The notes under the pieces: generated by a model | What the model was told of the DNA's origin: nothing | The model's database searches: none | What the model saw: the letters and a program-made list of their open reading frames with translations, nothing else | In this document: positions 1 to 64,000 of the stretch, in pieces | Numbering within the stretch: the first letter of the stretch is position 1 | Layout: the number at the start of each line of letters is the position of its first letter | Assembly: GCA_028279405.1 (NCBI GenBank) | Contig: JANQNU010000088.1 | Coordinates: 1-64,000 of the forward strand | Length of the DNA stretch: 64,000 nucleotides | Source: Phycisphaerae bacterium | GTDB lineage: Bacteria > Planctomycetota > Phycisphaerae > UBA1845 > Fen-1342 | Direction of reading: 5' to 3' | Translations under genes and position numbers: made by a program

Positions 1-350
1 GTGCTGTCGACGAACGCGAGCACCTGCTCACGCTCGACGTCGGGAACCCGGAACGCGTCCAGGGTGGCTTGCAAGTGCGCCAGGAATCGGTCCCAGTCGG
101 TCTCCGAAATGCCCATCCCCACGTGCGAGACCTTCATGTCGCGACCGGTGTAGACCATCGGCCCCCCGGCCGAGGCGCACAGATAGTCGATCAGCAGTTG
201 TTTTTCACGACGAAGCCCGTCCGTTCCGCGGTGTTGCCAGAAACGACCGAGCTGCTCGTCGGCCATCAGCCGAGGAAGCAGGTCGTTAGCGACCGCCGCG
301 ATCGCATCGTAGCCGCCGAGTCGCGCATACAGCGTTCCGGTCGCACCCAT
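1..350 (-). CDS. Group I truncated haemoglobin (trHbN), 3' end cut by window edge
   Basis: Small haem protein of the 2-over-2 truncated globin family, which binds O2 or NO in the cytoplasm. 116 residues are visible, close to the full family length, and the stop lies beyond base 1. The pattern is typical of group I: LYARLGGYDAI near the N-terminus, GRFWQHRG around residues 35-42, REKQLLIDYL at 48-57, and YTGRDMKVSHVGMGI with the presumed proximal haem ligand His76. The ATG at 348-350 follows GGAG with a 5-base gap. The gene lies 110 bases downstream of larE on the same strand and could be the tail of that operon, but no overlap ties it in. Family assignment is firm; the physiological role is not known from context. 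Confidence 0.85.
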   Translation of the reverse strand, partial: MGATGTLYARLGGYDAIAAVANDLLPRLMADEQLGRFWQHRGTDGLRREKQLLIDYLCASAGGPMVYTGRDMKVSHVGMGISETDWDRFLAHLQATLDAFRVPDVEREQVLAFVDS

Positions 351-459
351 TTGCGTCTCCTTCAAGCCGATTCGAGATGAACGTAACGTATTGTGTTGAT
401 CGGGACGCGCCGGGCGCGTTCTTGAGCGGTTCAGGCCGGTGGTTGTGCAACAGAAATGG

Positions 460-1296
460 TCAACGATGCGCGCGAAACCCGGCGCCCAGCACGACCTCGT
501 TCAGGCTCCCCGAACGAAAGCCGCGCAGGTCGATCGTCACGTGTCGGAAACCGATGGCGCGTAGTGCTTCGTCCACTGACGAGCGCTGCGCCGGCTCCAG
601 CAACCGCTCGAGCGCCTCCGTCGGCACCTCGATCCGCGCCAGGTCGCCATGGTGTCGCACGCGACAGACGGGAAAACCCCGGTCGCGCAAAAACTGCTCA
701 GCCCGTTCGATTTGCGCGGTCTTCGTCGGCGTGACCGCTTCGTGGTACGGTACGCGCGACGAAAGGCACGGCGACGCCGGCTTGTCGGCGATCGAAACGC
801 CAAGCTCGCGCGCCAGCAAGCGAACGTCGGCCTTGGTGAACCCTGCATCAGCAAGCGGCGTCCGAACGCCGAACTCGGTACCCGCCTGCAACCCCGGCCG
901 ATAGTCGTGCAAATCGTCGGCGTTGGTCCCGCTCAGGACATTCCGCAACGCACGCTGCCGCGCCAGATCCGCCAGACGCCGATACAGGACGCTCTTGCAG
1001 TAGTAGCAGCGGTTCGTCGGATTTGCGACGTAGCGCGGATCGTCGAACTCGGTCGTGTCGACCACCAGGTGTGGAACCTCATGCGCCGCCGCGACCGCGC
1101 GTGCATCGTCGAGCTCGCGTGTCGCGACGCTGGGACTGCGAGCGGTGACCGCCAGGACCTTGTCCGCGCCCAGCGTTCGCACGGCCAGCACAGCAAGCAG
1201 CGCGCTATCAACGCCGCCGGAGAATGCCACGACCACCGACTCGAAATCCTGCAGCGCCGCTTCAAGCCGACGCGTCCTGTCCCGGAGCGCGCTCAT
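460..1296 (-). CDS. larE: LarE-type ATP-dependent sulfur transferase
   Basis: 278-residue PP-loop enzyme of the LarE family. LarE adenylates and then thiolates the pyridinium carboxylates of the nickel-pincer cofactor used by lactate racemase and related enzymes. Visible: the PP-loop SGGVDS at residues 26-31, GTNADDLHDYRPG at about 123-135, and KPASPCLSSR around 172-181. Three cysteines, Cys97 and Cys100 (CYYC) plus Cys177, match the subgroup that holds an iron-sulfur cluster carrying the donated sulfur, rather than the subgroup that sacrifices its single cysteine. The ATG overlaps the pssA stop (ATGA), so translation is probably coupled. No larB, larC or larA homologue is seen in the window, so the recipient pathway must lie elsewhere or the protein serves another thiolation. 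Confidence 0.85.
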   Translation of the reverse strand: MSALRDRTRRLEAALQDFESVVVAFSGGVDSALLAVLAVRTLGADKVLAVTARSPSVATRELDDARAVAAAHEVPHLVVDTTEFDDPRYVANPTNRCYYCKSVLYRRLADLARQRALRNVLSGTNADDLHDYRPGLQAGTEFGVRTPLADAGFTKADVRLLARELGVSIADKPASPCLSSRVPYHEAVTPTKTAQIERAEQFLRDRGFPVCRVRHHGDLARIEVPTEALERLLEPAQRSSVDEALRAIGFRHVTIDLRGFRSGSLNEVVLGAGFRAHR

Positions 1297-2231
1297 GGAC
1301 GCGACTCCGACGAATGCGCGACGGGCCGTTGCGCACGGTTACTCGCCACCCGCGCGATCGGTCGATACCGACGCCAGCGCCGGAGCACACTGATCAGAAT
1401 ACCACTCAGCACGTAGGCATAAGCCAACAGCACGAGCAGGAACGTAAACCACCAGACCGCGATCGCGACACAGATCAGCAATCCGACGAGGTGCGAGATC
1501 GGCTGTTTGCGACGGACGTACACGTTGAAGACGTGGACGTAGTCGACACGACTGACCATCAGGAGCCCCAGTCCGGCCGTTGCCCCGACCAGTGTCACCC
1601 ACGGCCAGCGCGCGGCCGCGATCTCAGCGCGCAACTCCGAATTGAATAGCAGGTTCTCGTTCAACAGGATCAGTGCAACGATGCCGGCGGCGCCACCCGG
1701 TGTCGGGAGCCCGCTGAACCGCTTCTGACCCGACTCGTCGCGCGTGTTCTCGGCATTGAACCGCGCCAGCCGAATCGCGGCACAGGAGACGAACAGCACG
1801 GCACTCACCACACCACAGCGCCACAATAGCGCCCCGCAGACCGGCGTTTCGCCAACGGGACGCAACAATACGGCCAGCACGAGGAAGGCGGGTGCCACGC
1901 CGAAACTGACGATGTCCGCGATCGAGTCCAACTGCGAGCCGAACTCGCTCGTACGACGCGTCAAGCGGGCCAAGCGACCGTCGAGCGCGTCGAAGATCAT
2001 GGCAAACACGAGCAAGTAGCCGCCCATCGCGATCGGACTCAGCACCCAATCGCGCGATAGCACCAGCACCGACCCACCCCCGGTTGTCGCATCGCGAATC
2101 GCAAGCGTCCCGCACAGGATTGCGAAGAAACCGCATAACAGATTGCCGAGCGTCGCCGCACTCGGCAACAGTGCGATACCGATCAAGCGCCCCGCGGCGC
2201 CGCGGTCGTCCGCATGTCGTTCCATCGTCAT
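1293..2231 (-). CDS. pssA: CDP-diacylglycerol--serine O-phosphatidyltransferase
   Basis: 312-residue integral membrane enzyme making phosphatidylserine from CDP-diacylglycerol and serine. The CDP-alcohol phosphotransferase signature is present in spread form: DALDGRLARLTRRTSEFGSQLDSIAD (Asp-Gly-x2-Ala-Arg, then Gly-x3-Asp-x3-Asp). Several hydrophobic segments follow, including the one holding GFFAILCG and those near the C-terminus. The ATG at 2229-2231 was chosen because it overlaps the psd stop as ATGA; the reading frame stays open further upstream only as a shadow of psd. The next gene, psd, consumes the product, so these two genes give phosphatidylethanolamine. The C-terminus ends in an Arg-rich tail. 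Confidence 0.92.
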   Translation of the reverse strand: MTMERHADDRGAAGRLIGIALLPSAATLGNLLCGFFAILCGTLAIRDATTGGGSVLVLSRDWVLSPIAMGGYLLVFAMIFDALDGRLARLTRRTSEFGSQLDSIADIVSFGVAPAFLVLAVLLRPVGETPVCGALLWRCGVVSAVLFVSCAAIRLARFNAENTRDESGQKRFSGLPTPGGAAGIVALILLNENLLFNSELRAEIAAARWPWVTLVGATAGLGLLMVSRVDYVHVFNVYVRRKQPISHLVGLLICVAIAVWWFTFLLVLLAYAYVLSGILISVLRRWRRYRPIARVASNRAQRPVAHSSESRP

Positions 2232-2887
2232 GTTCCGTCGCCCTGCCATCGCAAGAGCACCGTGCTCCCACCCCGGACCCGCTGCCCGGTACGCGCAACG
2301 ACCTGCCAGCGCGGGTCGTCCGGGACCCGCAACTCCGTACGCGATCCCAGCTTGATCATACCAAAGCGCTCGCCGCGCGCGACCTGCTGACCGACCGCCA
2401 GACGACAGACGATCCGTCGCGCAAGCAGTCCCGCAATCTGACGAACGCGAAACGGTCCGGGCAGCGCCTCCGTCGGCGTCAGCACCACCACGTTGTTCTC
2501 GTTCTCCGTGTCCGATTCCGGCCGCAGCGCGTTGAGAAACCGCCCGGGCGAATACTCGATTGTCGCAACCGTTCCGGCACATGGCGCGCGGTTCACATGG
2601 ACGTTGAACACGCTAAGGAAGATCATGATCCGCAGCTCGCGCGCTCCGTCGCCAGTGACGCTCGGCAGGTCGCGTTCGATCGTGACGATCCGACCATCTG
2701 CCGGCGCCACGACCAGGCCCGCTTCATTGGGGATTCGTCGCGGCGGGTCGCGGTAGAACCATAAGAGAAAGAGGGTCGGCACAGCCGTCAAGATCGCCCA
2801 CCACCCTCCGACCACCCCAAGCACCAGGGAGCCGCCGACGCCGAACAACAAGATCAGCGCTACTTCCACGAACGCGTACGGAGCCAC
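2228..2887 (-). CDS. psd: Phosphatidylserine decarboxylase, short (PSD-A) type
   Basis: 219 residues, the length of the short archaeal-type decarboxylases that turn phosphatidylserine into phosphatidylethanolamine. The N-terminus has two hydrophobic segments (about 5-45) followed by FYRDPPR. APADGR (61-66), NVHVNR (95-100, with His97) and the self-cleavage site LGSR at 180-183 are all in place; Ser182 would become the pyruvoyl group after autocleavage into beta and alpha chains. The start is GTG, sharing one base with the TAG stop of the upstream HAD gene. The overlap with pssA downstream is four bases, so HAD-psd-pssA-larE reads as one translationally coupled unit. Confidence 0.92.
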   Translation of the reverse strand: MAPYAFVEVALILLFGVGGSLVLGVVGGWWAILTAVPTLFLLWFYRDPPRRIPNEAGLVVAPADGRIVTIERDLPSVTGDGARELRIMIFLSVFNVHVNRAPCAGTVATIEYSPGRFLNALRPESDTENENNVVVLTPTEALPGPFRVRQIAGLLARRIVCRLAVGQQVARGERFGMIKLGSRTELRVPDDPRWQVVARTGQRVRGGSTVLLRWQGDGT

Positions 2888-3810
2888 TACGACCGCTCCG
2901 CGCCGGGCACCAATCGATCGACCAGATTCGCGACGCCTGCCTCATCATTCGAAGCGGTCGTTTCATCCGCGACCGCGTGCACTTCCGGTCGCGCGTTGGC
3001 CATCGCCACGCCAAGGCCGGCTTCGCGGATCAGCACGATATCGTTCATGTCGTCCCCGACCGCGGCCGTGCGCTGCGGTTCAATCCCCCAGCGTTCGCAG
3101 AGCCAGGAAACGCCGGTCCATTTGCTGATGCCGGGACCGAAGATCTCGACCAGCATGACATCATAGCGCGGTGAGCGCAGCACGTTGTACGAGATCCGCG
3201 CCTCGAAGGAAACATCGAGTTCCGCCGTGATCGACTCGATCACCCGCACCTCGTTCAGCACCGCCAGCCGCAACGGCGCCGGCGCTTCCGACGGGATCAC
3301 GTCCACAAGCGAGACCCGACACGGCGAGTGCTCCACCCAATTCGCGACAGACGGATGGCAGTTGCTCGCGACCAGCGCATAGCCGTCATGCCCGTGCGCA
3401 TCCGGATCGGTCATCCAAATCAGCGTGTGTCCACGACCCGCAAGCCAATCGTGTAGCTCGCGCGCCAGGGCAGTCGACATCTCCGAACGGTGCAGCGTGC
3501 GACCCGAAGCCGCGTCGGACACGACGGCACCGGACGAGGTCACGACCGCGTCGAGATCGAGCCCGATCTGATCCAGCACGGGACGCGTTTCCGCCAGCGC
3601 GCGGCCTGTACACAACACGACGCGCACCCCGGCCTCATGCGCTCGATGCAACGCCTCCCGATTCTGGCCGGGAACACTGCCCTCACTATCGAGCAGCGTC
3701 CCGTCGAGGTCGATGGCGAGCAACTGATACGTCAACGGAGTCGGCACGTTCATTGGATCCGGCTTGGATTTCATCTGGTGCATGGCATATTGTCCGCCGG
3801 AAGCCGACAT
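2887..3810 (-). CDS. Cof-type HAD-superfamily phosphatase
   Basis: Haloacid dehalogenase-type phosphohydrolase of the Cof/YwpJ group, which dephosphorylates small phospho-metabolites. Motif I AIDLDGTLLD sits at about residues 32-41, motif II as LCTGRA, and motif IV as AAVGDDMNDIVLIREAGLGVAMANA near the C-terminus, with a C2-type cap between. Annotated from the first ATG, but the family normally begins just ahead of motif I, so the internal ATG at 3751-3753 (MNVPTPL) may be the real start; neither has a convincing ribosome binding site. It is the first gene of the psd-pssA-larE unit. Its substrate cannot be told from sequence, and a lipid link is only suggested by position. Confidence 0.82.
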   Translation of the reverse strand: MSASGGQYAMHQMKSKPDPMNVPTPLTYQLLAIDLDGTLLDSEGSVPGQNREALHRAHEAGVRVVLCTGRALAETRPVLDQIGLDLDAVVTSSGAVVSDAASGRTLHRSEMSTALARELHDWLAGRGHTLIWMTDPDAHGHDGYALVASNCHPSVANWVEHSPCRVSLVDVIPSEAPAPLRLAVLNEVRVIESITAELDVSFEARISYNVLRSPRYDVMLVEIFGPGISKWTGVSWLCERWGIEPQRTAAVGDDMNDIVLIREAGLGVAMANARPEVHAVADETTASNDEAGVANLVDRLVPGAERS

Positions 3811-3930
3811 TTCGCAAACTGGAGCGAACCCGCTGCCGCGCCGTCGCGGTGCGGTTACAATCGCGCCCGTACGGGATGCCCGCTACGCGGTCAGCGAGAC
3901 CGTTCGGCGGGGATTTGCGCAACCTGAGTC

Positions 3931-4791
3931 GTGAGCAGAATGACCTTTCGCGCTCCGCAACGCATCGCCTTCATCGGCTCACCCGACAAACCCGCGTCCG
4001 CCGACGCGCTGGCTCGGGCGCGCGCCTGCGTCGAGCCGCTGGCCGAAGTCGTCTACGCCGAGATCACCAGCCAGTGCCGACGGGTCCTCGAGCACGAGCC
4101 GGACCTGCTCGTCGTGCTGGGTGGCGACGGTACGCTGATTGGCGCGGTCTCGGAGTTGGCCGAGCACCAGCTGCCCGTCCTCGGCATCAACCTGGGCAAG
4201 CTCGGGTTCCTGGCCGAGTTCACGATCGAGCAGTTCGAACGCAACGTGAAGGAGCTGTTCGCCGGCGCGCTTCCGATCACCCGACGGGTCATGCTCGAGG
4301 TCTTCGTCGAGAACGGCGACGTCGCCTTCAAGCGGCCCGCGGTCAACGATTGCGTGGTCGTCGCGGGTCCGCCTTTCCGCATTATTCGCCTGTGCGTCCG
4401 GGCCGACGACAATGAAGTCACACGGTTCCGCGGCGACGGCCTGATCGTCGCGACCCCGACCGGCTCGACCGCGCACAACCTCTCGGCGGGCGGGCCGATC
4501 GTCGAGCCCATCGCGGCCTCGACGATCCTCACGCCGATCTGCCCGCACGCGCTGACCTTCCGTCCACTGGTGATCGACGCATCCCGCACGATCGAGATTC
4601 GCGTCGAAGAGTCGAACGAAGGTACGAACGTCGTGATCGACGGCCGAACTGTCCGCCCGCTTCACGCCGACGACACGGTCCAGATTCGGCGTTACCCGGC
4701 CGACTTCCTGCTGGTTCACAATCCGCTGGCCTCCGAATGGGAGGCCTTGCGCCGAAAGCTGCTCTGGGGGACCAGTCCTACGGATAGCTGA
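3931..4791 (+). CDS. nadK: NAD kinase
   Basis: 286-residue ATP-NAD kinase that phosphorylates NAD to NADP. The catalytic GGDGT lies at residues 64-68. It is followed by NLGKLGFLAEF and by the signature GLIVATPTGSTAHNLSAGGPIVEP, then CPHALTFRPLV, all in family order. The GTG at 3931 gives a product of family length, but the ATG nine bases later (MTFRAPQR) is equally possible; neither has a strong Shine-Dalgarno sequence. The gene runs away from the HAD-psd operon and ends seven bases before the convergent membrane-protein gene. Confidence 0.95.
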   Translation: MSRMTFRAPQRIAFIGSPDKPASADALARARACVEPLAEVVYAEITSQCRRVLEHEPDLLVVLGGDGTLIGAVSELAEHQLPVLGINLGKLGFLAEFTIEQFERNVKELFAGALPITRRVMLEVFVENGDVAFKRPAVNDCVVVAGPPFRIIRLCVRADDNEVTRFRGDGLIVATPTGSTAHNLSAGGPIVEPIAASTILTPICPHALTFRPLVIDASRTIEIRVEESNEGTNVVIDGRTVRPLHADDTVQIRRYPADFLLVHNPLASEWEALRRKLLWGTSPTDS

Positions 4792-4797
4792 GCGCGC

Positions 4798-5391
4798 TTA
4801 GCCGTCACTTGCGCGATCAGTGCCATGAGCCTTCGGGCCGCACGACGTGCGCGACGGGCAGTTGCCGCAATTCTTCGCCAACGATTGCTGATCTTTGTTG
4901 CGACGATCCCTGCATCGCGCACTTGCCGGATCGGTGTTCCCGGCGCAGACGCGTTCGTCGCCGACGGTATCATGACGCACCAACGCCGCACGGCCGCGGC
5001 CTGCGGGTGTGGTCTCTGTTACATTCGCAGCCGCAATCCACAAGAACCCGCCGACCAGAACCACCAACGCAACCGGCACGCCGACGACCATCAGACTTGC
5101 CACCAAACCACCCGGCTTCTTTCGCCGACCCGCGCCGACGAGCAACGTTCGGCACATGCCGAAAACCCAGCGCCAGTGTAGCGCCAAATGCACGAACACG
5201 AGCCCGATCGCAGCAACCGCGAGCCAGAAGTGGAGATCACCCCACTCGTGACGCGTAAGCCCGAGCGTTGCCCGGTGTCGACCACTGCCCGGCGGCAGGA
5301 CGTAGCGTTCCAGCAGGCCCGTGGCCGCGAGCGCAACTGCGACCAGCAACGTGACCGCATCCACGAAGAAGTTGAGTGTTCCGCGTTTCAT
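4798..5391 (-). CDS. DUF4405-like three-helix membrane protein with Cys-rich tail
   Basis: 197 residues from an ATG preceded by AGGGG. Three hydrophobic stretches are visible: residues about 6-25, HFWLAVAAIGLVFVHLALHW (about 55-75) and VASLMVVGVPVALVVLVGGFLWI (about 97-120). The histidines around helix 2 and the WGDLHFWLA segment resemble DUF4405 proteins, which are thought to be cytochrome-b-like. The last 60 residues are hydrophilic and Cys-rich (single cysteines plus CGNC and a final SC), which is unusual and could bind a metal or form disulfides. The family call is tentative; function is unknown. It is convergent with nadK. Confidence 0.5.
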   Translation of the reverse strand: MKRGTLNFFVDAVTLLVAVALAATGLLERYVLPPGSGRHRATLGLTRHEWGDLHFWLAVAAIGLVFVHLALHWRWVFGMCRTLLVGAGRRKKPGGLVASLMVVGVPVALVVLVGGFLWIAAANVTETTPAGRGRAALVRHDTVGDERVCAGNTDPASARCRDRRNKDQQSLAKNCGNCPSRTSCGPKAHGTDRASDG

Positions 5392-5565
5392 CGTCGTCCC
5401 CTTCCCCCCAAGACCGCGCACCAAGGCTCTACTTCGATTGTAGCGGGCGTTCGCCGCGCGAACTCGCCGGCAGCCACGATCCGGGCGGCGGCGCTATCTG
5501 CAACTGGCGCAGCGGTCGGCGCGTCGGCGGCAATCTGCGCGTCTCCGTGCTATGATCGGCCTGTC

Positions 5566-6525
5566 ATGCCGAATCGAATCATCATCACTCGTCGTGTGCC
5601 GGAGCCTTGCGAACAATTGCTCGTGGGTGCCGGTTGTGTCGTCGATCACTTGCAGACGGATGTGGCGCCGCCGCGGGAAGAAGTGCTGGCGCGCATCGAG
5701 GGTGCCGCGGGTGTCGTCACGATGATGTCGGATCGCGTCGATGATCCGTTTCTGTCGGCGGCCGGCGACACGCTGCGGGTCGTGGCGAATTTTGCGGTGG
5801 GTTATGACAATATCGACCTCGCTGCGTGCTCACGGCGCTCCGTGCGAGCGACAAACACCCCCGGCGTGCTGACGGAAGCGACCGCGGACATCGCGTGGGC
5901 GCTGATCATGGCCACCGCTCGGCGTGTCATCGAAGGCGATCGCAAGGTGCGCGAAGGACGCTGGCAAGGCTGGTACCCGACCGAGTTGCTGGGCGTCGAG
6001 CTGCATGGCGCTACGCTGGGCATTGTCGGCGCCGGGCGCATCGGCACCGCGACCGCCCGTCGGGCGCTTGGCTTCGGGATGCACATCCTCTACACGCACC
6101 CGCGCGCGAATCCGGAGTTGGAGCAGGAACAACGTGCGCAGCGAGTACCGCTGGACGAGCTGATCGAGGCGGCCGATATCGTCTCGCTGCACGTCCCCTA
6201 CCGGCCGGAAAACCGCCATCTGATCGACGCGGCCCGACTCGCCCGGATGAAGCCGGGGGCGCTGCTGATCAACACGGCGCGAGGCCCGATCATCGACGAG
6301 CGAGCACTACTGGCAGCGCTGCAATCCGATCGCCTTCGCGCGGGCCTGGACGTCTACGAGCATGAGCCGCAACTGACGCCGGGCCTGACCGAGCTGCCGA
6401 ACGTCGTGCTGCTTCCGCACCTCGGCAGCGGCACGGTCGCTACGCGTCAGCGCATGTCGGAAATGGTCGCCAACAATATTCTCGCCGTGCTTCGCGACGA
6501 GCCGCCGCCCCATCCAATCAGCTGA
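5566..6525 (+). CDS. D-isomer-specific 2-hydroxyacid dehydrogenase (glyoxylate/hydroxypyruvate reductase type)
   Basis: 319 residues. NAD(P)H-dependent reduction of a 2-oxoacid; closest in pattern to glyoxylate/hydroxypyruvate reductases (GhrB/GyaR). Visible: the substrate segment NFAVGYDNID, the Rossmann fingerprint GIVGAGRIG, and the catalytic triad as Arg in NTARGP, Glu in DVYEHEP and His in LLPHLGSGT. The ATG at 5566 starts the conserved N-terminus (PNRIIITRRVP); the frame stays open far upstream, but over sequence that looks non-coding in this frame. No strong ribosome site is seen. It stands alone, so a place in a defined pathway such as photorespiratory-type salvage is not shown. Confidence 0.9.
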   Translation: MPNRIIITRRVPEPCEQLLVGAGCVVDHLQTDVAPPREEVLARIEGAAGVVTMMSDRVDDPFLSAAGDTLRVVANFAVGYDNIDLAACSRRSVRATNTPGVLTEATADIAWALIMATARRVIEGDRKVREGRWQGWYPTELLGVELHGATLGIVGAGRIGTATARRALGFGMHILYTHPRANPELEQEQRAQRVPLDELIEAADIVSLHVPYRPENRHLIDAARLARMKPGALLINTARGPIIDERALLAALQSDRLRAGLDVYEHEPQLTPGLTELPNVVLLPHLGSGTVATRQRMSEMVANNILAVLRDEPPPHPIS

Positions 6526-6588
6526 CCCAAGGTGCAGTTATTCGCGTTGACGACGCTTGAGACGTTGCGAGAAGAAAGTTACCACCCG

Positions 6589-6930
6589 CTAGCGCGTAAC
6601 ACTGACGATCTCGGGGAGACGCTCCACGAATGTCGAACGTGCCAGCACTTCGTCTGCACCAGCCAGCGCGGCACGCTCCGCGAGCTCCTTCTGCACGTGC
6701 GCGAGAAACGCGATGATTCGCAATTCAGGATGCTGCGTGCGCGCCGTCTCGACCAGTGCCAATGGGTCGGCGGACTCGATGTTCATGTCGACCATCAGCA
6801 ACCCGGCTCCGGGCAACGCTTCGAGGACCCGATCGACATGCCGGTAGATCGCGATCTCCGCGCCGGACTGCCGCGCGACCGCTTCAATCCGCGATTGAAA
6901 GATCAGGTCTGACACGATCGCAACGATCAT
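6589..6930 (-). CDS. Stand-alone receiver-like (pseudo-receiver) protein
   Basis: 113 residues from the ATG at 6928-6930, which follows GGGGATC at good spacing; a TTG 15 bases upstream is less likely. The predicted alpha/beta pattern matches a CheY-like fold: MIVAIVSDLIF as strand 1, GLLMVDMN as strand 3 with Asp48 at the usual phosphorylation place, and LRIIAFLAHV as strand 4. The second acidic residue pair near strand 1 and the conserved Lys after strand 5 are not obvious, so it may be a pseudo-receiver that does not accept phosphate. No output domain and no kinase neighbour. It lies 100 bases downstream of rplU on the same strand and may share its transcript. Confidence 0.5.
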   Translation of the reverse strand: MIVAIVSDLIFQSRIEAVARQSGAEIAIYRHVDRVLEALPGAGLLMVDMNIESADPLALVETARTQHPELRIIAFLAHVQKELAERAALAGADEVLARSTFVERLPEIVSVTR

Positions 6931-7030
6931 CGTGATCCCCAACAAAGAAAACGAGCCGTACGCAATCGCGCCGGCTCGATCAATCTCATATCCGGGCGCT
7001 GTGCAGCCCGTACCACAAACGAATGCCCGA

Positions 7031-7345
7031 TCAGCTCTTGATGGCGCCGATCTGGACCTTGAGCATCCGCTGACGGTGCCCCCAGCGGGTCAGATTGCCC
7101 TTGCGTCGACGGAACTTGATACCGTCGATCTTGGGCATCTTGATCTCCTCGACGATCTTGGCCGCAACCGACGCCCCGTCCAGCCAGGGGGTGCCGATCT
7201 TGGCACTCTCACCTTCGCCGACCATCAGGACGCTGTCGAACGTGATGTCCGACTGGCCCTCCGAGAGCTCGCGCAACTCGATCAGCAGGAGGTCGCCTTC
7301 GCTCACCTTGTACTGTTTTCCGCCGTCTTCAATCACCGCGTACAC
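7031..7345 (-). CDS. rplU: 50S ribosomal protein L21
   Basis: 104 residues, the normal length of bL21. YAVIEDGGKQYKV at the N-terminus and KFRRRKGNLTRWGHRQ near the C-terminus are the family hallmarks. The start is a GTG at 7343-7345 with a clean AAGGAG seven bases ahead; the frame stays open upstream, but the sequence there does not look like L21. In most bacteria rpmA (L27) follows directly. Here the next gene is the receiver-like protein instead, and no L27 is seen in the window. Confidence 0.95.
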   Translation of the reverse strand: MYAVIEDGGKQYKVSEGDLLLIELRELSEGQSDITFDSVLMVGEGESAKIGTPWLDGASVAAKIVEEIKMPKIDGIKFRRRKGNLTRWGHRQRMLKVQIGAIKS

Positions 7346-7496
7346 GGGCCAGCTCCTTGTCGCATCCAGGATTCCGAGCCGCGCAGTATAGCGCATCCCG
7401 CCCGCATTGCAAGCCGCAGCGCCCCAACCCGAATTGCGGCCGGATGCCGGTACGAACCAGGCGTTTCCCGCGGAAAACGCGTCGATCCGCGATACA

Positions 7497-9254
7497 ATGG
7501 CCCTGATGGCCGGTTTCCGATCCGACAAGTCCGGTATTTGGGCGGTCTGCGTCGTTACCCTGCTCCTTGCGTGCACCGTGCTGCGGTCGGAGGCGCGGGA
7601 CTATTACGTCGCTCCGACCGGCCGTGACCTGGGCAACAATGGTAGCCTCGTCGAGCCGTTCGCGACCATCCGTCATGCGCTCAGCCGCGCCACCAGCCCC
7701 GGCGACACCGTGATGCTGCGTGAAGGTGTGTACACGCCGACCGACTCCCTTTGGATGGGCCACGCCGGCAACCGCGACGCCCCCATCACCCTCGCAGCCT
7801 TTCCCGGAGAACGTCCGGTAATCGACGGCCTGGCGCTTCCCCCGGACAAATCCCTGCTCGTCGTCGGCCGCAGCCACATCGTGGTCGCGGGCCTCGAGCT
7901 ACGGAACGCCACGCGTATCGGCGTGAGCATCTGGGGGCCCGGCAGTCTCATTCACGATGTCGTCGTACGCCGCTGCGTGATCCACGGCTGTCAACGAAGC
8001 GCCGTGTTCGTCGGCTACAACCAACGCACCGATCCGGTCCGCGACGTGCTCGTCGAAAGTAACGTTTTTTACGACAACGCGCGCGTCAACGCCTCGTTAC
8101 CGCGTACGGCGTGGCCGATCGCCTGTGGTGCGTCTTTTGCCAGTCGAGTTATGTATCGCGACAATCGCGTCTTCGAGAACTTCGGCGAGGGGATCGGCTT
8201 CTACCTTTCCGATCACTGTGTCGCGACCGGCAACGTCGTGTTCGACAACTTCAGCGTCAACATCTACCTCGACAACGCCACCGACTGCCTCGTCGAAGGC
8301 AACCGGATTCACGCAACCGCCAATCAGGCGTTCTTCCGATTCGGTCAGCCCGCGACCGGCGTCCAAATCGCGAACGAAGATTATGGCACCGCTGCCAATC
8401 CGGCAGCGGGCAACACGATCGTCAATAACGTCATCTCCGGGGTCCGCAACGCGCTCTACTACGGAAACTACCAGCGCGGCGGTGGACTGCATAACACCGC
8501 CTTTGTCCACAACACCGTCTTCGGCACAACGCAGACAATGCTCCTGATCGACAGCGACCGTCATTCGAGCACGACGCTAACGGGCAACATCTTTTGCCAA
8601 CTGCCGGGCGCCACATTGACCGCGATCACCGGCGATCCGACCGGATTGAGCTTCCACCACAATCTGTGGCACGGCGGCCACCCGCAAGCGATCGCTACCG
8701 GCCGAGGTGACATATTGGCCAATCCACAGTTCGCCGACCCGCTGGGTGCGGATGGTATCGGCGGCACCGCTGACGACGACCTGCGACTGACCGCGCGTTC
8801 GCCGGCCATCGACGCCGGGGACAACGCCGCGGTTCCACCCGATATCGATGATGCCGATCGCGACGGCGATCGTTCGGAACGACTGCCGCACGATCACGCC
8901 CGTTCGGTGCGATTCGTCGACGATGCGCTCGCAAAGAACGTGGGACTCGCGCTGCCTCCGACCTACCCTGCCATCGTTGATCTCGGCGCCTATGAGTTCG
9001 TCCGCCACGCCGACTTCGAGCCCGACGGCGATGTCGATGCGGCCGATCTCGCTGCGCTCGCGCGGTGCATCGGTGGCGTGGGCATGCCGGCACCGGCAAG
9101 TTGCGTGGCTGGAGTCGACGCGGACCTGGACAATGATGGCGACGTGGATCTTGCGGACGTCGCGGCACTTGCGCGCGGCTTCACCGGCCCGCACTCGTGT
9201 GCCGGCGGGGCCCCGCGTACACGCGTGACGCGGCAGCCCCAACCACACGAATAG
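7497..9254 (+). CDS. Secreted right-handed beta-helix protein with dockerin-like C-terminus
   Basis: 585 residues from the ATG at 7497 (another ATG at 7506). N-terminal signal peptide with hydrophobic core WAVCVVTLLLACTVL. The body opens with YYVAPTGRDLGNNGSLVEPFATI, the DUF1565-type entry to pectate-lyase-like parallel beta-helices. Repeated short turns follow (VSIWGPGSLIHDVVVRRC, NVVFDNFSVNIYLDNA and others). The C-terminus has two calcium-loop repeats, DFEPDGDVDAADLAALARC and DLDNDGDVDLADVAALARG, as in type I dockerins. Likely exported and acting on or binding a polysaccharide; no catalytic residues were identified. Divergent from rplU with about 150 bases between. Confidence 0.82.
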   Translation: MALMAGFRSDKSGIWAVCVVTLLLACTVLRSEARDYYVAPTGRDLGNNGSLVEPFATIRHALSRATSPGDTVMLREGVYTPTDSLWMGHAGNRDAPITLAAFPGERPVIDGLALPPDKSLLVVGRSHIVVAGLELRNATRIGVSIWGPGSLIHDVVVRRCVIHGCQRSAVFVGYNQRTDPVRDVLVESNVFYDNARVNASLPRTAWPIACGASFASRVMYRDNRVFENFGEGIGFYLSDHCVATGNVVFDNFSVNIYLDNATDCLVEGNRIHATANQAFFRFGQPATGVQIANEDYGTAANPAAGNTIVNNVISGVRNALYYGNYQRGGGLHNTAFVHNTVFGTTQTMLLIDSDRHSSTTLTGNIFCQLPGATLTAITGDPTGLSFHHNLWHGGHPQAIATGRGDILANPQFADPLGADGIGGTADDDLRLTARSPAIDAGDNAAVPPDIDDADRDGDRSERLPHDHARSVRFVDDALAKNVGLALPPTYPAIVDLGAYEFVRHADFEPDGDVDAADLAALARCIGGVGMPAPASCVAGVDADLDNDGDVDLADVAALARGFTGPHSCAGGAPRTRVTRQPQPHE

Positions 9255-9256
9255 CG

Positions 9257-11506
9257 CTATCGCGCCGGCGAGAACTCCTCGAAAACGGTCAGCGTGTCAT
9301 TCGCGTCCACGACGACGATCCGCAACCGATAGTCGACCGTGATCAGCTGCTGGACGCATGCGCCCTCGCTGTTGGTGAGCGGGAAGTCCCATTCCCAGAC
9401 GTTCGCGGTATCTGCAACGGGCTGCATCTCGGCACCGCCGTTGCGGATTCGGTCGGAGAAGAACGGATTCTCGGGTCCCGGAACGGCCTGGGTCGGATTG
9501 ACGCCGTCGAAGTACGGATAGATGCGCACCTCGCGGACTCCCCGGGCCGATGACGCCCGCACGCGCACCGTCAGCCGACAGTCGTCCTCGTACCGGTACG
9601 AGATCCCGTCGATCCGCGGAAAGCCGCTACGGATCGAGTTGCCGTCGTGCAGCACGTACAGCCCACCGTTGGACCCGCCTGCTGCACAGTGGGTGACCAG
9701 CGTGCGCCCGACGTCGTCGATCTGCACGTGTCGCGACCAGTTCGGAGCGAAGATCGGCGTTCCCGCCGCCACGCGATTCTCGGTCCCCACGTCCTGCAAG
9801 ATCGGCGTCTTGCCCTCGCAACAGCGGTCGGTCGTGTAAAAGACGCGCGCCCCATTGTCAGACATCTTGAAGTTGCCCGGTTGCGTGCGACCGTCGCCCA
9901 CTTGTGTCACTTCTCCGTCAACCGTTTCGACGAAGCACGGCACAATCGGGTTGATGCCGGTATTGCCATCGACATTGCGGCAGTAGGCGAACGTCTGGCC
10001 GTCGTCGGAGATGTTCAGGTCGAAGACGGACTGGTCCGGTCGCGACTCGTTCAGCACGCGCGTTTCCTCGAAGATCGTGTCGACTTGTCTCGTGACGAGC
10101 CCGCTGCCGAAGTAGAAGATGTCACGAAGTCGCTCGGTCGGCGTTGCAGAGACATCGTAGTTCGGCTCGAAGAGGTAGGCCGGAAAGTCGCCGGCGGCGT
10201 CGAACTCGGCGCCGAAGTTTCGCGGGTTTACGGCTATCACGGGAATATCGGCGGCGACGACCAGCGCGCTCGGATTGAAAGGAATCGTCGTCAGGTCGAC
10301 GGTATACACGCCGCGATGGCTCGATCTCGAGTCGACCACATAGAAGCGATCGCCGGGGTCGTTGACCTTGAACAAACTGCGGAAGTCGAAGTTCCCGGTG
10401 TACGAGAACAGCGTCTCCAGCGGTTCTCCCGGCGAAGCGCGATAAAAGCTGCCACCGAAATTGAAGACGGCCACGGCGCCATCCACATTGGTCTCGACGT
10501 GCAATCCGAAGGTGGTGCGCCGGTCGGCCGGAACAATCGAGCGCAGGCCGCCGGTGCCGTCCGTATTGATGCACCAGATCTGCGTACGATCCTGACCATC
10601 GACCGCGAACGGGGCGAGCAAACGGAACCAGACGTACGTACCGTTACCGTTGAGCGCGTAGGAGCGGTTGAACGTGTCGAAGACCTGTGGCCCCACTGTG
10701 AAGTCGTCGCGGGTAACCAGCCCGAATTGCTCATCGATCTCCGCTCCCGCGAGAATCTGTTCACTACCGCGGTGCTCGATCAGCGCGGGGATGAACCCTC
10801 CGTCGCCGCCGTTGTCGTTGCCGTTGCCGCTTCCGTTCTGATTGCCGTTGTCCGCACCATTGCCGTTAGCGTTGTCCGTAGGACTGCCATTGTCGTTCGT
10901 GTTGGTTTCATCCACGAGGTCCGGAGACGATGGCGCCGTTGACTCGACCGATCCGAAGTCGCACGTCATTTCGTCGATGGTAATCTTCACGTCGATCGTG
11001 GCTGTCACTTCGAAACAAATCGTGAACGTCCCGCTACGAACGAAGGGTAGCGCTGCCGCCGGCACACGTAGGCCCCCATTGACGAGTCGGACGCTTCCGT
11101 CGGTGATGACGACGTCAAAGGAGCCGACAAGGACGCCGTCCGCACACGGGTCCGTCGCGTCGGCGGCAGCGCAGCGGACCACGATCGTCGCTTTTCCGTT
11201 TAGTGATTGCGCCGCCGGCTTCGACGTGTCTTCCAATGGCAGCGCGCGAACCGTGCCGACCCGTAGCGTCGCGCTCCCCGGCTGATCAGTCGGCGGAGCA
11301 TCGAACGGCAGGCTGACCACCCCGGCCTTGCGCGCCGGGTTCGCGGCGTTGGCCAGGACGTCGATCACACCAGTCTCCTGAAGTGCAAACACGAACGCCT
11401 GCGACGCAATCGTGAAGCCTACAAGACCCACTGGCGGACACCCGACGATCGGGATGAGCATACCCGCAGCCACGCTCAGACCGACCAGTCTCCGATTTGC
11501 TTCCAT
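9257..11506 (-). CDS. Large predicted lipoprotein, unknown function
   Basis: 749 residues from the second ATG (MEANRRLVG), chosen because TGAGGA lies six bases ahead of it; the ATG two codons upstream would have no spacing. A signal peptide ends in a lipobox, PIVGC, near residue 23. After about 190 residues comes a linker of roughly 45 residues made almost only of Asn, Asp and Gly. The larger C-terminal part has repeated short beta-like units (VWFRLLAPF, IWCINTDG, FYVVDSRSSHRGVYTVDL), suggesting a propeller of the kind found in TolB/PD40 proteins. I do not recognise a specific family. It is tail-to-tail with the beta-helix gene and diverges from the ECF sigma gene. Confidence 0.7.
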   Translation of the reverse strand: MEANRRLVGLSVAAGMLIPIVGCPPVGLVGFTIASQAFVFALQETGVIDVLANAANPARKAGVVSLPFDAPPTDQPGSATLRVGTVRALPLEDTSKPAAQSLNGKATIVVRCAAADATDPCADGVLVGSFDVVITDGSVRLVNGGLRVPAAALPFVRSGTFTICFEVTATIDVKITIDEMTCDFGSVESTAPSSPDLVDETNTNDNGSPTDNANGNGADNGNQNGSGNGNDNGGDGGFIPALIEHRGSEQILAGAEIDEQFGLVTRDDFTVGPQVFDTFNRSYALNGNGTYVWFRLLAPFAVDGQDRTQIWCINTDGTGGLRSIVPADRRTTFGLHVETNVDGAVAVFNFGGSFYRASPGEPLETLFSYTGNFDFRSLFKVNDPGDRFYVVDSRSSHRGVYTVDLTTIPFNPSALVVAADIPVIAVNPRNFGAEFDAAGDFPAYLFEPNYDVSATPTERLRDIFYFGSGLVTRQVDTIFEETRVLNESRPDQSVFDLNISDDGQTFAYCRNVDGNTGINPIVPCFVETVDGEVTQVGDGRTQPGNFKMSDNGARVFYTTDRCCEGKTPILQDVGTENRVAAGTPIFAPNWSRHVQIDDVGRTLVTHCAAGGSNGGLYVLHDGNSIRSGFPRIDGISYRYEDDCRLTVRVRASSARGVREVRIYPYFDGVNPTQAVPGPENPFFSDRIRNGGAEMQPVADTANVWEWDFPLTNSEGACVQQLITVDYRLRIVVVDANDTLTVFEEFSPAR

Positions 11507-11791
11507 CTTCATTCCTCACCCTCCAGTACACACCTTGGGGAGCCTCAACAGGTTCGGTCGGAGGCGTCACCCGATGTACACTGCCACCGAGGCGATCTCA
11601 CAGGAAAACGCGATTCGCCAGCACGAGCCGCGATCGGCCGGCGCGCCGACGCACCACGTTTTTTTGTTGTGAGATCGGTTGGGCTGGCGTGTACAACCGT
11701 CGACAGATGATCGACGGTGCGTATTGACGGGGTGGTTATCCGGTCCCGCGCTTCCGGCCCGAATGGGGTACACTGGGTCGGGAGGACGAGA

Positions 11792-12367
11792 TTGGATACC
11801 ACCCGGCCGAGCCTGTTGCTGCGCATCCGCGATCATGCCGACGCCGAGGCCTGGCAGACGTTCGATACGATCTATCGGCCGCTGATCTATCGCTATGCGC
11901 TGGCCCAGGGCCTGGCAGATCCGGACGCCGACGACGTGACGCAATACTGCCTGTCAGCGGTGGCGGAACGGATTGCGACGTTCGATTACGACCCGCGCAA
12001 GGGTAGTTTCAAGGGTTGGCTACGGACGATCGCCACGAACCGCGTCCGCAATCTGTGGCGCGATCGGCGCGACCGCCCGGCAGCCAGCGGCGAGCTGCAG
12101 CGACCGCAGGAACGTGAGCCGGAACCGGACGAGGTCTTCGAGAGAATTTGGCAGCAGGAACATCTGTGGCATTGCCTTCGCGAGGTCGAGCGCGACTCCG
12201 ACCAATCGACCTACCGGGCGTTTGTCGCTTACGTGCTCGAAAACGAAACGGTCGAGGCGGTGTGCGCGAAAACGGGATTGACGCGGAACAACGTCTACAC
12301 CATCAAATGGCGCCTGACGGAACGGATCGCGCAACGAATGAAAGAGCTGCTCGATGGGACGGAGTGA
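11792..12367 (+). CDS. ECF RNA polymerase sigma factor
   Basis: 191 residues starting at a TTG that has GGGAGG six bases ahead; the product then opens MDTTRPSLLLRIRDHAD, the usual N-terminus of planctomycete ECF factors. Region 2 is seen as FDTIYRPLIYRYALAQGL and DVTQYCLSAVAERIATFDYDPRKGSFKGWLRTIATNRVRNLWRDR. The region 4 helix-turn-helix is ETVEAVCAKTGLTRNNVYTIKWRLTERI. The last 14 bases overlap the start of the kinase gene, so the two are almost certainly co-translated. It probably directs transcription under control of that kinase. Confidence 0.88.
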   Translation: MDTTRPSLLLRIRDHADAEAWQTFDTIYRPLIYRYALAQGLADPDADDVTQYCLSAVAERIATFDYDPRKGSFKGWLRTIATNRVRNLWRDRRDRPAASGELQRPQEREPEPDEVFERIWQQEHLWHCLREVERDSDQSTYRAFVAYVLENETVEAVCAKTGLTRNNVYTIKWRLTERIAQRMKELLDGTE

Positions 12368-14921
12368 GACGGCGTCGGCCTGCGCCAGCGATGAGCAGCT
12401 GCGCCGCCTGCACGCAAAAGAACTCGCCGATGCGGACGCAACGCCGCTGACGCAGCATCTGGAACGATGCGCCGCGTGCCGTGATCGTTCGCAGCGGCTG
12501 CTTGCGGCCCACGAAACATGGATCGCCAGATTGCGCGCCGCGGGAGCCCCGCCGACAGCAGACAACGCCGCCCGTCACGGCGCTGCCCCGCTCGGCGACC
12601 GTGAGATCGCAGGCTACGAAATTCGGGAGGAGTTGCACCGCGGGGGACAGGGACTCGTCTATCGCGCGCTGCAACAATCGACGCGCCGCGAGGTCGCGAT
12701 CAAGGTCTTGCGCGAAGGACCCTACGCCTCCGAGCGCGCCCGACGCCGGTTCGAGCGCGAGGTGGAGCTGGTCGCGCAGCTCGACCATCCGGGAATCGTC
12801 AAGGTGTTCGACTCCGGGCAAACAGGTGCGGGCCGCCAGTTTCTGGTCATGGATCTGGTCCGGGGCGCGCGGCTCGACGAGCACCTGAAACGGAGGCAGC
12901 CGCCACTGACCGAGCGGCTTCGGCTTTTCGCGCTGATCTGCGATGCGGTCAACTACGCCCACCTCCACGGCGTCATTCACCGCGATCTCAAGCCGGCCAA
13001 CGTACTGGTCGACGAGCACGATCGACCGCGAGTACTCGACTTCGGCCTGGCGCGGGCGCTCAACGAGCAGGACGCCACGCGCGTGACGGCGGACGAGACG
13101 ATCACCGGTACATTGGCGTACATGGCACCCGAGCAGGCCCGCGGACTGGGCGACGCAATCGATGTGCGAACCGACGTCTACGCACTCGGCGTAATGCTCT
13201 ATGAGCTGTTGACCGGCGGATTCCCGTACCCGGTCGCGGGGGACGCGATTCGCGTGCTTCGTCACATCGCCGAGACCGAACCGGATGCGATGCGATCGAC
13301 CCAGCCGGGCCAGACGATCGCGGCGGATCTCGAGACGATCACGCGCAAGGCCCTGCGAAAAACCCCGGCCGATCGGTATCAAACGGCCAGCGAACTGGGT
13401 CGCGACGTCGAGCGCTTCCTCGTTGGCGAGCCGATCGCTGCGCGGCGCGACAACCAACTCTACCTGTTGCGCAAACGGCTTCAGCGCTCACGGGGCATCA
13501 TTGCCACCAGCGTGCTGATCGGGACAGTATTGACCGTGTCCGTCGCGCTGCTCGCGGTTTCGCTCCAACGACAGCACCGGCTGCGGGACGAGGCCGAACA
13601 AGCACGCAACCGCGCCGAGCACCGGCTCACGCAGGTTCGCGAGATCGCCAATGCATTCCTGATCGATATCGATCCGCTGATCCGCCAACTCCCCGGTGCC
13701 GCTCCGGCACGTGAGGCGATCGTGACCAAAGGCCTGGGCTACCTGGATGCACTAACTGAGGAAGCCCAGGACTCCGACGACCTGCGTCTCGACCTGGCGC
13801 GCGGCTACCTGATCATCGGCGACGTGCAGGGTGACCTGAACAGCTCCACCCTCGCAACCCCCGAAGCCGCACTGACGAGCTACGGGCGCGCCGAAACGCT
13901 CCTGCGTCCGTTGGCCGCCCGGTCGTCGGCGGCGCTCGATGTGACGCGCGACTTGGCGTTATGCTTGCAAAAACAAGCCCTGGCGCTCAATACGCTCGGG
14001 CGAACCGCCGAACGTGACACGGCGCAACACGAAGCGCTGGAACTGCTGACGGCCCTGGTGGCCGCGCACCCGGAAAATCGCCGCCTCCTGCGCGACTTGT
14101 CCGTGCTCTACGAACGCCTCGGCAATCAAACCGGCAACCTCGACCAAAAACTCGAGCACTACGACCGCGCTATGGCGCTTGCGGAGCGAATCGTCGACGC
14201 ATCCAGCGACGACCTGTGGTCTCTCCGCGATCTGTTTGTCGGCTATACCAAGCAAGCCAACGTCCATATGGGCCGGGGTGAGCTGGACCAGGCGCTCGAG
14301 AACTGGCGGAAGTTCCGTTCGTTCGCCGAGCGATTGAGCGCCGCTTACCCGGACAACCTCGTCGCTCGCAGAGATCTGAGTACCGCCTATCAATGGCTCG
14401 GGATCATTCAAAGCGCCAAGGGCGCCACAGACAGCGCCGTCGGGCATTTTCGCGACGCGATCGCAATCAACCAGGCGGTCTTGCGACAAGAGCCCAACAG
14501 TGCACGGGCGTTGAACGACCAGACGACGGTCTACGTAAAGCTCGTCGAGGCGCTATTGGCCGCCGAGCGTGTCGACGAAGCCGCGGACGCGATCGATGCC
14601 TGTATCGGCGCCGCCGAACGGCTCGTGGCGGCTCACGAAACGATCCCGTCATACCAACGCGTACTCGCGGTGGCATACTACAAGCGTGCAGAATGGAATC
14701 GGGCTCGCGGCCAGGACGAGGAGCTGTCTGCATCGCAGCGCACGAACCACTGGCGCGAAGTACGAATCGCGCTCGATCGGGCGCGAGGACGTTTCGAGCA
14801 GATGCTGGCGGGCGGGACGCTGGCGGAATCGGACGGCGCCGTCATCGACGAACTGACGGCGGAGATCGAGGCCTGCGATGACGCGATCGCCGCGCTCGAG
14901 CCGGACACGCCTTCCCAATAG
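12354..14921 (+). CDS. Transmembrane Ser/Thr protein kinase with N-terminal zinc anti-sigma-like motif and TPR-type tail
   Basis: 855 residues. Order of parts: residues 1-50 hold a His35-x3-Cys39-x2-Cys42 motif like the zinc-binding anti-sigma (ZAS) motif; a Hanks-type kinase domain runs about 88-350, with Lys117 (VAIKVL), HRDLKPAN at 209-216, DFG at 229-231 and YMAPEQ; one membrane helix near 383-403 (IIATSVLIGTVLTVSVALLAV); then about 450 residues of helical repeats resembling tetratricopeptide repeats, predicted outside the membrane. The catalytic residues are intact. It overlaps the ECF sigma gene by 14 bases, so it is probably that factor's regulator. AAAGAG precedes the ATG. Confidence 0.9.
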   Translation: MGRSETASACASDEQLRRLHAKELADADATPLTQHLERCAACRDRSQRLLAAHETWIARLRAAGAPPTADNAARHGAAPLGDREIAGYEIREELHRGGQGLVYRALQQSTRREVAIKVLREGPYASERARRRFEREVELVAQLDHPGIVKVFDSGQTGAGRQFLVMDLVRGARLDEHLKRRQPPLTERLRLFALICDAVNYAHLHGVIHRDLKPANVLVDEHDRPRVLDFGLARALNEQDATRVTADETITGTLAYMAPEQARGLGDAIDVRTDVYALGVMLYELLTGGFPYPVAGDAIRVLRHIAETEPDAMRSTQPGQTIAADLETITRKALRKTPADRYQTASELGRDVERFLVGEPIAARRDNQLYLLRKRLQRSRGIIATSVLIGTVLTVSVALLAVSLQRQHRLRDEAEQARNRAEHRLTQVREIANAFLIDIDPLIRQLPGAAPAREAIVTKGLGYLDALTEEAQDSDDLRLDLARGYLIIGDVQGDLNSSTLATPEAALTSYGRAETLLRPLAARSSAALDVTRDLALCLQKQALALNTLGRTAERDTAQHEALELLTALVAAHPENRRLLRDLSVLYERLGNQTGNLDQKLEHYDRAMALAERIVDASSDDLWSLRDLFVGYTKQANVHMGRGELDQALENWRKFRSFAERLSAAYPDNLVARRDLSTAYQWLGIIQSAKGATDSAVGHFRDAIAINQAVLRQEPNSARALNDQTTVYVKLVEALLAAERVDEAADAIDACIGAAERLVAAHETIPSYQRVLAVAYYKRAEWNRARGQDEELSASQRTNHWREVRIALDRARGRFEQMLAGGTLAESDGAVIDELTAEIEACDDAIAALEPDTPSQ

Positions 14922-14951
14922 GCCAACGGGGCCGTGCCCACTCATCGACAA

Positions 14952-16205
14952 CTACTCGGGTTGTCGACGAAGATCTTCGATGACGGCTTCGGCGGCGCGC
15001 CGACCGCTGACCATCGCGCCGTTGATCGAGGGTGTTTCGAGGTAATCGCCGCAGATCGTCACGCCGCTCGCTTCAAGGACGTCACCTTCCAACGGCCTGC
15101 CCGGCATCATTCGCGGCAGAGCGTGTGGAATCCGATCGACCCGCAGCAGCGACCAATCGTCAACCGCGGCGCCGAACCAGCCCGCGAGTTCCGCCCGCAC
15201 GGCCTGTTCGAGTGACGTGTCGTCCGCTTGCGGGATACCGACATGGCTCACTGAAATCAGCGCCGTGCCACGAGGCGCATAGCTCGGATGCACGTCGCTC
15301 GGAACACACACATGGTTGACGAGCCCTTCGCCGTTCCCGTTGAGCACGAGGATCGGCTCGTTCACCGGCGATTTCTCGGCGGCGTACCACAGCGTGGTCG
15401 ACCCGTTCCATTTGGTCTCCTGCCGTTGCGACAGCAACCGCTGCGTCACTGTGGCATCGGTTGCGACGACCACGGCGCGGGCATCGAGCTGCTCGCCGGA
15501 CTCGAGACGAACGAAGCGCGACGCGACGGTCGCGGCGGCCGCATTTCGCTGCACCAGTCCATCCGGAATACTCGCGACGATCTGCGCGGGAATCGCTTGC
15601 ATACCATCCGCCGGCAATGCGGCCCGTCCCTGCGCGAACATCGAAAACAGGAAGCGGAAGAGCGTGCTCGAACTTCGCAGCTCGCGATCGAGCAGCACAC
15701 CTCCGAAGAATGGTTGGAAGAACCGTTCGACGATCCGGTCCGAAAGGCCGAACGAACTCAGGTAGTGCCGCGTCGAAACATCCTTGCGTCCACCTGCATC
15801 GGGCTGCAAGGCCTCCTTGCGCAAGCGGGCAACGCGTCTAAAGTCACGGCAGCGGGCAACGGGCGCGAAAACCGAACGCAGCCCGGCCAACGGGTAACTC
15901 CACGGGTCGGCAATGCGGTAGCGCTCCGCGCCGACCTGCACCAGGGCGCCGCGATAGAACGGCCGCAAGCCCAACGCGCGGTGATTTAGCACGCGCTGGG
16001 CTTCAGGATAGGCCGTCAGGAAGACCTGAAAACCGCGATCGAGCAGAAAGCCGTCGATGTTGTCGGTCGCGACGCGACCGCCGACGCGCTCGGTGGCCTC
16101 GATCAGTCGGATCGGTACACCAGCCGCATGTAGATGCTTGGCACAGCAAAGCCCTGCCAGACCGCCACCGACGATTACCACGGGCATTTCATTCGACGTG
16201 GTCAC
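14952..16205 (-). CDS. FAD-dependent oxidoreductase, protoporphyrinogen oxidase / phytoene desaturase-like
   Basis: 417 residues from a GTG with AGGAG five bases ahead. The dinucleotide-binding fingerprint VVIVGGGLAGLCCAKHLHAAG and the following EATERVGGRVATD place it in the flavin amine oxidase superfamily. FLLDRGFQVF and a C-terminal GVTICGDYLETPSINGAMVSGRRAAEAV (the FAD-contacting end motif) complete the fold. The pattern fits desaturases of carotenoid, sterol or porphyrin type, but none of these pathways is encoded nearby, so the substrate is open. Convergent with the kinase gene and divergent from the nitroreductase. Confidence 0.85.
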   Translation of the reverse strand: MTTSNEMPVVIVGGGLAGLCCAKHLHAAGVPIRLIEATERVGGRVATDNIDGFLLDRGFQVFLTAYPEAQRVLNHRALGLRPFYRGALVQVGAERYRIADPWSYPLAGLRSVFAPVARCRDFRRVARLRKEALQPDAGGRKDVSTRHYLSSFGLSDRIVERFFQPFFGGVLLDRELRSSSTLFRFLFSMFAQGRAALPADGMQAIPAQIVASIPDGLVQRNAAAATVASRFVRLESGEQLDARAVVVATDATVTQRLLSQRQETKWNGSTTLWYAAEKSPVNEPILVLNGNGEGLVNHVCVPSDVHPSYAPRGTALISVSHVGIPQADDTSLEQAVRAELAGWFGAAVDDWSLLRVDRIPHALPRMMPGRPLEGDVLEASGVTICGDYLETPSINGAMVSGRRAAEAVIEDLRRQPE

Positions 16206-16417
16206 AGACGCTCCTCGCGCCGAAGAGTGGGTCGGCCAGACCTCCGTCAGCGCTTCCGGCGGACCCGGCCGACGACCGTTACCTTATCGGCGGATCACCG
16301 GCCCGCCAAGCACTGCGAACACCGGCTTGCTCCGCGTCCCGCGTCGCGGGAGAATCGGCTTTCGCCGGGACGCGGCACTCCCGGCCAGACCCCTTTGGAC
16401 GAGAGGAGCAAGAGCCG

Positions 16418-17080
16418 ATGCCGGCGCCAACGATCCCCTACCGCCTCGAACGACTGACCCCGCAGGAGCAAATGGCACGCGCCGATGCACTGTTCGGCCG
16501 ACTTAAAACCCGCCGATCGGTCCGCCAATTCTCGGACCGTCCCGTACCGCGAGAGTTGATCGAGCGGTTGCTCGACATCGCCCATGGGGCCCCCAGCGGC
16601 GCGAACCGCAAACCCTGGCGATTCGTCGCGATCGACGACCCGCAAATGAAACAGGAGATCCGCCTCGCCGCCGAGGAGGAGGAAAAGAAGAGCTACGAGC
16701 ACCGTTTCCCGCCGGAGTGGCTGGATGCGCTCGAGCCCTTCGGCACCGACTGGCACAAGCCCTATCTGGAGGTCGTCCCCTGGCTGGTCGTCGTCTTCCG
16801 CATCGACTGGGAGATGCACGGCGACAAGAAACTGCCGAATTACTACCCGAACGAGAGCACCGGTCTGGCCTGTGGATTCTTCCTGGCGGCTTGTCACGAA
16901 GCGGGGCTCGCGACGCTGACGCACACCCCCAACCCGATGGCGTTTTTGCGCGAAATTTGTCGCAGACCGGTGAACGAAAAGCCGTATTTGTTGATACCGG
17001 TAGGCTACCCGGCCGACGACGCCGTCGTGCCGGACATCGCGAAGAAACCGCTCGCGGAAAGGATGCAGTGGAATCGCTGA
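16418..17080 (+). CDS. Nitroreductase-family flavoprotein, iodotyrosine-deiodinase-like
   Basis: 220 residues, FMN-binding. RRSVRQFSDRPVP, HGAPSGANRKPWRFVAIDDP and the C-terminal THTPNPMAFLREICRRPVNEKPYLLIPVGYP are the pattern of bacterial homologues of iodotyrosine deiodinase rather than classic nitroreductases. The lid segment with EEEEKKSYEHRFPPEWLDAL fits too. The ATG is preceded by AGAGGAG at nine bases. A reductive dehalogenation or related flavin reaction is plausible, but the substrate is unknown. The following membrane-protein gene begins just after, or overlaps, its end. Confidence 0.85.
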   Translation: MPAPTIPYRLERLTPQEQMARADALFGRLKTRRSVRQFSDRPVPRELIERLLDIAHGAPSGANRKPWRFVAIDDPQMKQEIRLAAEEEEKKSYEHRFPPEWLDALEPFGTDWHKPYLEVVPWLVVVFRIDWEMHGDKKLPNYYPNESTGLACGFFLAACHEAGLATLTHTPNPMAFLREICRRPVNEKPYLLIPVGYPADDAVVPDIAKKPLAERMQWNR

Positions 17081-17124
17081 GGGGAGGCACAATCGTTGGA
17101 GGAGCACGCTGCGCGCTGCTGGTG

Positions 17125-18414
17125 ATGATGTGGCACACGCTGCTGGCACTCGTGGCGCTCCCGCTGGGCGATTGGCGCGGTGCGAACCTTCTGGCAGACC
17201 TCCTTCAGCACCACTATCTCCTGGCGCCGTGGACCCTTGTGCCCGATCTCATCTTTGCGCTAGCGAACCTCGAACAACACGTTGATCCACTCAGGCAGGC
17301 CCGGCTTGGGACGATCGTGCTCGGCACCACATTCGCCTGCGCGCTGATCGTCTTCATCATCGGCTACCGCGGATTTCGGTTCGGTCTCTTCTTTCGCCTG
17401 CTCTGGCGCGCTCACGCGTCGGCCACGCTGATCACGATGATCCTGCTAATCGGCATCTTCGACACGCACGAGTGGGGATCGATCTTTCTGGTCATCACCC
17501 CCGCCGCGCTGGGGAGCGGATTCCTGGCATGCGAGGTGCGCCGACGAGAGCGCCTGTGCACTTGGCGTCCGACGTGCCCGGACTGCGGTTTCAGCATCCG
17601 GCGGGCCGGCGGAGCAAACTGCACCGAGTGCGGAGCGCCCCACGTCGGTGATGTGCGACGCACTCGTCGCTGGGCCGTGTCTCGGCTACCCTGGGAGCGC
17701 GGCGTTCGGCCGTTCCTCCCGTTCGCACTGGTGCAGACGCTATTCCTGGTCATCCTCTGCCCGTGCAGGGCTGGTTCCCGGATCGCAGTCCCCGACCGCT
17801 GGACCCGGGCGCTGTGTTGGGCCGGCGGTGCCCTGCTGATCACTGCCCTGGTGTGGACGGTCGGCATCGTGCTCATCGACGATGTGCTGGGCACGAGACC
17901 CACATTCCGCCAACGACCGCCAAGCGGTATCGAGTTGGTCCGATCGGACGGACTCGCGATCAGCTGGACCGTGTACGCCCGTTGGACGCTATACCGCATG
18001 TTCGCGTGGATCGGCGCCGCGGTGCTACTGCTGGGCCCAATTCTGGTGCTGCTTCCGTTCTTGCGCTGCGCACCCGCAGCGCGCTGGACGCTGCTGAAAT
18101 GGAGCTTCTATGCGCTACTGGCGTGCAATGTCGGCACACTCCTCGCCCTGCTCAGTCTGCTGGGAGGTGCAGGGTCGAACCGCGAACCGCTCCGCGAGGC
18201 GTTCGTGGCGCTCTACGACAACACCGACGCCTGGAATCTGCTCGGTAGCGTCACGACGTTCTCGATCTGGTGGTCCGCGGGCGCGGCGTTCAATCGCTAT
18301 TTGCCGCAGCGCGGCTGGGCCACGTTCGTACAATTGCTTGGCCGCTATTGGTTGCTCTTCGCACTCCTGTACTGGGTGCTCTTTCGACCGAGCGTGTTGA
18401 TCTGGAGCCTCTGA
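17125..18414 (+). CDS. Polytopic membrane protein with zinc ribbon (copy A1 of duplicated cassette)
   Basis: 429 residues from the ATG at 17125. A GTG at 17068 with GGAAAGGA ahead, overlapping the nitroreductase stop, is the alternative. About ten hydrophobic segments. Between the fifth and sixth lies a cytoplasmic-type zinc ribbon with Cys151, Cys154, Cys166 and Cys169 (CPDCGFSIRR, then CTECG), followed by a conserved block RRWAVSRLPWERG and ILCPCRAGSRIAVPDRW. The same blocks recur in the gene at 19256. I do not recognise a named family; similar zinc-ribbon membrane proteins are common in planctomycetes. The downstream gene starts two bases after the stop. Confidence 0.75.
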   Translation: MMWHTLLALVALPLGDWRGANLLADLLQHHYLLAPWTLVPDLIFALANLEQHVDPLRQARLGTIVLGTTFACALIVFIIGYRGFRFGLFFRLLWRAHASATLITMILLIGIFDTHEWGSIFLVITPAALGSGFLACEVRRRERLCTWRPTCPDCGFSIRRAGGANCTECGAPHVGDVRRTRRWAVSRLPWERGVRPFLPFALVQTLFLVILCPCRAGSRIAVPDRWTRALCWAGGALLITALVWTVGIVLIDDVLGTRPTFRQRPPSGIELVRSDGLAISWTVYARWTLYRMFAWIGAAVLLLGPILVLLPFLRCAPAARWTLLKWSFYALLACNVGTLLALLSLLGGAGSNREPLREAFVALYDNTDAWNLLGSVTTFSIWWSAGAAFNRYLPQRGWATFVQLLGRYWLLFALLYWVLFRPSVLIWSL

Positions 18415-18415
18415 C

Positions 18416-19240
18416 GTGCATATAGCGCTCTCTCAACGACCGGTCCGTCGAACGGCGCTACGGACCCGCGTCATCACAGTGGCGTTCGTGCTCACGCTTA
18501 GCGGGTCCTATTGCGTGGTCTTCCCGCGGATCGTCCGCCTGCAGGCGCAGCTCGGCTTCGGCCTGGACGACAGCCGACCGATGCTGGCGCGGGGGTACGC
18601 CGCTGGATCGAGCATGGACGACTGGTCCGGCGTCATGAATTTCGGCCACCCACAAACACCGTTCGTGTTCCTTGGTACGTGGTTGCGACCAATCATCGTC
18701 TTCGACCGTCACCTGCACCGGGTGAGCCAGATCAGCACGTTCCTCAGGTCCATCGGCCCGCTGATCGATCATGACCACGACGGCACCGCCGAGTGGGCGT
18801 TCGTCGAAACGCGCCAAACGACCAGCATCCCGCCGGACACCGGCGCTGCATCACAGTTTCGGCATGAGCGCTTCGTCTGGTTCATACGCGTCGGGCCCGG
18901 GCGACTCGAGTACTGCGGCGGAGTGCGAGTCGGTCTACAGCAGACGGGGTCATTGTTTCGGTACCGGCAATCCGGAGACGAGCTGATCCTGATCCACCAG
19001 TCCTTCTCGGGCAGCGGGCGTGTTTCCACCGACCTCATCCGCTGGACACCGACGACCGTCGAACCAATGTGGGACGCCGCACAATCACTGCGCGCCAACG
19101 ACATCCGCATTGAATACTTCCCACCGCCAAACGGCACGCCGCTACCATTGGACCCGGACATTGTGCTCGAAGACCAGGTTCTCTTCCCGACCGTTAGGGC
19201 TCCGAACGCGCCGACGCCGGAAGCAGCGGCCAATCCGTAA
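18416..19240 (+). CDS. Single-anchor exported protein (copy B1 of duplicated cassette)
   Basis: 274 residues from a GTG with GGAG nine bases ahead. One N-terminal hydrophobic helix (VITVAFVLTLSGSYCVVF) and the rest hydrophilic and probably outside the membrane. Recognisable only by its paralogue at 20680: both share the C-terminal block RW...PMWD/PLWD, then a tyrosine-rich YFPPPNGTP/YYPPPNGVP turn and an acidic end. An acidic DHDHDGTAEWAFVET stretch could bind calcium. No known domain. Two bases separate it from copy A1, so the pair should be made together and may form a complex. Confidence 0.7.
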   Translation: MHIALSQRPVRRTALRTRVITVAFVLTLSGSYCVVFPRIVRLQAQLGFGLDDSRPMLARGYAAGSSMDDWSGVMNFGHPQTPFVFLGTWLRPIIVFDRHLHRVSQISTFLRSIGPLIDHDHDGTAEWAFVETRQTTSIPPDTGAASQFRHERFVWFIRVGPGRLEYCGGVRVGLQQTGSLFRYRQSGDELILIHQSFSGSGRVSTDLIRWTPTTVEPMWDAAQSLRANDIRIEYFPPPNGTPLPLDPDIVLEDQVLFPTVRAPNAPTPEAAANP

Positions 19241-19255
19241 CGGGGGCGTTTCTCC

Positions 19256-20683
19256 ATGACCGAGTCTGCTCCCAGCTCGCCCGCACCGCGCGATGTCGCG
19301 CCGCGCCGCGCCCGACCGCTCTTTACCGCGTCGCGCGACCTGCTGGTAATCGTCGTGTGGTTCGCGGCGTTGGTGGCTGTCTCAATGCCGCTGGCATCCT
19401 ACGTAAGGATGCGAGCCGATCTGCTGGCTCCGCGCCCGCAGGTCCAAACTCCGGAAGTAACGCGGCCGGCGAACCCTGTGACCATCTTCCGCAAGTATGA
19501 ATGGCGCGACGTTCTTTTTTTCGTCAGTTTCTTGTTAGTACCCCCGCTTGTTCCGGCAGCCGGCGCCTATGTCACGTATGGCCTGATCCGCGCGCGCGAA
19601 CTCACACTGATCACCCTCGTTCGTCACCAACGCACAAACTGCTTGTGGGCTACACCGACCATGCTGGCGGCGATCGCGGTCGATGCGGTGTGGTGTAGCC
19701 GGGGAGAGTGGTCTGGAAGCATCATTTGGTGCACCTGGGGACTGGTTCTCGTCATCGGCCCGATTCTGTTGGCCCGCGAAGAGCGGCGGCGCCGTCTGGG
19801 TCGCCGCGCGCGATGGCGGCCGGTCTGCCCGGAGTGCGACTACAGTATCCGCAAGACGGTCGGGGCCACGTGTCCGGAGTGTGGCGAACAGGCGCTCGGC
19901 GATCCGCGCCGAAAGCACGACTGGGCGGTGCGCCGGCTCGAATGGGAGCGTCGACGGGAGCGCCAGAGCCTGCCGTTCGCGTACATCCGAACCCTGCTGT
20001 TCGTGCTCGTGTGCCCGTGTCGGGCCGGCGCGCGCGTCGTCCATCCCGACCGCTGGGGACGACTCCTGATCTGGCTGCTGGTCCCGCTCGTCGGAGCAGT
20101 CGCACTGTGGAGCGCCGGCAACTACTTGGGGTTTCAGTTGGCGACGCGCTATTGGGCGATCGTCGCACCCGGGAGCGGCTCAGCCGCGGCGCAAGCGCCC
20201 GAGGTAGGCCCGGCGTGGACATCAATCGCGATCTGGGGTCTGCAGAAGGTGGTGGCCTACGGGTTCCTGCTGGGGTCCCTTCCGTTGACAGCGTGGTTAC
20301 TCCTGTGGCTGCTACCGATCGCCTCAAATGCACGGCGTGCGCTGACCAAGTGGACGGCGTATGCGTTGGGTGTGCTCGGCCCCATCGCGATGCTGGGATT
20401 TCTCTTTGGCGTTGTAGAGCGAATTCGCATGACTTCCGCGTTTAGAGCGGGCGGACGCGGGACGCCGTGGCTACTTGATTGGCTTGGGTGGAATACGGAT
20501 ACACTGATTGGAGCGACCCTGGTCATCTTTGCAGTCTGGTGGGCACGGGGCGCTTCCGCAAACCCGCTGGTGCCGGTTCGCGGATGGCGCACGTTATTGG
20601 GATTGGTCGGCGGCTATGTGCTGCTATGGCTGACAATCTGGCTGGTCCTGTTCAACCCCGGCATCCTCTACACACTGCTATGA
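19256..20683 (+). CDS. Polytopic membrane protein with zinc ribbon (copy A2 of duplicated cassette)
   Basis: 475 residues. Paralogue of the gene at 17125: zinc ribbon with Cys191, Cys194, Cys206 and Cys209 (CPECDYSIRK, then CPECG), the same DWAVRRLEWERR block, VLVCPCRAGARVVHPDRW, and a shared ending (RGWRTLLGLVGGYVLLWLTIWLVLFNPG). About eight hydrophobic segments. It has a longer N-terminus than A1, with a proline-rich loop around residues 57-75. The stop overlaps the start of copy B2 as ATGA. Function unknown. The conserved ribbon between membrane segments suggests a cytoplasmic binding surface, but that is inference. Confidence 0.75.
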   Translation: MTESAPSSPAPRDVAPRRARPLFTASRDLLVIVVWFAALVAVSMPLASYVRMRADLLAPRPQVQTPEVTRPANPVTIFRKYEWRDVLFFVSFLLVPPLVPAAGAYVTYGLIRARELTLITLVRHQRTNCLWATPTMLAAIAVDAVWCSRGEWSGSIIWCTWGLVLVIGPILLAREERRRRLGRRARWRPVCPECDYSIRKTVGATCPECGEQALGDPRRKHDWAVRRLEWERRRERQSLPFAYIRTLLFVLVCPCRAGARVVHPDRWGRLLIWLLVPLVGAVALWSAGNYLGFQLATRYWAIVAPGSGSAAAQAPEVGPAWTSIAIWGLQKVVAYGFLLGSLPLTAWLLLWLLPIASNARRALTKWTAYALGVLGPIAMLGFLFGVVERIRMTSAFRAGGRGTPWLLDWLGWNTDTLIGATLVIFAVWWARGASANPLVPVRGWRTLLGLVGGYVLLWLTIWLVLFNPGILYTLL

Positions 20684-21483
20684 AGACGAGAACCCCCCAG
20701 GCAAACAGGATCACCTCGCGCTGGACGGCGCGCGTCACGCTGACAGTCGCGGCGCTGCTCGGCCTATCGCTCATCTACGGTGGCACCTACCAACACTTGT
20801 TGCACTGGATCGCCCGCGATTCACTCGGAAACCACTGGCGATCCGCGATCATTGAAGAAGCTGTTCGCAATGCCAACCCCCAGCTCGACTGGGGAAACCG
20901 GCGCTACTGGTTCCGGTACACGAAGCCTGCATTCCACCGTTTCTCTACGATATTCCCTGGCCAATCACCCAATGAGCCCACCCGCATCCGGCTGTTCGAC
21001 GAACAGCTCATTTGCTGCGGGACGGTGACCTCATCCTATGGCTGGCTCGCCGACTTTGCCGAGTTCGATGGCGATTGCGCTCTTTTGCTAAGGGGATACT
21101 CGCGGTTTACTTCATCTGTCGTGAAAGTGGTGTCGACCTGCCGCGTAGTCCGCGTTCGCGACGGTGCCGGCGTGTATTGCGGCGGCTACGAGACAATCAG
21201 CGGCACCCCTCTCCAGCTCTCCACACGGTGGCGCATGGCGACGGGCAGCAACGAGCTTCAGGTAATGGTCTATCGAAAAGGGAAAAAACGCCCTGAGCCC
21301 TTCACGTTGTCCCGCTGGAAGAACGGCATGGTCGTGCCGCTTTGGGACAACTCGGGAGATCTCAAGCATCCAGATCACGATCTGACCATCCGCTACTACC
21401 CGCCGCCGAACGGTGTACCGCAGCCGATCGATCCGACCGTTCCCCTCGAGGAGCAGTTCCCGATCCCCGATCCAGAGGACTAA
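20680..21483 (+). CDS. Single-anchor exported protein (copy B2 of duplicated cassette)
   Basis: 267 residues. The start was set at the ATG overlapping the stop of A2 (ATGA). One N-terminal hydrophobic helix (VTLTVAALLGLSLIYGG), then a hydrophilic region. Shares with B1 the order: aromatic-rich middle, RWKNGMVVPLWD, then LTIRYYPPPNGVPQPIDPTVPLEEQFP at the end. Overall similarity is low outside these blocks, so the duplication is old or the copies evolve fast. No known domain. Confidence 0.7.
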   Translation: MKTRTPQANRITSRWTARVTLTVAALLGLSLIYGGTYQHLLHWIARDSLGNHWRSAIIEEAVRNANPQLDWGNRRYWFRYTKPAFHRFSTIFPGQSPNEPTRIRLFDEQLICCGTVTSSYGWLADFAEFDGDCALLLRGYSRFTSSVVKVVSTCRVVRVRDGAGVYCGGYETISGTPLQLSTRWRMATGSNELQVMVYRKGKKRPEPFTLSRWKNGMVVPLWDNSGDLKHPDHDLTIRYYPPPNGVPQPIDPTVPLEEQFPIPDPED

Positions 21484-21574
21484 GGTAGCGGCCGCGGCTT
21501 GGCGGCTACACCGGCATTCGGTAGGATTCGGTAATCAGCGCACGACCCGTACCCGACTGAATGAAGGCTTGGTG

Positions 21575-21799
21575 ATGGACGATTCGATCCCGGCGATTTG
21601 CGATTTCCATTGTCCGTTTGCCGACTTTCCGCCCGCGGAGACCGCCGGCATCTGTCGCACGATGTCCGCCGTCTACTGCAAGAAGCTCTCGGAACTGGTC
21701 AACAAAAACGCGCCCTGCGAATGGCGCCTGCGAGAAGCGCGACCGAAGAAATCGCCGACCAAGCGGAGCAGTACGCGCAAGAAACGCCCGGCGCGCTGA
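21575..21799 (+). CDS. Small Cys-rich basic-tailed protein, unknown
   Basis: 74 residues from an ATG with AAGG ahead. The first 50 residues carry five cysteines (CDFHCPF, GICRTM, YCKKL, APCEW), a count that suits metal binding. The last 20 residues are almost all Lys, Arg, Ser, Thr and Pro. I do not recognise the family. The composition and ribosome site make it more likely real than chance. It ends 25 bases before the CocE-like gene on the same strand. Confidence 0.5.
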   Translation: MDDSIPAICDFHCPFADFPPAETAGICRTMSAVYCKKLSELVNKNAPCEWRLREARPKKSPTKRSSTRKKRPAR

Positions 21800-21824
21800 T
21801 ACCCGCGCGTCTCACGGAGTCCGG

Positions 21825-23789
21825 ATGGATCGAATCCGCCACCAACCGGTAATGAGGAGCTTTCGCCGCGAAAGTTGGCGCATCCTGCTGACCGCGCTCG
21901 TGGTGCTTTTCACGGGTTGCGATCTGCCCCCGCGACAGGACGGCATCGAGCCCGCGACCAACGACGCGCACCCGCCAACGGACGCGGAGCGGATCGCTGC
22001 ACGCTACGACAAGGAGGAGTACCGGATTCCGATGCGCGACGGCGTTCGGCTGTTCACCGCGGTCTACCGTCCGCGTGACCGCTCGCAGCGCTATCCGATT
22101 CTGATGATGCGAACGCCGTACAGCGTCGCGCCCTATGGCGAGGGGCAGTATCGCACCTCGCTGGGGCCGAGCAAGCGGTTCAGCGACAGCGGTTACATCT
22201 TCGTCTATCAGGATGTCCGCGGACGTTTCATGTCCGAAGGCGAGTTCGTGAACATGACGCCGCACATCGACGAGAAGACGACGTCGCGGCAGGTGGACGA
22301 GAGCACGGACACGTTCGACACGATCGAATGGCTGCTGGATCGGCTCGACAATCACAACGGCCGCGTCGGCCAGTGGGGCATCTCCTATCCGGGTTTTTAC
22401 GCCGCCGCTGGTATGATCGACGCCCACCCGGCATTGATCGCCGTTTCGCCACAGGCACCGATCGCAGACTGGTACTTCGATGACTTCCACCATCACGGTG
22501 CGCTGTTCCTGCCGCATACGTTCAACTTCATGGCGGTTTTCGGCAAGCCGCGCGATGGGCTAACCAAAGAGTGGGGTCCGCGGTTCGATCACGGCACGCC
22601 GGACGGTTACCAGTTCTTCTACGATCTGGGGCCGCTCAAGAACGCCAATCGCCGCCACTTTCACTACCAGATCCCATTCTGGAACGATATCCTCGCGCAC
22701 CCGAACTATGATGAGTTCTGGGAACGGCGCAACCTGCTTCCGCATCTCGATAACGTCGCACCCGCGGTGATGGTTGTCGGCGGCTGGTTCGACGCGGAGG
22801 ATCTATACGGTCCGCTGAGCATCTATCGCTCCATCGAGTCGAAAAACAGTGACGTCTTCAACGTGCTCGTGATGGGCCCCTGGCAGCACGGCGGATGGGC
22901 CCGGACCGACGGCTCGGCCCTCGGCGACATTCGCTTCGAATCGCAAACGTCCGCGTACTATCAGCGCCGGATCGAGTTCCCTTTCTTCGAGTACTTTCTC
23001 AAAGACCACGGCAACCTCGATCTTCCGGAGGCGACCGTGTTCGACACGGGCGCCAAGCGCTGGCGGTCGTTCGACGCCTGGCCGCCACAAGGCGTCCGGC
23101 CGCGCTCGATCCACTTCGGCCCGTCGCAGCGGCTGTCGCTGACGCCCGCGCTGGAACCGGACGGATTCGACGAGTTCGTCAGCGATCCGAATCGCCCCGT
23201 TCCGTACACGCAAGAGGTGACGACCGGGATGACCAAGGCGTATATGGTCGAGGACCAGCGGTTCGCAGCGCGCCGACCGGATGTAGCGGTGTACCAGACC
23301 GAACCGCTCAAACAGCCGGTCACGCTGGTCGGGCCGATCGAAGCGGACCTTTGGGTATCGACCACCGGGACCGACGCCGACTGGATCGTCAAGCTCATCG
23401 ACGTGTTGCCACCCGACACACCCGATCACGACGGCGTTCAGGCGCGGCAATCGTTAGGCGATTATCAGATGATGGTTCGTAGCGAAGTGCTACGCGGTCG
23501 ATACCGCAACAGCTACGCGCATCCCGAGCCCTTTGTACCCGACAGGCCGACCCGGGTGCGCATTCCGCTACAGGACGTGCTGCATACGTTCAAGGCCGGA
23601 CACCGCATCATGGTCCAGGTGCAATGCACATGGTTCCCGCTGGTGGATCGCAATCCACAGACGTTCGTACCGAACCCCTACCTGGCAGATGAACGCGACT
23701 TCCGCCCCGCGACGCAGCGCGTCTACCGAAACCGCCAACATTCGTCGCAACTTCGAGTATTGACACTCGGCAACCGGCCGCTGAACTGA
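21825..23789 (+). CDS. CocE/NonD family X-Pro-type hydrolase, lipoprotein
   Basis: 654 residues. Signal peptide ending in a lipobox (VVLFTGC) near residue 34, so probably anchored in the envelope. Alpha/beta-hydrolase domain with YRIPMRDGVRLFTAVYRP, the nucleophile elbow GQWGISYPGFY (Ser in GxSYxG), the acid in VGGWFDAEDLYGP and the histidine in MGPWQHGGW. The C-terminal beta-sandwich of X-Pro dipeptidyl peptidases is also present (LWVSTTGTDADWIVKLIDVLPP). Acts on peptide or ester bonds, with acyl-enzyme chemistry; substrate unknown. The ATG at 21825 follows GGAG; an ATG at 21852 would shorten the leader. Confidence 0.87.
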   Translation: MDRIRHQPVMRSFRRESWRILLTALVVLFTGCDLPPRQDGIEPATNDAHPPTDAERIAARYDKEEYRIPMRDGVRLFTAVYRPRDRSQRYPILMMRTPYSVAPYGEGQYRTSLGPSKRFSDSGYIFVYQDVRGRFMSEGEFVNMTPHIDEKTTSRQVDESTDTFDTIEWLLDRLDNHNGRVGQWGISYPGFYAAAGMIDAHPALIAVSPQAPIADWYFDDFHHHGALFLPHTFNFMAVFGKPRDGLTKEWGPRFDHGTPDGYQFFYDLGPLKNANRRHFHYQIPFWNDILAHPNYDEFWERRNLLPHLDNVAPAVMVVGGWFDAEDLYGPLSIYRSIESKNSDVFNVLVMGPWQHGGWARTDGSALGDIRFESQTSAYYQRRIEFPFFEYFLKDHGNLDLPEATVFDTGAKRWRSFDAWPPQGVRPRSIHFGPSQRLSLTPALEPDGFDEFVSDPNRPVPYTQEVTTGMTKAYMVEDQRFAARRPDVAVYQTEPLKQPVTLVGPIEADLWVSTTGTDADWIVKLIDVLPPDTPDHDGVQARQSLGDYQMMVRSEVLRGRYRNSYAHPEPFVPDRPTRVRIPLQDVLHTFKAGHRIMVQVQCTWFPLVDRNPQTFVPNPYLADERDFRPATQRVYRNRQHSSQLRVLTLGNRPLN

Positions 23790-24049
23790 GCCGCGCTCAC
23801 CGAAACGGTTGGCCAGTCCCACGAAACCCTTGGCACCGGGTGCGCACGGTAGTTCGTCGGAAGCCCTATCTGCGAGATGGTGTGGACAGACGTCCGAACC
23901 CCCAAGACGTGCGCGCTCATTCGGTGCCTTACGGCCACATTTCACGCACACACTGAACAACGAACCTTCGGCGGGTGGAGGCGATACTACCGTGTCCCCG
24001 GCCATCACCATCTCGGTCCCCGCAAGCCCTCGGCGTCTCGGTCCCACCC
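23790..24049. other. Non-coding stretch after the CocE-like gene
   Basis: 260 bases without a supported gene. The short frames here lack ribosome sites and family resemblance. It ends at the T-rich tail of the minus-strand terminator described separately. Confidence 0.4.
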
Positions 24050-24086
24050 AAAAAAGAAAACGACGAGCCACGATCGACTCGTCGTT
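24050..24086 (-). terminator. Rho-independent terminator of the 6S-like RNA
   Basis: On the minus strand AACGACGAG (24086-24078) and CTCGTCGTT (24067-24059) form a perfect 9-pair stem around a 10-base loop, followed at once by a T-rich tail (TTCTTTTTT). No protein gene on the minus strand ends just upstream, so it most likely ends the structured RNA. Confidence 0.75.
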
Positions 24087-24094
24087 CAAAGATC

Positions 24095-24286
24095 GGATTC
24101 ACCTCCGCGATTGCCGGTGGGAGCATTTGCATGAACCCGCCTAATAGGTGGGTGGCGGCTCACGTCTCCGACCCAACGCGCTGCGGCGCCTCCGTCGGAG
24201 GGTCGTTTCTCGCTGCCTCCCGTGGGTTCAGCTCATCGGTCCAGGCAAATTTCGACTCCCGTGTCGTACAACGCAGGGGCCAATCC
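24095..24286 (-). ncRNA. ssrS: Structured RNA resembling 6S RNA
   Basis: A 192-base minus-strand stretch folds back on itself in the 6S RNA manner. The 5' end (24286-24272) and 3' end (24109-24095) form a 15-position closing stem with only two mismatches. Inside, GGGAG and ATTTGC pair with GCAAAT and CTCCC around a small internal loop. A TGAACCC/GGGTTCA pairing at 24230-24224 and 24138-24132 borders a central open region, and the apex is a hairpin closed by CGACCC/GGGTCG with a CTCC-GGAG tip. A TATACT box lies just upstream and a terminator just downstream. Length and layout fit 6S RNA, which binds the housekeeping RNA polymerase; the identity is inferred from shape only and another structured RNA is possible. 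Confidence 0.5.
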
Positions 24287-24294
24287 GACTGACT

Positions 24295-24300
24295 AGTATA
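24295..24300 (-). promoter_or_regulatory. -10 box of the 6S-like RNA
   Basis: TATACT on the minus strand, eight bases ahead of the first base of the closing stem. No clear -35 hexamer at 16-18 bases; the best nearby is ATGACG at a longer distance. Confidence 0.4.
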
Positions 24301-24610
24301 CCCCCGGAAACGACCGTCGTCGTCATGAATTGTCCCGCCACCCACGAGTACTCCTGTCACCGGCCGCCCCGACGGGTGGTCCGATGCCCCAAGTCTCGCC
24401 CCCGACAGAGCCCCTCGGAGGTCCGCTGGGCCCTCATTGATGGATTCGGCGGCCCGGCAACAAACGACCCGTCACAGGCCCTCTGGATCGATCACAGGCC
24501 GGCTCAGCAAGCCGACAAGGGAAGCCTGCAAGTAGGGTCGGTTGGATACACGCGGGAACGTGGGATCCAGCCAGCTAACCGATCATGCTGACGGTCGGTG
24601 CGCGCATAAG
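24301..24610. other. Non-coding stretch between 6S-like RNA and PEP-CTERM terminator
   Basis: 310 bases. A plus-strand frame of 147 codons crosses it but begins inside the 6S-like RNA, has no ribosome site and resembles no family. TCACAGGCC occurs twice 20 bases apart (24472-24480 and 24492-24500). I see no further gene. Confidence 0.4.
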
Positions 24611-24639
24611 AAAACCCGGGTCTGAGGAACAGACCCGGG
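24611..24639 (-). terminator. Rho-independent terminator of the PEP-CTERM gene
   Basis: CAGACCCGGG and CCCGGGTCTG form a perfect 10-pair stem (24615-24639) with a five-base loop. On the minus strand it is followed by TTTTCTT. It lies 55 bases beyond the stop of the PEP-CTERM gene. Confidence 0.88.
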
Positions 24640-24693
24640 CTTCTGAAGTCAATCGTGAGCTAATGGCGACTTTTTAGTCAGCCATTAAGTGGC

Positions 24694-25377
24694 TTAGCGA
24701 CGACGCAGCGCGAGGCCGGCGAGACCGAGCAGCAGCAGGCTGGCGGGCTCAGGAACAACGGTCGCCTCAGGCGAGTTGTTGCTGTAGGCACCCGGGCCGG
24801 CGTTGCCGTCGACATCGTCGAGGCCGAGGAACGTGCTGTCATAGCTGTTCGGCGCGGCGATCGAGCCTTCGTTGAAGCGGATGTCGATGGCGCCGTTGGT
24901 GCCACTGACATCGACGTAGCCGATGACGGTCGAACCGGTGCCAGCGTCATGCTGGGTGTCGAAACCGGCGAACGGGCCGTTGGTGACGCCAGGCGTCGTG
25001 ACGGCGACGAAGACCAGGTTACCGGTGTCGTTGCCAGCGGCAGCCGACTCACCCGGGAAACCGCCGGCTTCCCAGCGATTCGCGACCTGAAGGCTGTGGT
25101 TCCAGAAGTTGTAACCGTCGATCTGGGCATCACCGCTCGCGATGATGTTGAAGTCCATACCATTGACGGTGGTGCCGGCGCCGATCGGGGTCGCCCAGAC
25201 CCAGAGGCGGCCGCTGCCGTCGACGGTCGGATCTTCAGCCTGCCCCGGCGAGCCAGCGGCGCCGCCGATGGTGCCGTCGTCCGTGCCGGTCTCCGACAGG
25301 TACAGACGGAGGCTCGACGCCTGGGCAGCGCTGACCATCAGGCCGAGCATTGCGATCATTGCAAAGAACTTCTTCAT
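24694..25377 (-). CDS. PEP-CTERM sorting-domain secreted protein
   Basis: 227 residues. A signal peptide (MKKFFAMIAMLGLMVSAAQA, cleavage after about residue 20) is followed by a Gly/Thr/Asp-rich exported body. It ends with the sorting tail VPEPASLLLLGLAGLALRRR: a VPEP motif, a short hydrophobic helix and an Arg cluster. Such tails are recognised by an exosortase and removed as the protein reaches the outer envelope or extracellular matrix. The ATG follows GGGAG at nine bases. The gene has its own promoter, a structured leader and its own terminator, so it is a single-gene unit. No exosortase is encoded in the window. The body is of unknown function. Confidence 0.92.
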   Translation of the reverse strand: MKKFFAMIAMLGLMVSAAQASSLRLYLSETGTDDGTIGGAAGSPGQAEDPTVDGSGRLWVWATPIGAGTTVNGMDFNIIASGDAQIDGYNFWNHSLQVANRWEAGGFPGESAAAGNDTGNLVFVAVTTPGVTNGPFAGFDTQHDAGTGSTVIGYVDVSGTNGAIDIRFNEGSIAAPNSYDSTFLGLDDVDGNAGPGAYSNNSPEATVVPEPASLLLLGLAGLALRRR

Positions 25378-25390
25378 GTGCTTTTTCTCC

Positions 25391-25406
25391 CTCTAATTAA
25401 TTAGAG
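25391..25406. promoter_or_regulatory. 16-base perfect palindrome in the PEP-CTERM leader
   Basis: CTCTAATTAATTAGAG, reading the same on both strands, 14 bases upstream of the PEP-CTERM start codon and touching its Shine-Dalgarno sequence. It is strikingly AT-rich for this GC-rich region. It could be a protein-binding operator or an mRNA stem controlling ribosome access. A second possible hairpin (GGAGG paired with CCTCC) lies just upstream in the same leader. Confidence 0.5.
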
Positions 25407-25482
25407 AAACTCACGACGTGGAGGTGCTTCTTCCTCCTGAGAACCGAGGTGGGTGCCGCTCACCCTTACTCTCACGACATCA

Positions 25483-25511
25483 GTTATACCCCTCTAGAAA
25501 TGCGAATGCAA
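25483..25511 (-). promoter_or_regulatory. Probable sigma-70-type promoter of the PEP-CTERM gene
   Basis: Minus strand: -35 TTGCAT (25511-25506), 17-base spacer, -10 TATAAC (25488-25483). This would give a leader of about 100 bases before the start codon. Confidence 0.5.
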
Positions 25512-25959
25512 CTCTGAAATCAAAAATTAAGGCCGCGCACAAGCCGCCAAAGATCTCGAAGAACACTCGTAACCCGTTTATCGGCGGACGGATAGGATTC
25601 CGATATTCGGATTCCGGAACTCGCCTCGCACCAGACGCTCGCCGCTTCTTCATCCGAAATTCACCCCGCGACCGAAGACGTCCGTCGCTCCGTCCTATAA
25701 CAAGCGATCGCGACTCGTGGACAGGTCCAACTGTCAGCGCTCCGGGCGCGCCTCGACGCGCTCACAAAGCCACGTCCCAAGCCACTTCCCTTATATTGTT
25801 GTTGTTGGTATCGCTTCGAATTGGTCGTTGCGATCGGTGTCGCCTAGTGGTATCGTGGTGCGCCGTATACAATATCTTGGGGCGCTATCGGGCTGGCCCA
25901 ACCGGCCGGGTCGGCAGGCCTGCGCTGGAATCTGTTTACTCGTCATTCGCGAGGTTCCC
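25512..25959. other. Non-coding region upstream of smc
   Basis: About 450 bases between the divergent PEP-CTERM promoter and the smc start. The smc frame is open through much of it, but the sequence has no SMC features and the codon use is unlike the gene. A loose promoter (TTGCGA, 17 bases, TATCGT, near 25825-25855) faces smc. No tRNA could be folded. Confidence 0.35.
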
Positions 25960-28900
25960 TTGTTCTTAAAGCAGATCGTACTCCAAGGGTTCAAGAGCTT
26001 TGCCGATCGCACGGAGTTCACCTTTCACGACGGGGTAACGGGCATTGTCGGCCCGAACGGGTGCGGAAAGTCCAACGTCCTCGATGCAGTCCGTTGGGTC
26101 CTCGGCGAGCAGTCGGCCAAGAGCCTGCGCGGGTCCAAAATGCTCGATGTGGTCTTCTCGGGCTCCAGGTCGCGAAAACCGGCCAACGCCGCCGAGGTTC
26201 GGCTCACGTTCGATAACCGGGCGGGCCATCTCGCGACCGACGACGAGGAAGTGACCGTCGGACGCACCCTCTACCGCAGTGGCGACAGCGAGTACCAACT
26301 GAACGGGAAGAGCTGCCGCCTGAAGGACGTCCGCAACCTGTTCCTCGACACCGGGGTCGGCGTCGATGCGTACAGCATCATCGAGCAGGGTCGGGTGGAT
26401 CGGCTGCTGCAGTCCAGCCCGATCGAACGTCGTGAGATCTTCGAGGAGGCCGCGGGAATCAGCCGCTACAAGGTCCGCCGACTCGAGGCCCAGCGGAAGC
26501 TCGAGCGGACGCAACAGAATCTGTTGCGGCTCGGCGACATCGTTGAGGAGCTGGAGCGCCGGCTGCGCAGCGTCAAGCTGGCGGCCGCCAAGGCACGCAA
26601 GTTCCAAGAGTATGACGCGGAGCTGCGCGAGAAACGGGCCGTCTTTTCACTCGCCGAGTACCACACGCTCGAACAATCCCGACAGGACCTCGCACAGCAA
26701 CTCGGCGCGCACCGCGAACGACTGCTGCAGTTGCGGGCGGACCTGAGCGCGAGGGACGCGGAGGCGGCCGAACGCGATCATGCGCTTCAGGAACAGGACG
26801 AGCGAATTCGGCAGGCCGACGAGCGTCTGATGGCGTTACGGACCGAGCGCAGCGCGCTCGCTGAGCGAGTGACCCAAGGCGAACAGCGCGTCGCGGAACT
26901 GCGTGAAATCAGCGTTCGGCGACGGGAGCAGGCGGGTCAGGTCGTCGCACGAATCGCTGACCTGCAACGACAGGTCGGCGAGGACGAGCAAGCGCTGACG
27001 GCACTGTCCACGGAATTGGATCGACATCGCGGTCGGATCGACTCGTTACAGGAAGCGCGCGATGAGGTTGACGAGGCCTGCCGGGTTGCTCGCGACGCGC
27101 TCGAGCAGGAAAAGTCGGCGATCTTCGAGGCTGCGCGGCAATCGTCGCTCCTGCAGAACCAGATCACTCATCTCGAGCAGCAGCAGCAGCGGTTCACGGC
27201 ACAACAGCAGCGGCTGCACGCCCGCCGGGACGAGCTGACGCGCGAGCTCGAAACGCTGGCGGAGGACCGTGGCCGTCTCGAATCGCGCCAGGACGAGCTT
27301 TCGCGTGCATCGGCGACAATCGCCGCGGACGAACGGCAGGCCGTCGATACGATCGCCGGCGTCGAAACGGCATTGACCGAGGCACGTGATCGGGTGGACG
27401 CGTTACGTGAGCGGCGTGCCGAGCAACTCTCCCGGCTTCAGGTGCTCGACGACATGGATCGTCGACGCGAAGGCGTCGGGGCCGCGGCGCGCGAGGTGCT
27501 CGCATGGCGCGACGGCCCGGAGCCGGACGAAAACGTACTGGGCCTGGTGGCCGACTTGCTTCGGGTCCGGGACGACCGCTTGCACCTGCTGGGGGCGTTG
27601 TTGACCGAGATCGAGCGATCGGTGGTGGTGCGGGACGCATATGCGTTCTTCAGCACATGTGATGAGCGCTCGCCGCTGTCGGGCGCCGTGGACCTGATCG
27701 CGCTCGACCGGCTGCCGGTCAGCGAACCGCGCGACTACCGGGACGCACCGGGTTACCTCGGATGCGCCACCGACTGGGTGGAGGCCTCGGAATCGCTGGC
27801 CCCGTTGGCCCGCGCCCTGTTCGGACGCGTGATTCTGGTCGACGCGCTGGAGCGTGCGATGGCGCTGGCAGCGGACGCACCTGAAGGATACGTGTTCCTG
27901 ACCCCGGAGGGTGCTCGCATCGGGGCCGGGGGTCGGCTGAGCGTCGGCCGGGACGACGGCACCGGCTTGATGTCCCGCAAGGCGGAGATTCTGGAACTTC
28001 GCGAGGCGGTCGACGAACTCGAAAGCAACTTGGGGCGCGTCGTACGCGAGCGTGAGGGTCTCGAACAGGAATCCTCCGAACTCCAGGTGCGTCGAGATGA
28101 GCTGCTGTCTGCCTTGGCGCGTGTCCAGCGCGAGCATGCCGATGCCACCAATGGGCTCCAGCGCGTCGAGGATCAGCGACTCCGGAGCCAGCGTGAGGCA
28201 GAGGCGATCGCGGCGGAGCTCGCAGGCGTCGGCAAGAACCTGGCCGAGATCGGGCAGGAGGCTACGCGGCTGCGCGATGCGAGCCGGGCCGCACAGGAGG
28301 CGCAAGGTTCGCACGAGAGCCGTATCACGACCTTGCGGGAACAGGTCGACGGTCTCGAGCAGCGGGTGGCGGGAACCGCGCAGCAGTTGACCGAAGCCCT
28401 GGTCGAGATCGGCCGGATCACGGAGCAGCGCAGTGCTCGCGAGCGGGCACTCGACGAGCGCCGGCAGGCAGAGGCGGCAGCCGAAAAGCAGCGTATGGCC
28501 GCCGAGAACGAGGCCGCGCAGGCCGCAGACCGCATCGCGGGGCTCGAGCAGGAGATTGCGGCTACGCGTGCGCAGGAGCAGCAGCGGGCCAACGCCTGCG
28601 ATGAGCACGAGCGCGACGTGGCGACGTTGCGTGCCGATCGGCTGGCGTTGCGACAACAGATCGAGTCGTGCGGGGTCCAATCGCGCGAGCTGCATCGTCA
28701 GATTGAGGAATGTGAGCAACAGGCCCATGAATGTGACGCCTCGCAACGGGAAGTGCTCGTGCGCCGTGAAAATCTGGTCGCGCGGGTGCAGGATGAACTC
28801 GGGCTGGATCTGGCCGGCCGTTACGGGCAGTACGAACACACGGAGCAGGACTGGGAGGCGATTCGCGAAGAGATCGAGACGTTGCGTGGAAAGATCCAGC

Positions 28901-29523
28901 GCTTGGGTAATGTGAACCTCGATTCTCTGACGGAGCTGGAAGAACTGACGCCGCGCTACGAGTCATTGATCGCGCAGCGCGACGATCTGACCGCATCGAT
29001 CGCGCGCCTCGAAGCGCTGATCGAAGAGCTCGATACGGAGTCACACAAGCGATTCGAGTCCGCGTTCGTATTGATTCGCGAAAATTTTCAGGAGCTATTC
29101 CGTAAACTTTTCGGCGGTGGGAAAGCCGATATCGTCTTAGAGGATCCGGAGCGACCGCTCGAGTGCGGAATCGAGATCATCGCTCGGCCCCCTGGAAAAG
29201 AGCCTCAATCGATCTCTTTGCTATCGGGTGGTGAGAAGACGATGACGTGTGTTGCGTTGCTGATGGCAGTGTTCAAGAGCAAGCCATCGCCGTTCACGAT
29301 TCTCGATGAAGTCGACGCGGCCCTTGATGAAGCGAACGTCGAACGCTTTAATCTGCTCCTGCAGGAGTTCCTGCCGGTATCGCAGTTCGTGGTGATCACG
29401 CACAACAAGAAGACGATGACGCACGCGGATGTCCTGTACGGAATCACGATGGAAGAGCCGGGGGTCAGCAAACGCGTCAGTGTGCGCTTTGACGATCGCG
29501 TCCATACGCCTCACGTGGCGTAG
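25960..29523 (+). CDS. smc: Chromosome segregation ATPase SMC
   Basis: 1187 residues, full length for the family. The N-terminal head has FLKQIVLQGFKSFADRT, Walker A GPNGCGKSN (31-39) and VRWVLGEQSAKSLRG. Two long coiled coils flank the hinge at about 520-660. The C-terminal head has the ABC signature LLSGGEKTMTCVALLMAVF (near 1087) and Walker B FTILDEVDAALDEANVERF. SMC dimers organise and segregate the chromosome with ScpA/ScpB, which are not in this window. The start is a TTG with GAGG six bases ahead, placing FLKQIV at the N-terminus as in other SMCs. The next gene encodes a histone-H1-like basic peptide. Confidence 0.96.
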   Translation: MFLKQIVLQGFKSFADRTEFTFHDGVTGIVGPNGCGKSNVLDAVRWVLGEQSAKSLRGSKMLDVVFSGSRSRKPANAAEVRLTFDNRAGHLATDDEEVTVGRTLYRSGDSEYQLNGKSCRLKDVRNLFLDTGVGVDAYSIIEQGRVDRLLQSSPIERREIFEEAAGISRYKVRRLEAQRKLERTQQNLLRLGDIVEELERRLRSVKLAAAKARKFQEYDAELREKRAVFSLAEYHTLEQSRQDLAQQLGAHRERLLQLRADLSARDAEAAERDHALQEQDERIRQADERLMALRTERSALAERVTQGEQRVAELREISVRRREQAGQVVARIADLQRQVGEDEQALTALSTELDRHRGRIDSLQEARDEVDEACRVARDALEQEKSAIFEAARQSSLLQNQITHLEQQQQRFTAQQQRLHARRDELTRELETLAEDRGRLESRQDELSRASATIAADERQAVDTIAGVETALTEARDRVDALRERRAEQLSRLQVLDDMDRRREGVGAAAREVLAWRDGPEPDENVLGLVADLLRVRDDRLHLLGALLTEIERSVVVRDAYAFFSTCDERSPLSGAVDLIALDRLPVSEPRDYRDAPGYLGCATDWVEASESLAPLARALFGRVILVDALERAMALAADAPEGYVFLTPEGARIGAGGRLSVGRDDGTGLMSRKAEILELREAVDELESNLGRVVREREGLEQESSELQVRRDELLSALARVQREHADATNGLQRVEDQRLRSQREAEAIAAELAGVGKNLAEIGQEATRLRDASRAAQEAQGSHESRITTLREQVDGLEQRVAGTAQQLTEALVEIGRITEQRSARERALDERRQAEAAAEKQRMAAENEAAQAADRIAGLEQEIAATRAQEQQRANACDEHERDVATLRADRLALRQQIESCGVQSRELHRQIEECEQQAHECDASQREVLVRRENLVARVQDELGLDLAGRYGQYEHTEQDWEAIREEIETLRGKIQRLGNVNLDSLTELEELTPRYESLIAQRDDLTASIARLEALIEELDTESHKRFESAFVLIRENFQELFRKLFGGGKADIVLEDPERPLECGIEIIARPPGKEPQSISLLSGGEKTMTCVALLMAVFKSKPSPFTILDEVDAALDEANVERFNLLLQEFLPVSQFVVITHNKKTMTHADVLYGITMEEPGVSKRVSVRFDDRVHTPHVA

Positions 29524-29557
29524 GTTGTTTCCGTTACCCTGATCAGGGAGGTTTCTG

Positions 29558-29785
29558 ATGGCCAAGAAGAAGGCTACGAAGAAGAAGAAGGCCACTAAGA
29601 AGAAGGCCACAAAGAAGAAGGCTACAAAGAAGAAGGCCACAAAGAAGAAGAAGACCACTAAGAAGAAGGCTACAAAGAAGAAGGCCACTAAGAAGAAGAA
29701 GGCCACCAAGAAGAAGAAGGCTACCAAGAAGAAGAAGGCAACCAAGCGCAAGAAGGCTACCAAGCGGAAGACCAAGCGGCCGTAA
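29558..29785 (+). CDS. Histone H1-like Lys/Ala/Thr repeat protein
   Basis: 75 residues, of which nearly all are Lys, Ala and Thr in a repeating ATKKK pattern (about a dozen units), ending in an Arg-containing tail. Such peptides resemble the C-terminal tails of eukaryotic histone H1, chlamydial Hc proteins and AlgP-like bacterial proteins, which bind and compact DNA without sequence preference. The ATG follows GGGAGG at seven bases. It starts 34 bases after smc on the same strand, so both may be co-expressed. The repeat DNA is prone to length change by slippage. Confidence 0.85.
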   Translation: MAKKKATKKKKATKKKATKKKATKKKATKKKKTTKKKATKKKATKKKKATKKKKATKKKKATKRKKATKRKTKRP

Positions 29786-30116
29786 ACGCTTCGTTTCCTC
29801 GTGACAGATGACGCCAAGGGACACCATGACGATTCGGCAGACCATTAACGGCATTCGATTGGCGGGCACGGCTGACCAGCGGTCGGCAGCCTGCGGATCT
29901 GTATGCGCCACAGGAGACCTTCGGTCTCGGAACAGCCGTCGGTAGGTCGATCGTCCCGTCCTCGTGGCGGATCACCTGTTACGCTCAGCCAAGACGCACC
30001 CCGGGTCTCGAAAGCGACGCGGGGTGCTTTTTTTCTGCGCCAAGGGCGCTCCCGGAACGCTCCGGTTATCGCCGCCCCGTCGCGTCGGATGCGATCCAGC
30101 GGTACCATGCCGCACC
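29786..30116. other. Intergenic region with two hairpins
   Basis: 330 bases without a supported gene. GAGACCTTCGGTCTC at 29914-29928 is a stem closed by a C(UUCG)G loop, with no T-run after it. A strong terminator follows at 29996-30034. Confidence 0.4.
29996..30034 (+). terminator. Rho-independent terminator after smc / H1-like gene
   Basis: GCACCCCG (29996-30003) pairs with CGGGGTGC (30020-30027), followed by seven T. It lies 210 bases after the H1-like gene, so either the transcript has a long tail or a short RNA ends here. Confidence 0.85.
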
Positions 30117-31208
30117 ATGGAAACCGAACAGACGACAGCGAGCATGACCGAAACGCCCACCAGCCCCTCTCCCTCGAACCCTCCTGACGCGGACGCGAAG
30201 GCAACCACGAACCCGCTCTACTGGGTTCGGGCCGCAATTGCCGGCGTCCTGATGGGGATCGCGAACCTCATCCCCGGCGTCTCCGGCGGAACGATGATCC
30301 TTGCCGTGGGGCTCTACGAAGACTTCATCGAGAGTGTCGCAGCGGTGACGGCCCTGCGCTTTACCGCCCGGCGATTGGCGTTCCTGGCGGTCGTGGGCGG
30401 ATTCGCCGCCGGCTCGATCGTCGGCCTGGCAGCGGTCATCCTGTCGCTGTTGTTCCACTACCCGATTGCGATGTTCGCCCTCTTCATCGGGTTGACGTTG
30501 GGGGGCGCGCCGCTGCTGGCGCGTGAGATTCGACCGCTGCGCGTCGACGTCGCCCTTTCGGCCGGGCTCGGACTGGCGCTGATGATCGGAATTGCTTTGC
30601 TCAAGCCGGGCGGCGGCTTCCCCCACGGCATGGCCATGGACTTCGTATCCGGCGTAGTCGGCGCGACGACAATGGTGCTCCCGGGCATCTCCGGCTCATA
30701 CATGCTCCTGGTCCTCGACCAATACGATCGTGTCGTCGGAGCGGTCAGCGAGATGAAGGACGCGCTCTCGGCGCGAAACATGGAACTGCTGACGGCGGCG
30801 CTGAAGACGGTGGTACCGGTCGGAATCGGGGCAGTCCTGGGTGTGATTGCGTTGTCGCACCTGCTCAAGTTCCTGCTCGCACGCTACCACCGGGTAACCG
30901 TGGGCGTGCTGCTGGGAATTCTGCTCGGTTCGGTCGTCGGACTCTGGCCATTCTCGCAGGCGCCCGGCAAAAAGGCGCTCGAAAAGCAAGAGTCGGCCGC
31001 GTTGCACCAATATGCTGACGACTGGGGAATCGAAGGGGCCGATACGATCCAGGACCACGACGCGCTGGTTCAGCATATCCTGACGAATTGGACATCCCGA
31101 ACCACTTCGCCGTTCACGCCGACACGGATTGGATTGGCCGCGGCGATGGTTGTCGTCGGCTTCATGACGACGCTGGGCCTGTCGCGGTTACAACGGCCGA
31201 CGTCCTGA
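30117..31208 (+). CDS. DUF368 membrane transporter (polyprenyl-phosphate translocase type)
   Basis: 363 residues from the ATG at 30117; an ATG at 30144 is the alternative, and neither has a strong ribosome site. After a hydrophilic, Pro/Thr-rich N-terminus come about nine hydrophobic segments with the two family hallmarks: GIANLIPGVSGGTMILAVGLYEDFI and the inverted-repeat counterpart VGATTMVLPGISGSYMLLVLDQYD. DUF368 proteins have been implicated in returning undecaprenyl phosphate to the cytoplasmic face for cell-wall and glycan synthesis. A hydrophilic loop of about 60 residues sits before the last helix. It stands alone, convergent with the following kinase gene. Confidence 0.88.
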   Translation: METEQTTASMTETPTSPSPSNPPDADAKATTNPLYWVRAAIAGVLMGIANLIPGVSGGTMILAVGLYEDFIESVAAVTALRFTARRLAFLAVVGGFAAGSIVGLAAVILSLLFHYPIAMFALFIGLTLGGAPLLAREIRPLRVDVALSAGLGLALMIGIALLKPGGGFPHGMAMDFVSGVVGATTMVLPGISGSYMLLVLDQYDRVVGAVSEMKDALSARNMELLTAALKTVVPVGIGAVLGVIALSHLLKFLLARYHRVTVGVLLGILLGSVVGLWPFSQAPGKKALEKQESAALHQYADDWGIEGADTIQDHDALVQHILTNWTSRTTSPFTPTRIGLAAAMVVVGFMTTLGLSRLQRPTS

Positions 31209-31221
31209 GACGGTCGGGTCG

Positions 31222-34041
31222 TCATTCCAGGAGCGCGCGGCACGCAACGACATAGGGATGCTCGTCCCCGAGGATCGTCGCCAATTGCGGGCAAGCTTCT
31301 TCAAGCAACGACAGCGCCTCATCCGAGCGCCCGATCAAGATCAGACAGCGTCCGACTGCGACCTGGGAACTGGCATACTCCCATGTGTCTTGGCCGAACG
31401 TATCGCCGATCAGTTTCGCCGTCTGTTGGTATGCGTCGAGAGCCGCGTCGAAGGCCTCGGCCTGTTCATACGCTTCGGCCAGCGCTTCGCCGACCAGAAT
31501 CTGCAGGCGCGGATTTTGCGCGACGGCCTCTCGAATCTGCTGCGCGTCCTCGGCGTCGCTTGGCGGCGCTGCGTTCCAAGACTTCGACAGGAGGTTGAGC
31601 GCTGCATCGGTCTCGCCGCGGCGTGCGAGGATGCGTGCGAGCCCGATGCGGGCCTTGATCGCTTGCGGGTGCGCGACACCGAGCGTCTCGGAAAATGCTT
31701 GAAGGGCATACTGCGCGTGCTGCTCGGCCTCGGTCAAACGGCCAGCCTCGCGATACGCAGTCGCGATCACCAGCGCGGTGTAAAGTCCGTCTGGATGCCG
31801 GTCCCCGAAAGCGGTGATCTGATCCGCGTACACGGCCTCCAACCGCTCGATCGCCTGGTCATACTGCCCGCGGTAGATTAGCAGGTTGCCGAGGTTGAAG
31901 CGCGCACTGAGCGTGAGGCTGTGGAGCGGGCCCAGAATCTCGGCACCGATTGTCGCATTCTCGCGGTATAGCTCTTCCGCAGTGTCGAGCCGACCGCGTG
32001 CCAGCTCGATGCGGGCCAGTCGGCTTCGTTCGCCCAGGATCCGTGGATTGCGTAGACCGTTTCGTTTTGCCATGATCTCGATCGCTCGTATCGAGTGCGG
32101 CTCGGCGTCGTCAAATCGAGCGAGTGTGCTGTAGAGCCGCGCCAAGTTGCTATGGAGACTGCCGATGAGGGAATGCTGCGGGTCAAGAGTGCGTACGCCG
32201 CGCTTCAGCGAATCCAGAAACAGCGACTCAGCCTCCGCGAAACGGCCCAGATCCGTGTAGTAGACCGCCAACCGATTGGCGATCTGGAGCGTTCTGTGAT
32301 GATCGGGACCGTCGGTTTGTATTCGCTGGGCATACGTCTCTTCGGCGAGTTGTGCCGCTTGCTCGTGTTGGCCGCGGCGCCAGAGCAAGCGCGTCAGCTC
32401 CGAGCGCGCGGAGAGGATCTTCCCCACTGGCCGGACGTCATCCTCTTCGTAGAGGGAAATCGCGTCGCGGAGATTGCGTTCGCCGGCGTCGAGTCGATCG
32501 AGATTGACGTAAGCACGGCCCACGATTCGCATAAGGGCCGCTTTTACCCGCGACGACGCATCGAACCGACCATCCCGGATCTGCCCTTCAGCATCTTCGA
32601 GAATCCCGCGTAATGCCGCCGCTCGCTCCGGATGGGTCGTCGGGTCCGCATTCGAGAGGACTTTCATCAAGAACCGGCTGACTTCGGAAGCGACTTTCGC
32701 CGCCAGCGCGGATCGCTCCTGTGCAGCCTGCGACTCCACCAGACGCGCCCCGGCGACCTCTTCCGCGTCCACCGCGCGCGCCAGCGCCTGCTCGGCCTCG
32801 ATTCGCCGCTCGTTGGCTGACACCATGCCCCACGTCGCCAGCGTCGCGCCCACGATCAGCGCCAGCCCGGTCACCGCAACCATTAGCGAAAAACCGCGAT
32901 TGCGCGCTACGAACTTGCGAACCTGATAGGACACGCTCGGCCGACGCGCCAAAATGGGCTCGTTTCGCAGCACGCGGCGCAGGTCGTCCGCAAACGCGCT
33001 CACCGAGGGGTAGCGCGCCGCACGATCTTTCTCCAATGCCTTCGCAACGACGATCTCGAGATCCCCGCGCAACCGCATATCGCGCGTCGACATCGGACGC
33101 GGCACCGTCTCCGAGATAATCCGCGCCGCGCGCGCCAGTCCGACACGCTCCAGGTCATACGGCAGATGCCCGGTCAGCAGCTCGTAGGCAAGTACACCCA
33201 GGGCATACAGATCGGATCGGGTGTCGAGGTCATCAATGTCCCCGGAGACCTGTTCCGGGCTCATGTAGGCCAACGTCCCGATGAGTTGCCCCGCACGAGT
33301 CGCGTGCGTATGGGTTTCGCGCGCACCGACCAGCGCCCGTGCAACCCCGAAGTCCAGGACGCGAACGGACCCCTCCCCGTCCACAAGAATGTTCGAAGGC
33401 TTCAGGTCGCGGTGCAGCACGCCCTTCTGGTGGGCATACGCGACCGCGTCACAGGCCTGGAGGATCCGGTCCAGTCGTTCGTTTCGTTCCAGTGACGCGC
33501 GCGCATGCGTCAGCGGCGCGCCCTCCACAAGCTCCATCGCGAAATAGGGCCGCGGCTCGTCGACGTCTTCGATTGCACCGGCATCATAAATCTGCGCGAT
33601 GTTCGGGTGCCGCAACCGCGCCAGTGTCTGCGCTTCGAAGTGAAATCGCCGCAGCGCGCCGCGGGTCAGCAAGCTGGGCCTCAGGATCTTCAGCGCGACG
33701 ACGCGCTCCGGCTGTCGTTGGCGAGCACGATAGACGATGCTCATCCCACCTGTACCAAGCACGCCGAGCACATCATACGGACCGATGGTCTGCGGGACGG
33801 ACTGCTCCGCTTCGAGGACGTCGTGCGTGATTCCTTCCAAAAGCGATGACCCGGGATCCACCCGCATCACCGGCTGATCCAACAGCCCGGCGTCCTCCTG
33901 CGAAAGCATCCGTTCGAGTCGGGCCCGCAACTCGGGATCGCTCCCGGCAGTGGCATCGACGAACGCGGGCTGCTTGTCGGCGGGAAGTCGGCGGGCCTCC
34001 AGAAACAGCTCGCTCAGGCGCTCGTGTTGACTCGGGGTCAT
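31222..34041 (-). CDS. Transmembrane Ser/Thr protein kinase with TPR tail
   Basis: 939 residues. An N-terminal helical segment of about 85 residues (LSELFLEARRLPADKQPAFVDATAGSDPELRARLERML) is typical of planctomycete kinases paired with ECF factors. The kinase domain has GTGGMSIVYRA, Lys118 (VALKIL), HRDLKPSN at 210-217 and DFGVARAL. One membrane helix is near residue 400 (FSLMVAVTGLALIVGATLATW). About 500 residues of tetratricopeptide-like repeats follow. Catalytic residues look intact. The start overlaps the stop of the ECF sigma gene (ATGA), with GGGGGAGG just ahead. Unlike the kinase at 12354 it has no zinc motif. Confidence 0.92.
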   Translation of the reverse strand: MTPSQHERLSELFLEARRLPADKQPAFVDATAGSDPELRARLERMLSQEDAGLLDQPVMRVDPGSSLLEGITHDVLEAEQSVPQTIGPYDVLGVLGTGGMSIVYRARQRQPERVVALKILRPSLLTRGALRRFHFEAQTLARLRHPNIAQIYDAGAIEDVDEPRPYFAMELVEGAPLTHARASLERNERLDRILQACDAVAYAHQKGVLHRDLKPSNILVDGEGSVRVLDFGVARALVGARETHTHATRAGQLIGTLAYMSPEQVSGDIDDLDTRSDLYALGVLAYELLTGHLPYDLERVGLARAARIISETVPRPMSTRDMRLRGDLEIVVAKALEKDRAARYPSVSAFADDLRRVLRNEPILARRPSVSYQVRKFVARNRGFSLMVAVTGLALIVGATLATWGMVSANERRIEAEQALARAVDAEEVAGARLVESQAAQERSALAAKVASEVSRFLMKVLSNADPTTHPERAAALRGILEDAEGQIRDGRFDASSRVKAALMRIVGRAYVNLDRLDAGERNLRDAISLYEEDDVRPVGKILSARSELTRLLWRRGQHEQAAQLAEETYAQRIQTDGPDHHRTLQIANRLAVYYTDLGRFAEAESLFLDSLKRGVRTLDPQHSLIGSLHSNLARLYSTLARFDDAEPHSIRAIEIMAKRNGLRNPRILGERSRLARIELARGRLDTAEELYRENATIGAEILGPLHSLTLSARFNLGNLLIYRGQYDQAIERLEAVYADQITAFGDRHPDGLYTALVIATAYREAGRLTEAEQHAQYALQAFSETLGVAHPQAIKARIGLARILARRGETDAALNLLSKSWNAAPPSDAEDAQQIREAVAQNPRLQILVGEALAEAYEQAEAFDAALDAYQQTAKLIGDTFGQDTWEYASSQVAVGRCLILIGRSDEALSLLEEACPQLATILGDEHPYVVACRALLE

Positions 34042-34604
34042 GCCTCCCCCCGTTCCGTCAGCTCGGCGGCGAGCCACGCTTTTGCGATCGCCCAATCGTC
34101 AGCGACCGTCGAGCGATGGACGCCGAGCACCTCCGCGACTTCCGGCTCCGTGAGACCTGCGAAGTACCGCAACTGAACGACCCGCGCCTGCCGTTCGCTG
34201 AGCCGCTCGAGCTTCTCCAGCGCGTCATCCAACGCGAGTAGCTCGACCTCAGCCCCCACGTGCCGCGAGATCGCGTCCGAAAGCGTGATCCGTTGCCAGG
34301 CGCCGCCCCGCTTCTGGGCACGGTCGCCGCGGGCATGATCGACCAGAATTCGGCGAATAGCCTGGGCCGCGACCGCGAAGAAATGCGCCCGACCGCTCCA
34401 CGCCGCGCGAGTTTGGTCAATGAGCTTCAAATACGCTTCGTGCACCAGTGCCGTCGGTTGCAGCGTGTGATTTGCCCGCTCCCGCGCCAGAAAGGCGGCA
34501 GCGAGCCCGCGCAACTCGTCATAGACGAGCGGAAACAGCGCCTCCGCAGCCGCCGAGCGACCGGCAGCGAGCTCGTCAATCAGGTTGGTGGGGTCTTTGG
34601 GCAT
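34038..34604 (-). CDS. ECF sigma factor, planctomycete/acidobacterial type
   Basis: 188 residues from the ATG at 34602-34604. The N-terminus (DPTNLIDELAAGRSAAAEALFPLVYDELRGLA) and the middle (TLQPTALVHEAYLKLIDQ, HFFAVAAQAIRRILVDHARGDRAQKRGG) match the subfamily common in planctomycetes and acidobacteria. Region 4 is LERLSERQARVVQLRYFAGLTEPEVAEVLGVHRSTVADDWAIAKAWL. The stop overlaps the kinase start, so the pair forms one regulatory unit. Divergent from the large secreted protein at 34848, which could be a target. Confidence 0.9.
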   Translation of the reverse strand: MPKDPTNLIDELAAGRSAAAEALFPLVYDELRGLAAAFLARERANHTLQPTALVHEAYLKLIDQTRAAWSGRAHFFAVAAQAIRRILVDHARGDRAQKRGGAWQRITLSDAISRHVGAEVELLALDDALEKLERLSERQARVVQLRYFAGLTEPEVAEVLGVHRSTVADDWAIAKAWLAAELTERGEA

Positions 34605-34847
34605 CGGCAACCGCTCGGCGAAAGGCCATCGCCGAATTGTAGCCGATCGGACACGCAAATCGCGCGTCAGGAGCCTATTCGGACGTACAGATCGTACCCG
34701 GCAATCCACGAGCACTCGGACCTCCTATCGGACTCTCTCTCGGCGTCCGATCGCCGCTACTGGATTCGCGAATTTTTTACCCGGCGCGCCGGGACCAATT
34801 CTCGCGAATCCGATCAGAACCGATTGCCATCGCTCGAGGAGGATTCG

Positions 34848-37800
34848 ATGCGCTCGACTGGACTAATGCTGCTCTGCCTGCAACTCACAACCACCGTCTC
34901 CGCCCAGACCCAGTCGAACTGGGTAGGCGGCGGCCCCGATCAGGATTGGAACACCGGAGCCAATTGGAACCCTATGATGGCTCCGAACAACGACGACATG
35001 AACAGTTTCGACGTCGTCATGAACCGGGCGCTCACCAATCTGTCGAGCGAGATCACTATCACCTCGCTCGTATTGAATGAGGGCGCCGCCGAGGGCGTCG
35101 TCATCACCGGCGGTGGACAGCCGTTCACTGTCGAAGGCCTCACCGTCGCGGATGACGGCCGTTTCTTCGGCAATGGGATCTTCGATGCCCAGGGCGGCAT
35201 CGACATCTTCCGCTCGCTCCAGTTTGCGGGCAGTTGGACGGTCACCACGCCGAACTTGCGACTGGGCACCGGCAGTGGCGCTGACGGTCTGCTCATCATT
35301 CGCGATGACGCCGAGGTGACCGTCAGCGGAATGATGGAGCTGCTGCGCGACAGCACCATCCGCGATTCCGGTGGTATCGGCGCTCGCAACCTGACCATTC
35401 AGGGATCTTTCTCCAAAACCGGCGGAATGGGGCTCTCGTCGGTCTCCGTCCCTGTAACGCTCGGCTTCGGCTCGATCTCCGCATCCACCGGCACGATCGA
35501 CTTCAGCGATGACTTCGACGGCGCCGGCCAGATCATGACCAGCGGGTCCGGCATTGTCCGTTTTAGCGGAACGACCACGTTTGACGCGATGGGCTTCACG
35601 GTGAACGACTTCGGGCAGGTTCAGTTCAGCGCCGGCACGCTCGAGAACTCGACCCTGACCGGCACCGGCGACGTCACGGCGCTCGTGATTGCCGACAACG
35701 GCGCAAAGATCAAGAACAGCACGATTGACGCGTTCAACGGCGACGTACCGTTCGTCTTCGCCGGCAGCACCATGGAAGGCGTCACCAACGACGGTTTCTT
35801 CGACTGGCAGATCGGCAAAGTCATCAACGCCGGCTTTACCAACGAGAACGGCGCGACGCTGACCACCAAGCCCGGCGCGCTCGGGGCCCCCGAGATCGAA
35901 AACGCCACCGTCACCAACAACGGAACGTTCGACATCGGACGAACGCTCAACATTCTCGACCAGGGTAAGCTGAACCTCACCCGCGGAGAGCTGACGTTCT
36001 CCGGTGGCGCAAACATCATCGGCCGCAACCAGGGCGCGCAGACGGGCCTGATCACGCATTCCGCCACGATCGTCATGGACGCGCCGAACGCGATCGCTGC
36101 ATCGCAAATCACGGCTCCGATCACCAGCACCGGCATCTTCGACATCAAGAAGGGCAACCTGGTGCTGCACAACACGACGGAGGAAAAGATCCAGCTGAAC
36201 AGCCCGATCGTCGTCGTCACCGGCGACGCGGACGAGTTCACCAACGACGGCAGCCTGCAGATCGGCCTGAACAACAGTAGCCGCAGCAAGACCACCGGGA
36301 TGAGCATTTCCGTGCCGGACTTCGGCCTGGTGTGCTGGGCCGCCGGCATCCACGACGTCGAAGGCACGATCGTCGGCAGCGGTGACGGAACCGTCGCCGT
36401 CGAGGGAACCTTGCGCGCCGCCGCCGGCCGCTCGGCAACGCTCCAGATCGACGACGGCGCCACGTTCGCCGTCGACAGCCTGAACGCAAACCTGCAAGTC
36501 GATGGAACCATGACCAACATGGGGCGAATGCACTGGTTCTCCGGCGCACTAATTGGCCCAGCTGCCAGCCCCAGTACCACCGGCGACGGCACCGGCGAAC
36601 TCATCAACGAAAAGAACCAGATCATCACCGTCGACCCCACCATGCGGATCTCGCGCGGCGATGGCGGAACACTGCGCAACAAGGGCCTGATCCGTCTCGC
36701 CGGCGAGCAGTTCGACGGCATCACGATGGACGCCAACGGACTGCTGATCAACGACAGCGAGGGCGTCATCACGCTGACCGTGCAAGAAATCGTCCGCCAG
36801 CCGTTCGGCAGCGGCGTCGGATTGCTCGAGAACCACGGCTTCATCTCCCACGGTGCCTCGCCTCCTCCGGCCGGCGAATCCCTCATCACCGTCAACTATC
36901 GGCAAACAGCAGACGGCATTCTGTCCGCAACCGGCGGCCTGATCCGTTTCTTCGGCGACCTGATCGAAATCCTCGGCGGCGAGGTTCGTGCGCAAGGACT
37001 CGGTGCGCGCATCCTGTTCCAGGAAAGCTCCACAACGCAGGATGTGATGTACCAGTTCCTCTCCGGCGGCATCGTCGAGTACGGCGGGACCAACGCCACC
37101 ACCGTCCACGAGATTAGCGGCATGCTCCAAACGCCCGGCAACACCGGCGAAGGTATCCTCAAACTCAGCGGCGGTACCATGCGGCCGCAGAACAGCTCCG
37201 CGATCCTCGACATTCGCGGCGACGCGAAGTTCCAGCAAGCCGGTGGCACGCTCGGCGAAGCCGGTACAAACCTGATCAACCGCGGCAACGCCGAAATGAC
37301 CGGCGGGTCACTCGTCGGCAACTACGACAACACCACCACCGCCGACTTCACCCTCACCAACGGCCTGATCACCGCCACCTTCATCAACAACGGAATCTTT
37401 GAATGGGCCGGCGGCACCATCGATACCCAGCTGACCAGCAACGACGAACTCGAGATCTCCTCCGACGACAACCTCTTCCTGGCCTCCAACGCGCGGATCA
37501 CCAACAACGACCAGCTCCGCCACACGGGAACCGGGATCGTTCAACTCGGTGAAAATGCCGAGATCGTCAACGCCACCAACGCTGAGTACATCTTCACCAG
37601 CGGCGGCGACATCTCGCGCATCGGCGGCGCCATCGAAAACGCCCGCTTCACCAATACCGGTCGCATCGCGAACGAAGGCGGCATCTCCAGCAGTATCAGC
37701 GTCAACTTCAGCAGCGCCGGCGGCACGCTCGAAACCACCGGCGTCGGCGAACTGAACATCAACGGTGTCGTCGCCGCCCCCAACGGACAGCCGATGATCG

Positions 37801-39485
37801 AAAGCGGCTTCATCAAACCGGGTGCCGGCGCGATCAACACCTTCAACGCCAAGCTGCGCGGCTCGATCCAGCACGAACTCGGTAACGGCGGCAACGCCGA
37901 ACACCGGATCCCGGAGATCAACGCCAGCCTGACCGCCTCCGGCGACGGAGTCGTCAACATCGCCGGCGGTGAGTCGCCCGACGGCGGCGGCCAATTCCAG
38001 CTCGTCCCGATCAGCGACGCCACTGTCTTCGAACTAACGGGACAGCTCGATATGGGATCCGATGCCACCTCCACCGGCGCCGGCACGATCCACTTCAACG
38101 ACACCCACTACCGCTTGTTCCGCGGCAGCACGCTCGGAAGTTTCGCCGCCGACACGGATGTGCTCTTCGAGACCACCACCGCCGCCGGCGGCGCCGTCAT
38201 CCTCCGCGGGCCGGACAGCGGCGATCGCCGACCGTTCACCATCGCGGCCGGCCGCACCGCCTGCCTGATCGGCGGAACCGACGTATTTCTCGACGGCGCC
38301 GTGGAGTTGACCAACAACGGCACCTTCGAGATCAAATCCACCGGCGGCGGCATCTCCAACCGCGACGGTTTCGACAACGATTTGCGCTTCAACAACAACG
38401 GTACGCTCGCGAAGCGACCCGACAGCATCGGCCTCAGCTTCATCAGCGTGGAGTTCGACAACACCGGAACGGTGCACGTCCAGGACGGTCAGCTCAATGC
38501 CTCCAACTGCCTGCCGCTCAACGGAACCACCCTCGAACGCGGCACATGGATCCTCGAAGACAACACCTCGCTTTCGCTCGACTTCGGCGCCAGTTCGCCG
38601 ATCCTGACCAACAACGCCTCGATCACCCTCCGCGGCGCAGACGCCAACTTCGTCAACCTGCCCAATGGCCAGAACGTCAGCTTCCTCAACGACGACAACG
38701 GAACGCTCAATCTCGAGGATGGAGCGACGTTCACGGTCGGCGGCGAGTTCGAGAACGATGGCACGACCACGGTCGACGAACAGAGCGCCCTCAACGTCGG
38801 AACGATCGACAACGACGGAAGCATGACCGTGAACGGCACGCTCGGCTTCGGACAGGAGTCGCGCTGGCAAAGCGGCACGCTCGGCGGCAGCGGCACGGTC
38901 AACGGCACGCGACTGCGCAATAGCGCGACGACCTCGCCGGGACAGTCGCCGGGGCAGTTGACCATCAACGCCGAGTTCATCAACGAGCCGCTCGGCGTCA
39001 TCCAGATCGAATTGGCGGGGACGACCGCCGCGACCGAGTACGACGTGCTAACGATCAACGGTCCATTGACGCTCGCGGGCACGCTCGACGTGGTCCTGCT
39101 CGACGGCTTCGAGCCGACCCCGTCCGACACCTTTACGGTTATCGCGGCCAACAGCATCAGTGGCGACTTCGACAACGCGCCGAACGACGGCAGCGGAACG
39201 GGAACGCTCACGACCGCCGACGGCACATTCACCGTTCAGTACGGTGCGACGACGATCGTGCTCGCCGACTTCGTCCCCACGCCGGTCAACCCGCCGGGCG
39301 ACCTGAACTGCGACGGTGTCGTTAGTGTCGGTGATATCAACCCGTTCGTGCTGGCCCTGACCGACCCGGTCGGCTACGCCGCGATGTTCCCCGACTGCGA
39401 TCCGCTCAACGGCGACTGCACCAACGATGGCCAACTGACCGTCGGTGACATCAACTGTTTTGTGGCGCTGGTAACCGGCGGCTGA
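34848..39485 (+). CDS. Very large secreted beta-repeat protein with dockerin-like C-terminus
   Basis: 1545 residues. The ATG has GAGGAGG six bases ahead. A signal peptide (LMLLCLQLTTTVSA) is followed by NWVGGGPDQDWNTGANWNP, the entry motif of autotransporter-type passenger proteins. More than 1300 residues of irregular Gly/Asn/Thr-rich units follow (ENATVTNNGTFDIG and ELTNNGTFEIKS among many), suggesting a long beta-helix fibre. The last 60 residues, from GDLNCDGVVSVGDINPF to VGDINCFVALVTGG, are a paired calcium-loop module like type I dockerins, nearly the same as in the next gene. No enzymatic motif. Probably a surface or matrix protein. Confidence 0.88.
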   Translation: MRSTGLMLLCLQLTTTVSAQTQSNWVGGGPDQDWNTGANWNPMMAPNNDDMNSFDVVMNRALTNLSSEITITSLVLNEGAAEGVVITGGGQPFTVEGLTVADDGRFFGNGIFDAQGGIDIFRSLQFAGSWTVTTPNLRLGTGSGADGLLIIRDDAEVTVSGMMELLRDSTIRDSGGIGARNLTIQGSFSKTGGMGLSSVSVPVTLGFGSISASTGTIDFSDDFDGAGQIMTSGSGIVRFSGTTTFDAMGFTVNDFGQVQFSAGTLENSTLTGTGDVTALVIADNGAKIKNSTIDAFNGDVPFVFAGSTMEGVTNDGFFDWQIGKVINAGFTNENGATLTTKPGALGAPEIENATVTNNGTFDIGRTLNILDQGKLNLTRGELTFSGGANIIGRNQGAQTGLITHSATIVMDAPNAIAASQITAPITSTGIFDIKKGNLVLHNTTEEKIQLNSPIVVVTGDADEFTNDGSLQIGLNNSSRSKTTGMSISVPDFGLVCWAAGIHDVEGTIVGSGDGTVAVEGTLRAAAGRSATLQIDDGATFAVDSLNANLQVDGTMTNMGRMHWFSGALIGPAASPSTTGDGTGELINEKNQIITVDPTMRISRGDGGTLRNKGLIRLAGEQFDGITMDANGLLINDSEGVITLTVQEIVRQPFGSGVGLLENHGFISHGASPPPAGESLITVNYRQTADGILSATGGLIRFFGDLIEILGGEVRAQGLGARILFQESSTTQDVMYQFLSGGIVEYGGTNATTVHEISGMLQTPGNTGEGILKLSGGTMRPQNSSAILDIRGDAKFQQAGGTLGEAGTNLINRGNAEMTGGSLVGNYDNTTTADFTLTNGLITATFINNGIFEWAGGTIDTQLTSNDELEISSDDNLFLASNARITNNDQLRHTGTGIVQLGENAEIVNATNAEYIFTSGGDISRIGGAIENARFTNTGRIANEGGISSSISVNFSSAGGTLETTGVGELNINGVVAAPNGQPMIESGFIKPGAGAINTFNAKLRGSIQHELGNGGNAEHRIPEINASLTASGDGVVNIAGGESPDGGGQFQLVPISDATVFELTGQLDMGSDATSTGAGTIHFNDTHYRLFRGSTLGSFAADTDVLFETTTAAGGAVILRGPDSGDRRPFTIAAGRTACLIGGTDVFLDGAVELTNNGTFEIKSTGGGISNRDGFDNDLRFNNNGTLAKRPDSIGLSFISVEFDNTGTVHVQDGQLNASNCLPLNGTTLERGTWILEDNTSLSLDFGASSPILTNNASITLRGADANFVNLPNGQNVSFLNDDNGTLNLEDGATFTVGGEFENDGTTTVDEQSALNVGTIDNDGSMTVNGTLGFGQESRWQSGTLGGSGTVNGTRLRNSATTSPGQSPGQLTINAEFINEPLGVIQIELAGTTAATEYDVLTINGPLTLAGTLDVVLLDGFEPTPSDTFTVIAANSISGDFDNAPNDGSGTGTLTTADGTFTVQYGATTIVLADFVPTPVNPPGDLNCDGVVSVGDINPFVLALTDPVGYAAMFPDCDPLNGDCTNDGQLTVGDINCFVALVTGG

Positions 39486-39550
39486 TCATCAGCTCGCAGC
39501 CACATTGGTGCGTGCCGTGAAGAAATGCACCGCAATGAGGGATGCCCCGG

Positions 39551-39580
39551 ACACTGGCGGACAAGCCGCCAGTGCCACCC
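39551..39580. repeat. Intergenic palindromic repeat, family 1
   Basis: CACTGGCGG and CCGCCAGTG flank ACAAG (39552-39574). The whole 30-base unit recurs without mismatch at 54032-54061, and a one-mismatch copy of its core is at 53897-53919. Confidence 0.8.
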
Positions 39581-39600
39581 GTCGCGTCAACACCACGGTG

Positions 39601-39623
39601 CCCCATCCCTTCCAGGGATGGGG
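39601..39623. repeat. Intergenic repeat, family 2
   Basis: CCCCATCCC and GGGATGGGG flank a short centre. The reverse complement, with one mismatch, occurs at 54309-54331. Confidence 0.75.
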
Positions 39624-39709
39624 ATTGACGCACCATCGAGTTCCGTCCCCCGCCCGATGATGGGGTGAGGCACCAGCGTCTCGTTCGGTACGACCATGGA
39701 GCGCCAATG

Positions 39710-39732
39710 CGAGCCCGGAGCGCAAGCGACGG
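39710..39732. repeat. Intergenic repeat, family 3
   Basis: A 23-base unit around GGAGCGCAAGCGACGG whose exact reverse complement is at 54207-54229. A variant lies at about 39821-39845 (GCGAGCCTGGAACGCGCAAG, with a two-base insertion) and another at about 54073-54094. Confidence 0.75.
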
Positions 39733-39760
39733 GTTCTAGTGTCTCGCGTCGCTTGGACCG

Positions 39761-39782
39761 CTCGCTCGCGCTCGCGGCTCGT
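39761..39782. repeat. Intergenic repeat, family 4
   Basis: 22 bases beginning CTCGCTCGCGCTCG and ending GGCTCGT; recurs with one mismatch at 47280-47301. With families 1-3 it fills most of the 500 bases between the two large secreted-protein genes (39486-39981), which otherwise hold no gene. Confidence 0.7.
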
Positions 39783-39981
39783 TGTGGCCGGCTTCTTACC
39801 CGAGCAGGTGGCGCCAATGCGAGCCTGGAACGCGCAAGCGACGGGTCGACGTCGCCCGCGAAGAAACACGACGCGCTTGCCCGGTGCCCTGCCTCGCGTG
39901 GGTGTGGGAAATGAACGCCGGCGATCATTGTTCGACGGTCAACGTGGCCGTCGGGAACCAGAAACAGGAGAGAGGAACATT

Positions 39982-41967
39982 ATGCAATCGTTCGACACAT
40001 CAACTCGATTCACCGGCGGCGCGACGTGCCGGCTGGCCGTCGTTGGCCTCGGCATCCTGGCAAGCATTGCACAAGCCGGAACGTTTGATCTGCTTGTTGT
40101 CAGCAAGAACACGGACGCCGTCGTGCGCTTCGACGACAGCGGCCAGTACCGTGATCTGGTACTGGCACCAAATCTGAGCTTTCCGCGCGACATGACGATG
40201 CTTCCCGCCCAGGTCGCCCGCGGCGTCAATGATTCGATCGCCGTGACGGATCTCGCAACCAACACGCTGCACCTGATCGACCTCGCGACCGGAACCCGCA
40301 CAGCTGCCTTTGCGTGTCCACAACTCGCGCTACCGGACGGCCTGACCCGCGCCGCCAACGGCGACCTGCTGGTCAGCAGTACGTCGGCGCAAGCCGTCCT
40401 GCGATTCGATCTCGTAACTGGTGCTTGCGTCGGCACGTTCGCGAACCTGGCGTCGCCGGGTGCGCTGGCCATCGGCCCCGACGGACACCTCTATGCCGTG
40501 AGCAACACGATCTTCCCGTCCCAGATCCTCAAGTTTGACGGCCAGACGGGCGCCCCCATGGGCGTATTCGCGACCTTGAACGAGAACGGTTCCGCTAACA
40601 GCCTCCGCTTCTTCAGTGACGGCAACCTGTACGTCCCCTTCACCGCCGTCCCCTTCGGCGGTCGCACCAAAGTATTCGACGGCATCACCGGCAACTTCAT
40701 CGGCGATACCTTCAACAGCTTTGGCGTCGCGCTCGGAGACGACGACCCCGACGAGGAAGAAGACGAAGAAGAGGAAGAAGAGGAGGACGACCTCGGTGCC
40801 AGTGCGCGCGGCACGCTACGCAACATCTTCGTCACCGAGCCGTTCGCGAACGCCGTCCATCGCTTCGATGGCGCATCAGGCCTCTACATGGGTGTCTTCA
40901 ACATGGGAATCCCGGGCTTCTTCCTGCCGCAATCCATCCGCTTTGGGCCGGATGGTAATCTCTACGTCAGCCAGACCGCGGGTCCCGCAAGCATCGTTGG
41001 CCTCGACAGTCAGACCGGCATGTTCCAACGCGCAATCACTGCGCTGACCGGCGCCAATCGGCCCGAGTACGCCGCCGTCGGTCCGGACGATGCGATCTAC
41101 CTCGCGAACACGTTCGACAACAACATCGTGCGCGTCGACCCCATCACCGGCGCCAGCGCTGTCTTTGCCTCGCACTCAACGCTACGGGGTCCACGCGGCA
41201 TCGCCTGGCGGGACAACCAGCTCTACGCCGCGAGCTTCGAGCGCAACCGCGTGCTGCGGTTCGACATGGATGGTAACTTCGTGGACACGTTCGCAACCCC
41301 CAGCGAACCGGAGGGCATTGCGTTCGGGCCCGCCGGCGCCGGAACGGGCCAGACTGATCTCTACGTCTCCAGCGGACTGCAAGTCCGACGCTACAACGGC
41401 GACAGCGGGGCACTCGTGGGCGTCTTCACCGACGGCATGGGCCTCTTCACGCCGAAAGGGCTGACGTTCGGCCCGGACGGCGACCTGTACGTCGCCAACT
41501 TCTTCGGGCCCAACATCCAGGTCTTCGACGGCGCCACCGGCGACTTCCTGCGGCAGTTCGGCGACGGCTCCGTCAACCGTCCGGCACACCTCGCGTTCCA
41601 CCCCGACAGCGGCAACCTGCTGGTCACTGAAACCGTCTTCCCCGGCCAGGGAACGATGGACCAAGTGCTGGAGTTCACGCCCGCCGGCGCGCTCGTCGGT
41701 CCCTTTGCGGCCATGCCCGCGTTGCAGAACCCGGGCGCGATGCTCTTCGTCGCCGGCGAGCCTGCCGGCCTGCTCGGCGATTTGAACTGCGACGGCGTCG
41801 TCAGCGTCGGCGATATCAACCCCTTCGTGCTGGCCCTGACCGATCCGGCCGCCTACGCCGCCGCGTTTCCCGACTGCGACGCGCTCAACGGCGACTGCAA
41901 CGAGGATGGCCAGATCAGCGTCGGCGATATCAACTGCTTCGTCGCGCTCGTGACCGGCACTCGCTAA
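39982..41967 (+). CDS. Secreted NHL-type beta-propeller protein with acidic insert and dockerin-like C-terminus
   Basis: 661 residues from an ATG preceded by AGAGGA. Signal peptide with core LAVVGLGILASIAQA. The body is built of repeated propeller blades of NHL/SMP-30 type (AVLRFDLVTGACVGTF, LYAVSNTIFPSQILKFDGQTG, LTFGPDGDLYVANFFG). Around residues 252-273 one blade is interrupted by a run of about 20 acidic residues (Asp and Glu). The C-terminal 65 residues, GDLNCDGVVSVGDINPF onward, are a paired calcium-loop module nearly identical in protein sequence to the one ending the previous gene, though with many synonymous base changes. Likely exported and assembled with other surface proteins; no enzyme motif seen. 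Confidence 0.87.
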   Translation: MQSFDTSTRFTGGATCRLAVVGLGILASIAQAGTFDLLVVSKNTDAVVRFDDSGQYRDLVLAPNLSFPRDMTMLPAQVARGVNDSIAVTDLATNTLHLIDLATGTRTAAFACPQLALPDGLTRAANGDLLVSSTSAQAVLRFDLVTGACVGTFANLASPGALAIGPDGHLYAVSNTIFPSQILKFDGQTGAPMGVFATLNENGSANSLRFFSDGNLYVPFTAVPFGGRTKVFDGITGNFIGDTFNSFGVALGDDDPDEEEDEEEEEEEDDLGASARGTLRNIFVTEPFANAVHRFDGASGLYMGVFNMGIPGFFLPQSIRFGPDGNLYVSQTAGPASIVGLDSQTGMFQRAITALTGANRPEYAAVGPDDAIYLANTFDNNIVRVDPITGASAVFASHSTLRGPRGIAWRDNQLYAASFERNRVLRFDMDGNFVDTFATPSEPEGIAFGPAGAGTGQTDLYVSSGLQVRRYNGDSGALVGVFTDGMGLFTPKGLTFGPDGDLYVANFFGPNIQVFDGATGDFLRQFGDGSVNRPAHLAFHPDSGNLLVTETVFPGQGTMDQVLEFTPAGALVGPFAAMPALQNPGAMLFVAGEPAGLLGDLNCDGVVSVGDINPFVLALTDPAAYAAAFPDCDALNGDCNEDGQISVGDINCFVALVTGTR

Positions 41968-42049
41968 ACGTGACTGACGCTCGGTGCCTCACCCGCGAGC
42001 CAGGTGGGGCGCCGTCCTTCCTCTCGAAGCGCACTCAGGGGCGCGGCAT

Positions 42050-42817
42050 TCAATCCAACGGCTGCGCCCGATGGTCATCTCGGTACAGACGCGAGATATA
42101 GAGCATGCCGATGATCCAGGCAGGAATTGGCAGGATCGGGACGACGTACAGCGGCCAGTTGGACTTCGAGCTCTGGAATCGATCCTGCCAGATGATGGCA
42201 AAGGGGGCAACGTTCGGGAGCGGCGCCCCTGACGCCAATACACGAAGCACGCGCTGGAGTACGCCCACGTGCGGGGCCAGTGTTCCCCCCGCGGGCGTCG
42301 GTAGTCTCGCCACCCAGGCAGAGACGTCCGGAGGTGGCTCCTCGCTCACACTCCAGATCAGCCCTTCCTCCGAGCCCGACGCGGTGAGTGTAACCGATCG
42401 CACGGAATGGAAAGCGACCGCACCCCTCCGACCCCACGACCGCGCGGATCCCGTTGTCTGAATGGTAAGCCGCGGCGCGCCCGGCGTACGCAATCGGAGG
42501 GTTACGTATGTGCTGACGCGAACCGCTGTGGGAATGGCGTAGTTGATCGCCACGAACGACCCGCCAAACACGAACATCAGCAATCCCACCGTCCAAGCCA
42601 GTTCCCGCGTCGTTCGTCGGTCGTGAATCGGCGCTTTCAATCGTCGCGGCGCTACGCCCCGATGTGGATTACCACACTCGGGGCAATTCGGCGCAGCCAG
42701 TCCTCGGAGCGAGTAGCCGCATCTCCGACAACGCGGATAAACAAGTTCCGGCTCGCGAATCCTCGGTCTGCGAAGCGCGACCCACCCGAGGAAAATCGCT
42801 ATACACGCAGAAATCAA
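42050..42817 (-). CDS. Zinc-ribbon membrane protein
   Basis: About 255 residues. The start is uncertain: the TTG at 42815-42817 is used because no ATG fits and the frame opens further upstream without a ribosome site. An N-terminal helix (ISACIAIFLGWVAL) is followed by a zinc ribbon CRRCGYSLRG...CPECG, then a second helix (WTVGLLMFVFGGSFVAINYAI), an exported-looking beta-rich region and a final helix (WPLYVVPILPIPAWIIGMLYI). The ribbon is of the same kind as in the cassette genes at 17125 and 19256, but the rest is not alike. Function unknown. Confidence 0.65.
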   Translation of the reverse strand: MISACIAIFLGWVALRRPRIREPELVYPRCRRCGYSLRGLAAPNCPECGNPHRGVAPRRLKAPIHDRRTTRELAWTVGLLMFVFGGSFVAINYAIPTAVRVSTYVTLRLRTPGAPRLTIQTTGSARSWGRRGAVAFHSVRSVTLTASGSEEGLIWSVSEEPPPDVSAWVARLPTPAGGTLAPHVGVLQRVLRVLASGAPLPNVAPFAIIWQDRFQSSKSNWPLYVVPILPIPAWIIGMLYISRLYRDDHRAQPLD

Positions 42818-42897
42818 ACTCAGGCGATCGATGGATAACCCCTTTCGGGGGGCAGCCTAACACGGGATGCTGTGAACGAAAATGGTGGGAACCGCCC

Positions 42898-42936
42898 AAA
42901 AAAGAGGACCCCCGCCGGCGCGTGCCGACGGGGGTC
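42898..42936 (-). terminator. Rho-independent terminator of the lipoprotein pair
   Basis: GACCCCCG and CGGGGGTC (42936-42929 and 42914-42907) form an 8-pair stem. On the minus strand a CTCTTTTTT tail follows. Lies 40 bases beyond the stop of the Asp-tailed lipoprotein. Confidence 0.85.
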
Positions 42937-42975
42937 GCATACTGTTCGAGCGGCGTTTCGTCCGCTGGGGAAGAC

Positions 42976-43473
42976 CTAGATCAGGCCGTCCAGGTCGTCG
43001 AGGAAGTCATCCAGGTCGTCCTCGTCCAGATCGAGATCATCGTCGTCATCGTCGTCGTCGTCATCATCATCGTCATTGGTATTGCCGAGGCCCTGGCCAT
43101 CGAGCGCACCGTCGAGATCCTCGCCGGTCAGCGCCTCCAGCGCCGCAATCACATCTTCCGAGATGACAACGTTGCCAGGATTCTCTACCAGCCCCTGGAT
43201 GTCGTCGAGCGTGTTCAGGCTGTTGTCCTTGAGAAACTGCACGACGACTTCAGCCTGCTCGTTGGTGAGGTTCGGGGCGCCCGAACCGCTCAGGTTGATG
43301 GCCGCGTTGGCCGCAGCCGCCAGCTCTTCCGCCGTGATGCCGGTCAACTGACCCGACGCCAACTTCTGGGCGGCACGAACCTCCGGCGGTACCGCCGCCG
43401 TCAGACAACCGACCGAGAAGGATGCCAATCCCAGGCACAGGGCTGACAACAGGAGGTGTTTCCGTAGGTGCAT
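42976..43473 (-). CDS. Lipoprotein with poly-Asp tail
   Basis: 165 residues. Signal peptide with lipobox SVGC (Cys23); the ATG follows AAGGAG. The middle is helical and Ala/Leu-rich (LTGITAEELAAAANAAINLSG, EDVIAALEALTGEDLDGAL). From about residue 132 the chain becomes an acidic tail with 13 consecutive Asp, then DLDLDEDDLDDFLDDLDGLI. No family recognised. The Asp run is encoded by GAT/GAC triplets and could vary in length. It is 12 bases downstream of the second lipoprotein gene, with a shared terminator, so both form an operon. Confidence 0.75.
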   Translation of the reverse strand: MHLRKHLLLSALCLGLASFSVGCLTAAVPPEVRAAQKLASGQLTGITAEELAAAANAAINLSGSGAPNLTNEQAEVVVQFLKDNSLNTLDDIQGLVENPGNVVISEDVIAALEALTGEDLDGALDGQGLGNTNDDDDDDDDDDDDDLDLDEDDLDDFLDDLDGLI

Positions 43474-43485
43474 GGTTACTCCTTG

Positions 43486-44028
43486 TTAGGGAAGCCGCTC
43501 GAGAACGGTATTCGGATCGAAATCGATGAACAATGCTCGTAGATCATCGGCTTGAACATCCTGCGGCAATAGCGCCACATTCATCGGATCGTCCAAAAAA
43601 GCTCCCAACGCGGTCGCGTTAGAGATGCCCTCGTCCATGAATAGGTTGGCAATCAAACGCGCCACCTCGTCACGAAAACTCAAATCAATGGCCGCATCGA
43701 CCTGCGAAGCCTCGTCCGCATAAGTCTGAATCTCGTCCGGCGTCAGCTCGTCAAAGCCCCCGCTTGTGATCTTATCGAACGCAGTCCGCAAATCCCCGCC
43801 GCCCTGGTTCCCCGTGCTATCGTCTCGCAGTAAGGCGTCGATCGCGTCGTCGCTTAGCCCGAGGTCCCGTAGCTGTACGCGCTTCTCTTGCGCGGTCAGC
43901 GCGTCGTCATTCACGATCCGGTTGGTCTCGATCATCGTCGTCGGAAATGCACTGTCCGGGGTCAGCATCATACAGCCCGACAACACGAACAAAACTGGAG
44001 CGATCAAGACGGGTACCATGCGGGTCAT
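43486..44028 (-). CDS. Lipoprotein, unknown function
   Basis: 180 residues. Signal peptide with lipobox LSGC (Cys19). The mature part is acidic and helical, with two similar units: EKRVQLRDLGLSDDAIDALLRDD, and ELTPDEIQTYADEASQ. Its partner gene at 42976 has a similar composition (short Leu/Asp helices of EEL/AAL type), so the two may be distant relatives. No known domain. Divergent from the YchF-like gene, with about 140 bases of shared upstream region. Confidence 0.7.
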   Translation of the reverse strand: MTRMVPVLIAPVLFVLSGCMMLTPDSAFPTTMIETNRIVNDDALTAQEKRVQLRDLGLSDDAIDALLRDDSTGNQGGGDLRTAFDKITSGGFDELTPDEIQTYADEASQVDAAIDLSFRDEVARLIANLFMDEGISNATALGAFLDDPMNVALLPQDVQADDLRALFIDFDPNTVLERLP

Positions 44029-44172
44029 GCAGTTGCCATCCGTTATTGGGACGTATTCAGGCCGGCTACCTGCCGGGCGCGTGTCAGCTTATGATACGGT
44101 GCAGGTTGACGCGGACAACCTCGAACCGTTATCCGGACGGCCAGCGACCGTCCCTCGTGCAGTGAGACCACC

Positions 44173-45234
44173 ATGCGCGTCGCGATCGTGGGTTTCCCAT
44201 ACTCCGGGAAAACCGCCGTTTTTACAGCATTATCGGGACTTTCGCGCGATCAGCTGAAGCCCGGCGAGGAGAACCTGGCCGCGGTCCGGATTCCGGAGCC
44301 GCGCCTGGACTGGTTGGAAACCGCGTACAAGCCCAAGAAACGTACCGAAGCCACCCTCGACTTCGTCGACCTGCCCGGTAGCCTCGAAGGCGACCTCGAC
44401 AGTGCCGGCCTCACCCGACACCTGCCCTCCCTCAGACAAAGCGATGCACTGCTCGTCGTGCTACGAGCGTTCGAATCGGGAGCGGTTCCGGCACATCAGG
44501 GCCGTGTCGACCCGGCGAAAGACCTCGTGCAACTGCGCGATGAGTTCCTGCTGGCCGACCTCGCGATCTGCGCCGGGCGCATCGAACGACTCGAGGTTTC
44601 CGTCAAGAAGCCCACCAAGGATCAGGAGGCGCACAAACGCGAGCTCGAAGTGCTCAAACGCTGCCAGGACGCGCTCGAGAACGAGAAGCCGTTGCGCGAT
44701 CTGATCCAGCCCGGCGAAGAGGAAAAGATGCTCCGCAGCTTCGGATTCCTCACTCAGAAACCGGTTATCGTCATCGTTAACGTCAGCGAGGAGCAGGCGG
44801 CCGCGCCCGCACCGTTTGCGGATGAGCAAGCCGTGGCCACGCTCGCCTGCTGCGCCACGCTCGAAACCGATCTCGCGCAGATGGAGCCGGACGATCGGGC
44901 GCCGTTCATGGCCGAGTACGGCGTCGAGGCGCTCGCGCGCGACCGCATCATTCGCGATTGCTTCGCGGCACTCGGCCTGATCCACTTTCTTACAGCGGGC
45001 CCCGAAGAAGTGCGCGCCTGGCCGATCCCGCGCGGCCTGAGCGCGGTCGACGCAGCCGGTAAGATTCACAGTGATATCGCGCGCGGGTTCATTCGTGCCG
45101 AAACCGTCGCGTACGCTGACCTTCATGAAGCAGGATCGATGCGCGATGCGAAGGCGGCCAACAAGGTTCGTCAGGAACCAAAGAACTACGTGATCCAGGA
45201 TGGTGATATCATCCTGTTCAAATTCAACGTCTAG
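44173..45234 (+). CDS. YchF/OLA1-like P-loop NTPase with divergent P-loop
   Basis: 353 residues. The layout follows YchF: N-terminal NTPase domain, helical coiled insert (IERLEVSVKKPTKDQEAHKRELEVL) and C-terminal TGS/DUF933 domain ending in ANKVRQEPKNYVIQDGDIILFKFNV. YchF proteins prefer ATP and bind the ribosome. The G1 motif is GFPYSGKT where YchF normally has GxPNVGKS; G3 is DLPG; the NxxE specificity motif appears as NVSEE. The changed P-loop still keeps GK-T, so nucleotide binding is likely. It may be a second, specialised YchF rather than the housekeeping one. Confidence 0.8.
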   Translation: MRVAIVGFPYSGKTAVFTALSGLSRDQLKPGEENLAAVRIPEPRLDWLETAYKPKKRTEATLDFVDLPGSLEGDLDSAGLTRHLPSLRQSDALLVVLRAFESGAVPAHQGRVDPAKDLVQLRDEFLLADLAICAGRIERLEVSVKKPTKDQEAHKRELEVLKRCQDALENEKPLRDLIQPGEEEKMLRSFGFLTQKPVIVIVNVSEEQAAAPAPFADEQAVATLACCATLETDLAQMEPDDRAPFMAEYGVEALARDRIIRDCFAALGLIHFLTAGPEEVRAWPIPRGLSAVDAAGKIHSDIARGFIRAETVAYADLHEAGSMRDAKAANKVRQEPKNYVIQDGDIILFKFNV

Positions 45235-45289
45235 CACGAGCCGATCAAGGGCGGCGCGCTCGCACGCCGACCCTCTCCGGGAGACGGAC

Positions 45290-47215
45290 ATGCGCCGGCC
45301 GCTTACGTTGCTCGCACTCTTGCTCTCAATCTGCGGACCGCTTGCGGCCCAACCCGTGACGCAAAGCGACCTCCTGCGACGACTGATCGATCTCGACCGA
45401 CTGATGCGTCCGCCGACCAAAGGCGAACGCACTGGCGTGCGTTGCGGCACCATCCTGCGCGCCGATCCGGTCGGCAACGCCGACGATTGGAACGAGTTGG
45501 CCGCATTCAACGGCCCCGGCGCGATCACGCGGATCTTCGCCGAACGTCCGGCGGGGATCCTGCGGATCACGGTTGACGGTACGGTCGTGCTCGAGACACC
45601 ATTCGCGGATTGGATGGCCGGCAAGAGCGCGCCGGTAACGCCGCCGTTCTGTGCGGTCGAGGCATCCACCGACGAGAACCGGCCACCACGCTCGGCAACT
45701 TGCTACTGGCCGATCGGCTTTTCGAAGTCGATACGACTGTGGACGCGCGACTATCACGGGACGTACCAGGTCGGGTACGTGCAATTCCCACTCACGACCG
45801 CTGTCGCACCGTTTCAAGCGACATTGAGCGACGATGATCGCGAGACCGCCGAGGCCGTCGCAGAGGTGTTGGCGCAGGGGCTCTCCGATGAGCAGATCGA
45901 CGGCGCTGCCGAGTCCGTGATCCTGCCGATCGCGATCCAGCAGAACCTCGCCAATGGTAAGGTCATTCAGGACCAGACCTCCGGTACCGGCATCATTCGT
46001 TCGATCTTCGTCGGGCTCACCGATCGACTCAATCCGCCCAATCCGTACACGCTGCACAAGTGCGTTCTCCGGATCTACTTCGACGGCGAGTCCCAGCCCG
46101 CAGTGGAGGCTCCGCTGACCGACTTCTTCGGCAGCGCCTACGAACTGCACCGTCTCCGCGCCTTGCCGCTCGGCACCAGTCGCGCCATGCACGTGCCGCT
46201 TCCCGATCGGCGCTACGGCGAAGATCGCTACATGTACTGCTTCTTCCCGATGCCGTTCCGCGCGGGATTTCGCATCGAAATTCAGAACGTCTCCGGCGAA
46301 GAGATCGGCCTGCTGCTCTACCTACGCGTCTCTCGCGAGGTCCCGGCCGACGATGCGCTCTATTTCCACGCACGATATCGACGTGAATCGCCTTGCCAGC
46401 GCGACCGCTACCCGTTGCTCGAAACGCGCGGCCAGGGACGGCTCGTGGCGCTCACGCTCGGTGTCGATCGCCCGCGCCGCGGCTGGTGGGGCGCCGGCCA
46501 CGAACAAATCGTCTCGGATAGCGACGAGCAACAGGTGTGGCGTGGGACCAACATCGCAAACCTCTTCGATGGCGCTGCCCCGCTTCGCGAACACCGCGGC
46601 GTCTTCGGCGGCGCTGCCGCCGCACCGGCGTTCGGAAAGTCGACCGGCTACCGAATCTTCATGTCCGATGCGCCGACCTTCTTTCGGAACGTTCGCTTCG
46701 ATCTCGAGAACCGCAGCGACAAACCATACGCGACGGACTACGGCTCGGTCGCGTACTGGTACGGCGAGTTGGACGCGCGCAGCTTCTTCCGCCCGCTACG
46801 AATGGCCGACATGAACGTTCACCCGTTACGAATTCCGGAAGCGATCGAGATCGAGGGGCGCGTGGTCGGCGACGGTTGGGGCCGCGAGATCGATCAGGAC
46901 CAGTCACGCGGATTCGCACTCTCCGGCGAACGAGCCGTCATGCTCAACACGGATACGCCGATCACGATCGAAATCCCGTCACTCCGTGCCCGGCGCGTCC
47001 GCCTCAAACTGCGTACGAACCCGCGCCGAGCCTTTGTCAACATCACCGTGCGCAGCGCCGACGGCAACCAAGAGGCCGAAGTCACATTCGATCGCAACGG
47101 AGACGGGGTCTACGACCTCGGCGAATGGGACCTGGAGCTCGGCGCCAACCCCGTCATCGTCGAATGCGGCGGCTACCCAATCGTCGACTGTTGGATCCCC
47201 GAACCACTGAAGTGA
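45290..47215 (+). CDS. Secreted DUF2961 protein
   Basis: 641 residues from an ATG with GGGAGA ahead. Signal peptide MRRPLTLLALLLSICGPLAA. The DUF2961 pattern is seen as DWNELAAFNGPGAITRIFAERPAGILRITVDG, then PFCAVEASTDENRPPRSATCYWPIGFSKSIRLW. That family groups with carbohydrate-active enzymes, including inverting glycosidases. The C-terminal half repeats a jelly-roll-like layout (FRNVRFDLENRSDKPYATDYGSVAYWY) and ends with VRSADGNQEAEVTFDRNGDGVYDLGEWDLELGANP, which contains a calcium-type DRNGDGVYD loop. Probably acts on an external polysaccharide. Confidence 0.8.
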   Translation: MRRPLTLLALLLSICGPLAAQPVTQSDLLRRLIDLDRLMRPPTKGERTGVRCGTILRADPVGNADDWNELAAFNGPGAITRIFAERPAGILRITVDGTVVLETPFADWMAGKSAPVTPPFCAVEASTDENRPPRSATCYWPIGFSKSIRLWTRDYHGTYQVGYVQFPLTTAVAPFQATLSDDDRETAEAVAEVLAQGLSDEQIDGAAESVILPIAIQQNLANGKVIQDQTSGTGIIRSIFVGLTDRLNPPNPYTLHKCVLRIYFDGESQPAVEAPLTDFFGSAYELHRLRALPLGTSRAMHVPLPDRRYGEDRYMYCFFPMPFRAGFRIEIQNVSGEEIGLLLYLRVSREVPADDALYFHARYRRESPCQRDRYPLLETRGQGRLVALTLGVDRPRRGWWGAGHEQIVSDSDEQQVWRGTNIANLFDGAAPLREHRGVFGGAAAAPAFGKSTGYRIFMSDAPTFFRNVRFDLENRSDKPYATDYGSVAYWYGELDARSFFRPLRMADMNVHPLRIPEAIEIEGRVVGDGWGREIDQDQSRGFALSGERAVMLNTDTPITIEIPSLRARRVRLKLRTNPRRAFVNITVRSADGNQEAEVTFDRNGDGVYDLGEWDLELGANPVIVECGGYPIVDCWIPEPLK

Positions 47216-47253
47216 GAAACGGTGCGTTCCTTAATGGAAACGAAGAGCAAGCG

Positions 47254-47310
47254 CCTCGCACGGAACGCCTCCTGATCCCCTCGCTCGCGCTCGGGGCTCG
47301 TGGTGCGAGG
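47254..47310. repeat. Intergenic inverted repeat carrying family 4 unit
   Basis: CCTCGCAC (47254-47261) and GTGCGAGG (47303-47310) flank a copy of the family 4 unit at 47280-47301. Lies between two convergent genes. Confidence 0.6.
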
Positions 47311-47346
47311 CTGGGTTCGCGGACGGGTAGAACCGGGAGCAATCCG

Positions 47347-48546
47347 TTAGCCGCGATCTGACGTGTAACGTTGGAGAGTCTGTCGCAGCGCGGGGCGTAG
47401 CGGACCCGAATCACGCTCCGCGACGATCGGCCAGAGCGACTCGTACGAGAAGAGGCAGCAATCACCGCCACGTTGCATGCAGTAGCCGAGCTGTTCCGCA
47501 AACTGCTCCGGCGTATCGAACTTGTACAAGCCGATCCCGGGGATGATCCGTCCGTCCAGCGAAGTCCGCTCGTAGGCGCGAATATCCCGCTGAAGCTGCC
47601 CAAAGTCCGTCGTATACGCCATCGGCATCGCTGCGTCGATCAGATCTGCCCGCAGCCATGCGACCGCGTTCTGCAGGAATCGGTCGTACCCCAATCCCGG
47701 GTTGCGCCACACCGCAGCACTCAGCGTCGCGCCGGGTCGACGTTGATTGACCCGGTCGCGAATCTCGTGCACCAGCCGCGTGATTTGATTGGCCCGCCAA
47801 TGATCCCAGCGCCCCGGATCGTCATCCGGAACCAGCCCGGTCTCTTCGCGATAGATCGACAGGGTCCGCGGATCGCGCGGATAGCGCTCCGATGCCTTCG
47901 GCGTCGTATCCCAGGCATACCGCACATAGTCCAGGTGCACGCCGTCGAGGGCATAGCGCGTCACGAGTTCCTCGGCGATCGACGCAATATGATTGCGTAC
48001 TTCGGGCAGGCACGGATTGAGAATGACGTAATAGTTACCGAGCGGCTGCCGCTGGTCTTGCGCGTCGCGAAGAAACCACTCGGGCCGCGCGTTCCAGTGC
48101 TGATCGGGGATCGGCGGCTGCTTGGGCCCCTTCCACCCCGGCATCACATTCATCCATGCCTCGATCCGCATGCCCCGTCGATGAGCCTCTGCCACCGCAA
48201 TCGCCAGCGGATCGAAACCAGGATCTCGATAGTCGTAGCGCTGCGCCCACGGCTCGTATTGCGACGGGTACAGCACCGTCCCCTCGCCACGAACCTGCCA
48301 GTAGATACTGTTGATCCCCACCGACGCGCAGTTCTCCATGATGCGGACGATGTCGTCCGGCGTTCGGTAGTGAAACCGCGCAATCCAGACGCCGGAGACG
48401 TTCTCGGGCATCGCCAACGGCGCCGGCAATCCAGACCGCGGCGGAGCAACGGTCTCGCGCTTGCCGACACAACCCGAAACAATGGCGGTAACCGCCAACA
48501 GCGTGACGCCGAGCCGCCAATGAGCCGCAAGTCGTGTTCGTTTCAT
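47347..48546 (-). CDS. Glycoside-hydrolase-like (GHL10) lipoprotein
   Basis: 399 residues from the ATG at 48544-48546. Signal peptide with lipobox VSGC (Cys26). The body is a TIM-barrel of the GHL10/DUF187 type: GVWIARFHYRTPDDIVRIMENCASVGINSIYWQVRGEG, AEAHRRGMRIEAWMNV, LDGVHLDYVRYAW (with the Asp/Tyr/Arg cluster at the predicted active site) and DLIDAAMPMAYTTDF. The family is thought to cleave glycans, in some cases denuded peptidoglycan. Divergent from the GNAT-cupin gene with 73 bases between. Confidence 0.85.
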   Translation of the reverse strand: MKRTRLAAHWRLGVTLLAVTAIVSGCVGKRETVAPPRSGLPAPLAMPENVSGVWIARFHYRTPDDIVRIMENCASVGINSIYWQVRGEGTVLYPSQYEPWAQRYDYRDPGFDPLAIAVAEAHRRGMRIEAWMNVMPGWKGPKQPPIPDQHWNARPEWFLRDAQDQRQPLGNYYVILNPCLPEVRNHIASIAEELVTRYALDGVHLDYVRYAWDTTPKASERYPRDPRTLSIYREETGLVPDDDPGRWDHWRANQITRLVHEIRDRVNQRRPGATLSAAVWRNPGLGYDRFLQNAVAWLRADLIDAAMPMAYTTDFGQLQRDIRAYERTSLDGRIIPGIGLYKFDTPEQFAEQLGYCMQRGGDCCLFSYESLWPIVAERDSGPLRPALRQTLQRYTSDRG

Positions 48547-48619
48547 TCTCGCAATTGAACCCACGCCCCAGGGGTTGTCAAATAGAATCGAAGACGATTC
48601 CTTGCTGGAGAACGACATT

Positions 48620-49561
48620 GTGAGCGCCCAACTACGTCACCGTCACGGAGCACCAACCGACACCCGACTCGTGTACGACCTCTGGATGTCCCCAGCGATC
48701 AACCACTGGCTGGGCTTCGACCCGCTGTCGCTGGATGCGTTTGCGGAGCTGTGGGAAAACCTCAGCCGCGACGGCCAGCTCTGGGTCGCATCCGACGACG
48801 ATGGCGTGTGCGGAACCTACTGGCTCCGGCGCTTCGGACACCGACGGGCACATGCTGTCTACTTGGGTTACCTCGCTGTCGACCCGAAACGACAGCGATC
48901 GGGCATCGGCCGCGCGATCCTCTCTCACGTAGTCGACCAAGTCGCGAAAGAAGGATGCCGACGCCTCGAAGCGATGGTGGCCGCGGACAACGAGCCAGCG
49001 CTGTCGCTGTTCCAAGCGCTGGGTTTTTCGGTAGAGGGCCGCTTCGCCGGCTACTTTCGGCGCGCCGGCGCCGACCAAGACGTGGACGAATTGCCTCTGG
49101 CGCTGGCGCTACCCACTTCGGATCTCACGGCGTCGGCAACCGTTCGCGGCGGGATCGGACTCGTCAACCGCACGAATGCCACTCACTACACGTGGGGCAA
49201 CGGCTGCGACGGATGGCATCTCGTTCGGAACCGGGAACTGAGCGTGATCGCCGAGCAGATGCCGCCCGGAACCAGTGAGCAGCGCCATCGTCATGCGCGG
49301 AGTCGCCAGTTCTTCTACGTACTCGAAGGAACGCTCGCGATCGAGGTCGAGGGAACCTCGCATCGAATCCCGGCGGCAGCGGGACTCGAAGTGCCACCGG
49401 GCGCGGTACATCAGGTGTTCAACGATAGCACTGCACCCGCCCAGTTTCTTGTCACCTCACAGCCGCCCGGCCGGCACGATCGGATCGTGGAGGATGGCCA
49501 GACCAAACAGCCTGATCCAGTTGCCGTGAACGCGACTGCGGCGAATGACCTGAACCGATAA
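48620..49561 (+). CDS. GNAT acetyltransferase fused to cupin domain
   Basis: 313 residues from a GTG with GGAG nine bases ahead. Residues 1 to about 165 are a GNAT domain: AVYLGYLAVDPKRQRSGIGRAILSHVVDQ is the acetyl-CoA pyrophosphate loop (Q/RxxGxG/A), followed by EAMVAADNEPALSLFQALGF. Residues about 195-285 are a cupin: EQMPPGTSEQRHRHARSRQFFYVLEGTLAIEVEG (HRH and Glu-type metal ligands), then VPPGAVHQVFNDS. The two parts have known relatives separately. Together they suggest an acetyltransferase that acts on, or is controlled by, a small molecule bound in the cupin. Substrate unknown. Confidence 0.85.
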   Translation: MSAQLRHRHGAPTDTRLVYDLWMSPAINHWLGFDPLSLDAFAELWENLSRDGQLWVASDDDGVCGTYWLRRFGHRRAHAVYLGYLAVDPKRQRSGIGRAILSHVVDQVAKEGCRRLEAMVAADNEPALSLFQALGFSVEGRFAGYFRRAGADQDVDELPLALALPTSDLTASATVRGGIGLVNRTNATHYTWGNGCDGWHLVRNRELSVIAEQMPPGTSEQRHRHARSRQFFYVLEGTLAIEVEGTSHRIPAAAGLEVPPGAVHQVFNDSTAPAQFLVTSQPPGRHDRIVEDGQTKQPDPVAVNATAANDLNR

Positions 49562-49581
49562 CCGCAGTGCAGGTTCCCGAC

Positions 49582-49613
49582 AAAAAAAATACCCCACCCG
49601 AACCAGGATGGGG
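49582..49613 (-). terminator. Rho-independent terminator of the OmpA-family gene
   Basis: Minus strand: CCCCATCC (49613-49606) pairs with GGGTGGGG (49599-49592) over eight positions including one G-T pair, followed by TATTTTTTTT. Lies about 50 bases beyond the stop. Confidence 0.85.
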
Positions 49614-49664
49614 CACGAGATCGCTAACCGATAGACGCGACGGGTGAACCGCCGATGCGCCGCG

Positions 49665-50363
49665 CTACATTCGCGCGTCGGAGGTGATCGCGAGAATTTC
49701 GACCCGGCGATTCTTCGCCTTGCTGTTCTTGTCGCTGCCGCGGACAGCCGGCTTCCATTCGCCCTGGCCGCCGGCGATCACCCGCGTTCGATCGATCCCC
49801 AGCTCGTAGAGCACCTTCGCGACAGTGGCCGCGCGCCCTTGGCTAAGATCGAGATTGCTGTTCCAAAGGTTTTTGGTCTTCCGGATCGGATCGGTGTCGG
49901 TGTGACCGACGACGAGGATCATGCGATTGCCGAATTGCGAACGAATCTGGTTCGCAACCTCCTGCAGGACCTGCCGTCCGTTCTTCTTCAGGTCAGCCCT
50001 TCCGGAGTCGAACAGGATGTCGGTCGAGAGCTCGGTCCAAGCAATGTCCTTGGTACCCTCCCAGCCCGCAGGAAGGTTGCCGCTGTCATTGATGACGACC
50101 GGCGACTGATTCTGCGCGTCACTCAACCGTCGACGGGCCTCGTCCAGCAAACGCTGCAGGTCGGTCATGCGATCGCGTGCCGAGTCCCGCTCGTTGTAGG
50201 CGTAAGCCAGCTGGTCACGGAGATTGGCGTTCTCTTCCTCGAGGACCAGGATCTTTTCCTGTTGGCCGCGAATCTGATCTTCTCGAGCATCCTGGCAACC
50301 GCCGGCCCACATCGCGAGGACCGCCAGCAAGCACGTTCCATACCGCACCGCGCGCGTCTTCAT
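49665..50363 (-). CDS. OmpA-family peptidoglycan-associated lipoprotein
   Basis: 232 residues from the ATG at 50361-50363, with AGGAG six bases ahead. Signal peptide with lipobox AGGC (Cys23). Then a coiled coil (REDQIRGQQEKILVLEEENANLRDQLAYAYNERD, about 26-85) and an OmpA C-terminal domain from about 110: STDILFDSGRADLKKNGRQVL, VVGHTDTDP, NLDLSQGRAATVAKVL, KNSKAKNRRVEI. These residues bind peptidoglycan, so the protein should link the envelope to the wall, as Pal does. The coiled coil may make it a dimer. Divergent from the BamB-like gene. Confidence 0.9.
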   Translation of the reverse strand: MKTRAVRYGTCLLAVLAMWAGGCQDAREDQIRGQQEKILVLEEENANLRDQLAYAYNERDSARDRMTDLQRLLDEARRRLSDAQNQSPVVINDSGNLPAGWEGTKDIAWTELSTDILFDSGRADLKKNGRQVLQEVANQIRSQFGNRMILVVGHTDTDPIRKTKNLWNSNLDLSQGRAATVAKVLYELGIDRTRVIAGGQGEWKPAVRGSDKNSKAKNRRVEILAITSDARM

Positions 50364-50813
50364 GAGCATCTCCTTCTCTCGGTTCTCCGGAAGCCGCCTT
50401 GCTTCCGCCATCACAACGTGTCCCGTTACTTCCGTTCCCAAAACCGGTTCCGGAGCCGCCGGAGCCACCCGCTTCTGCATAAGCCGAATGCGGATTACCA
50501 GCGAACGCCTCCCGTCTGCCGCGCCGGAAATGAGCGACTGCCAGACCGATCCTGTGAAGATTACGACTACCGCACCCCCGATGCAAGCGCCCCTGCGGTT
50601 GACGCACGGAAATCCCTGTACTACGCTGATTGGCTGGGCGGTATCGACGCGCACCCAGGCGCGAGTGCCGCCGAGGATGCGGGCACTTCGCGAGCCCCGG
50701 CGATGGGACGTCGGCGAGTGCATGAAGGCCGCCCGCGGCTGGCCAGGCAGGCTTGTTCAACGCCCGGGCGCACCGGGCGGATCGGCGTTTTCCCGGGTCT
50801 GGAGGTGCAAGGC
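50364..50813. promoter_or_regulatory. Intergenic region between divergent OmpA-like and BamB-like genes
   Basis: 450 bases without a supported gene. On the plus strand TTGACG (50599-50604), 17 bases, TACGCT (50622-50627) is a moderate promoter for the BamB-like gene. Frames crossing the region have no ribosome sites. Confidence 0.35.
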
Positions 50814-52088
50814 GTGAAGTGGCATCAGGGTCTCGGACTCGGACTCACGCTCTGCGTCGCGACCATCGTCGCGAAGGCGGAACAGGACTATGTCAACAGC
50901 GACGCGCTCCGACAGGCGGGGCTCGTAAAGTACTGGCAGATCCGGCTCCCACTGGACCCGGACCAGCGGCTCCAGAACGTCTATCTCGTGGACGACCAGC
51001 TCTACGCGGCCTCCGACGACGGCTTCGTGTATGCAGTCCACGCCCCGACCGGAACGCTCCGTTGGATCCGTCAGATCACACGGCTCGGTTTCGAGATCTG
51101 GCGACCCTGCCACCTGGGGAACCGCACGGTCTTCACCACTCCCGCCAACATCCAGGTCTACAACCGACAGTTCGGCGACGGCATCCGGAAACGTGAAGTG
51201 GATTCGCCGCTCGGGACCGGCCCGGTCAGCGGCGACAACCAGATCTTCGTCGGCGGCACCGATCGACGGGTCTATGCGTTCAGCGGGACCGACCTGTTGC
51301 CGAACTGGAAGTTCTTGACCGAGGGCCCGATTTCGTCCATCCCGACGATCCAGGGCATCTACCTCTACGTGGCGAGCGACGACGGCGCGGTGTATTCGGC
51401 CACGCAAGCCGACAAACGATTCAACTGGAAATCGAAGACCTTCGCCCCCATCTCGGCGAATCTCGTTTCGACAGTGGACGGCGTCTACGTCGCCAGCCGA
51501 GACAACTCGCTGTACCAGTTCGATCTGTTCTTCGGTCGAGCGCGCTGGCGGGCGCGCTTTTCCGGCCCGCTCTATGAACCGCCGGTCGTAACCGACCGTT
51601 ATGCGTTCCAGTACTGCCCGGATGACGGACTTGCCGCGGTTCGAACCGGGATCCTCGACATCGAGGACCGGATCGCGTGGAAGATTCCGGATGGACGGAC
51701 GTTGCTCACGGTGAGTGAGGACAGCGCCTTTGTTCTGACCCGCAATGAACGTTTGCGCGTCGTCGATCTCGAAACCGGCAACGTGCGGCAGACGATTCGC
51801 ATACCGGGCATGGTTCTCGGCATTCCGGACGTGACGGATACGTTCCTGCTGACGGCCAGCCGGGACGGTCGGCTCTTCTGCGCACGCCCCGCCGACGTAC
51901 CGTACGTGCGCCGAGCGGACGTGCAGGCCGCTTTGACGGAGCAAGACGCGGAGGGGACGGTCGCTCAAGGGATCGTGGACGAGCTGCTCGATACACCCGC
52001 TCCGACGATCGAGTTGCCACCGCGCCCGCCGGTTGGCGGCAAGTCGAAGGTTTCCAAGAACTTCGGCCGCGGCGGCGACGACAACTAG
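50814..52088 (+). CDS. PQQ-like (BamB-type) beta-propeller protein
   Basis: 424 residues from a GTG with GGAGG ahead (the reading frame runs much further upstream without coding character). Signal peptide GLGLGLTLCVATIVA. Seven or so blades of the pyrroloquinoline-quinone-like propeller: VYLVDDQLYAASDDGFVYAVHAPTGTLRW, GDNQIFVGGTDRRVYAFSG, GIYLYVASDDGAVYSATQA, GVYVASRDNSLYQFDLFFGRARW. The protein resembles BamB of the outer-membrane assembly machine in shape, but the C-terminus has an extra Pro/Lys/Gly-rich tail ending GGDDN. It lies 23 bases ahead of purH. Role in outer-membrane assembly is possible, not shown. Confidence 0.82.
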   Translation: MKWHQGLGLGLTLCVATIVAKAEQDYVNSDALRQAGLVKYWQIRLPLDPDQRLQNVYLVDDQLYAASDDGFVYAVHAPTGTLRWIRQITRLGFEIWRPCHLGNRTVFTTPANIQVYNRQFGDGIRKREVDSPLGTGPVSGDNQIFVGGTDRRVYAFSGTDLLPNWKFLTEGPISSIPTIQGIYLYVASDDGAVYSATQADKRFNWKSKTFAPISANLVSTVDGVYVASRDNSLYQFDLFFGRARWRARFSGPLYEPPVVTDRYAFQYCPDDGLAAVRTGILDIEDRIAWKIPDGRTLLTVSEDSAFVLTRNERLRVVDLETGNVRQTIRIPGMVLGIPDVTDTFLLTASRDGRLFCARPADVPYVRRADVQAALTEQDAEGTVAQGIVDELLDTPAPTIELPPRPPVGGKSKVSKNFGRGGDDN

Positions 52089-52111
52089 TCCTTGTCGAAA
52101 GGTAGAGCACG

Positions 52112-53875
52112 ATTCCGCACAAGCGCATTCGCCGGGCGTTGCTGAGCGTCTCGGACAAGACCGGGATCGTCGCGTTCGCACGCACGCTTCACGAACAGCA
52201 CGGGATCGAGCTCGTGTCGACCGGCGGGACGGCACGCGCGCTCGTCGAAGCAGGTCTGCCTGTCACATCGGTAGAGTCGCTCACCGGCTACCCGGAAATG
52301 ATGGACGGCCGGGTCAAGACGCTCCACCCTGCGATTCACGCCGCCATCCTCGCGGACCGCGCCAATCCCGCGCACGTCGAGCAAATCGCTGCCCAAGGTA
52401 TCGAGCCGATCGACATGGTGGTCGTCAACCTCTATCCCTTCGAACAGGCCGACCCCGCCGAGACGGTGCTCGCGGACGCGATCGAGTTGATTGACATTGG
52501 CGGTCCCTGCCTGATCCGTGCGTCGGCGAAGAACCACACGAACGTGCTCGTCGTTTGCGAACCCGATGACTACGAACGTGTGCTCGCGGCCCTGGCATCC
52601 GCGGATGATGTTGCGATCGACGCCCTGCGTCCATACCTGGCGCTGCGTGCGTTTCGGCGAACGGCCCGCTACGACGCGCGGATCGCTGACTACCTCGAAC
52701 GTGTCGGGACTACAAAACCAGACGGCTCGGCGGAAGCGCCTCACAGCCAGCTGGCGATCGACGCCATCCGCCCGCTCGCAACGCTGAGATATGGCGAGAA
52801 CCCGCATCAGTCGGCAACGGCGTACCTACGGAACGATCGCGGGGGTCGACCGGCCGGTTTGTTCCGCGTGCTCGCCGACGATACGCGCGACTCGACCGCG
52901 CAGGTCGAGTTCTCGTACAACAACTACCTCGACGCGGATGCAGCGTTCGGCTTGGTCGCGGAGCTGACACGCGCCGACGCGAGCGGCGCGCTCCCTGCCT
53001 GCGTCTTCATCAAACACAGCAACGCGTGCGGCGTCGGACGCGTGTCGACCGTGCCCGACGATGCATCGAGATTGCATGACGCCCGGGTCGAAGCATATGC
53101 GCGTGCTTATCGAGGCGATCCGAACGCTGCCATGGGAGGCATCCTGGCGTGCAATTTCGCGGTCGATCGCGAATTTGCGCGGACCGTGTTGGAAACCTAT
53201 GATCGCTTCGGCAAGCCGATGCGAGAAGCGGGTCGACCGTACGCACCGGGTGGCTTCTTTGTCGAGGTCTGGATCGCACCCGCGTTCGAGCCCGATGCGC
53301 TGGCGCTGATCCGCGGTGAGGGGAGCGCAGCGCCGCTCAAGGAATGGGGACGGCGCGTTCGGCTGCTGCCTGTGGCAGACGCACTCAGTACACCGCTGCC
53401 GGCCGCGCAACAACTGCGCTCGCTTCACGGAGGCCTGCTGGCGCAGTCGCCTGACGAGCGCGGGTTGCAGGAGTCGGACTGGCAGGTCGTCACACGCCGT
53501 CGACCATCAGATACGGAAATGGCCGACCTACGACTGGCCTGGCTCGTCTGCAAACACACCAAGAGCAACGCGATCACGATCTGTCATGCCGACGGCCTAC
53601 TGGGCAACGGTGCGGGACAGATGTCGCGCGTGATGAGCTGTCGGCTCGCCACATGGTTGGCGCGCGAGAACGGCCACGCCGACAGCCTCGCGGGCAGCGC
53701 AGCGGCGTCGGACGCATTCTTCCCGTTTCGCGACGGTGCAGAGATTCTCATCGACGCGGGAGTTACGGCCTTGATCCAGCCCGGCGGGGGCAAGCGCGAC
53801 AGCGACGTGGTCGACCTGTGTAATGAGCGCGACGTCGCGATGATCTTCACCGGCACCCGCCATTTTCGTCATTGA
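52112..53875 (+). CDS. purH: Bifunctional AICAR formyltransferase / IMP cyclohydrolase
   Basis: 587 residues if started at the ATT at 52112. Catalyses the last two steps of IMP synthesis. The N-terminal MGS-like cyclohydrolase domain has RRALLSVSDKTG, STGGTARAL and GRVKTLHPAIHAAIL; the C-terminal formyltransferase domain has FIKHSNACGVG (KHxNPCG with Ala for Pro), RYGENPHQSA and the ending DAFFPFRDGAEILIDAGVTALIQPGGGKRDSDV. No ATG or GTG precedes the conserved N-terminus in frame: a TAG stands at 52103. Choices are the ATT with AAAGG nine bases ahead, or a TTG at 52139 that has no ribosome site and cuts into the conserved start. Confidence 0.93.
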   Translation: MPHKRIRRALLSVSDKTGIVAFARTLHEQHGIELVSTGGTARALVEAGLPVTSVESLTGYPEMMDGRVKTLHPAIHAAILADRANPAHVEQIAAQGIEPIDMVVVNLYPFEQADPAETVLADAIELIDIGGPCLIRASAKNHTNVLVVCEPDDYERVLAALASADDVAIDALRPYLALRAFRRTARYDARIADYLERVGTTKPDGSAEAPHSQLAIDAIRPLATLRYGENPHQSATAYLRNDRGGRPAGLFRVLADDTRDSTAQVEFSYNNYLDADAAFGLVAELTRADASGALPACVFIKHSNACGVGRVSTVPDDASRLHDARVEAYARAYRGDPNAAMGGILACNFAVDREFARTVLETYDRFGKPMREAGRPYAPGGFFVEVWIAPAFEPDALALIRGEGSAAPLKEWGRRVRLLPVADALSTPLPAAQQLRSLHGGLLAQSPDERGLQESDWQVVTRRRPSDTEMADLRLAWLVCKHTKSNAITICHADGLLGNGAGQMSRVMSCRLATWLARENGHADSLAGSAAASDAFFPFRDGAEILIDAGVTALIQPGGGKRDSDVVDLCNERDVAMIFTGTRHFRH

Positions 53876-53896
53876 AAATGATAACGCGCGTTTGAA

Positions 53897-53919
53897 CACT
53901 GGCAGACAAGCCGCCAGTG
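53897..53919. repeat. Intergenic palindromic repeat, family 1 variant
   Basis: One mismatch from the unit at 39552-39574. Confidence 0.7.
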
Positions 53920-53945
53920 GTGGATTTCGCATGAACACCGGGTGG

Positions 53946-53967
53946 CACTGGTAGCTTGCTACCAGTG
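53946..53967. repeat. Intergenic palindrome, family 1 relative
   Basis: CACTGGTAGC and GCTACCAGTG around TT: same CACTGG/CCAGTG ends as family 1 with a different centre. Confidence 0.65.
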
Positions 53968-54031
53968 TTCCGGGGGTGCTTGTGCAGTATTCGCTGAATC
54001 CACTAGCGAGTTGATCAAACGCACAGTCGCA

Positions 54032-54061
54032 ACACTGGCGGACAAGCCGCCAGTGCCACCC
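54032..54061. repeat. Intergenic palindromic repeat, family 1
   Basis: Identical over 30 bases to 39551-39580. Confidence 0.8.
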
Positions 54062-54206
54062 ACCCGACGGCGCTAGTGCGAGCCGCGAGCGCAAGCGAGC
54101 GGTTAATGGCGGGCGAGACGCCCGCCCCACCCTGGGCTTTCTCGGGATCGTTCTTACCGGGGCAGGCGGCGTAGACGCCTGCCTCAGAAAGGGAGCTTGC
54201 TCCCTC

Positions 54207-54229
54207 CGTCGCTTGCGCTCCGGGCTCGT
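54207..54229. repeat. Intergenic repeat, family 3, inverted
   Basis: Exact reverse complement of 39710-39732. A short unrelated hairpin (AGGGAGCTTGCTCCCT, about 54191-54206) sits beside it. Confidence 0.75.
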
Positions 54230-54308
54230 AGTAGTAGGTGTGCTTGGCTAGTAGTCGGTGCCCCGCCCAATCCTGAGGCGGGCGTCGGCAAGGGCTACCT
54301 CGTCAGTC

Positions 54309-54331
54309 CCCCACCCCTGGAAGGGATGGGG
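54309..54331. repeat. Intergenic repeat, family 2, inverted
   Basis: Reverse complement of 39601-39623 with one mismatch. The 520 bases from 53876 to 54396, between the convergent purH and protease genes, consist largely of such units and hold no gene. Confidence 0.75.
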
Positions 54332-54396
54332 CACCGCCCGCCCCACCCTAAAGCGCCGGACTTCTTGGCCGGCGAGCCGCGCTTCGCGTCGTCGCG

Positions 54397-57000
54397 TCAG
54401 TTCGACGCGGTGTATTGCACGTCGTCCGCGACCCAGGTGCCGCCGACCCGTGACCAGAGGCGCACCCAGATGGTTCGGCCGTCGGTGGGCATGTTGTTGA
54501 ACGTGTAGGACGTGTTGAGGAACATCTTGCGGTGCAGCAGGTCGCGGGCACCTTGACTGTTGCTGCCGATGGAGAGCCAGTATTCAGTCGCGCCGCCGCC
54601 GGCGGACCAGTTGAAGGTGACCGAAGCGCCGCCGAAGGTGGAGCCGCTGGTCGGGCTGGTGATGGCGCCGGCCTGCGCGCCGCCGTTGAACGCGGTGTAC
54701 GAGTAGTCGTTGAAGTACCAGAGGCCTTCGATGAGCGACCAGAGGCGGATATGGATCGTGCTGCCATCGATAGGCAGGTTGCTGACGGTCACCGAGGTTC
54801 CGGCGCCGCCCCAGCCGAAGTAGTTGCTGGCACCCTGGCTGCTTCCGGCCATCACATAGTAGCTCGTGACGCCGCTGCCGGCGTTCCAACTGAGGAGTTG
54901 GCTGACGCCGGAAAGTGTGGCCCCGTTGGTCGGACTGCTGACCGTTGCCGGTGTCGTGGGCACGTTCGCGGTGTTGAAGTTGTAATCGTTGTAGTGCCAG
55001 TCGGTGCCGATGCGCGACCAGATTCGCAAGTAAACGGGGTTTCCGTCGAGCGGCACGTTGTAGGCCACGTTGGTGCTGGTACCCATCGAACGGTGCAGCA
55101 CGTTGCGGGCCCCTGCACTCGTGCCGATCGAGACGTAGTACTGACTGACGCCTGTGCCCGTGGACCAGCTGAAGTTGATGGGATTGCTGCTGAGCGTGCT
55201 GCCGTTGGTCGGCGCGCTGAGCGTCGCGATCACGCCCGAGGGGTCGAATGCGGTGTACGAGTAGTCGTTGAACTGCCAGGCATCGCCGATGAACGACCAC
55301 AGCCGAACGTGCAACGTGCTGCCGTCGGTCGGCAGGCCGGCTGCGTTGACGCTGGTGGCGACGCCGCCCCACGCGAAGAGATTGCTGGCCCCCTGTTCGT
55401 CGCCGACCATGAGGAAGTACTGGGTGGCGCCGTTGCCGGCACTCCAATTGAAACTGGCCGAGGACGAGGTGAGTGTGGCACCGTTGGCCGGACTGGTCAT
55501 GGCGGCTGGCGTAAGCGTCGTGCTGTGGGCGGTGTAGGTGTAATCCACCGTTTGCCACCCGGTATCGGCGAAGCGGGTCCAGAGCCGGACGTGCAGTGCG
55601 CTGCCATCGGTCGGCAGGCTGCTGATCGTATGGCTGGTACTGGTGCCCATGTCCTTGTGGAGGTATTGCTGTCCGCCGACCGTCGAACCGATCGACAGAT
55701 AATACTGAACGGCCTGATTGCCGCTGGACCACGAGAAGGTCGTCGAGATCGAACTGAGCGTGCTGGCGGGTGTCGGCGACTGCATCGTGGCGTTGGCGTT
55801 GAGGCCGTTGACGGTTGCGGACAGGGCTTTAAAGGCGTTGATGCGTCCGCGTCCGAAGATGCGGTCGTCGCCGATGTTGCCGAGGTCGTCGCAGCTTTGG
55901 AACAGGATCGATTCGAGCTCGGAGATCGTCAGGCTTGAATCCTGCATGAGAATCAGTGCGCCGAGCCCGGCGGCAATCGGCGAGGAGTACGAGGTTCCGC
56001 TTCCGAACGAGTACGCACTGCCCATAGTGGTCGAGTAGACGCTCGATCCGGGGGCAACGATGTCGATCGGGTGGCCGAAATTCGAGAAGCTCGACTTGGC
56101 ATCGCTGCTGTCCGTCGAACCGACGAGAATGAAGGTGTCGGAGTCGGGATAGCTGTCGAGATTGGCGTTCTCGTTGCCGGCAGCCATGAACAGCAGCGCG
56201 TTGTTGGTGCGGGCGTACTGCCCTGCACTCTCGATCGTCGAACTCTCGAAGCCGGAGTAGCTGACATTGACGATTCGCGCGCCGTTGTCGACGCCCCAGG
56301 TAACGCCGTTGGCGAGGGCGCTGATGGTGGCTTCGCCGCCGGGGAGATTCGACGCCTTGATGGGGATGATCTGGGCGTTCCAGCAGGTGCCGGTGACGCC
56401 GGCGGAGTTGTTGCCGATCGCCGCGGCGCAGCCGGCGACGAACGTCCCATGCTGATTGATCGGCTCGACGTCGGTTCCGTTGTCGGCGGTGTTCTTGCCG
56501 GGCAAGATCAGCCGACTCGCGAGATCGGGGTGCGCCGTCTGAACGCCGGTATCGACGATCGCGATCTTGATCGAGCCGTCGCCGGTCTGGATGTCCCAGG
56601 CCTGCTCGGACTGGATCTTCTGGTGCTGCCATTGGTTGCTGTAACCGCTATCGTTGGGCACGGTGTCCGCGGGCGCAACCAGGTAATCGGGCTCGGCAAA
56701 GTCGACCGCACCGGTCGCCATCAGCGCCGCCGCGAACTGTTCTTCGGTCATTCCGCGCAAATCGACCTTGTCGAGTTCGACGCCCATGTTGTAGAGCTTG
56801 TCGTTGGGCTGTGCGTTGTGCAGCGTCAGGGTCCACGCTGCCTCGGCCATTTCGACGAAGTCGGCGTCGCGGCTGACCCGGTAGAGGATCTTGCCGGGAT
56901 CGCGGGGCGTATTCTCGTCCAGGGCCCATGCGGGCTGAGCCGCCACGATCAAGATCGAGAGGGCCATGAGCGATCGTTGCAAACAGTTCACGCTTCTCAT
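54397..57000 (-). CDS. Secreted subtilisin-like (S8) protease with five C-terminal repeats
   Basis: 867 residues from the ATG at 56998-57000, with AGGA seven bases ahead. Signal peptide (LQRSLMALSILIVAAQPAWA), then a propeptide-like part of about 100 residues. The protease domain has Asp in IAIVDTGVQ, His in NQHGTFVAG and Ser in GTSYSSPIAAG; the catalytic triad is complete. The C-terminal half is five repeats of about 85 residues, each with TFSWSAGxG-type opening, QYxLSIG and LHVRLWS motifs. Repeats 1, 3 and 5 share a LHK/LHR-M core while 2 and 4 share a WGG core. Likely extracellular; the repeats probably bind a surface. Confidence 0.92.
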   Translation of the reverse strand: MRSVNCLQRSLMALSILIVAAQPAWALDENTPRDPGKILYRVSRDADFVEMAEAAWTLTLHNAQPNDKLYNMGVELDKVDLRGMTEEQFAAALMATGAVDFAEPDYLVAPADTVPNDSGYSNQWQHQKIQSEQAWDIQTGDGSIKIAIVDTGVQTAHPDLASRLILPGKNTADNGTDVEPINQHGTFVAGCAAAIGNNSAGVTGTCWNAQIIPIKASNLPGGEATISALANGVTWGVDNGARIVNVSYSGFESSTIESAGQYARTNNALLFMAAGNENANLDSYPDSDTFILVGSTDSSDAKSSFSNFGHPIDIVAPGSSVYSTTMGSAYSFGSGTSYSSPIAAGLGALILMQDSSLTISELESILFQSCDDLGNIGDDRIFGRGRINAFKALSATVNGLNANATMQSPTPASTLSSISTTFSWSSGNQAVQYYLSIGSTVGGQQYLHKDMGTSTSHTISSLPTDGSALHVRLWTRFADTGWQTVDYTYTAHSTTLTPAAMTSPANGATLTSSSASFNWSAGNGATQYFLMVGDEQGASNLFAWGGVATSVNAAGLPTDGSTLHVRLWSFIGDAWQFNDYSYTAFDPSGVIATLSAPTNGSTLSSNPINFSWSTGTGVSQYYVSIGTSAGARNVLHRSMGTSTNVAYNVPLDGNPVYLRIWSRIGTDWHYNDYNFNTANVPTTPATVSSPTNGATLSGVSQLLSWNAGSGVTSYYVMAGSSQGASNYFGWGGAGTSVTVSNLPIDGSTIHIRLWSLIEGLWYFNDYSYTAFNGGAQAGAITSPTSGSTFGGASVTFNWSAGGGATEYWLSIGSNSQGARDLLHRKMFLNTSYTFNNMPTDGRTIWVRLWSRVGGTWVADDVQYTASN

Positions 57001-57234
57001 CGCTTGTTCCTGCAACAAGACGTCATCCAAGCGCGCGGTCCGCACGCGCCAGTCCGGCGTGGATCGGCCAAACGTATGCATGGGTTCAGTTGGTGCGGCT
57101 CGGAAGTGCTAGACGGGCATTGGCCGACGCGCAGGAATTGCCGATCGTTCCCGATCGGGCATAATGCGCGAATATCTTCCCAGACGTTGCGTAGCGACTC
57201 GGACTTTGGTGGAAGGCAGCAGTAGAGACGGATT

Positions 57235-57900
57235 ATGGGGCCGCTGGCGGTGATCTTCGATATGGACGGCGTGCTCGCGGACACGGCGGACCTGCACTAC
57301 CGAAGCTGGAAGACGCTCGCGGACGAGTTCGGACTGCCGTTCGATCGGGCCGCATACGACGGAATGCGTGGCTTGGGACGCGAGGAGAGCCTGGCGCGGT
57401 TTCTCGGCCCGTCGGCTACCCGTTTCGACCACGAGACCCAGCAGGACATCGTAGCGCGGAAACAAGCGGGGTTCCTGTCGCTATTGGCAGAGATGGGACC
57501 GAACGACGTCCTGCCCGGCGTCCTGGCCCTGCTGACCGCACTGCGGTCGACGGAGGTGCCGACAGCCGTCGGGTCATCGAGTCGGAACGCGGAAGCGGTT
57601 CTGGGTCGACTGGAGATCCGCAACTATTTCGACGTGATCGTCGATGGGAATGATGGTGTACCCTCGAAGCCGAACCCGGCCGTTTTCCTGCGTGCGGCAG
57701 CGCAGCTGGGGCAACCGCCGACCGGTTGCGTGGTCATCGAGGACGCGAGTGCCGGGGTCGAGGCCGCCCATCGCGCCGGGATGAAGGTCGTCGGGGTCGG
57801 ACCGGCCGAGCGCGTCGGAAAGGCTGACCGGAGGTGCGATTCGTTGACGGAAATCGACGTAGGCCAGTTGGCAGCGCTCCTGACGACGGAGGCCGGCTGA
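57235..57900 (+). CDS. pgmB: Beta-phosphoglucomutase-like HAD phosphatase
   Basis: 221 residues. HAD motif I FDMDGVLADT, with the cap motif GLGREESL characteristic of beta-phosphoglucomutase, motif II as VGSSSRNA, motif III Lys in PSKPNPAVF, and motif IV CVVIEDASAGVEAA. The enzyme interconverts beta-glucose 1-phosphate and glucose 6-phosphate, as in trehalose or maltose use, though no such genes are near. A phosphatase of related sugar phosphates is the alternative. It opens a co-directional run of seven genes with overlaps among most of them. Confidence 0.78.
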   Translation: MGPLAVIFDMDGVLADTADLHYRSWKTLADEFGLPFDRAAYDGMRGLGREESLARFLGPSATRFDHETQQDIVARKQAGFLSLLAEMGPNDVLPGVLALLTALRSTEVPTAVGSSSRNAEAVLGRLEIRNYFDVIVDGNDGVPSKPNPAVFLRAAAQLGQPPTGCVVIEDASAGVEAAHRAGMKVVGVGPAERVGKADRRCDSLTEIDVGQLAALLTTEAG

Positions 57901-57965
57901 TGCACATTGTCCGGACACGCGTCGGGGCCCCGGGACCCTGGCATCGTGGAGCGTGGTGGACCATA

Positions 57966-58388
57966 ATGGACATGGTCATGCCCGCACGTCTATCGTTCAT
58001 CGTGGCCTACGCGCTCATTCTTTCCTGCAGCGGATGTGCCCCCCGTACGACAGCCCGATTGCGATCGCCGGACCCGTTGAGCCGGGCTGCCGCGACCGTC
58101 ACGCTGGCGGAGACCGGGGACCTCGAGATGGTTCACCGGCTGGTCGACCTGCTCGAGGACCGCGACGCGGCGGTGCGACTGTATGCAATCGTCGCGTTGC
58201 GCAAACTGGTCGGTGACGACTTTGGATTCGTGTATTATGCGCCGTCGGTGGAGCGCGATCGTGCGGTGTCACGATGGCGCCAGGCATTGCGGACGGGCAG
58301 CGTGATCGTCCGTGCTGCCGACAAGGTCCCCCCGGGCGACGCGGTCGAGGCCGCGGACCCGCAACGCGCGGAGCGATCCGGGAAATGA
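57966..58388 (+). CDS. Small lipoprotein with HEAT-like repeat
   Basis: 140 residues from the ATG at 57966, which puts a lipobox (SCSGC) near residue 27; an ATG at 57900 overlapping the pgmB stop would add 22 residues before the leader. After the signal comes one HEAT/PBS-like helical pair: AAATVTLAETGDLEMVHRLVDLLEDRDAAVRLYAIVALRKLVG. The remainder is unremarkable. Function unknown; helical repeats usually bind protein. The stop overlaps the next start (ATGA). Confidence 0.6.
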   Translation: MDMVMPARLSFIVAYALILSCSGCAPRTTARLRSPDPLSRAAATVTLAETGDLEMVHRLVDLLEDRDAAVRLYAIVALRKLVGDDFGFVYYAPSVERDRAVSRWRQALRTGSVIVRAADKVPPGDAVEAADPQRAERSGK

Positions 58389-58849
58389 ACGCTGCCGACG
58401 TGCTGCAGTTGGAGTTTGCCAGCAACCCGGCCGAGTTGCCGGGCGTGCGCCAGTGTCTGCGTGACTGGACGGAGGCCCGCGGCTGGGAGGAGGCGCAGAT
58501 CTCCGAAATCGTACTGGCGGTCGACGAGGCACTGACCAACGTGATCCGTCACGGCTACGAGGGCCGCACCGATCAGCCGGTCCGGTTCTCGGCCGAAGGG
58601 ATCGTCGACCCGCGCGAAGGCGACGGCGTTTGCATCCGCATCCGGGATTTCGGCCGACAAGTGGCCCTGGATCAGATTTGCGGGAGAGATCTGGACGACG
58701 TAAGACCCGGAGGTCTCGGCGTGCATCTGATCAAGGCGATGACGAACAAGGCGACCTACGAGCACGCCGACGGCGGGGGCATGCTGCTGACGATGATCAA
58801 GTTCAAGACGCATACGGCAAAATCGAGCGAGGACGCCGGATCGCCATGA
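58385..58849 (+). CDS. RsbW/SpoIIAB-like anti-sigma-factor serine kinase
   Basis: 154 residues, the length of RsbW-type switch kinases. A GHKL ATPase fold with N box EIVLAVDEALTNVIRHGY, G1 box IRIRDFGRQV and G2 box GGLGVHLIKAM. Such kinases phosphorylate a STAS antagonist protein on serine, and in classic cases also hold a sigma factor. The STAS partner is the next gene, overlapping by four bases. No matching sigma factor gene is in this run; instead an MlaE permease follows, which suggests that this switch controls lipid transport or shares its promoter. Confidence 0.85.
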   Translation: MNAADVLQLEFASNPAELPGVRQCLRDWTEARGWEEAQISEIVLAVDEALTNVIRHGYEGRTDQPVRFSAEGIVDPREGDGVCIRIRDFGRQVALDQICGRDLDDVRPGGLGVHLIKAMTNKATYEHADGGGMLLTMIKFKTHTAKSSEDAGSP

Positions 58850-59190
58850 GCACTCCATCACTGACGATCGACATCGAGGCGCTGCGTGCGGGAGCCATCG
58901 TCCGGCTGCGCGGCGAGGTTGACATGGACTCCTCCCCCAACCTGCGCGGCCGGTTGCTGGAACTGGTCGACCAACGGACGGAGAAGGCAATCATCGACCT
59001 CAAGGAAGTCACGCTGATGGACTCGTCAGGGGTCGGCACACTGGTCGAGTTCAAACGCAAGCTCGCCAAGCTCGGCGGCGATGTCATCCTCGCGGCGCCG
59101 GGCGCGCGCGTGCGCAGCGTGCTGGAGATCACGCAGCTCGACAAGTTCTTCACGCTCGCGGCCACGGTCGACGAGGTGGCGGGCGAATGA
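58846..59190 (+). CDS. STAS-domain protein (anti-sigma antagonist or MlaB-like)
   Basis: 114 residues. A single STAS domain with KAIIDLKEVTLMDSSGVGTLVEFKRKL; Ser61 in the DSSG motif is the expected phosphorylation site of SpoIIAA/RsbV proteins. Between an RsbW-like kinase and an MlaE permease, both with four-base overlaps. It could therefore be either a classic antagonist or an MlaB-like subunit whose binding is set by phosphorylation. The sequence alone does not decide between them. Confidence 0.87.
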   Translation: MSTPSLTIDIEALRAGAIVRLRGEVDMDSSPNLRGRLLELVDQRTEKAIIDLKEVTLMDSSGVGTLVEFKRKLAKLGGDVILAAPGARVRSVLEITQLDKFFTLAATVDEVAGE

Positions 59191-60041
59191 GCGCTCACTC
59201 CACCGACCGGCCCTGGTGGTACCGCGGCCCGGAGGCAGTGGGTGCGCTCACGCGGCAGCAGGTCGACCGCAGCGTCGACGGCGTCCGCTACGTCGGTGGG
59301 GTCACGCGCCTGATCTGGGAAGTCGTGCTCCGCACCGTCAAGGGATTCCGCGGCCGAACCGGCGGTCGATTGCGCCTGTCGGCGATTGCGGCACAGATGA
59401 CGCGCGTCGGCGTCCGCAGCATCCCGATCATCCTGCTCGTCCAGATCTTCATCGGCATCATCCTGGCGCTCAATCTGGCTCCGACGCTCGACGCCTACGG
59501 CCAGCTCGAACGGGTCGCGGACGTGGTCGCAATCGCGGTGTTCCGCGAATTGGGCCCGTTGATCAGCGCCATTATTCTCAGTGGCTTTGCCGGGGCTGCG
59601 ATCGCCGCCGAACTGGGCGCGATGGTCGAAGGCGAGGAAATCAAGGCCCTGCGGGCACACGCGCTGGACCCGATTCGCTTCCTGGTCGCGCCGCGGGTGA
59701 TCGCGACAACGATCATGATGGTGGGCCTGACCGTGATCGCTGACGTCACCGGCGTGCTCGGCGGACTTCTGACAGCCGTGGGGATTCTCAATCTCGATGC
59801 CTGGGTATACATGGATATGACCCGCGCGGCGCTGCGACTGAACGACTATTACACCGGGCTCGCCAAGGGCGCGATCTTCGGCGCGATCATCGCCACACTC
59901 GCGTGCTACGAGGGGCTGAACGTCAAGGGCGGTGCCGAGGGCGTCGGTCGCGCGACCACCGTCACCGTGGTCAAGAGCATCGTCGCGCTAATCGGCGCCG
60001 ACGTGGTCTTTACCGCGATCTTCTACGTGGTGGGATGGTAG
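59187..60041 (+). CDS. MlaE-family ABC transporter permease
   Basis: 284 residues. After a hydrophilic start of about 70 residues come five to six hydrophobic segments with the MlaE hallmarks: QIFIGIILALNLAPTLDAYGQ, VAIAVFRELGPLISAIILSGFAGAAIAAELGAM, EGEEIKALRAHALDPIRFLVAPRVIA and ACYEGLNVKGGAEGVGRATTVTVV. MlaE permeases move phospholipids between membranes with MlaF (ATPase), MlaD and MlaB. None of the ATPase or MCE-domain genes is in the window, so they must be elsewhere. The ATG overlaps the STAS stop. Confidence 0.92.
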   Translation: MSAHSTDRPWWYRGPEAVGALTRQQVDRSVDGVRYVGGVTRLIWEVVLRTVKGFRGRTGGRLRLSAIAAQMTRVGVRSIPIILLVQIFIGIILALNLAPTLDAYGQLERVADVVAIAVFRELGPLISAIILSGFAGAAIAAELGAMVEGEEIKALRAHALDPIRFLVAPRVIATTIMMVGLTVIADVTGVLGGLLTAVGILNLDAWVYMDMTRAALRLNDYYTGLAKGAIFGAIIATLACYEGLNVKGGAEGVGRATTVTVVKSIVALIGADVVFTAIFYVVGW

Positions 60042-60044
60042 CGC

Positions 60045-61007
60045 GTGCCGCTCGTGCTCGGCATCGATGAAGCCGGATACGGTCCCCTGCTCGGCCCGCT
60101 GGTGGTCGGAGCGACGCTGTGGCGGGCGCCGCCGAAACAGGCGACGTCCGACTTCTGGCAGCAGCTCGCGCCGGCGTGCGGTCGCTGCGACGAGGCCGGC
60201 GACGTCCGATTGCGGGTCGATGACTCAAAAAAGGTGTACGGCCGCAAACGTGGGCTGAGCGCGCTCGAGCGCACCGTGCTCGCATTCGCCCGTGCCGCCG
60301 ATCTCCCGTGTGACGACTTTCACGATTTCCTGGCGCGTGTCGCGCTCCCGCCGACCATCAGTGAGTCCGCACTGCCGTGGTATGCGGACGTTCGGCGCGC
60401 GCTGCCGATCGACCCGGCCTCCGGGTTCGCGGGGGCGGCGGATCGGCTGCAACGCGTGATGACCGCACAGTCGCTGGCCTGCATCGGGCTCAAGGCGGCG
60501 GTATTGAGTGAGGATGCCTACAACCGCCGAGCGGACGCGACCCACAACAAGTCGGCGATCGTCGTCGAGCAGGTGCTCAAGCTGATAGCACGTGCTCTGC
60601 GGATGCTGGCGGCTGGCGACACGCTGCACGTGCACGTCGATCGGCTCGGTGGACGAACGAACTACCGCCCGTTGCTGCAGGACGCGTTTCCGGATTTTGC
60701 GCTCGAGGAGCGCACCCAGTCCGAGACGCGCAGTGCCTATGCCCTCAACGGCGCCGACCGACAGGTCGAGATCGACTTCGAGATCGACGCCGACCAGCGA
60801 CATATGTCGGTCGCGCTGGCCAGCATGCTCGCCAAGTACCTGCGTGAGGTTCTCATGGAGCAGTTCAACCGCTTCTGGCGACAGTACGAGCGCGACCTGC
60901 GACCGACCGCCGGCTATTACCAGGACGCGAAGCGGTTCTTGCGCGACATCGCGCCGTTAACCCAGCAGGCCGGTCTGCAGGAAGGCCGTTTCGTTCGCCG
61001 ACGGTAA
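60045..61007 (+). CDS. Divergent ribonuclease HII-like protein
   Basis: 320 residues from a GTG three bases after the MlaE stop. The N-terminus LGIDEAGYGPLLGPLVVGA is RNase HII with Arg replaced by Tyr (family DEAGRGP). DDSKKVYGRKRGLSALE, VDRLGGRTNYRPLL and HMSVALASMLAKYLREVLM match the later RNase HII blocks (DSKK, the third acidic residue and the ASIxAKVxRD helix). About 120 residues longer than normal RNase HII, in the middle and at the C-terminus. It may cleave RNA in RNA-DNA hybrids or have another substrate. The catalytic Asp-Glu pair is retained. Confidence 0.7.
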   Translation: MPLVLGIDEAGYGPLLGPLVVGATLWRAPPKQATSDFWQQLAPACGRCDEAGDVRLRVDDSKKVYGRKRGLSALERTVLAFARAADLPCDDFHDFLARVALPPTISESALPWYADVRRALPIDPASGFAGAADRLQRVMTAQSLACIGLKAAVLSEDAYNRRADATHNKSAIVVEQVLKLIARALRMLAAGDTLHVHVDRLGGRTNYRPLLQDAFPDFALEERTQSETRSAYALNGADRQVEIDFEIDADQRHMSVALASMLAKYLREVLMEQFNRFWRQYERDLRPTAGYYQDAKRFLRDIAPLTQQAGLQEGRFVRRR

Positions 61008-61039
61008 GTACGACACGGGTGCGACCCGGGAGGAACGAG

Positions 61040-62971
61040 TTGGCCAACGATCGGGCTGCTGTGTTGAAGATGGCGTCGGCTGAACGAGCGCTGCCCAACT
61101 GGCTGGTGCACAACGTCAACTTCGTCTGCCTCTGGGCCGCCTACGGCATCAGCGCCATCGGCGATCACCTCAGCGAGATGGCGCTCTTGCAAACACAAGG
61201 CGGTCTCAAACGGGAGGATATCACGCGGCTCCAAGCACTGATCCAATTCGGGTTCTTCCTGCCATTCGTATTGTTCGCACCGCTCGCAGGCTGGTGGGCC
61301 GATCGTTTCAGTCGCAAATGGACCATGATCGCCGCCGACATCCTGCGAGCCGGCGTAATGGCCAGCCTGACGGTGGCCGTACCCTGGTTGGCGCCGCGCG
61401 TCGGTGACTTCGCGATCGTGCTGCCGCTGGCCGTTACCGGGGCATTGGCCGCGTTCTTCTCGCCGGCGCGACAGGCGCTGTTACCGACGCTGATCCGTGA
61501 TGACCAACTCGTTCGTGCGAACGCGATGATCAGCGCGCTCGGTACGATCGGAACGATTATCAGCGCGATGATCGGCGGCGTGCTGGTCGACCTCCACCTC
61601 GCTGGTCATTTGGCCCTGGAATGGAATTACTGGCTCGACGCGCTAACCTTTCTCGTCAGTGCGGCGTTCCTGTCGATGATCTCGATGAGCCGGGCCCGCG
61701 TCGTCGATGCCCCGCGTATTCGCGGCGTGCTGACGCCGTTGCGGCAAGGATTCGGCTACGTGCGCCAGCACCGGCGGGTGCTGCAATTGATCCTGCTGGG
61801 AATGGTTTTCTGGGCCGCAGCGGGCATCGTCGTGTCCGTCGTGCCAGCGCTCGTCCGCGATCTCTTCGGCGGACAGTTCAAAGAGGCCGGGCTCTATCGC
61901 GGCCTGCTGGGGATCGGGCTGGTTCTCGGTGCCACGGCAATGACGATTTTCGGTCCGGCGCTGCCGCTGCAACTGGCGGTCCTGGCGGGGCTCACGAGCG
62001 GCTGCTTCTGGATCACGCTCCTGGACCTCACGTACCTCTTCGCGTGGCACAAGGTGTTGGCGGCGGTCTGCCTGATCGGAATCGGAACATCGGGTGCGGC
62101 GCTGCTGGTCACGGTCATGGCGAGTCTGCAACGCTTTGTTCCCGACGCGCGACGCGGACGGGTCTTCGGGGTCTCGGACATGGCCACGATGCTGTCGCTG
62201 GCGACCACGACGGGCATCATCGGCCTGGCGCCGATCCCCAACCTCGATCGCTATGTCGCGGCGCTGCTCGCGCTGGCCGCCATCGGGATGGGGCTGTCGG
62301 CGATCTACGCATGGAGGCGCTATCGGCGCGGATCGCGCTACCGTTGGGACGTGCAACTCACGCTGTGGCTCGTCCACCTGCACGCGCGCTTCTGGTGCCG
62401 GATGAAGCGCGTCGGGCATTGCACGATCCCCGCGGAGGGCCCGGTGATCGTCGCGGCGAACCATGGCGCCGGCATCGATCCACTGATAATCGTCACGACA
62501 TCGCCGTACCGACCGCCGGGCTATTTAGTGGAGAAGAAATACTACGAGACGCCCATCGCGAAATACTTCATGGACATGATCGGGTGCATCCCGGTCGACC
62601 GTGAGAACCCGGGTCGCTCGTTCTTCACCAATTGCATGAAGCGTCTGAAGGAAGGCGGCGTCGTCGGTATCTTCCCGCAGGGCACATTCGAGGAACCGGG
62701 CAAGCCGCGCCCGCCGGCCAAGGCCGGCATCGGCACGCTGGCACTCCGTAGCGGGGCAACCGTGATTCCAGTGCATATCGGCGGGACCCGCTACTACAAC
62801 AACCCGTTCGCGTCCTTGTTCAGTCGCCACCACGTGCGCATCACGTGGGGCGCGCCGGTTGACTTGTCAAGCTTCGCCGGGCGCGAGCGCGACCCCGACG
62901 CCCCGCAGCAGGTGGCCGACCGGATCATGGACGCCGTGTATGCCCTGGCGCCGACAGAAGCGTCCGACTAA
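61040..62971 (+). CDS. MFS transporter fused to PlsC-type acyltransferase
   Basis: 643 residues from a TTG with GGGAGG six bases ahead. Residues about 20-430 are a twelve-helix MFS transporter of the LplT kind (ADRFSRKW after helix 2). Residues about 440-640 are a glycerolipid acyltransferase: ANHGAGIDP (H-x4-D motif) and IGCIPVDREN. Motif III is FPQGTF where the family has FPEGTR, so the Glu and Arg are missing. LplT-acyltransferase fusions recycle lysophospholipids in some bacteria. Here catalysis by the second domain is uncertain because of the changed motif. Confidence 0.88.
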   Translation: MANDRAAVLKMASAERALPNWLVHNVNFVCLWAAYGISAIGDHLSEMALLQTQGGLKREDITRLQALIQFGFFLPFVLFAPLAGWWADRFSRKWTMIAADILRAGVMASLTVAVPWLAPRVGDFAIVLPLAVTGALAAFFSPARQALLPTLIRDDQLVRANAMISALGTIGTIISAMIGGVLVDLHLAGHLALEWNYWLDALTFLVSAAFLSMISMSRARVVDAPRIRGVLTPLRQGFGYVRQHRRVLQLILLGMVFWAAAGIVVSVVPALVRDLFGGQFKEAGLYRGLLGIGLVLGATAMTIFGPALPLQLAVLAGLTSGCFWITLLDLTYLFAWHKVLAAVCLIGIGTSGAALLVTVMASLQRFVPDARRGRVFGVSDMATMLSLATTTGIIGLAPIPNLDRYVAALLALAAIGMGLSAIYAWRRYRRGSRYRWDVQLTLWLVHLHARFWCRMKRVGHCTIPAEGPVIVAANHGAGIDPLIIVTTSPYRPPGYLVEKKYYETPIAKYFMDMIGCIPVDRENPGRSFFTNCMKRLKEGGVVGIFPQGTFEEPGKPRPPAKAGIGTLALRSGATVIPVHIGGTRYYNNPFASLFSRHHVRITWGAPVDLSSFAGRERDPDAPQQVADRIMDAVYALAPTEASD

Positions 62972-62985
62972 CCCGCCAGCCGCCA

Positions 62986-64000
62986 CTACTTCCGCGTCGG
63001 CGCGTCGAGTCGATCGGGCATTTCCGCCAACATGTAGGCCATCGCCGCCAGGCCGGCGACGTGCTCCGTCAGGGCATCCGGGTCGATCTTGTCGACCGTG
63101 TCGGCGTGCGTATGGTGATAGTCGAAGTACGTGTCATTCTGTGTGCTGACGCCGATGCAGGTCACGCCGTTGCCGATCAGCTGCCCGACATCGGCGCCGC
63201 TCCAGCCCGAGCGCACCCGCAACTCGCGGATCGGACGCAGGTGCTCGACCAGCTTGCGCAGACGCCGAGCCGCGAACGCCTCCTTCTGCGGGTAGAGGTG
63301 CTGCACCGAGAGCCCGCGGAGCGGGAACATCCCCGAGTCCGACTCGAGCGCCGCGATGTGTTTCGGCATCTCTTCGAGATGATCTTCCAGGTATTTCCGC
63401 GCGCCGCGCAATCCAGCCTCTTCATTGGTCCACAGAACGACCCGTATGGTGCGACGCGGTCGCAGGTCGAGCCGCTTGAGCAGGCTGACCGCTTCGATGC
63501 ACGCGATGCATGCGGCCCCGTCGTCGTGGGCCCCCTGCCCCACGTCCCATGAATCAAAGTGTCCGCTGATCAGCACGATCTCATCAGGCTTCTCGCGCCC
63601 GCGCAACTCGCCGACGACGTTCGCGGACGGAACCATCCCCTCGTCGCGAGCGCCCATCTTCAACGTCACGCGAACCGTTTCACCGCGGGCGCACATGCGC
63701 TCGATCATGTCCGCGTCTTCGAGCGTAACGGCTGCGGCCGGGATCCGCGGAATCGACGAATCGTCCGCATAGCGCATCGCTCCAGTGTGCGGCGATCGCA
63801 GACTGCGGGCCGTCGCCGACCGAACCAGGCACGCGACAGCTCCAGCCTTCGCGGCCCAGGTCGCGCCGCGCGTGCGGTAGCGCGAGCCGACGCCGTAATC
63901 GCTGCCGCGTTGCGGGTCGTAGGGCCGCATCGCCCTGTTGAACAGCACGATCTTACCCGCCGCCGCGTTCGGCCCCAGCTTCTCCAACGACTCGCGGTCG
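62986..64000 (-). CDS. M28-family metallopeptidase, 5' end cut by window edge
   Basis: About 338 residues visible; the N-terminus lies beyond base 64000. The visible part starts within a PA-type domain (AAGKIVLFNRAMRPYD), then a zinc peptidase domain with ligands and catalytic residues in order: His/Asp in SGHFDSWDVG, Asp in AHDDGAA, Glu-Glu in TNEEAGLRG, Asp in LESDSG and His in YHHTHADTVD. The order fits carboxypeptidase Q-like aminopeptidases of family M28. The stop lies 14 bases from the convergent MFS-PlsC gene. Confidence 0.9.
   Translation of the reverse strand, partial: DRESLEKLGPNAAAGKIVLFNRAMRPYDPQRGSDYGVGSRYRTRGATWAAKAGAVACLVRSATARSLRSPHTGAMRYADDSSIPRIPAAAVTLEDADMIERMCARGETVRVTLKMGARDEGMVPSANVVGELRGREKPDEIVLISGHFDSWDVGQGAHDDGAACIACIEAVSLLKRLDLRPRRTIRVVLWTNEEAGLRGARKYLEDHLEEMPKHIAALESDSGMFPLRGLSVQHLYPQKEAFAARRLRKLVEHLRPIRELRVRSGWSGADVGQLIGNGVTCIGVSTQNDTYFDYHHTHADTVDKIDPDALTEHVAGLAAMAYMLAEMPDRLDAPTRK

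Follow-up and report, generated by a model that had tools for sequence, protein, structure and literature searches.

A duplicated two-gene membrane unit whose members occur together in Phycisphaerae genomes

Introduction

The window (the whole stretch of DNA analysed here, 64,000 nucleotides) carries at positions 17125-21483 two unlike membrane protein genes, A and B, each present twice in alternation, which raises the question of whether their products work as a pair. A sequence-only reading had proposed that they do, with two specificities, and that both members were duplicated together. This proposal was followed up by searches in the own genome and in related genomes, phylogeny, profile comparisons and structure prediction.

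Gene organization of the locus

Four genes are encoded head to tail on the forward strand. A1 (17125..18414) codes for a polytopic membrane protein of 429 aa with 9 hydrophobic segments, and its C4 zinc ribbon (C151-C170) is located in an Arg-rich loop between hydrophobic segments 4 and 5; the assignment of its start to ATG 17125 is uncertain, since in its relatives the first membrane helix begins just upstream. B1 (18416..19240), which starts with GTG 1 base past the A1 stop, codes for a 274 aa protein with a predicted single N-terminal transmembrane anchor and an exported domain containing a Ca-type loop (DHDHDGTAEW). A2 (19256..20683) codes for a polytopic protein of 475 aa with a C4 ribbon (C191-C209) and about 10 hydrophobic segments. 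B2 (20680..21483) codes for a 267 aa protein, also predicted to be exported and single-anchored, whose Ca-type loop is degenerate (EFDGDCALL); its start codon overlaps the A2 stop in an ATGA at 20680..20683 on the forward strand. The order A1-B1-A2-B2 and the spacings of 15 and -4 bases are as previously read, but the first gap is 1 base according to the ORF coordinates, not 2.

The features earlier ascribed to both A proteins are indeed common to them, namely the ribbon C-x2-C-x11-C-x2-C, the block RRWAVSRLPWER / HDWAVRRLEWER, LCPCRAG / VCPCRAG, PDRW and the ending, and the two proteins share 38% identity over 294 aa (BLASTP, E 4e-37). B1 and B2 share 33% identity over 107 C-terminal residues, PPPNG included (E 7e-14), and have in common the C-terminal block FPPPNGxPxPxDPxxxLE[DE]Q. 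The PPPNG turn is thus found in both, whereas the acidic C-terminus attributed to both is present in B2 (..PDPED) but not in B1 (..EAAANP). Judged by these alignments, the similarities are far beyond chance and both pairs are genuine paralogues.

Elsewhere in the window, ORF translations at 11717-14921 indicate a Ser/Thr protein kinase whose C-terminal part is rich in repeats, preceded by an ECF-type sigma factor, and a PEP-CTERM-type exported protein ending VPEPASLLLLGLAGLALRRR is encoded on the minus strand (24694-25377).

A third cassette and duplication of the unit

Searches with A2 and B1 revealed a third pair on contig 28 of the own genome (L021), composed of A3 (8380-10038, minus strand) and B3 (7580-8383, minus strand, from the ATG at 8383), with a 4-base overlap. 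Other weak A matches in this genome (C7, C65, C36, C81, C42 and others) were rejected, as they reflect the ribbon alone in unrelated proteins. Phylogenetic trees of 17 pairs place the three A paralogues of this genome in a single clade (support 91/90) and likewise its three B paralogues (99/99). The two genes were therefore copied as one unit; together with the third cassette, this bears out the proposal of joint duplication. Concerning the order of duplication, the A tree joins copies 1 and 2 and the B tree copies 1 and 3, both weakly. Between copies 1 and 2, identity is 41% for A and 24% for B, B being the less conserved member.

Independent partial repeats were observed in other genomes: an A-B-B' arrangement at a contig end in G367 (L151, 1-1598), and an A-B pair followed by a fragment of the A N-terminal half in G263 (L148, 1-1897). 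Another tandemly amplified ribbon-anchored family is encoded on contig 7 of the own genome (L022, 5917-10063), where three tandem paralogues of 434-445 aa each carry the ribbon CPxCEYNLAxIxxDRCPECG at the N-terminus, together with one or two membrane helices and, C-terminally, a large domain.

Co-occurrence of A and B in related genomes

A plain sequence search detected A in 10 of 41 genomes, counting the own genome, and B in the own genome only, because B diverges too fast. The B genes of relatives were therefore recognised by reading the DNA downstream of each A, where in every case the next ORF on the same strand is a strongly diverged one of 268-447 aa with a single hydrophobic helix at the N-terminus, and profiles were built from the sequences thus collected. 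The A profile detected the A gene proper in 17 of 397 Phycisphaerae genomes, and the B profile detected B in the identical 17. The hypergeometric probability of this coincidence, 3e-30, holds for independent genomes, and these are related; moreover, 'A proper' was chosen after the matches were known and the B profile was seeded from the neighbours of A. Several pairs outside this seed were matched as well (e.g. in G012, G002, G162, G251, G263 and G367). In a phylum-wide sample of 392 genomes, the B profile matched the own genome only. The named relatives with the pair are Phycisphaerae/Phycisphaerales MAGs and uncultured planctomycetes. A MAG labelled Alphaproteobacteria also carries the pair (L057, JANQQE010000014.1); its contig corresponds to that of G031, which belongs to the order of the window, and the label is probably wrong.

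B lies directly downstream of A in every pair, so that an A-type gene followed by a B-type gene is the rule in these genomes and not a rarity. A 4-base stop/start overlap is present in 16 of the 19 distinct A-B pairs, the exceptions being -1, +1 (A1-B1) and +5, and this conserved ATGA overlap suggests translational coupling. The distances among A proteins correlate with those among B proteins (r 0.85, 0 of 5000 permutations), in part through plain shared descent. A recurring third gene beside A-B was found in relatives only at three closely related syntenic loci.

Ribbon and Yip1-like membrane proteins lacking the other features of A are encoded in 20 of 150 other genomes of the class. Neither a B-profile match nor a closely spaced single-anchor ORF follows any of 19 such control genes (0/19 for each), which indicates that the B partner is specific to A. 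A gene consisting of the N-terminal half plus ribbon, without B, is present in three further genomes (G180, G331 and G385). On a separate contig of G385, the gene directly after a divergent short A-like gene matches B marginally (E 3e-4; L143, 85-1904, minus strand), and this arrangement possibly represents a step from the ribbon/Yip1-like family towards the A-B pair.

It could be argued that A and B are merely transcribed together, for instance for matched expression, and that their products act separately, as compact operons often have overlapping genes. We regard this as improbable: neither gene proper occurs alone among the 397 class genomes at the thresholds used, the two have been duplicated repeatedly as a pair, and the 19 related membrane genes have no B beside them. 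A conflict or defence pair, such as an immunity-type membrane protein with its effector, would fit the patchy distribution (17/397) and the fast evolution of B, but it is hardly credible, since there is no PADLOC match (none at E<=0.1 for eight proteins), no toxin-like domain and no recurring mobile or defence neighbour. The consistency with which related bacteria keep A and B adjacent indicates that their products very probably act together, and the idea of a working pair is strongly supported by the third cassette, the identical genome sets, the conserved overlap, the paralogue clades and the partnerless controls.

Features of protein A

Most A proteins are composed of an N-terminal half with about four hydrophobic segments, the Arg-rich ribbon loop and a C-terminal half of five helices. 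Short A proteins of 282-288 aa (L048, L058, L074 and L075) consist of the ribbon and the C-terminal half only and still have a B, whereas the genes made of the N-terminal half plus ribbon (L144, 3628-4359; L145, 3818-4495; L146, 2703-5042) have none; the partner thus goes with the C-terminal half. Since the N-terminal half plus ribbon exists as a separate gene, long A proteins look like fusions of two ribbon-membrane modules. In some A proteins, a second, degenerate ribbon is found just before the main one (L045, 5474-6976, e.g. CASCGFRFDRCGSRNCTSC; L077, 1480-2206).

The ribbon cysteines, arranged in two CxxC knuckles, are invariant in all A members, and Pfam DZR matches were obtained for 10 of 12 A proteins (best E 4e-4, below cut-off where scores are listed). 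The motif is that of a C4 zinc ribbon, and zinc binding is predicted. The ribbon loop is positively charged (14-20 K+R), as is the N-terminus of B; from this charge distribution, the ribbon loop of A and the N-terminus of B should be cytoplasmic and the B domain should lie outside.

The predicted structure of A2 is of moderate quality (pLDDT 71), confident mainly for the C-terminal half, and contains five long helices in residues 267-465. No solved structure matched it: Foldseek and VIA-align searches of the PDB gave nothing usable for A, the best Z of 7.7 being within helical noise. This bears on whether the unit could be a transporter, with A as permease or channel and B as a tethered receptor or gate on the outer face. 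A polytopic protein with one exported, fast-diverging partner is a common anatomy of transporter/binding-subunit pairs, and A has 9-10 hydrophobic segments. We nevertheless consider a transporter unlikely, because no known transporter family or fold was matched by A, relatives have neither an ATPase nor a metabolic gene recurring beside the unit, and the short A proteins of several genomes (282-289 aa) are small for a permease.

Features of protein B

Despite its fast evolution, B remains recognisable by its transmembrane anchor, a DxDxDG Ca-type loop and the C-terminal block. The loop is present in 15 of 17 B proteins (shuffled sequences: mean 0.2, maximum 3), twice in four of them; B1 and B3 keep one, and it is absent from B2 and from one other B (UBA1845). 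In G007, B is extended at its C-terminus by about 150 residues (447 aa; L046, 4052-5395).

A central member of the family (L053, 314 aa) was modelled with pLDDT 80.7 and pTM 0.76. The model comprises the anchor helix, a second helix and 12 strands, read as three four-stranded meanders. Structural searches with it gave weak matches (Foldseek E 0.03 at best; top Z 6.0, with 134 residues aligned at rmsd 4.9), nearly all of them to beta-propellers (WD40-type, DDB1, integrin alpha, PL11 lyases and levansucrase). The modelled B looks like a partial FG-GAP-type propeller with three blades, an unusual, open form, and alignment to this relative points to a propeller-like fold in B1 and B2 as well.

Proposed function of the A-B unit

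The reading we favour, with some reserve, is that A and B form a single complex in the inner membrane, as subunits encoded by a translationally coupled gene pair, B sensing outward and A relaying inward. In such a complex, A would be the polytopic subunit, with its Arg-rich ribbon loop in the cytoplasm and a Yip1-like C-terminal five-helix domain, and B, anchored by its single N-terminal helix, would expose a small partial beta-propeller, three-bladed and Ca-binding, on the outward face of the membrane, where it could dock on A or pair with another B. Outward recognition of a ligand, an envelope component or a partner protein would fall to the fast-evolving B, and A would pass this recognition inward, the ribbon being the cytoplasmic contact. 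The results indicate no ligand, signal or downstream gene for A-B. The three diverged cassettes would represent three versions of the complex in one genome, possibly with differing specificities. In a much more speculative and rather doubtful extension, two three-bladed B proteins, of the same or of different cassettes, would close a six-bladed ring atop the A subunits; if so, the three cassettes would provide combinatorial outward-facing receptors with cytoplasmic zinc-ribbon outputs.

A-B is a conserved, so far unnamed membrane unit of two genetically inseparable proteins in the Phycisphaerae, a class with a poorly understood cell envelope. Its paired subunit, Ca-type loop and ribbon provide an entry point to at least one branch of the planctomycete ribbon-membrane proteins, a group devoid of functional assignments. 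Because a single genome has three diverged copies, specificity and cross-pairing are directly testable.

Comparison with known families

Searches of Pfam, NCBIfam, PADLOC and PDB sequences returned no family for A or B, and no description of the pair was found in the literature, subscription papers being mostly beyond the reach of the search. The earlier view that neither part belongs to a named family therefore holds for Pfam, NCBIfam and PADLOC, but both can be placed loosely, the C-terminal half and ribbon of A with ribbon/Yip1-like proteins and B with FG-GAP-type propellers.

The closest known counterparts of A are the planctomycete ribbon/Yip1-like proteins (e.g. L120-L142), a widespread family whose members, like A, have a C4 ribbon (CPxCGYxLRGxxxxxCPECG) followed by PWxxR...RAYxxT....P.R and a domain of several helices. 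A shares with them the ribbon, the linker (W-x-R, RAYxxT, P-x-R) and the first helix, and hhalign relates the two at 99.5% (E 2.5e-22), and still at 94.4% (E 9e-8) when the ribbon is taken out, a reversed control giving 0.2%. Unlike A, these proteins are mostly of 250-320 aa with an N-terminal ribbon, and lack the extra N-terminal half and, in all 19 cases, the B partner. One ribbon-family member, L119, matches Pfam Yip1 (PF04893) with 31.2 bits in one search and 28.4 bits, against a cut-off of 28.6, in another. Membership of A itself in PF04893 is not supported, as Yip1 is absent both among the 25 families listed for 12 A proteins (E<=10) and from the table for A2; likewise, hhalign of A to local Yip1 proteins gave 0.1-0.5%. 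A Yip1-type trafficking or envelope-assembly scaffold, in which A organises membrane domains under B as a structural, non-sensing cap, is suggested by the match of the ribbon, linker and first helix of A to the family in which L119 carries a Yip1 domain at cut-off. We judge it quite unlikely, as A itself has no Yip1 match and as this explanation accounts for little, the role of bacterial Yip1 proteins being itself obscure.

For B, the nearest known elements are the FG-GAP / integrin-alpha-type repeats (PF01839, PF13517), which share with B a DxDxDGxxE loop ahead of a beta meander, in these repeats the Ca site of the blade. Several B proteins have weak FG-GAP matches, though none reaches the gathering score of Pfam FG-GAP or FG-GAP_3 (top scores of 16.1 bits, where 22.1 is required, and 15.9, where 26.9 is required). 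B further differs in having an N-terminal anchor helix and only three meanders, where a closed ring has about seven blades, and in the loss of the loop from B2 and one other member. The PL11 rhamnogalacturonan lyases (YesW/YesX), which are propellers found among the structural matches of B at Z 4.9-5.5, bind calcium in such loops, but they are much larger enzymes, and the three meanders of B bear no sign of an active site. The A-B pair, previously unnamed and outside the curated families, is in this respect built from blocks of recognisable kinds.
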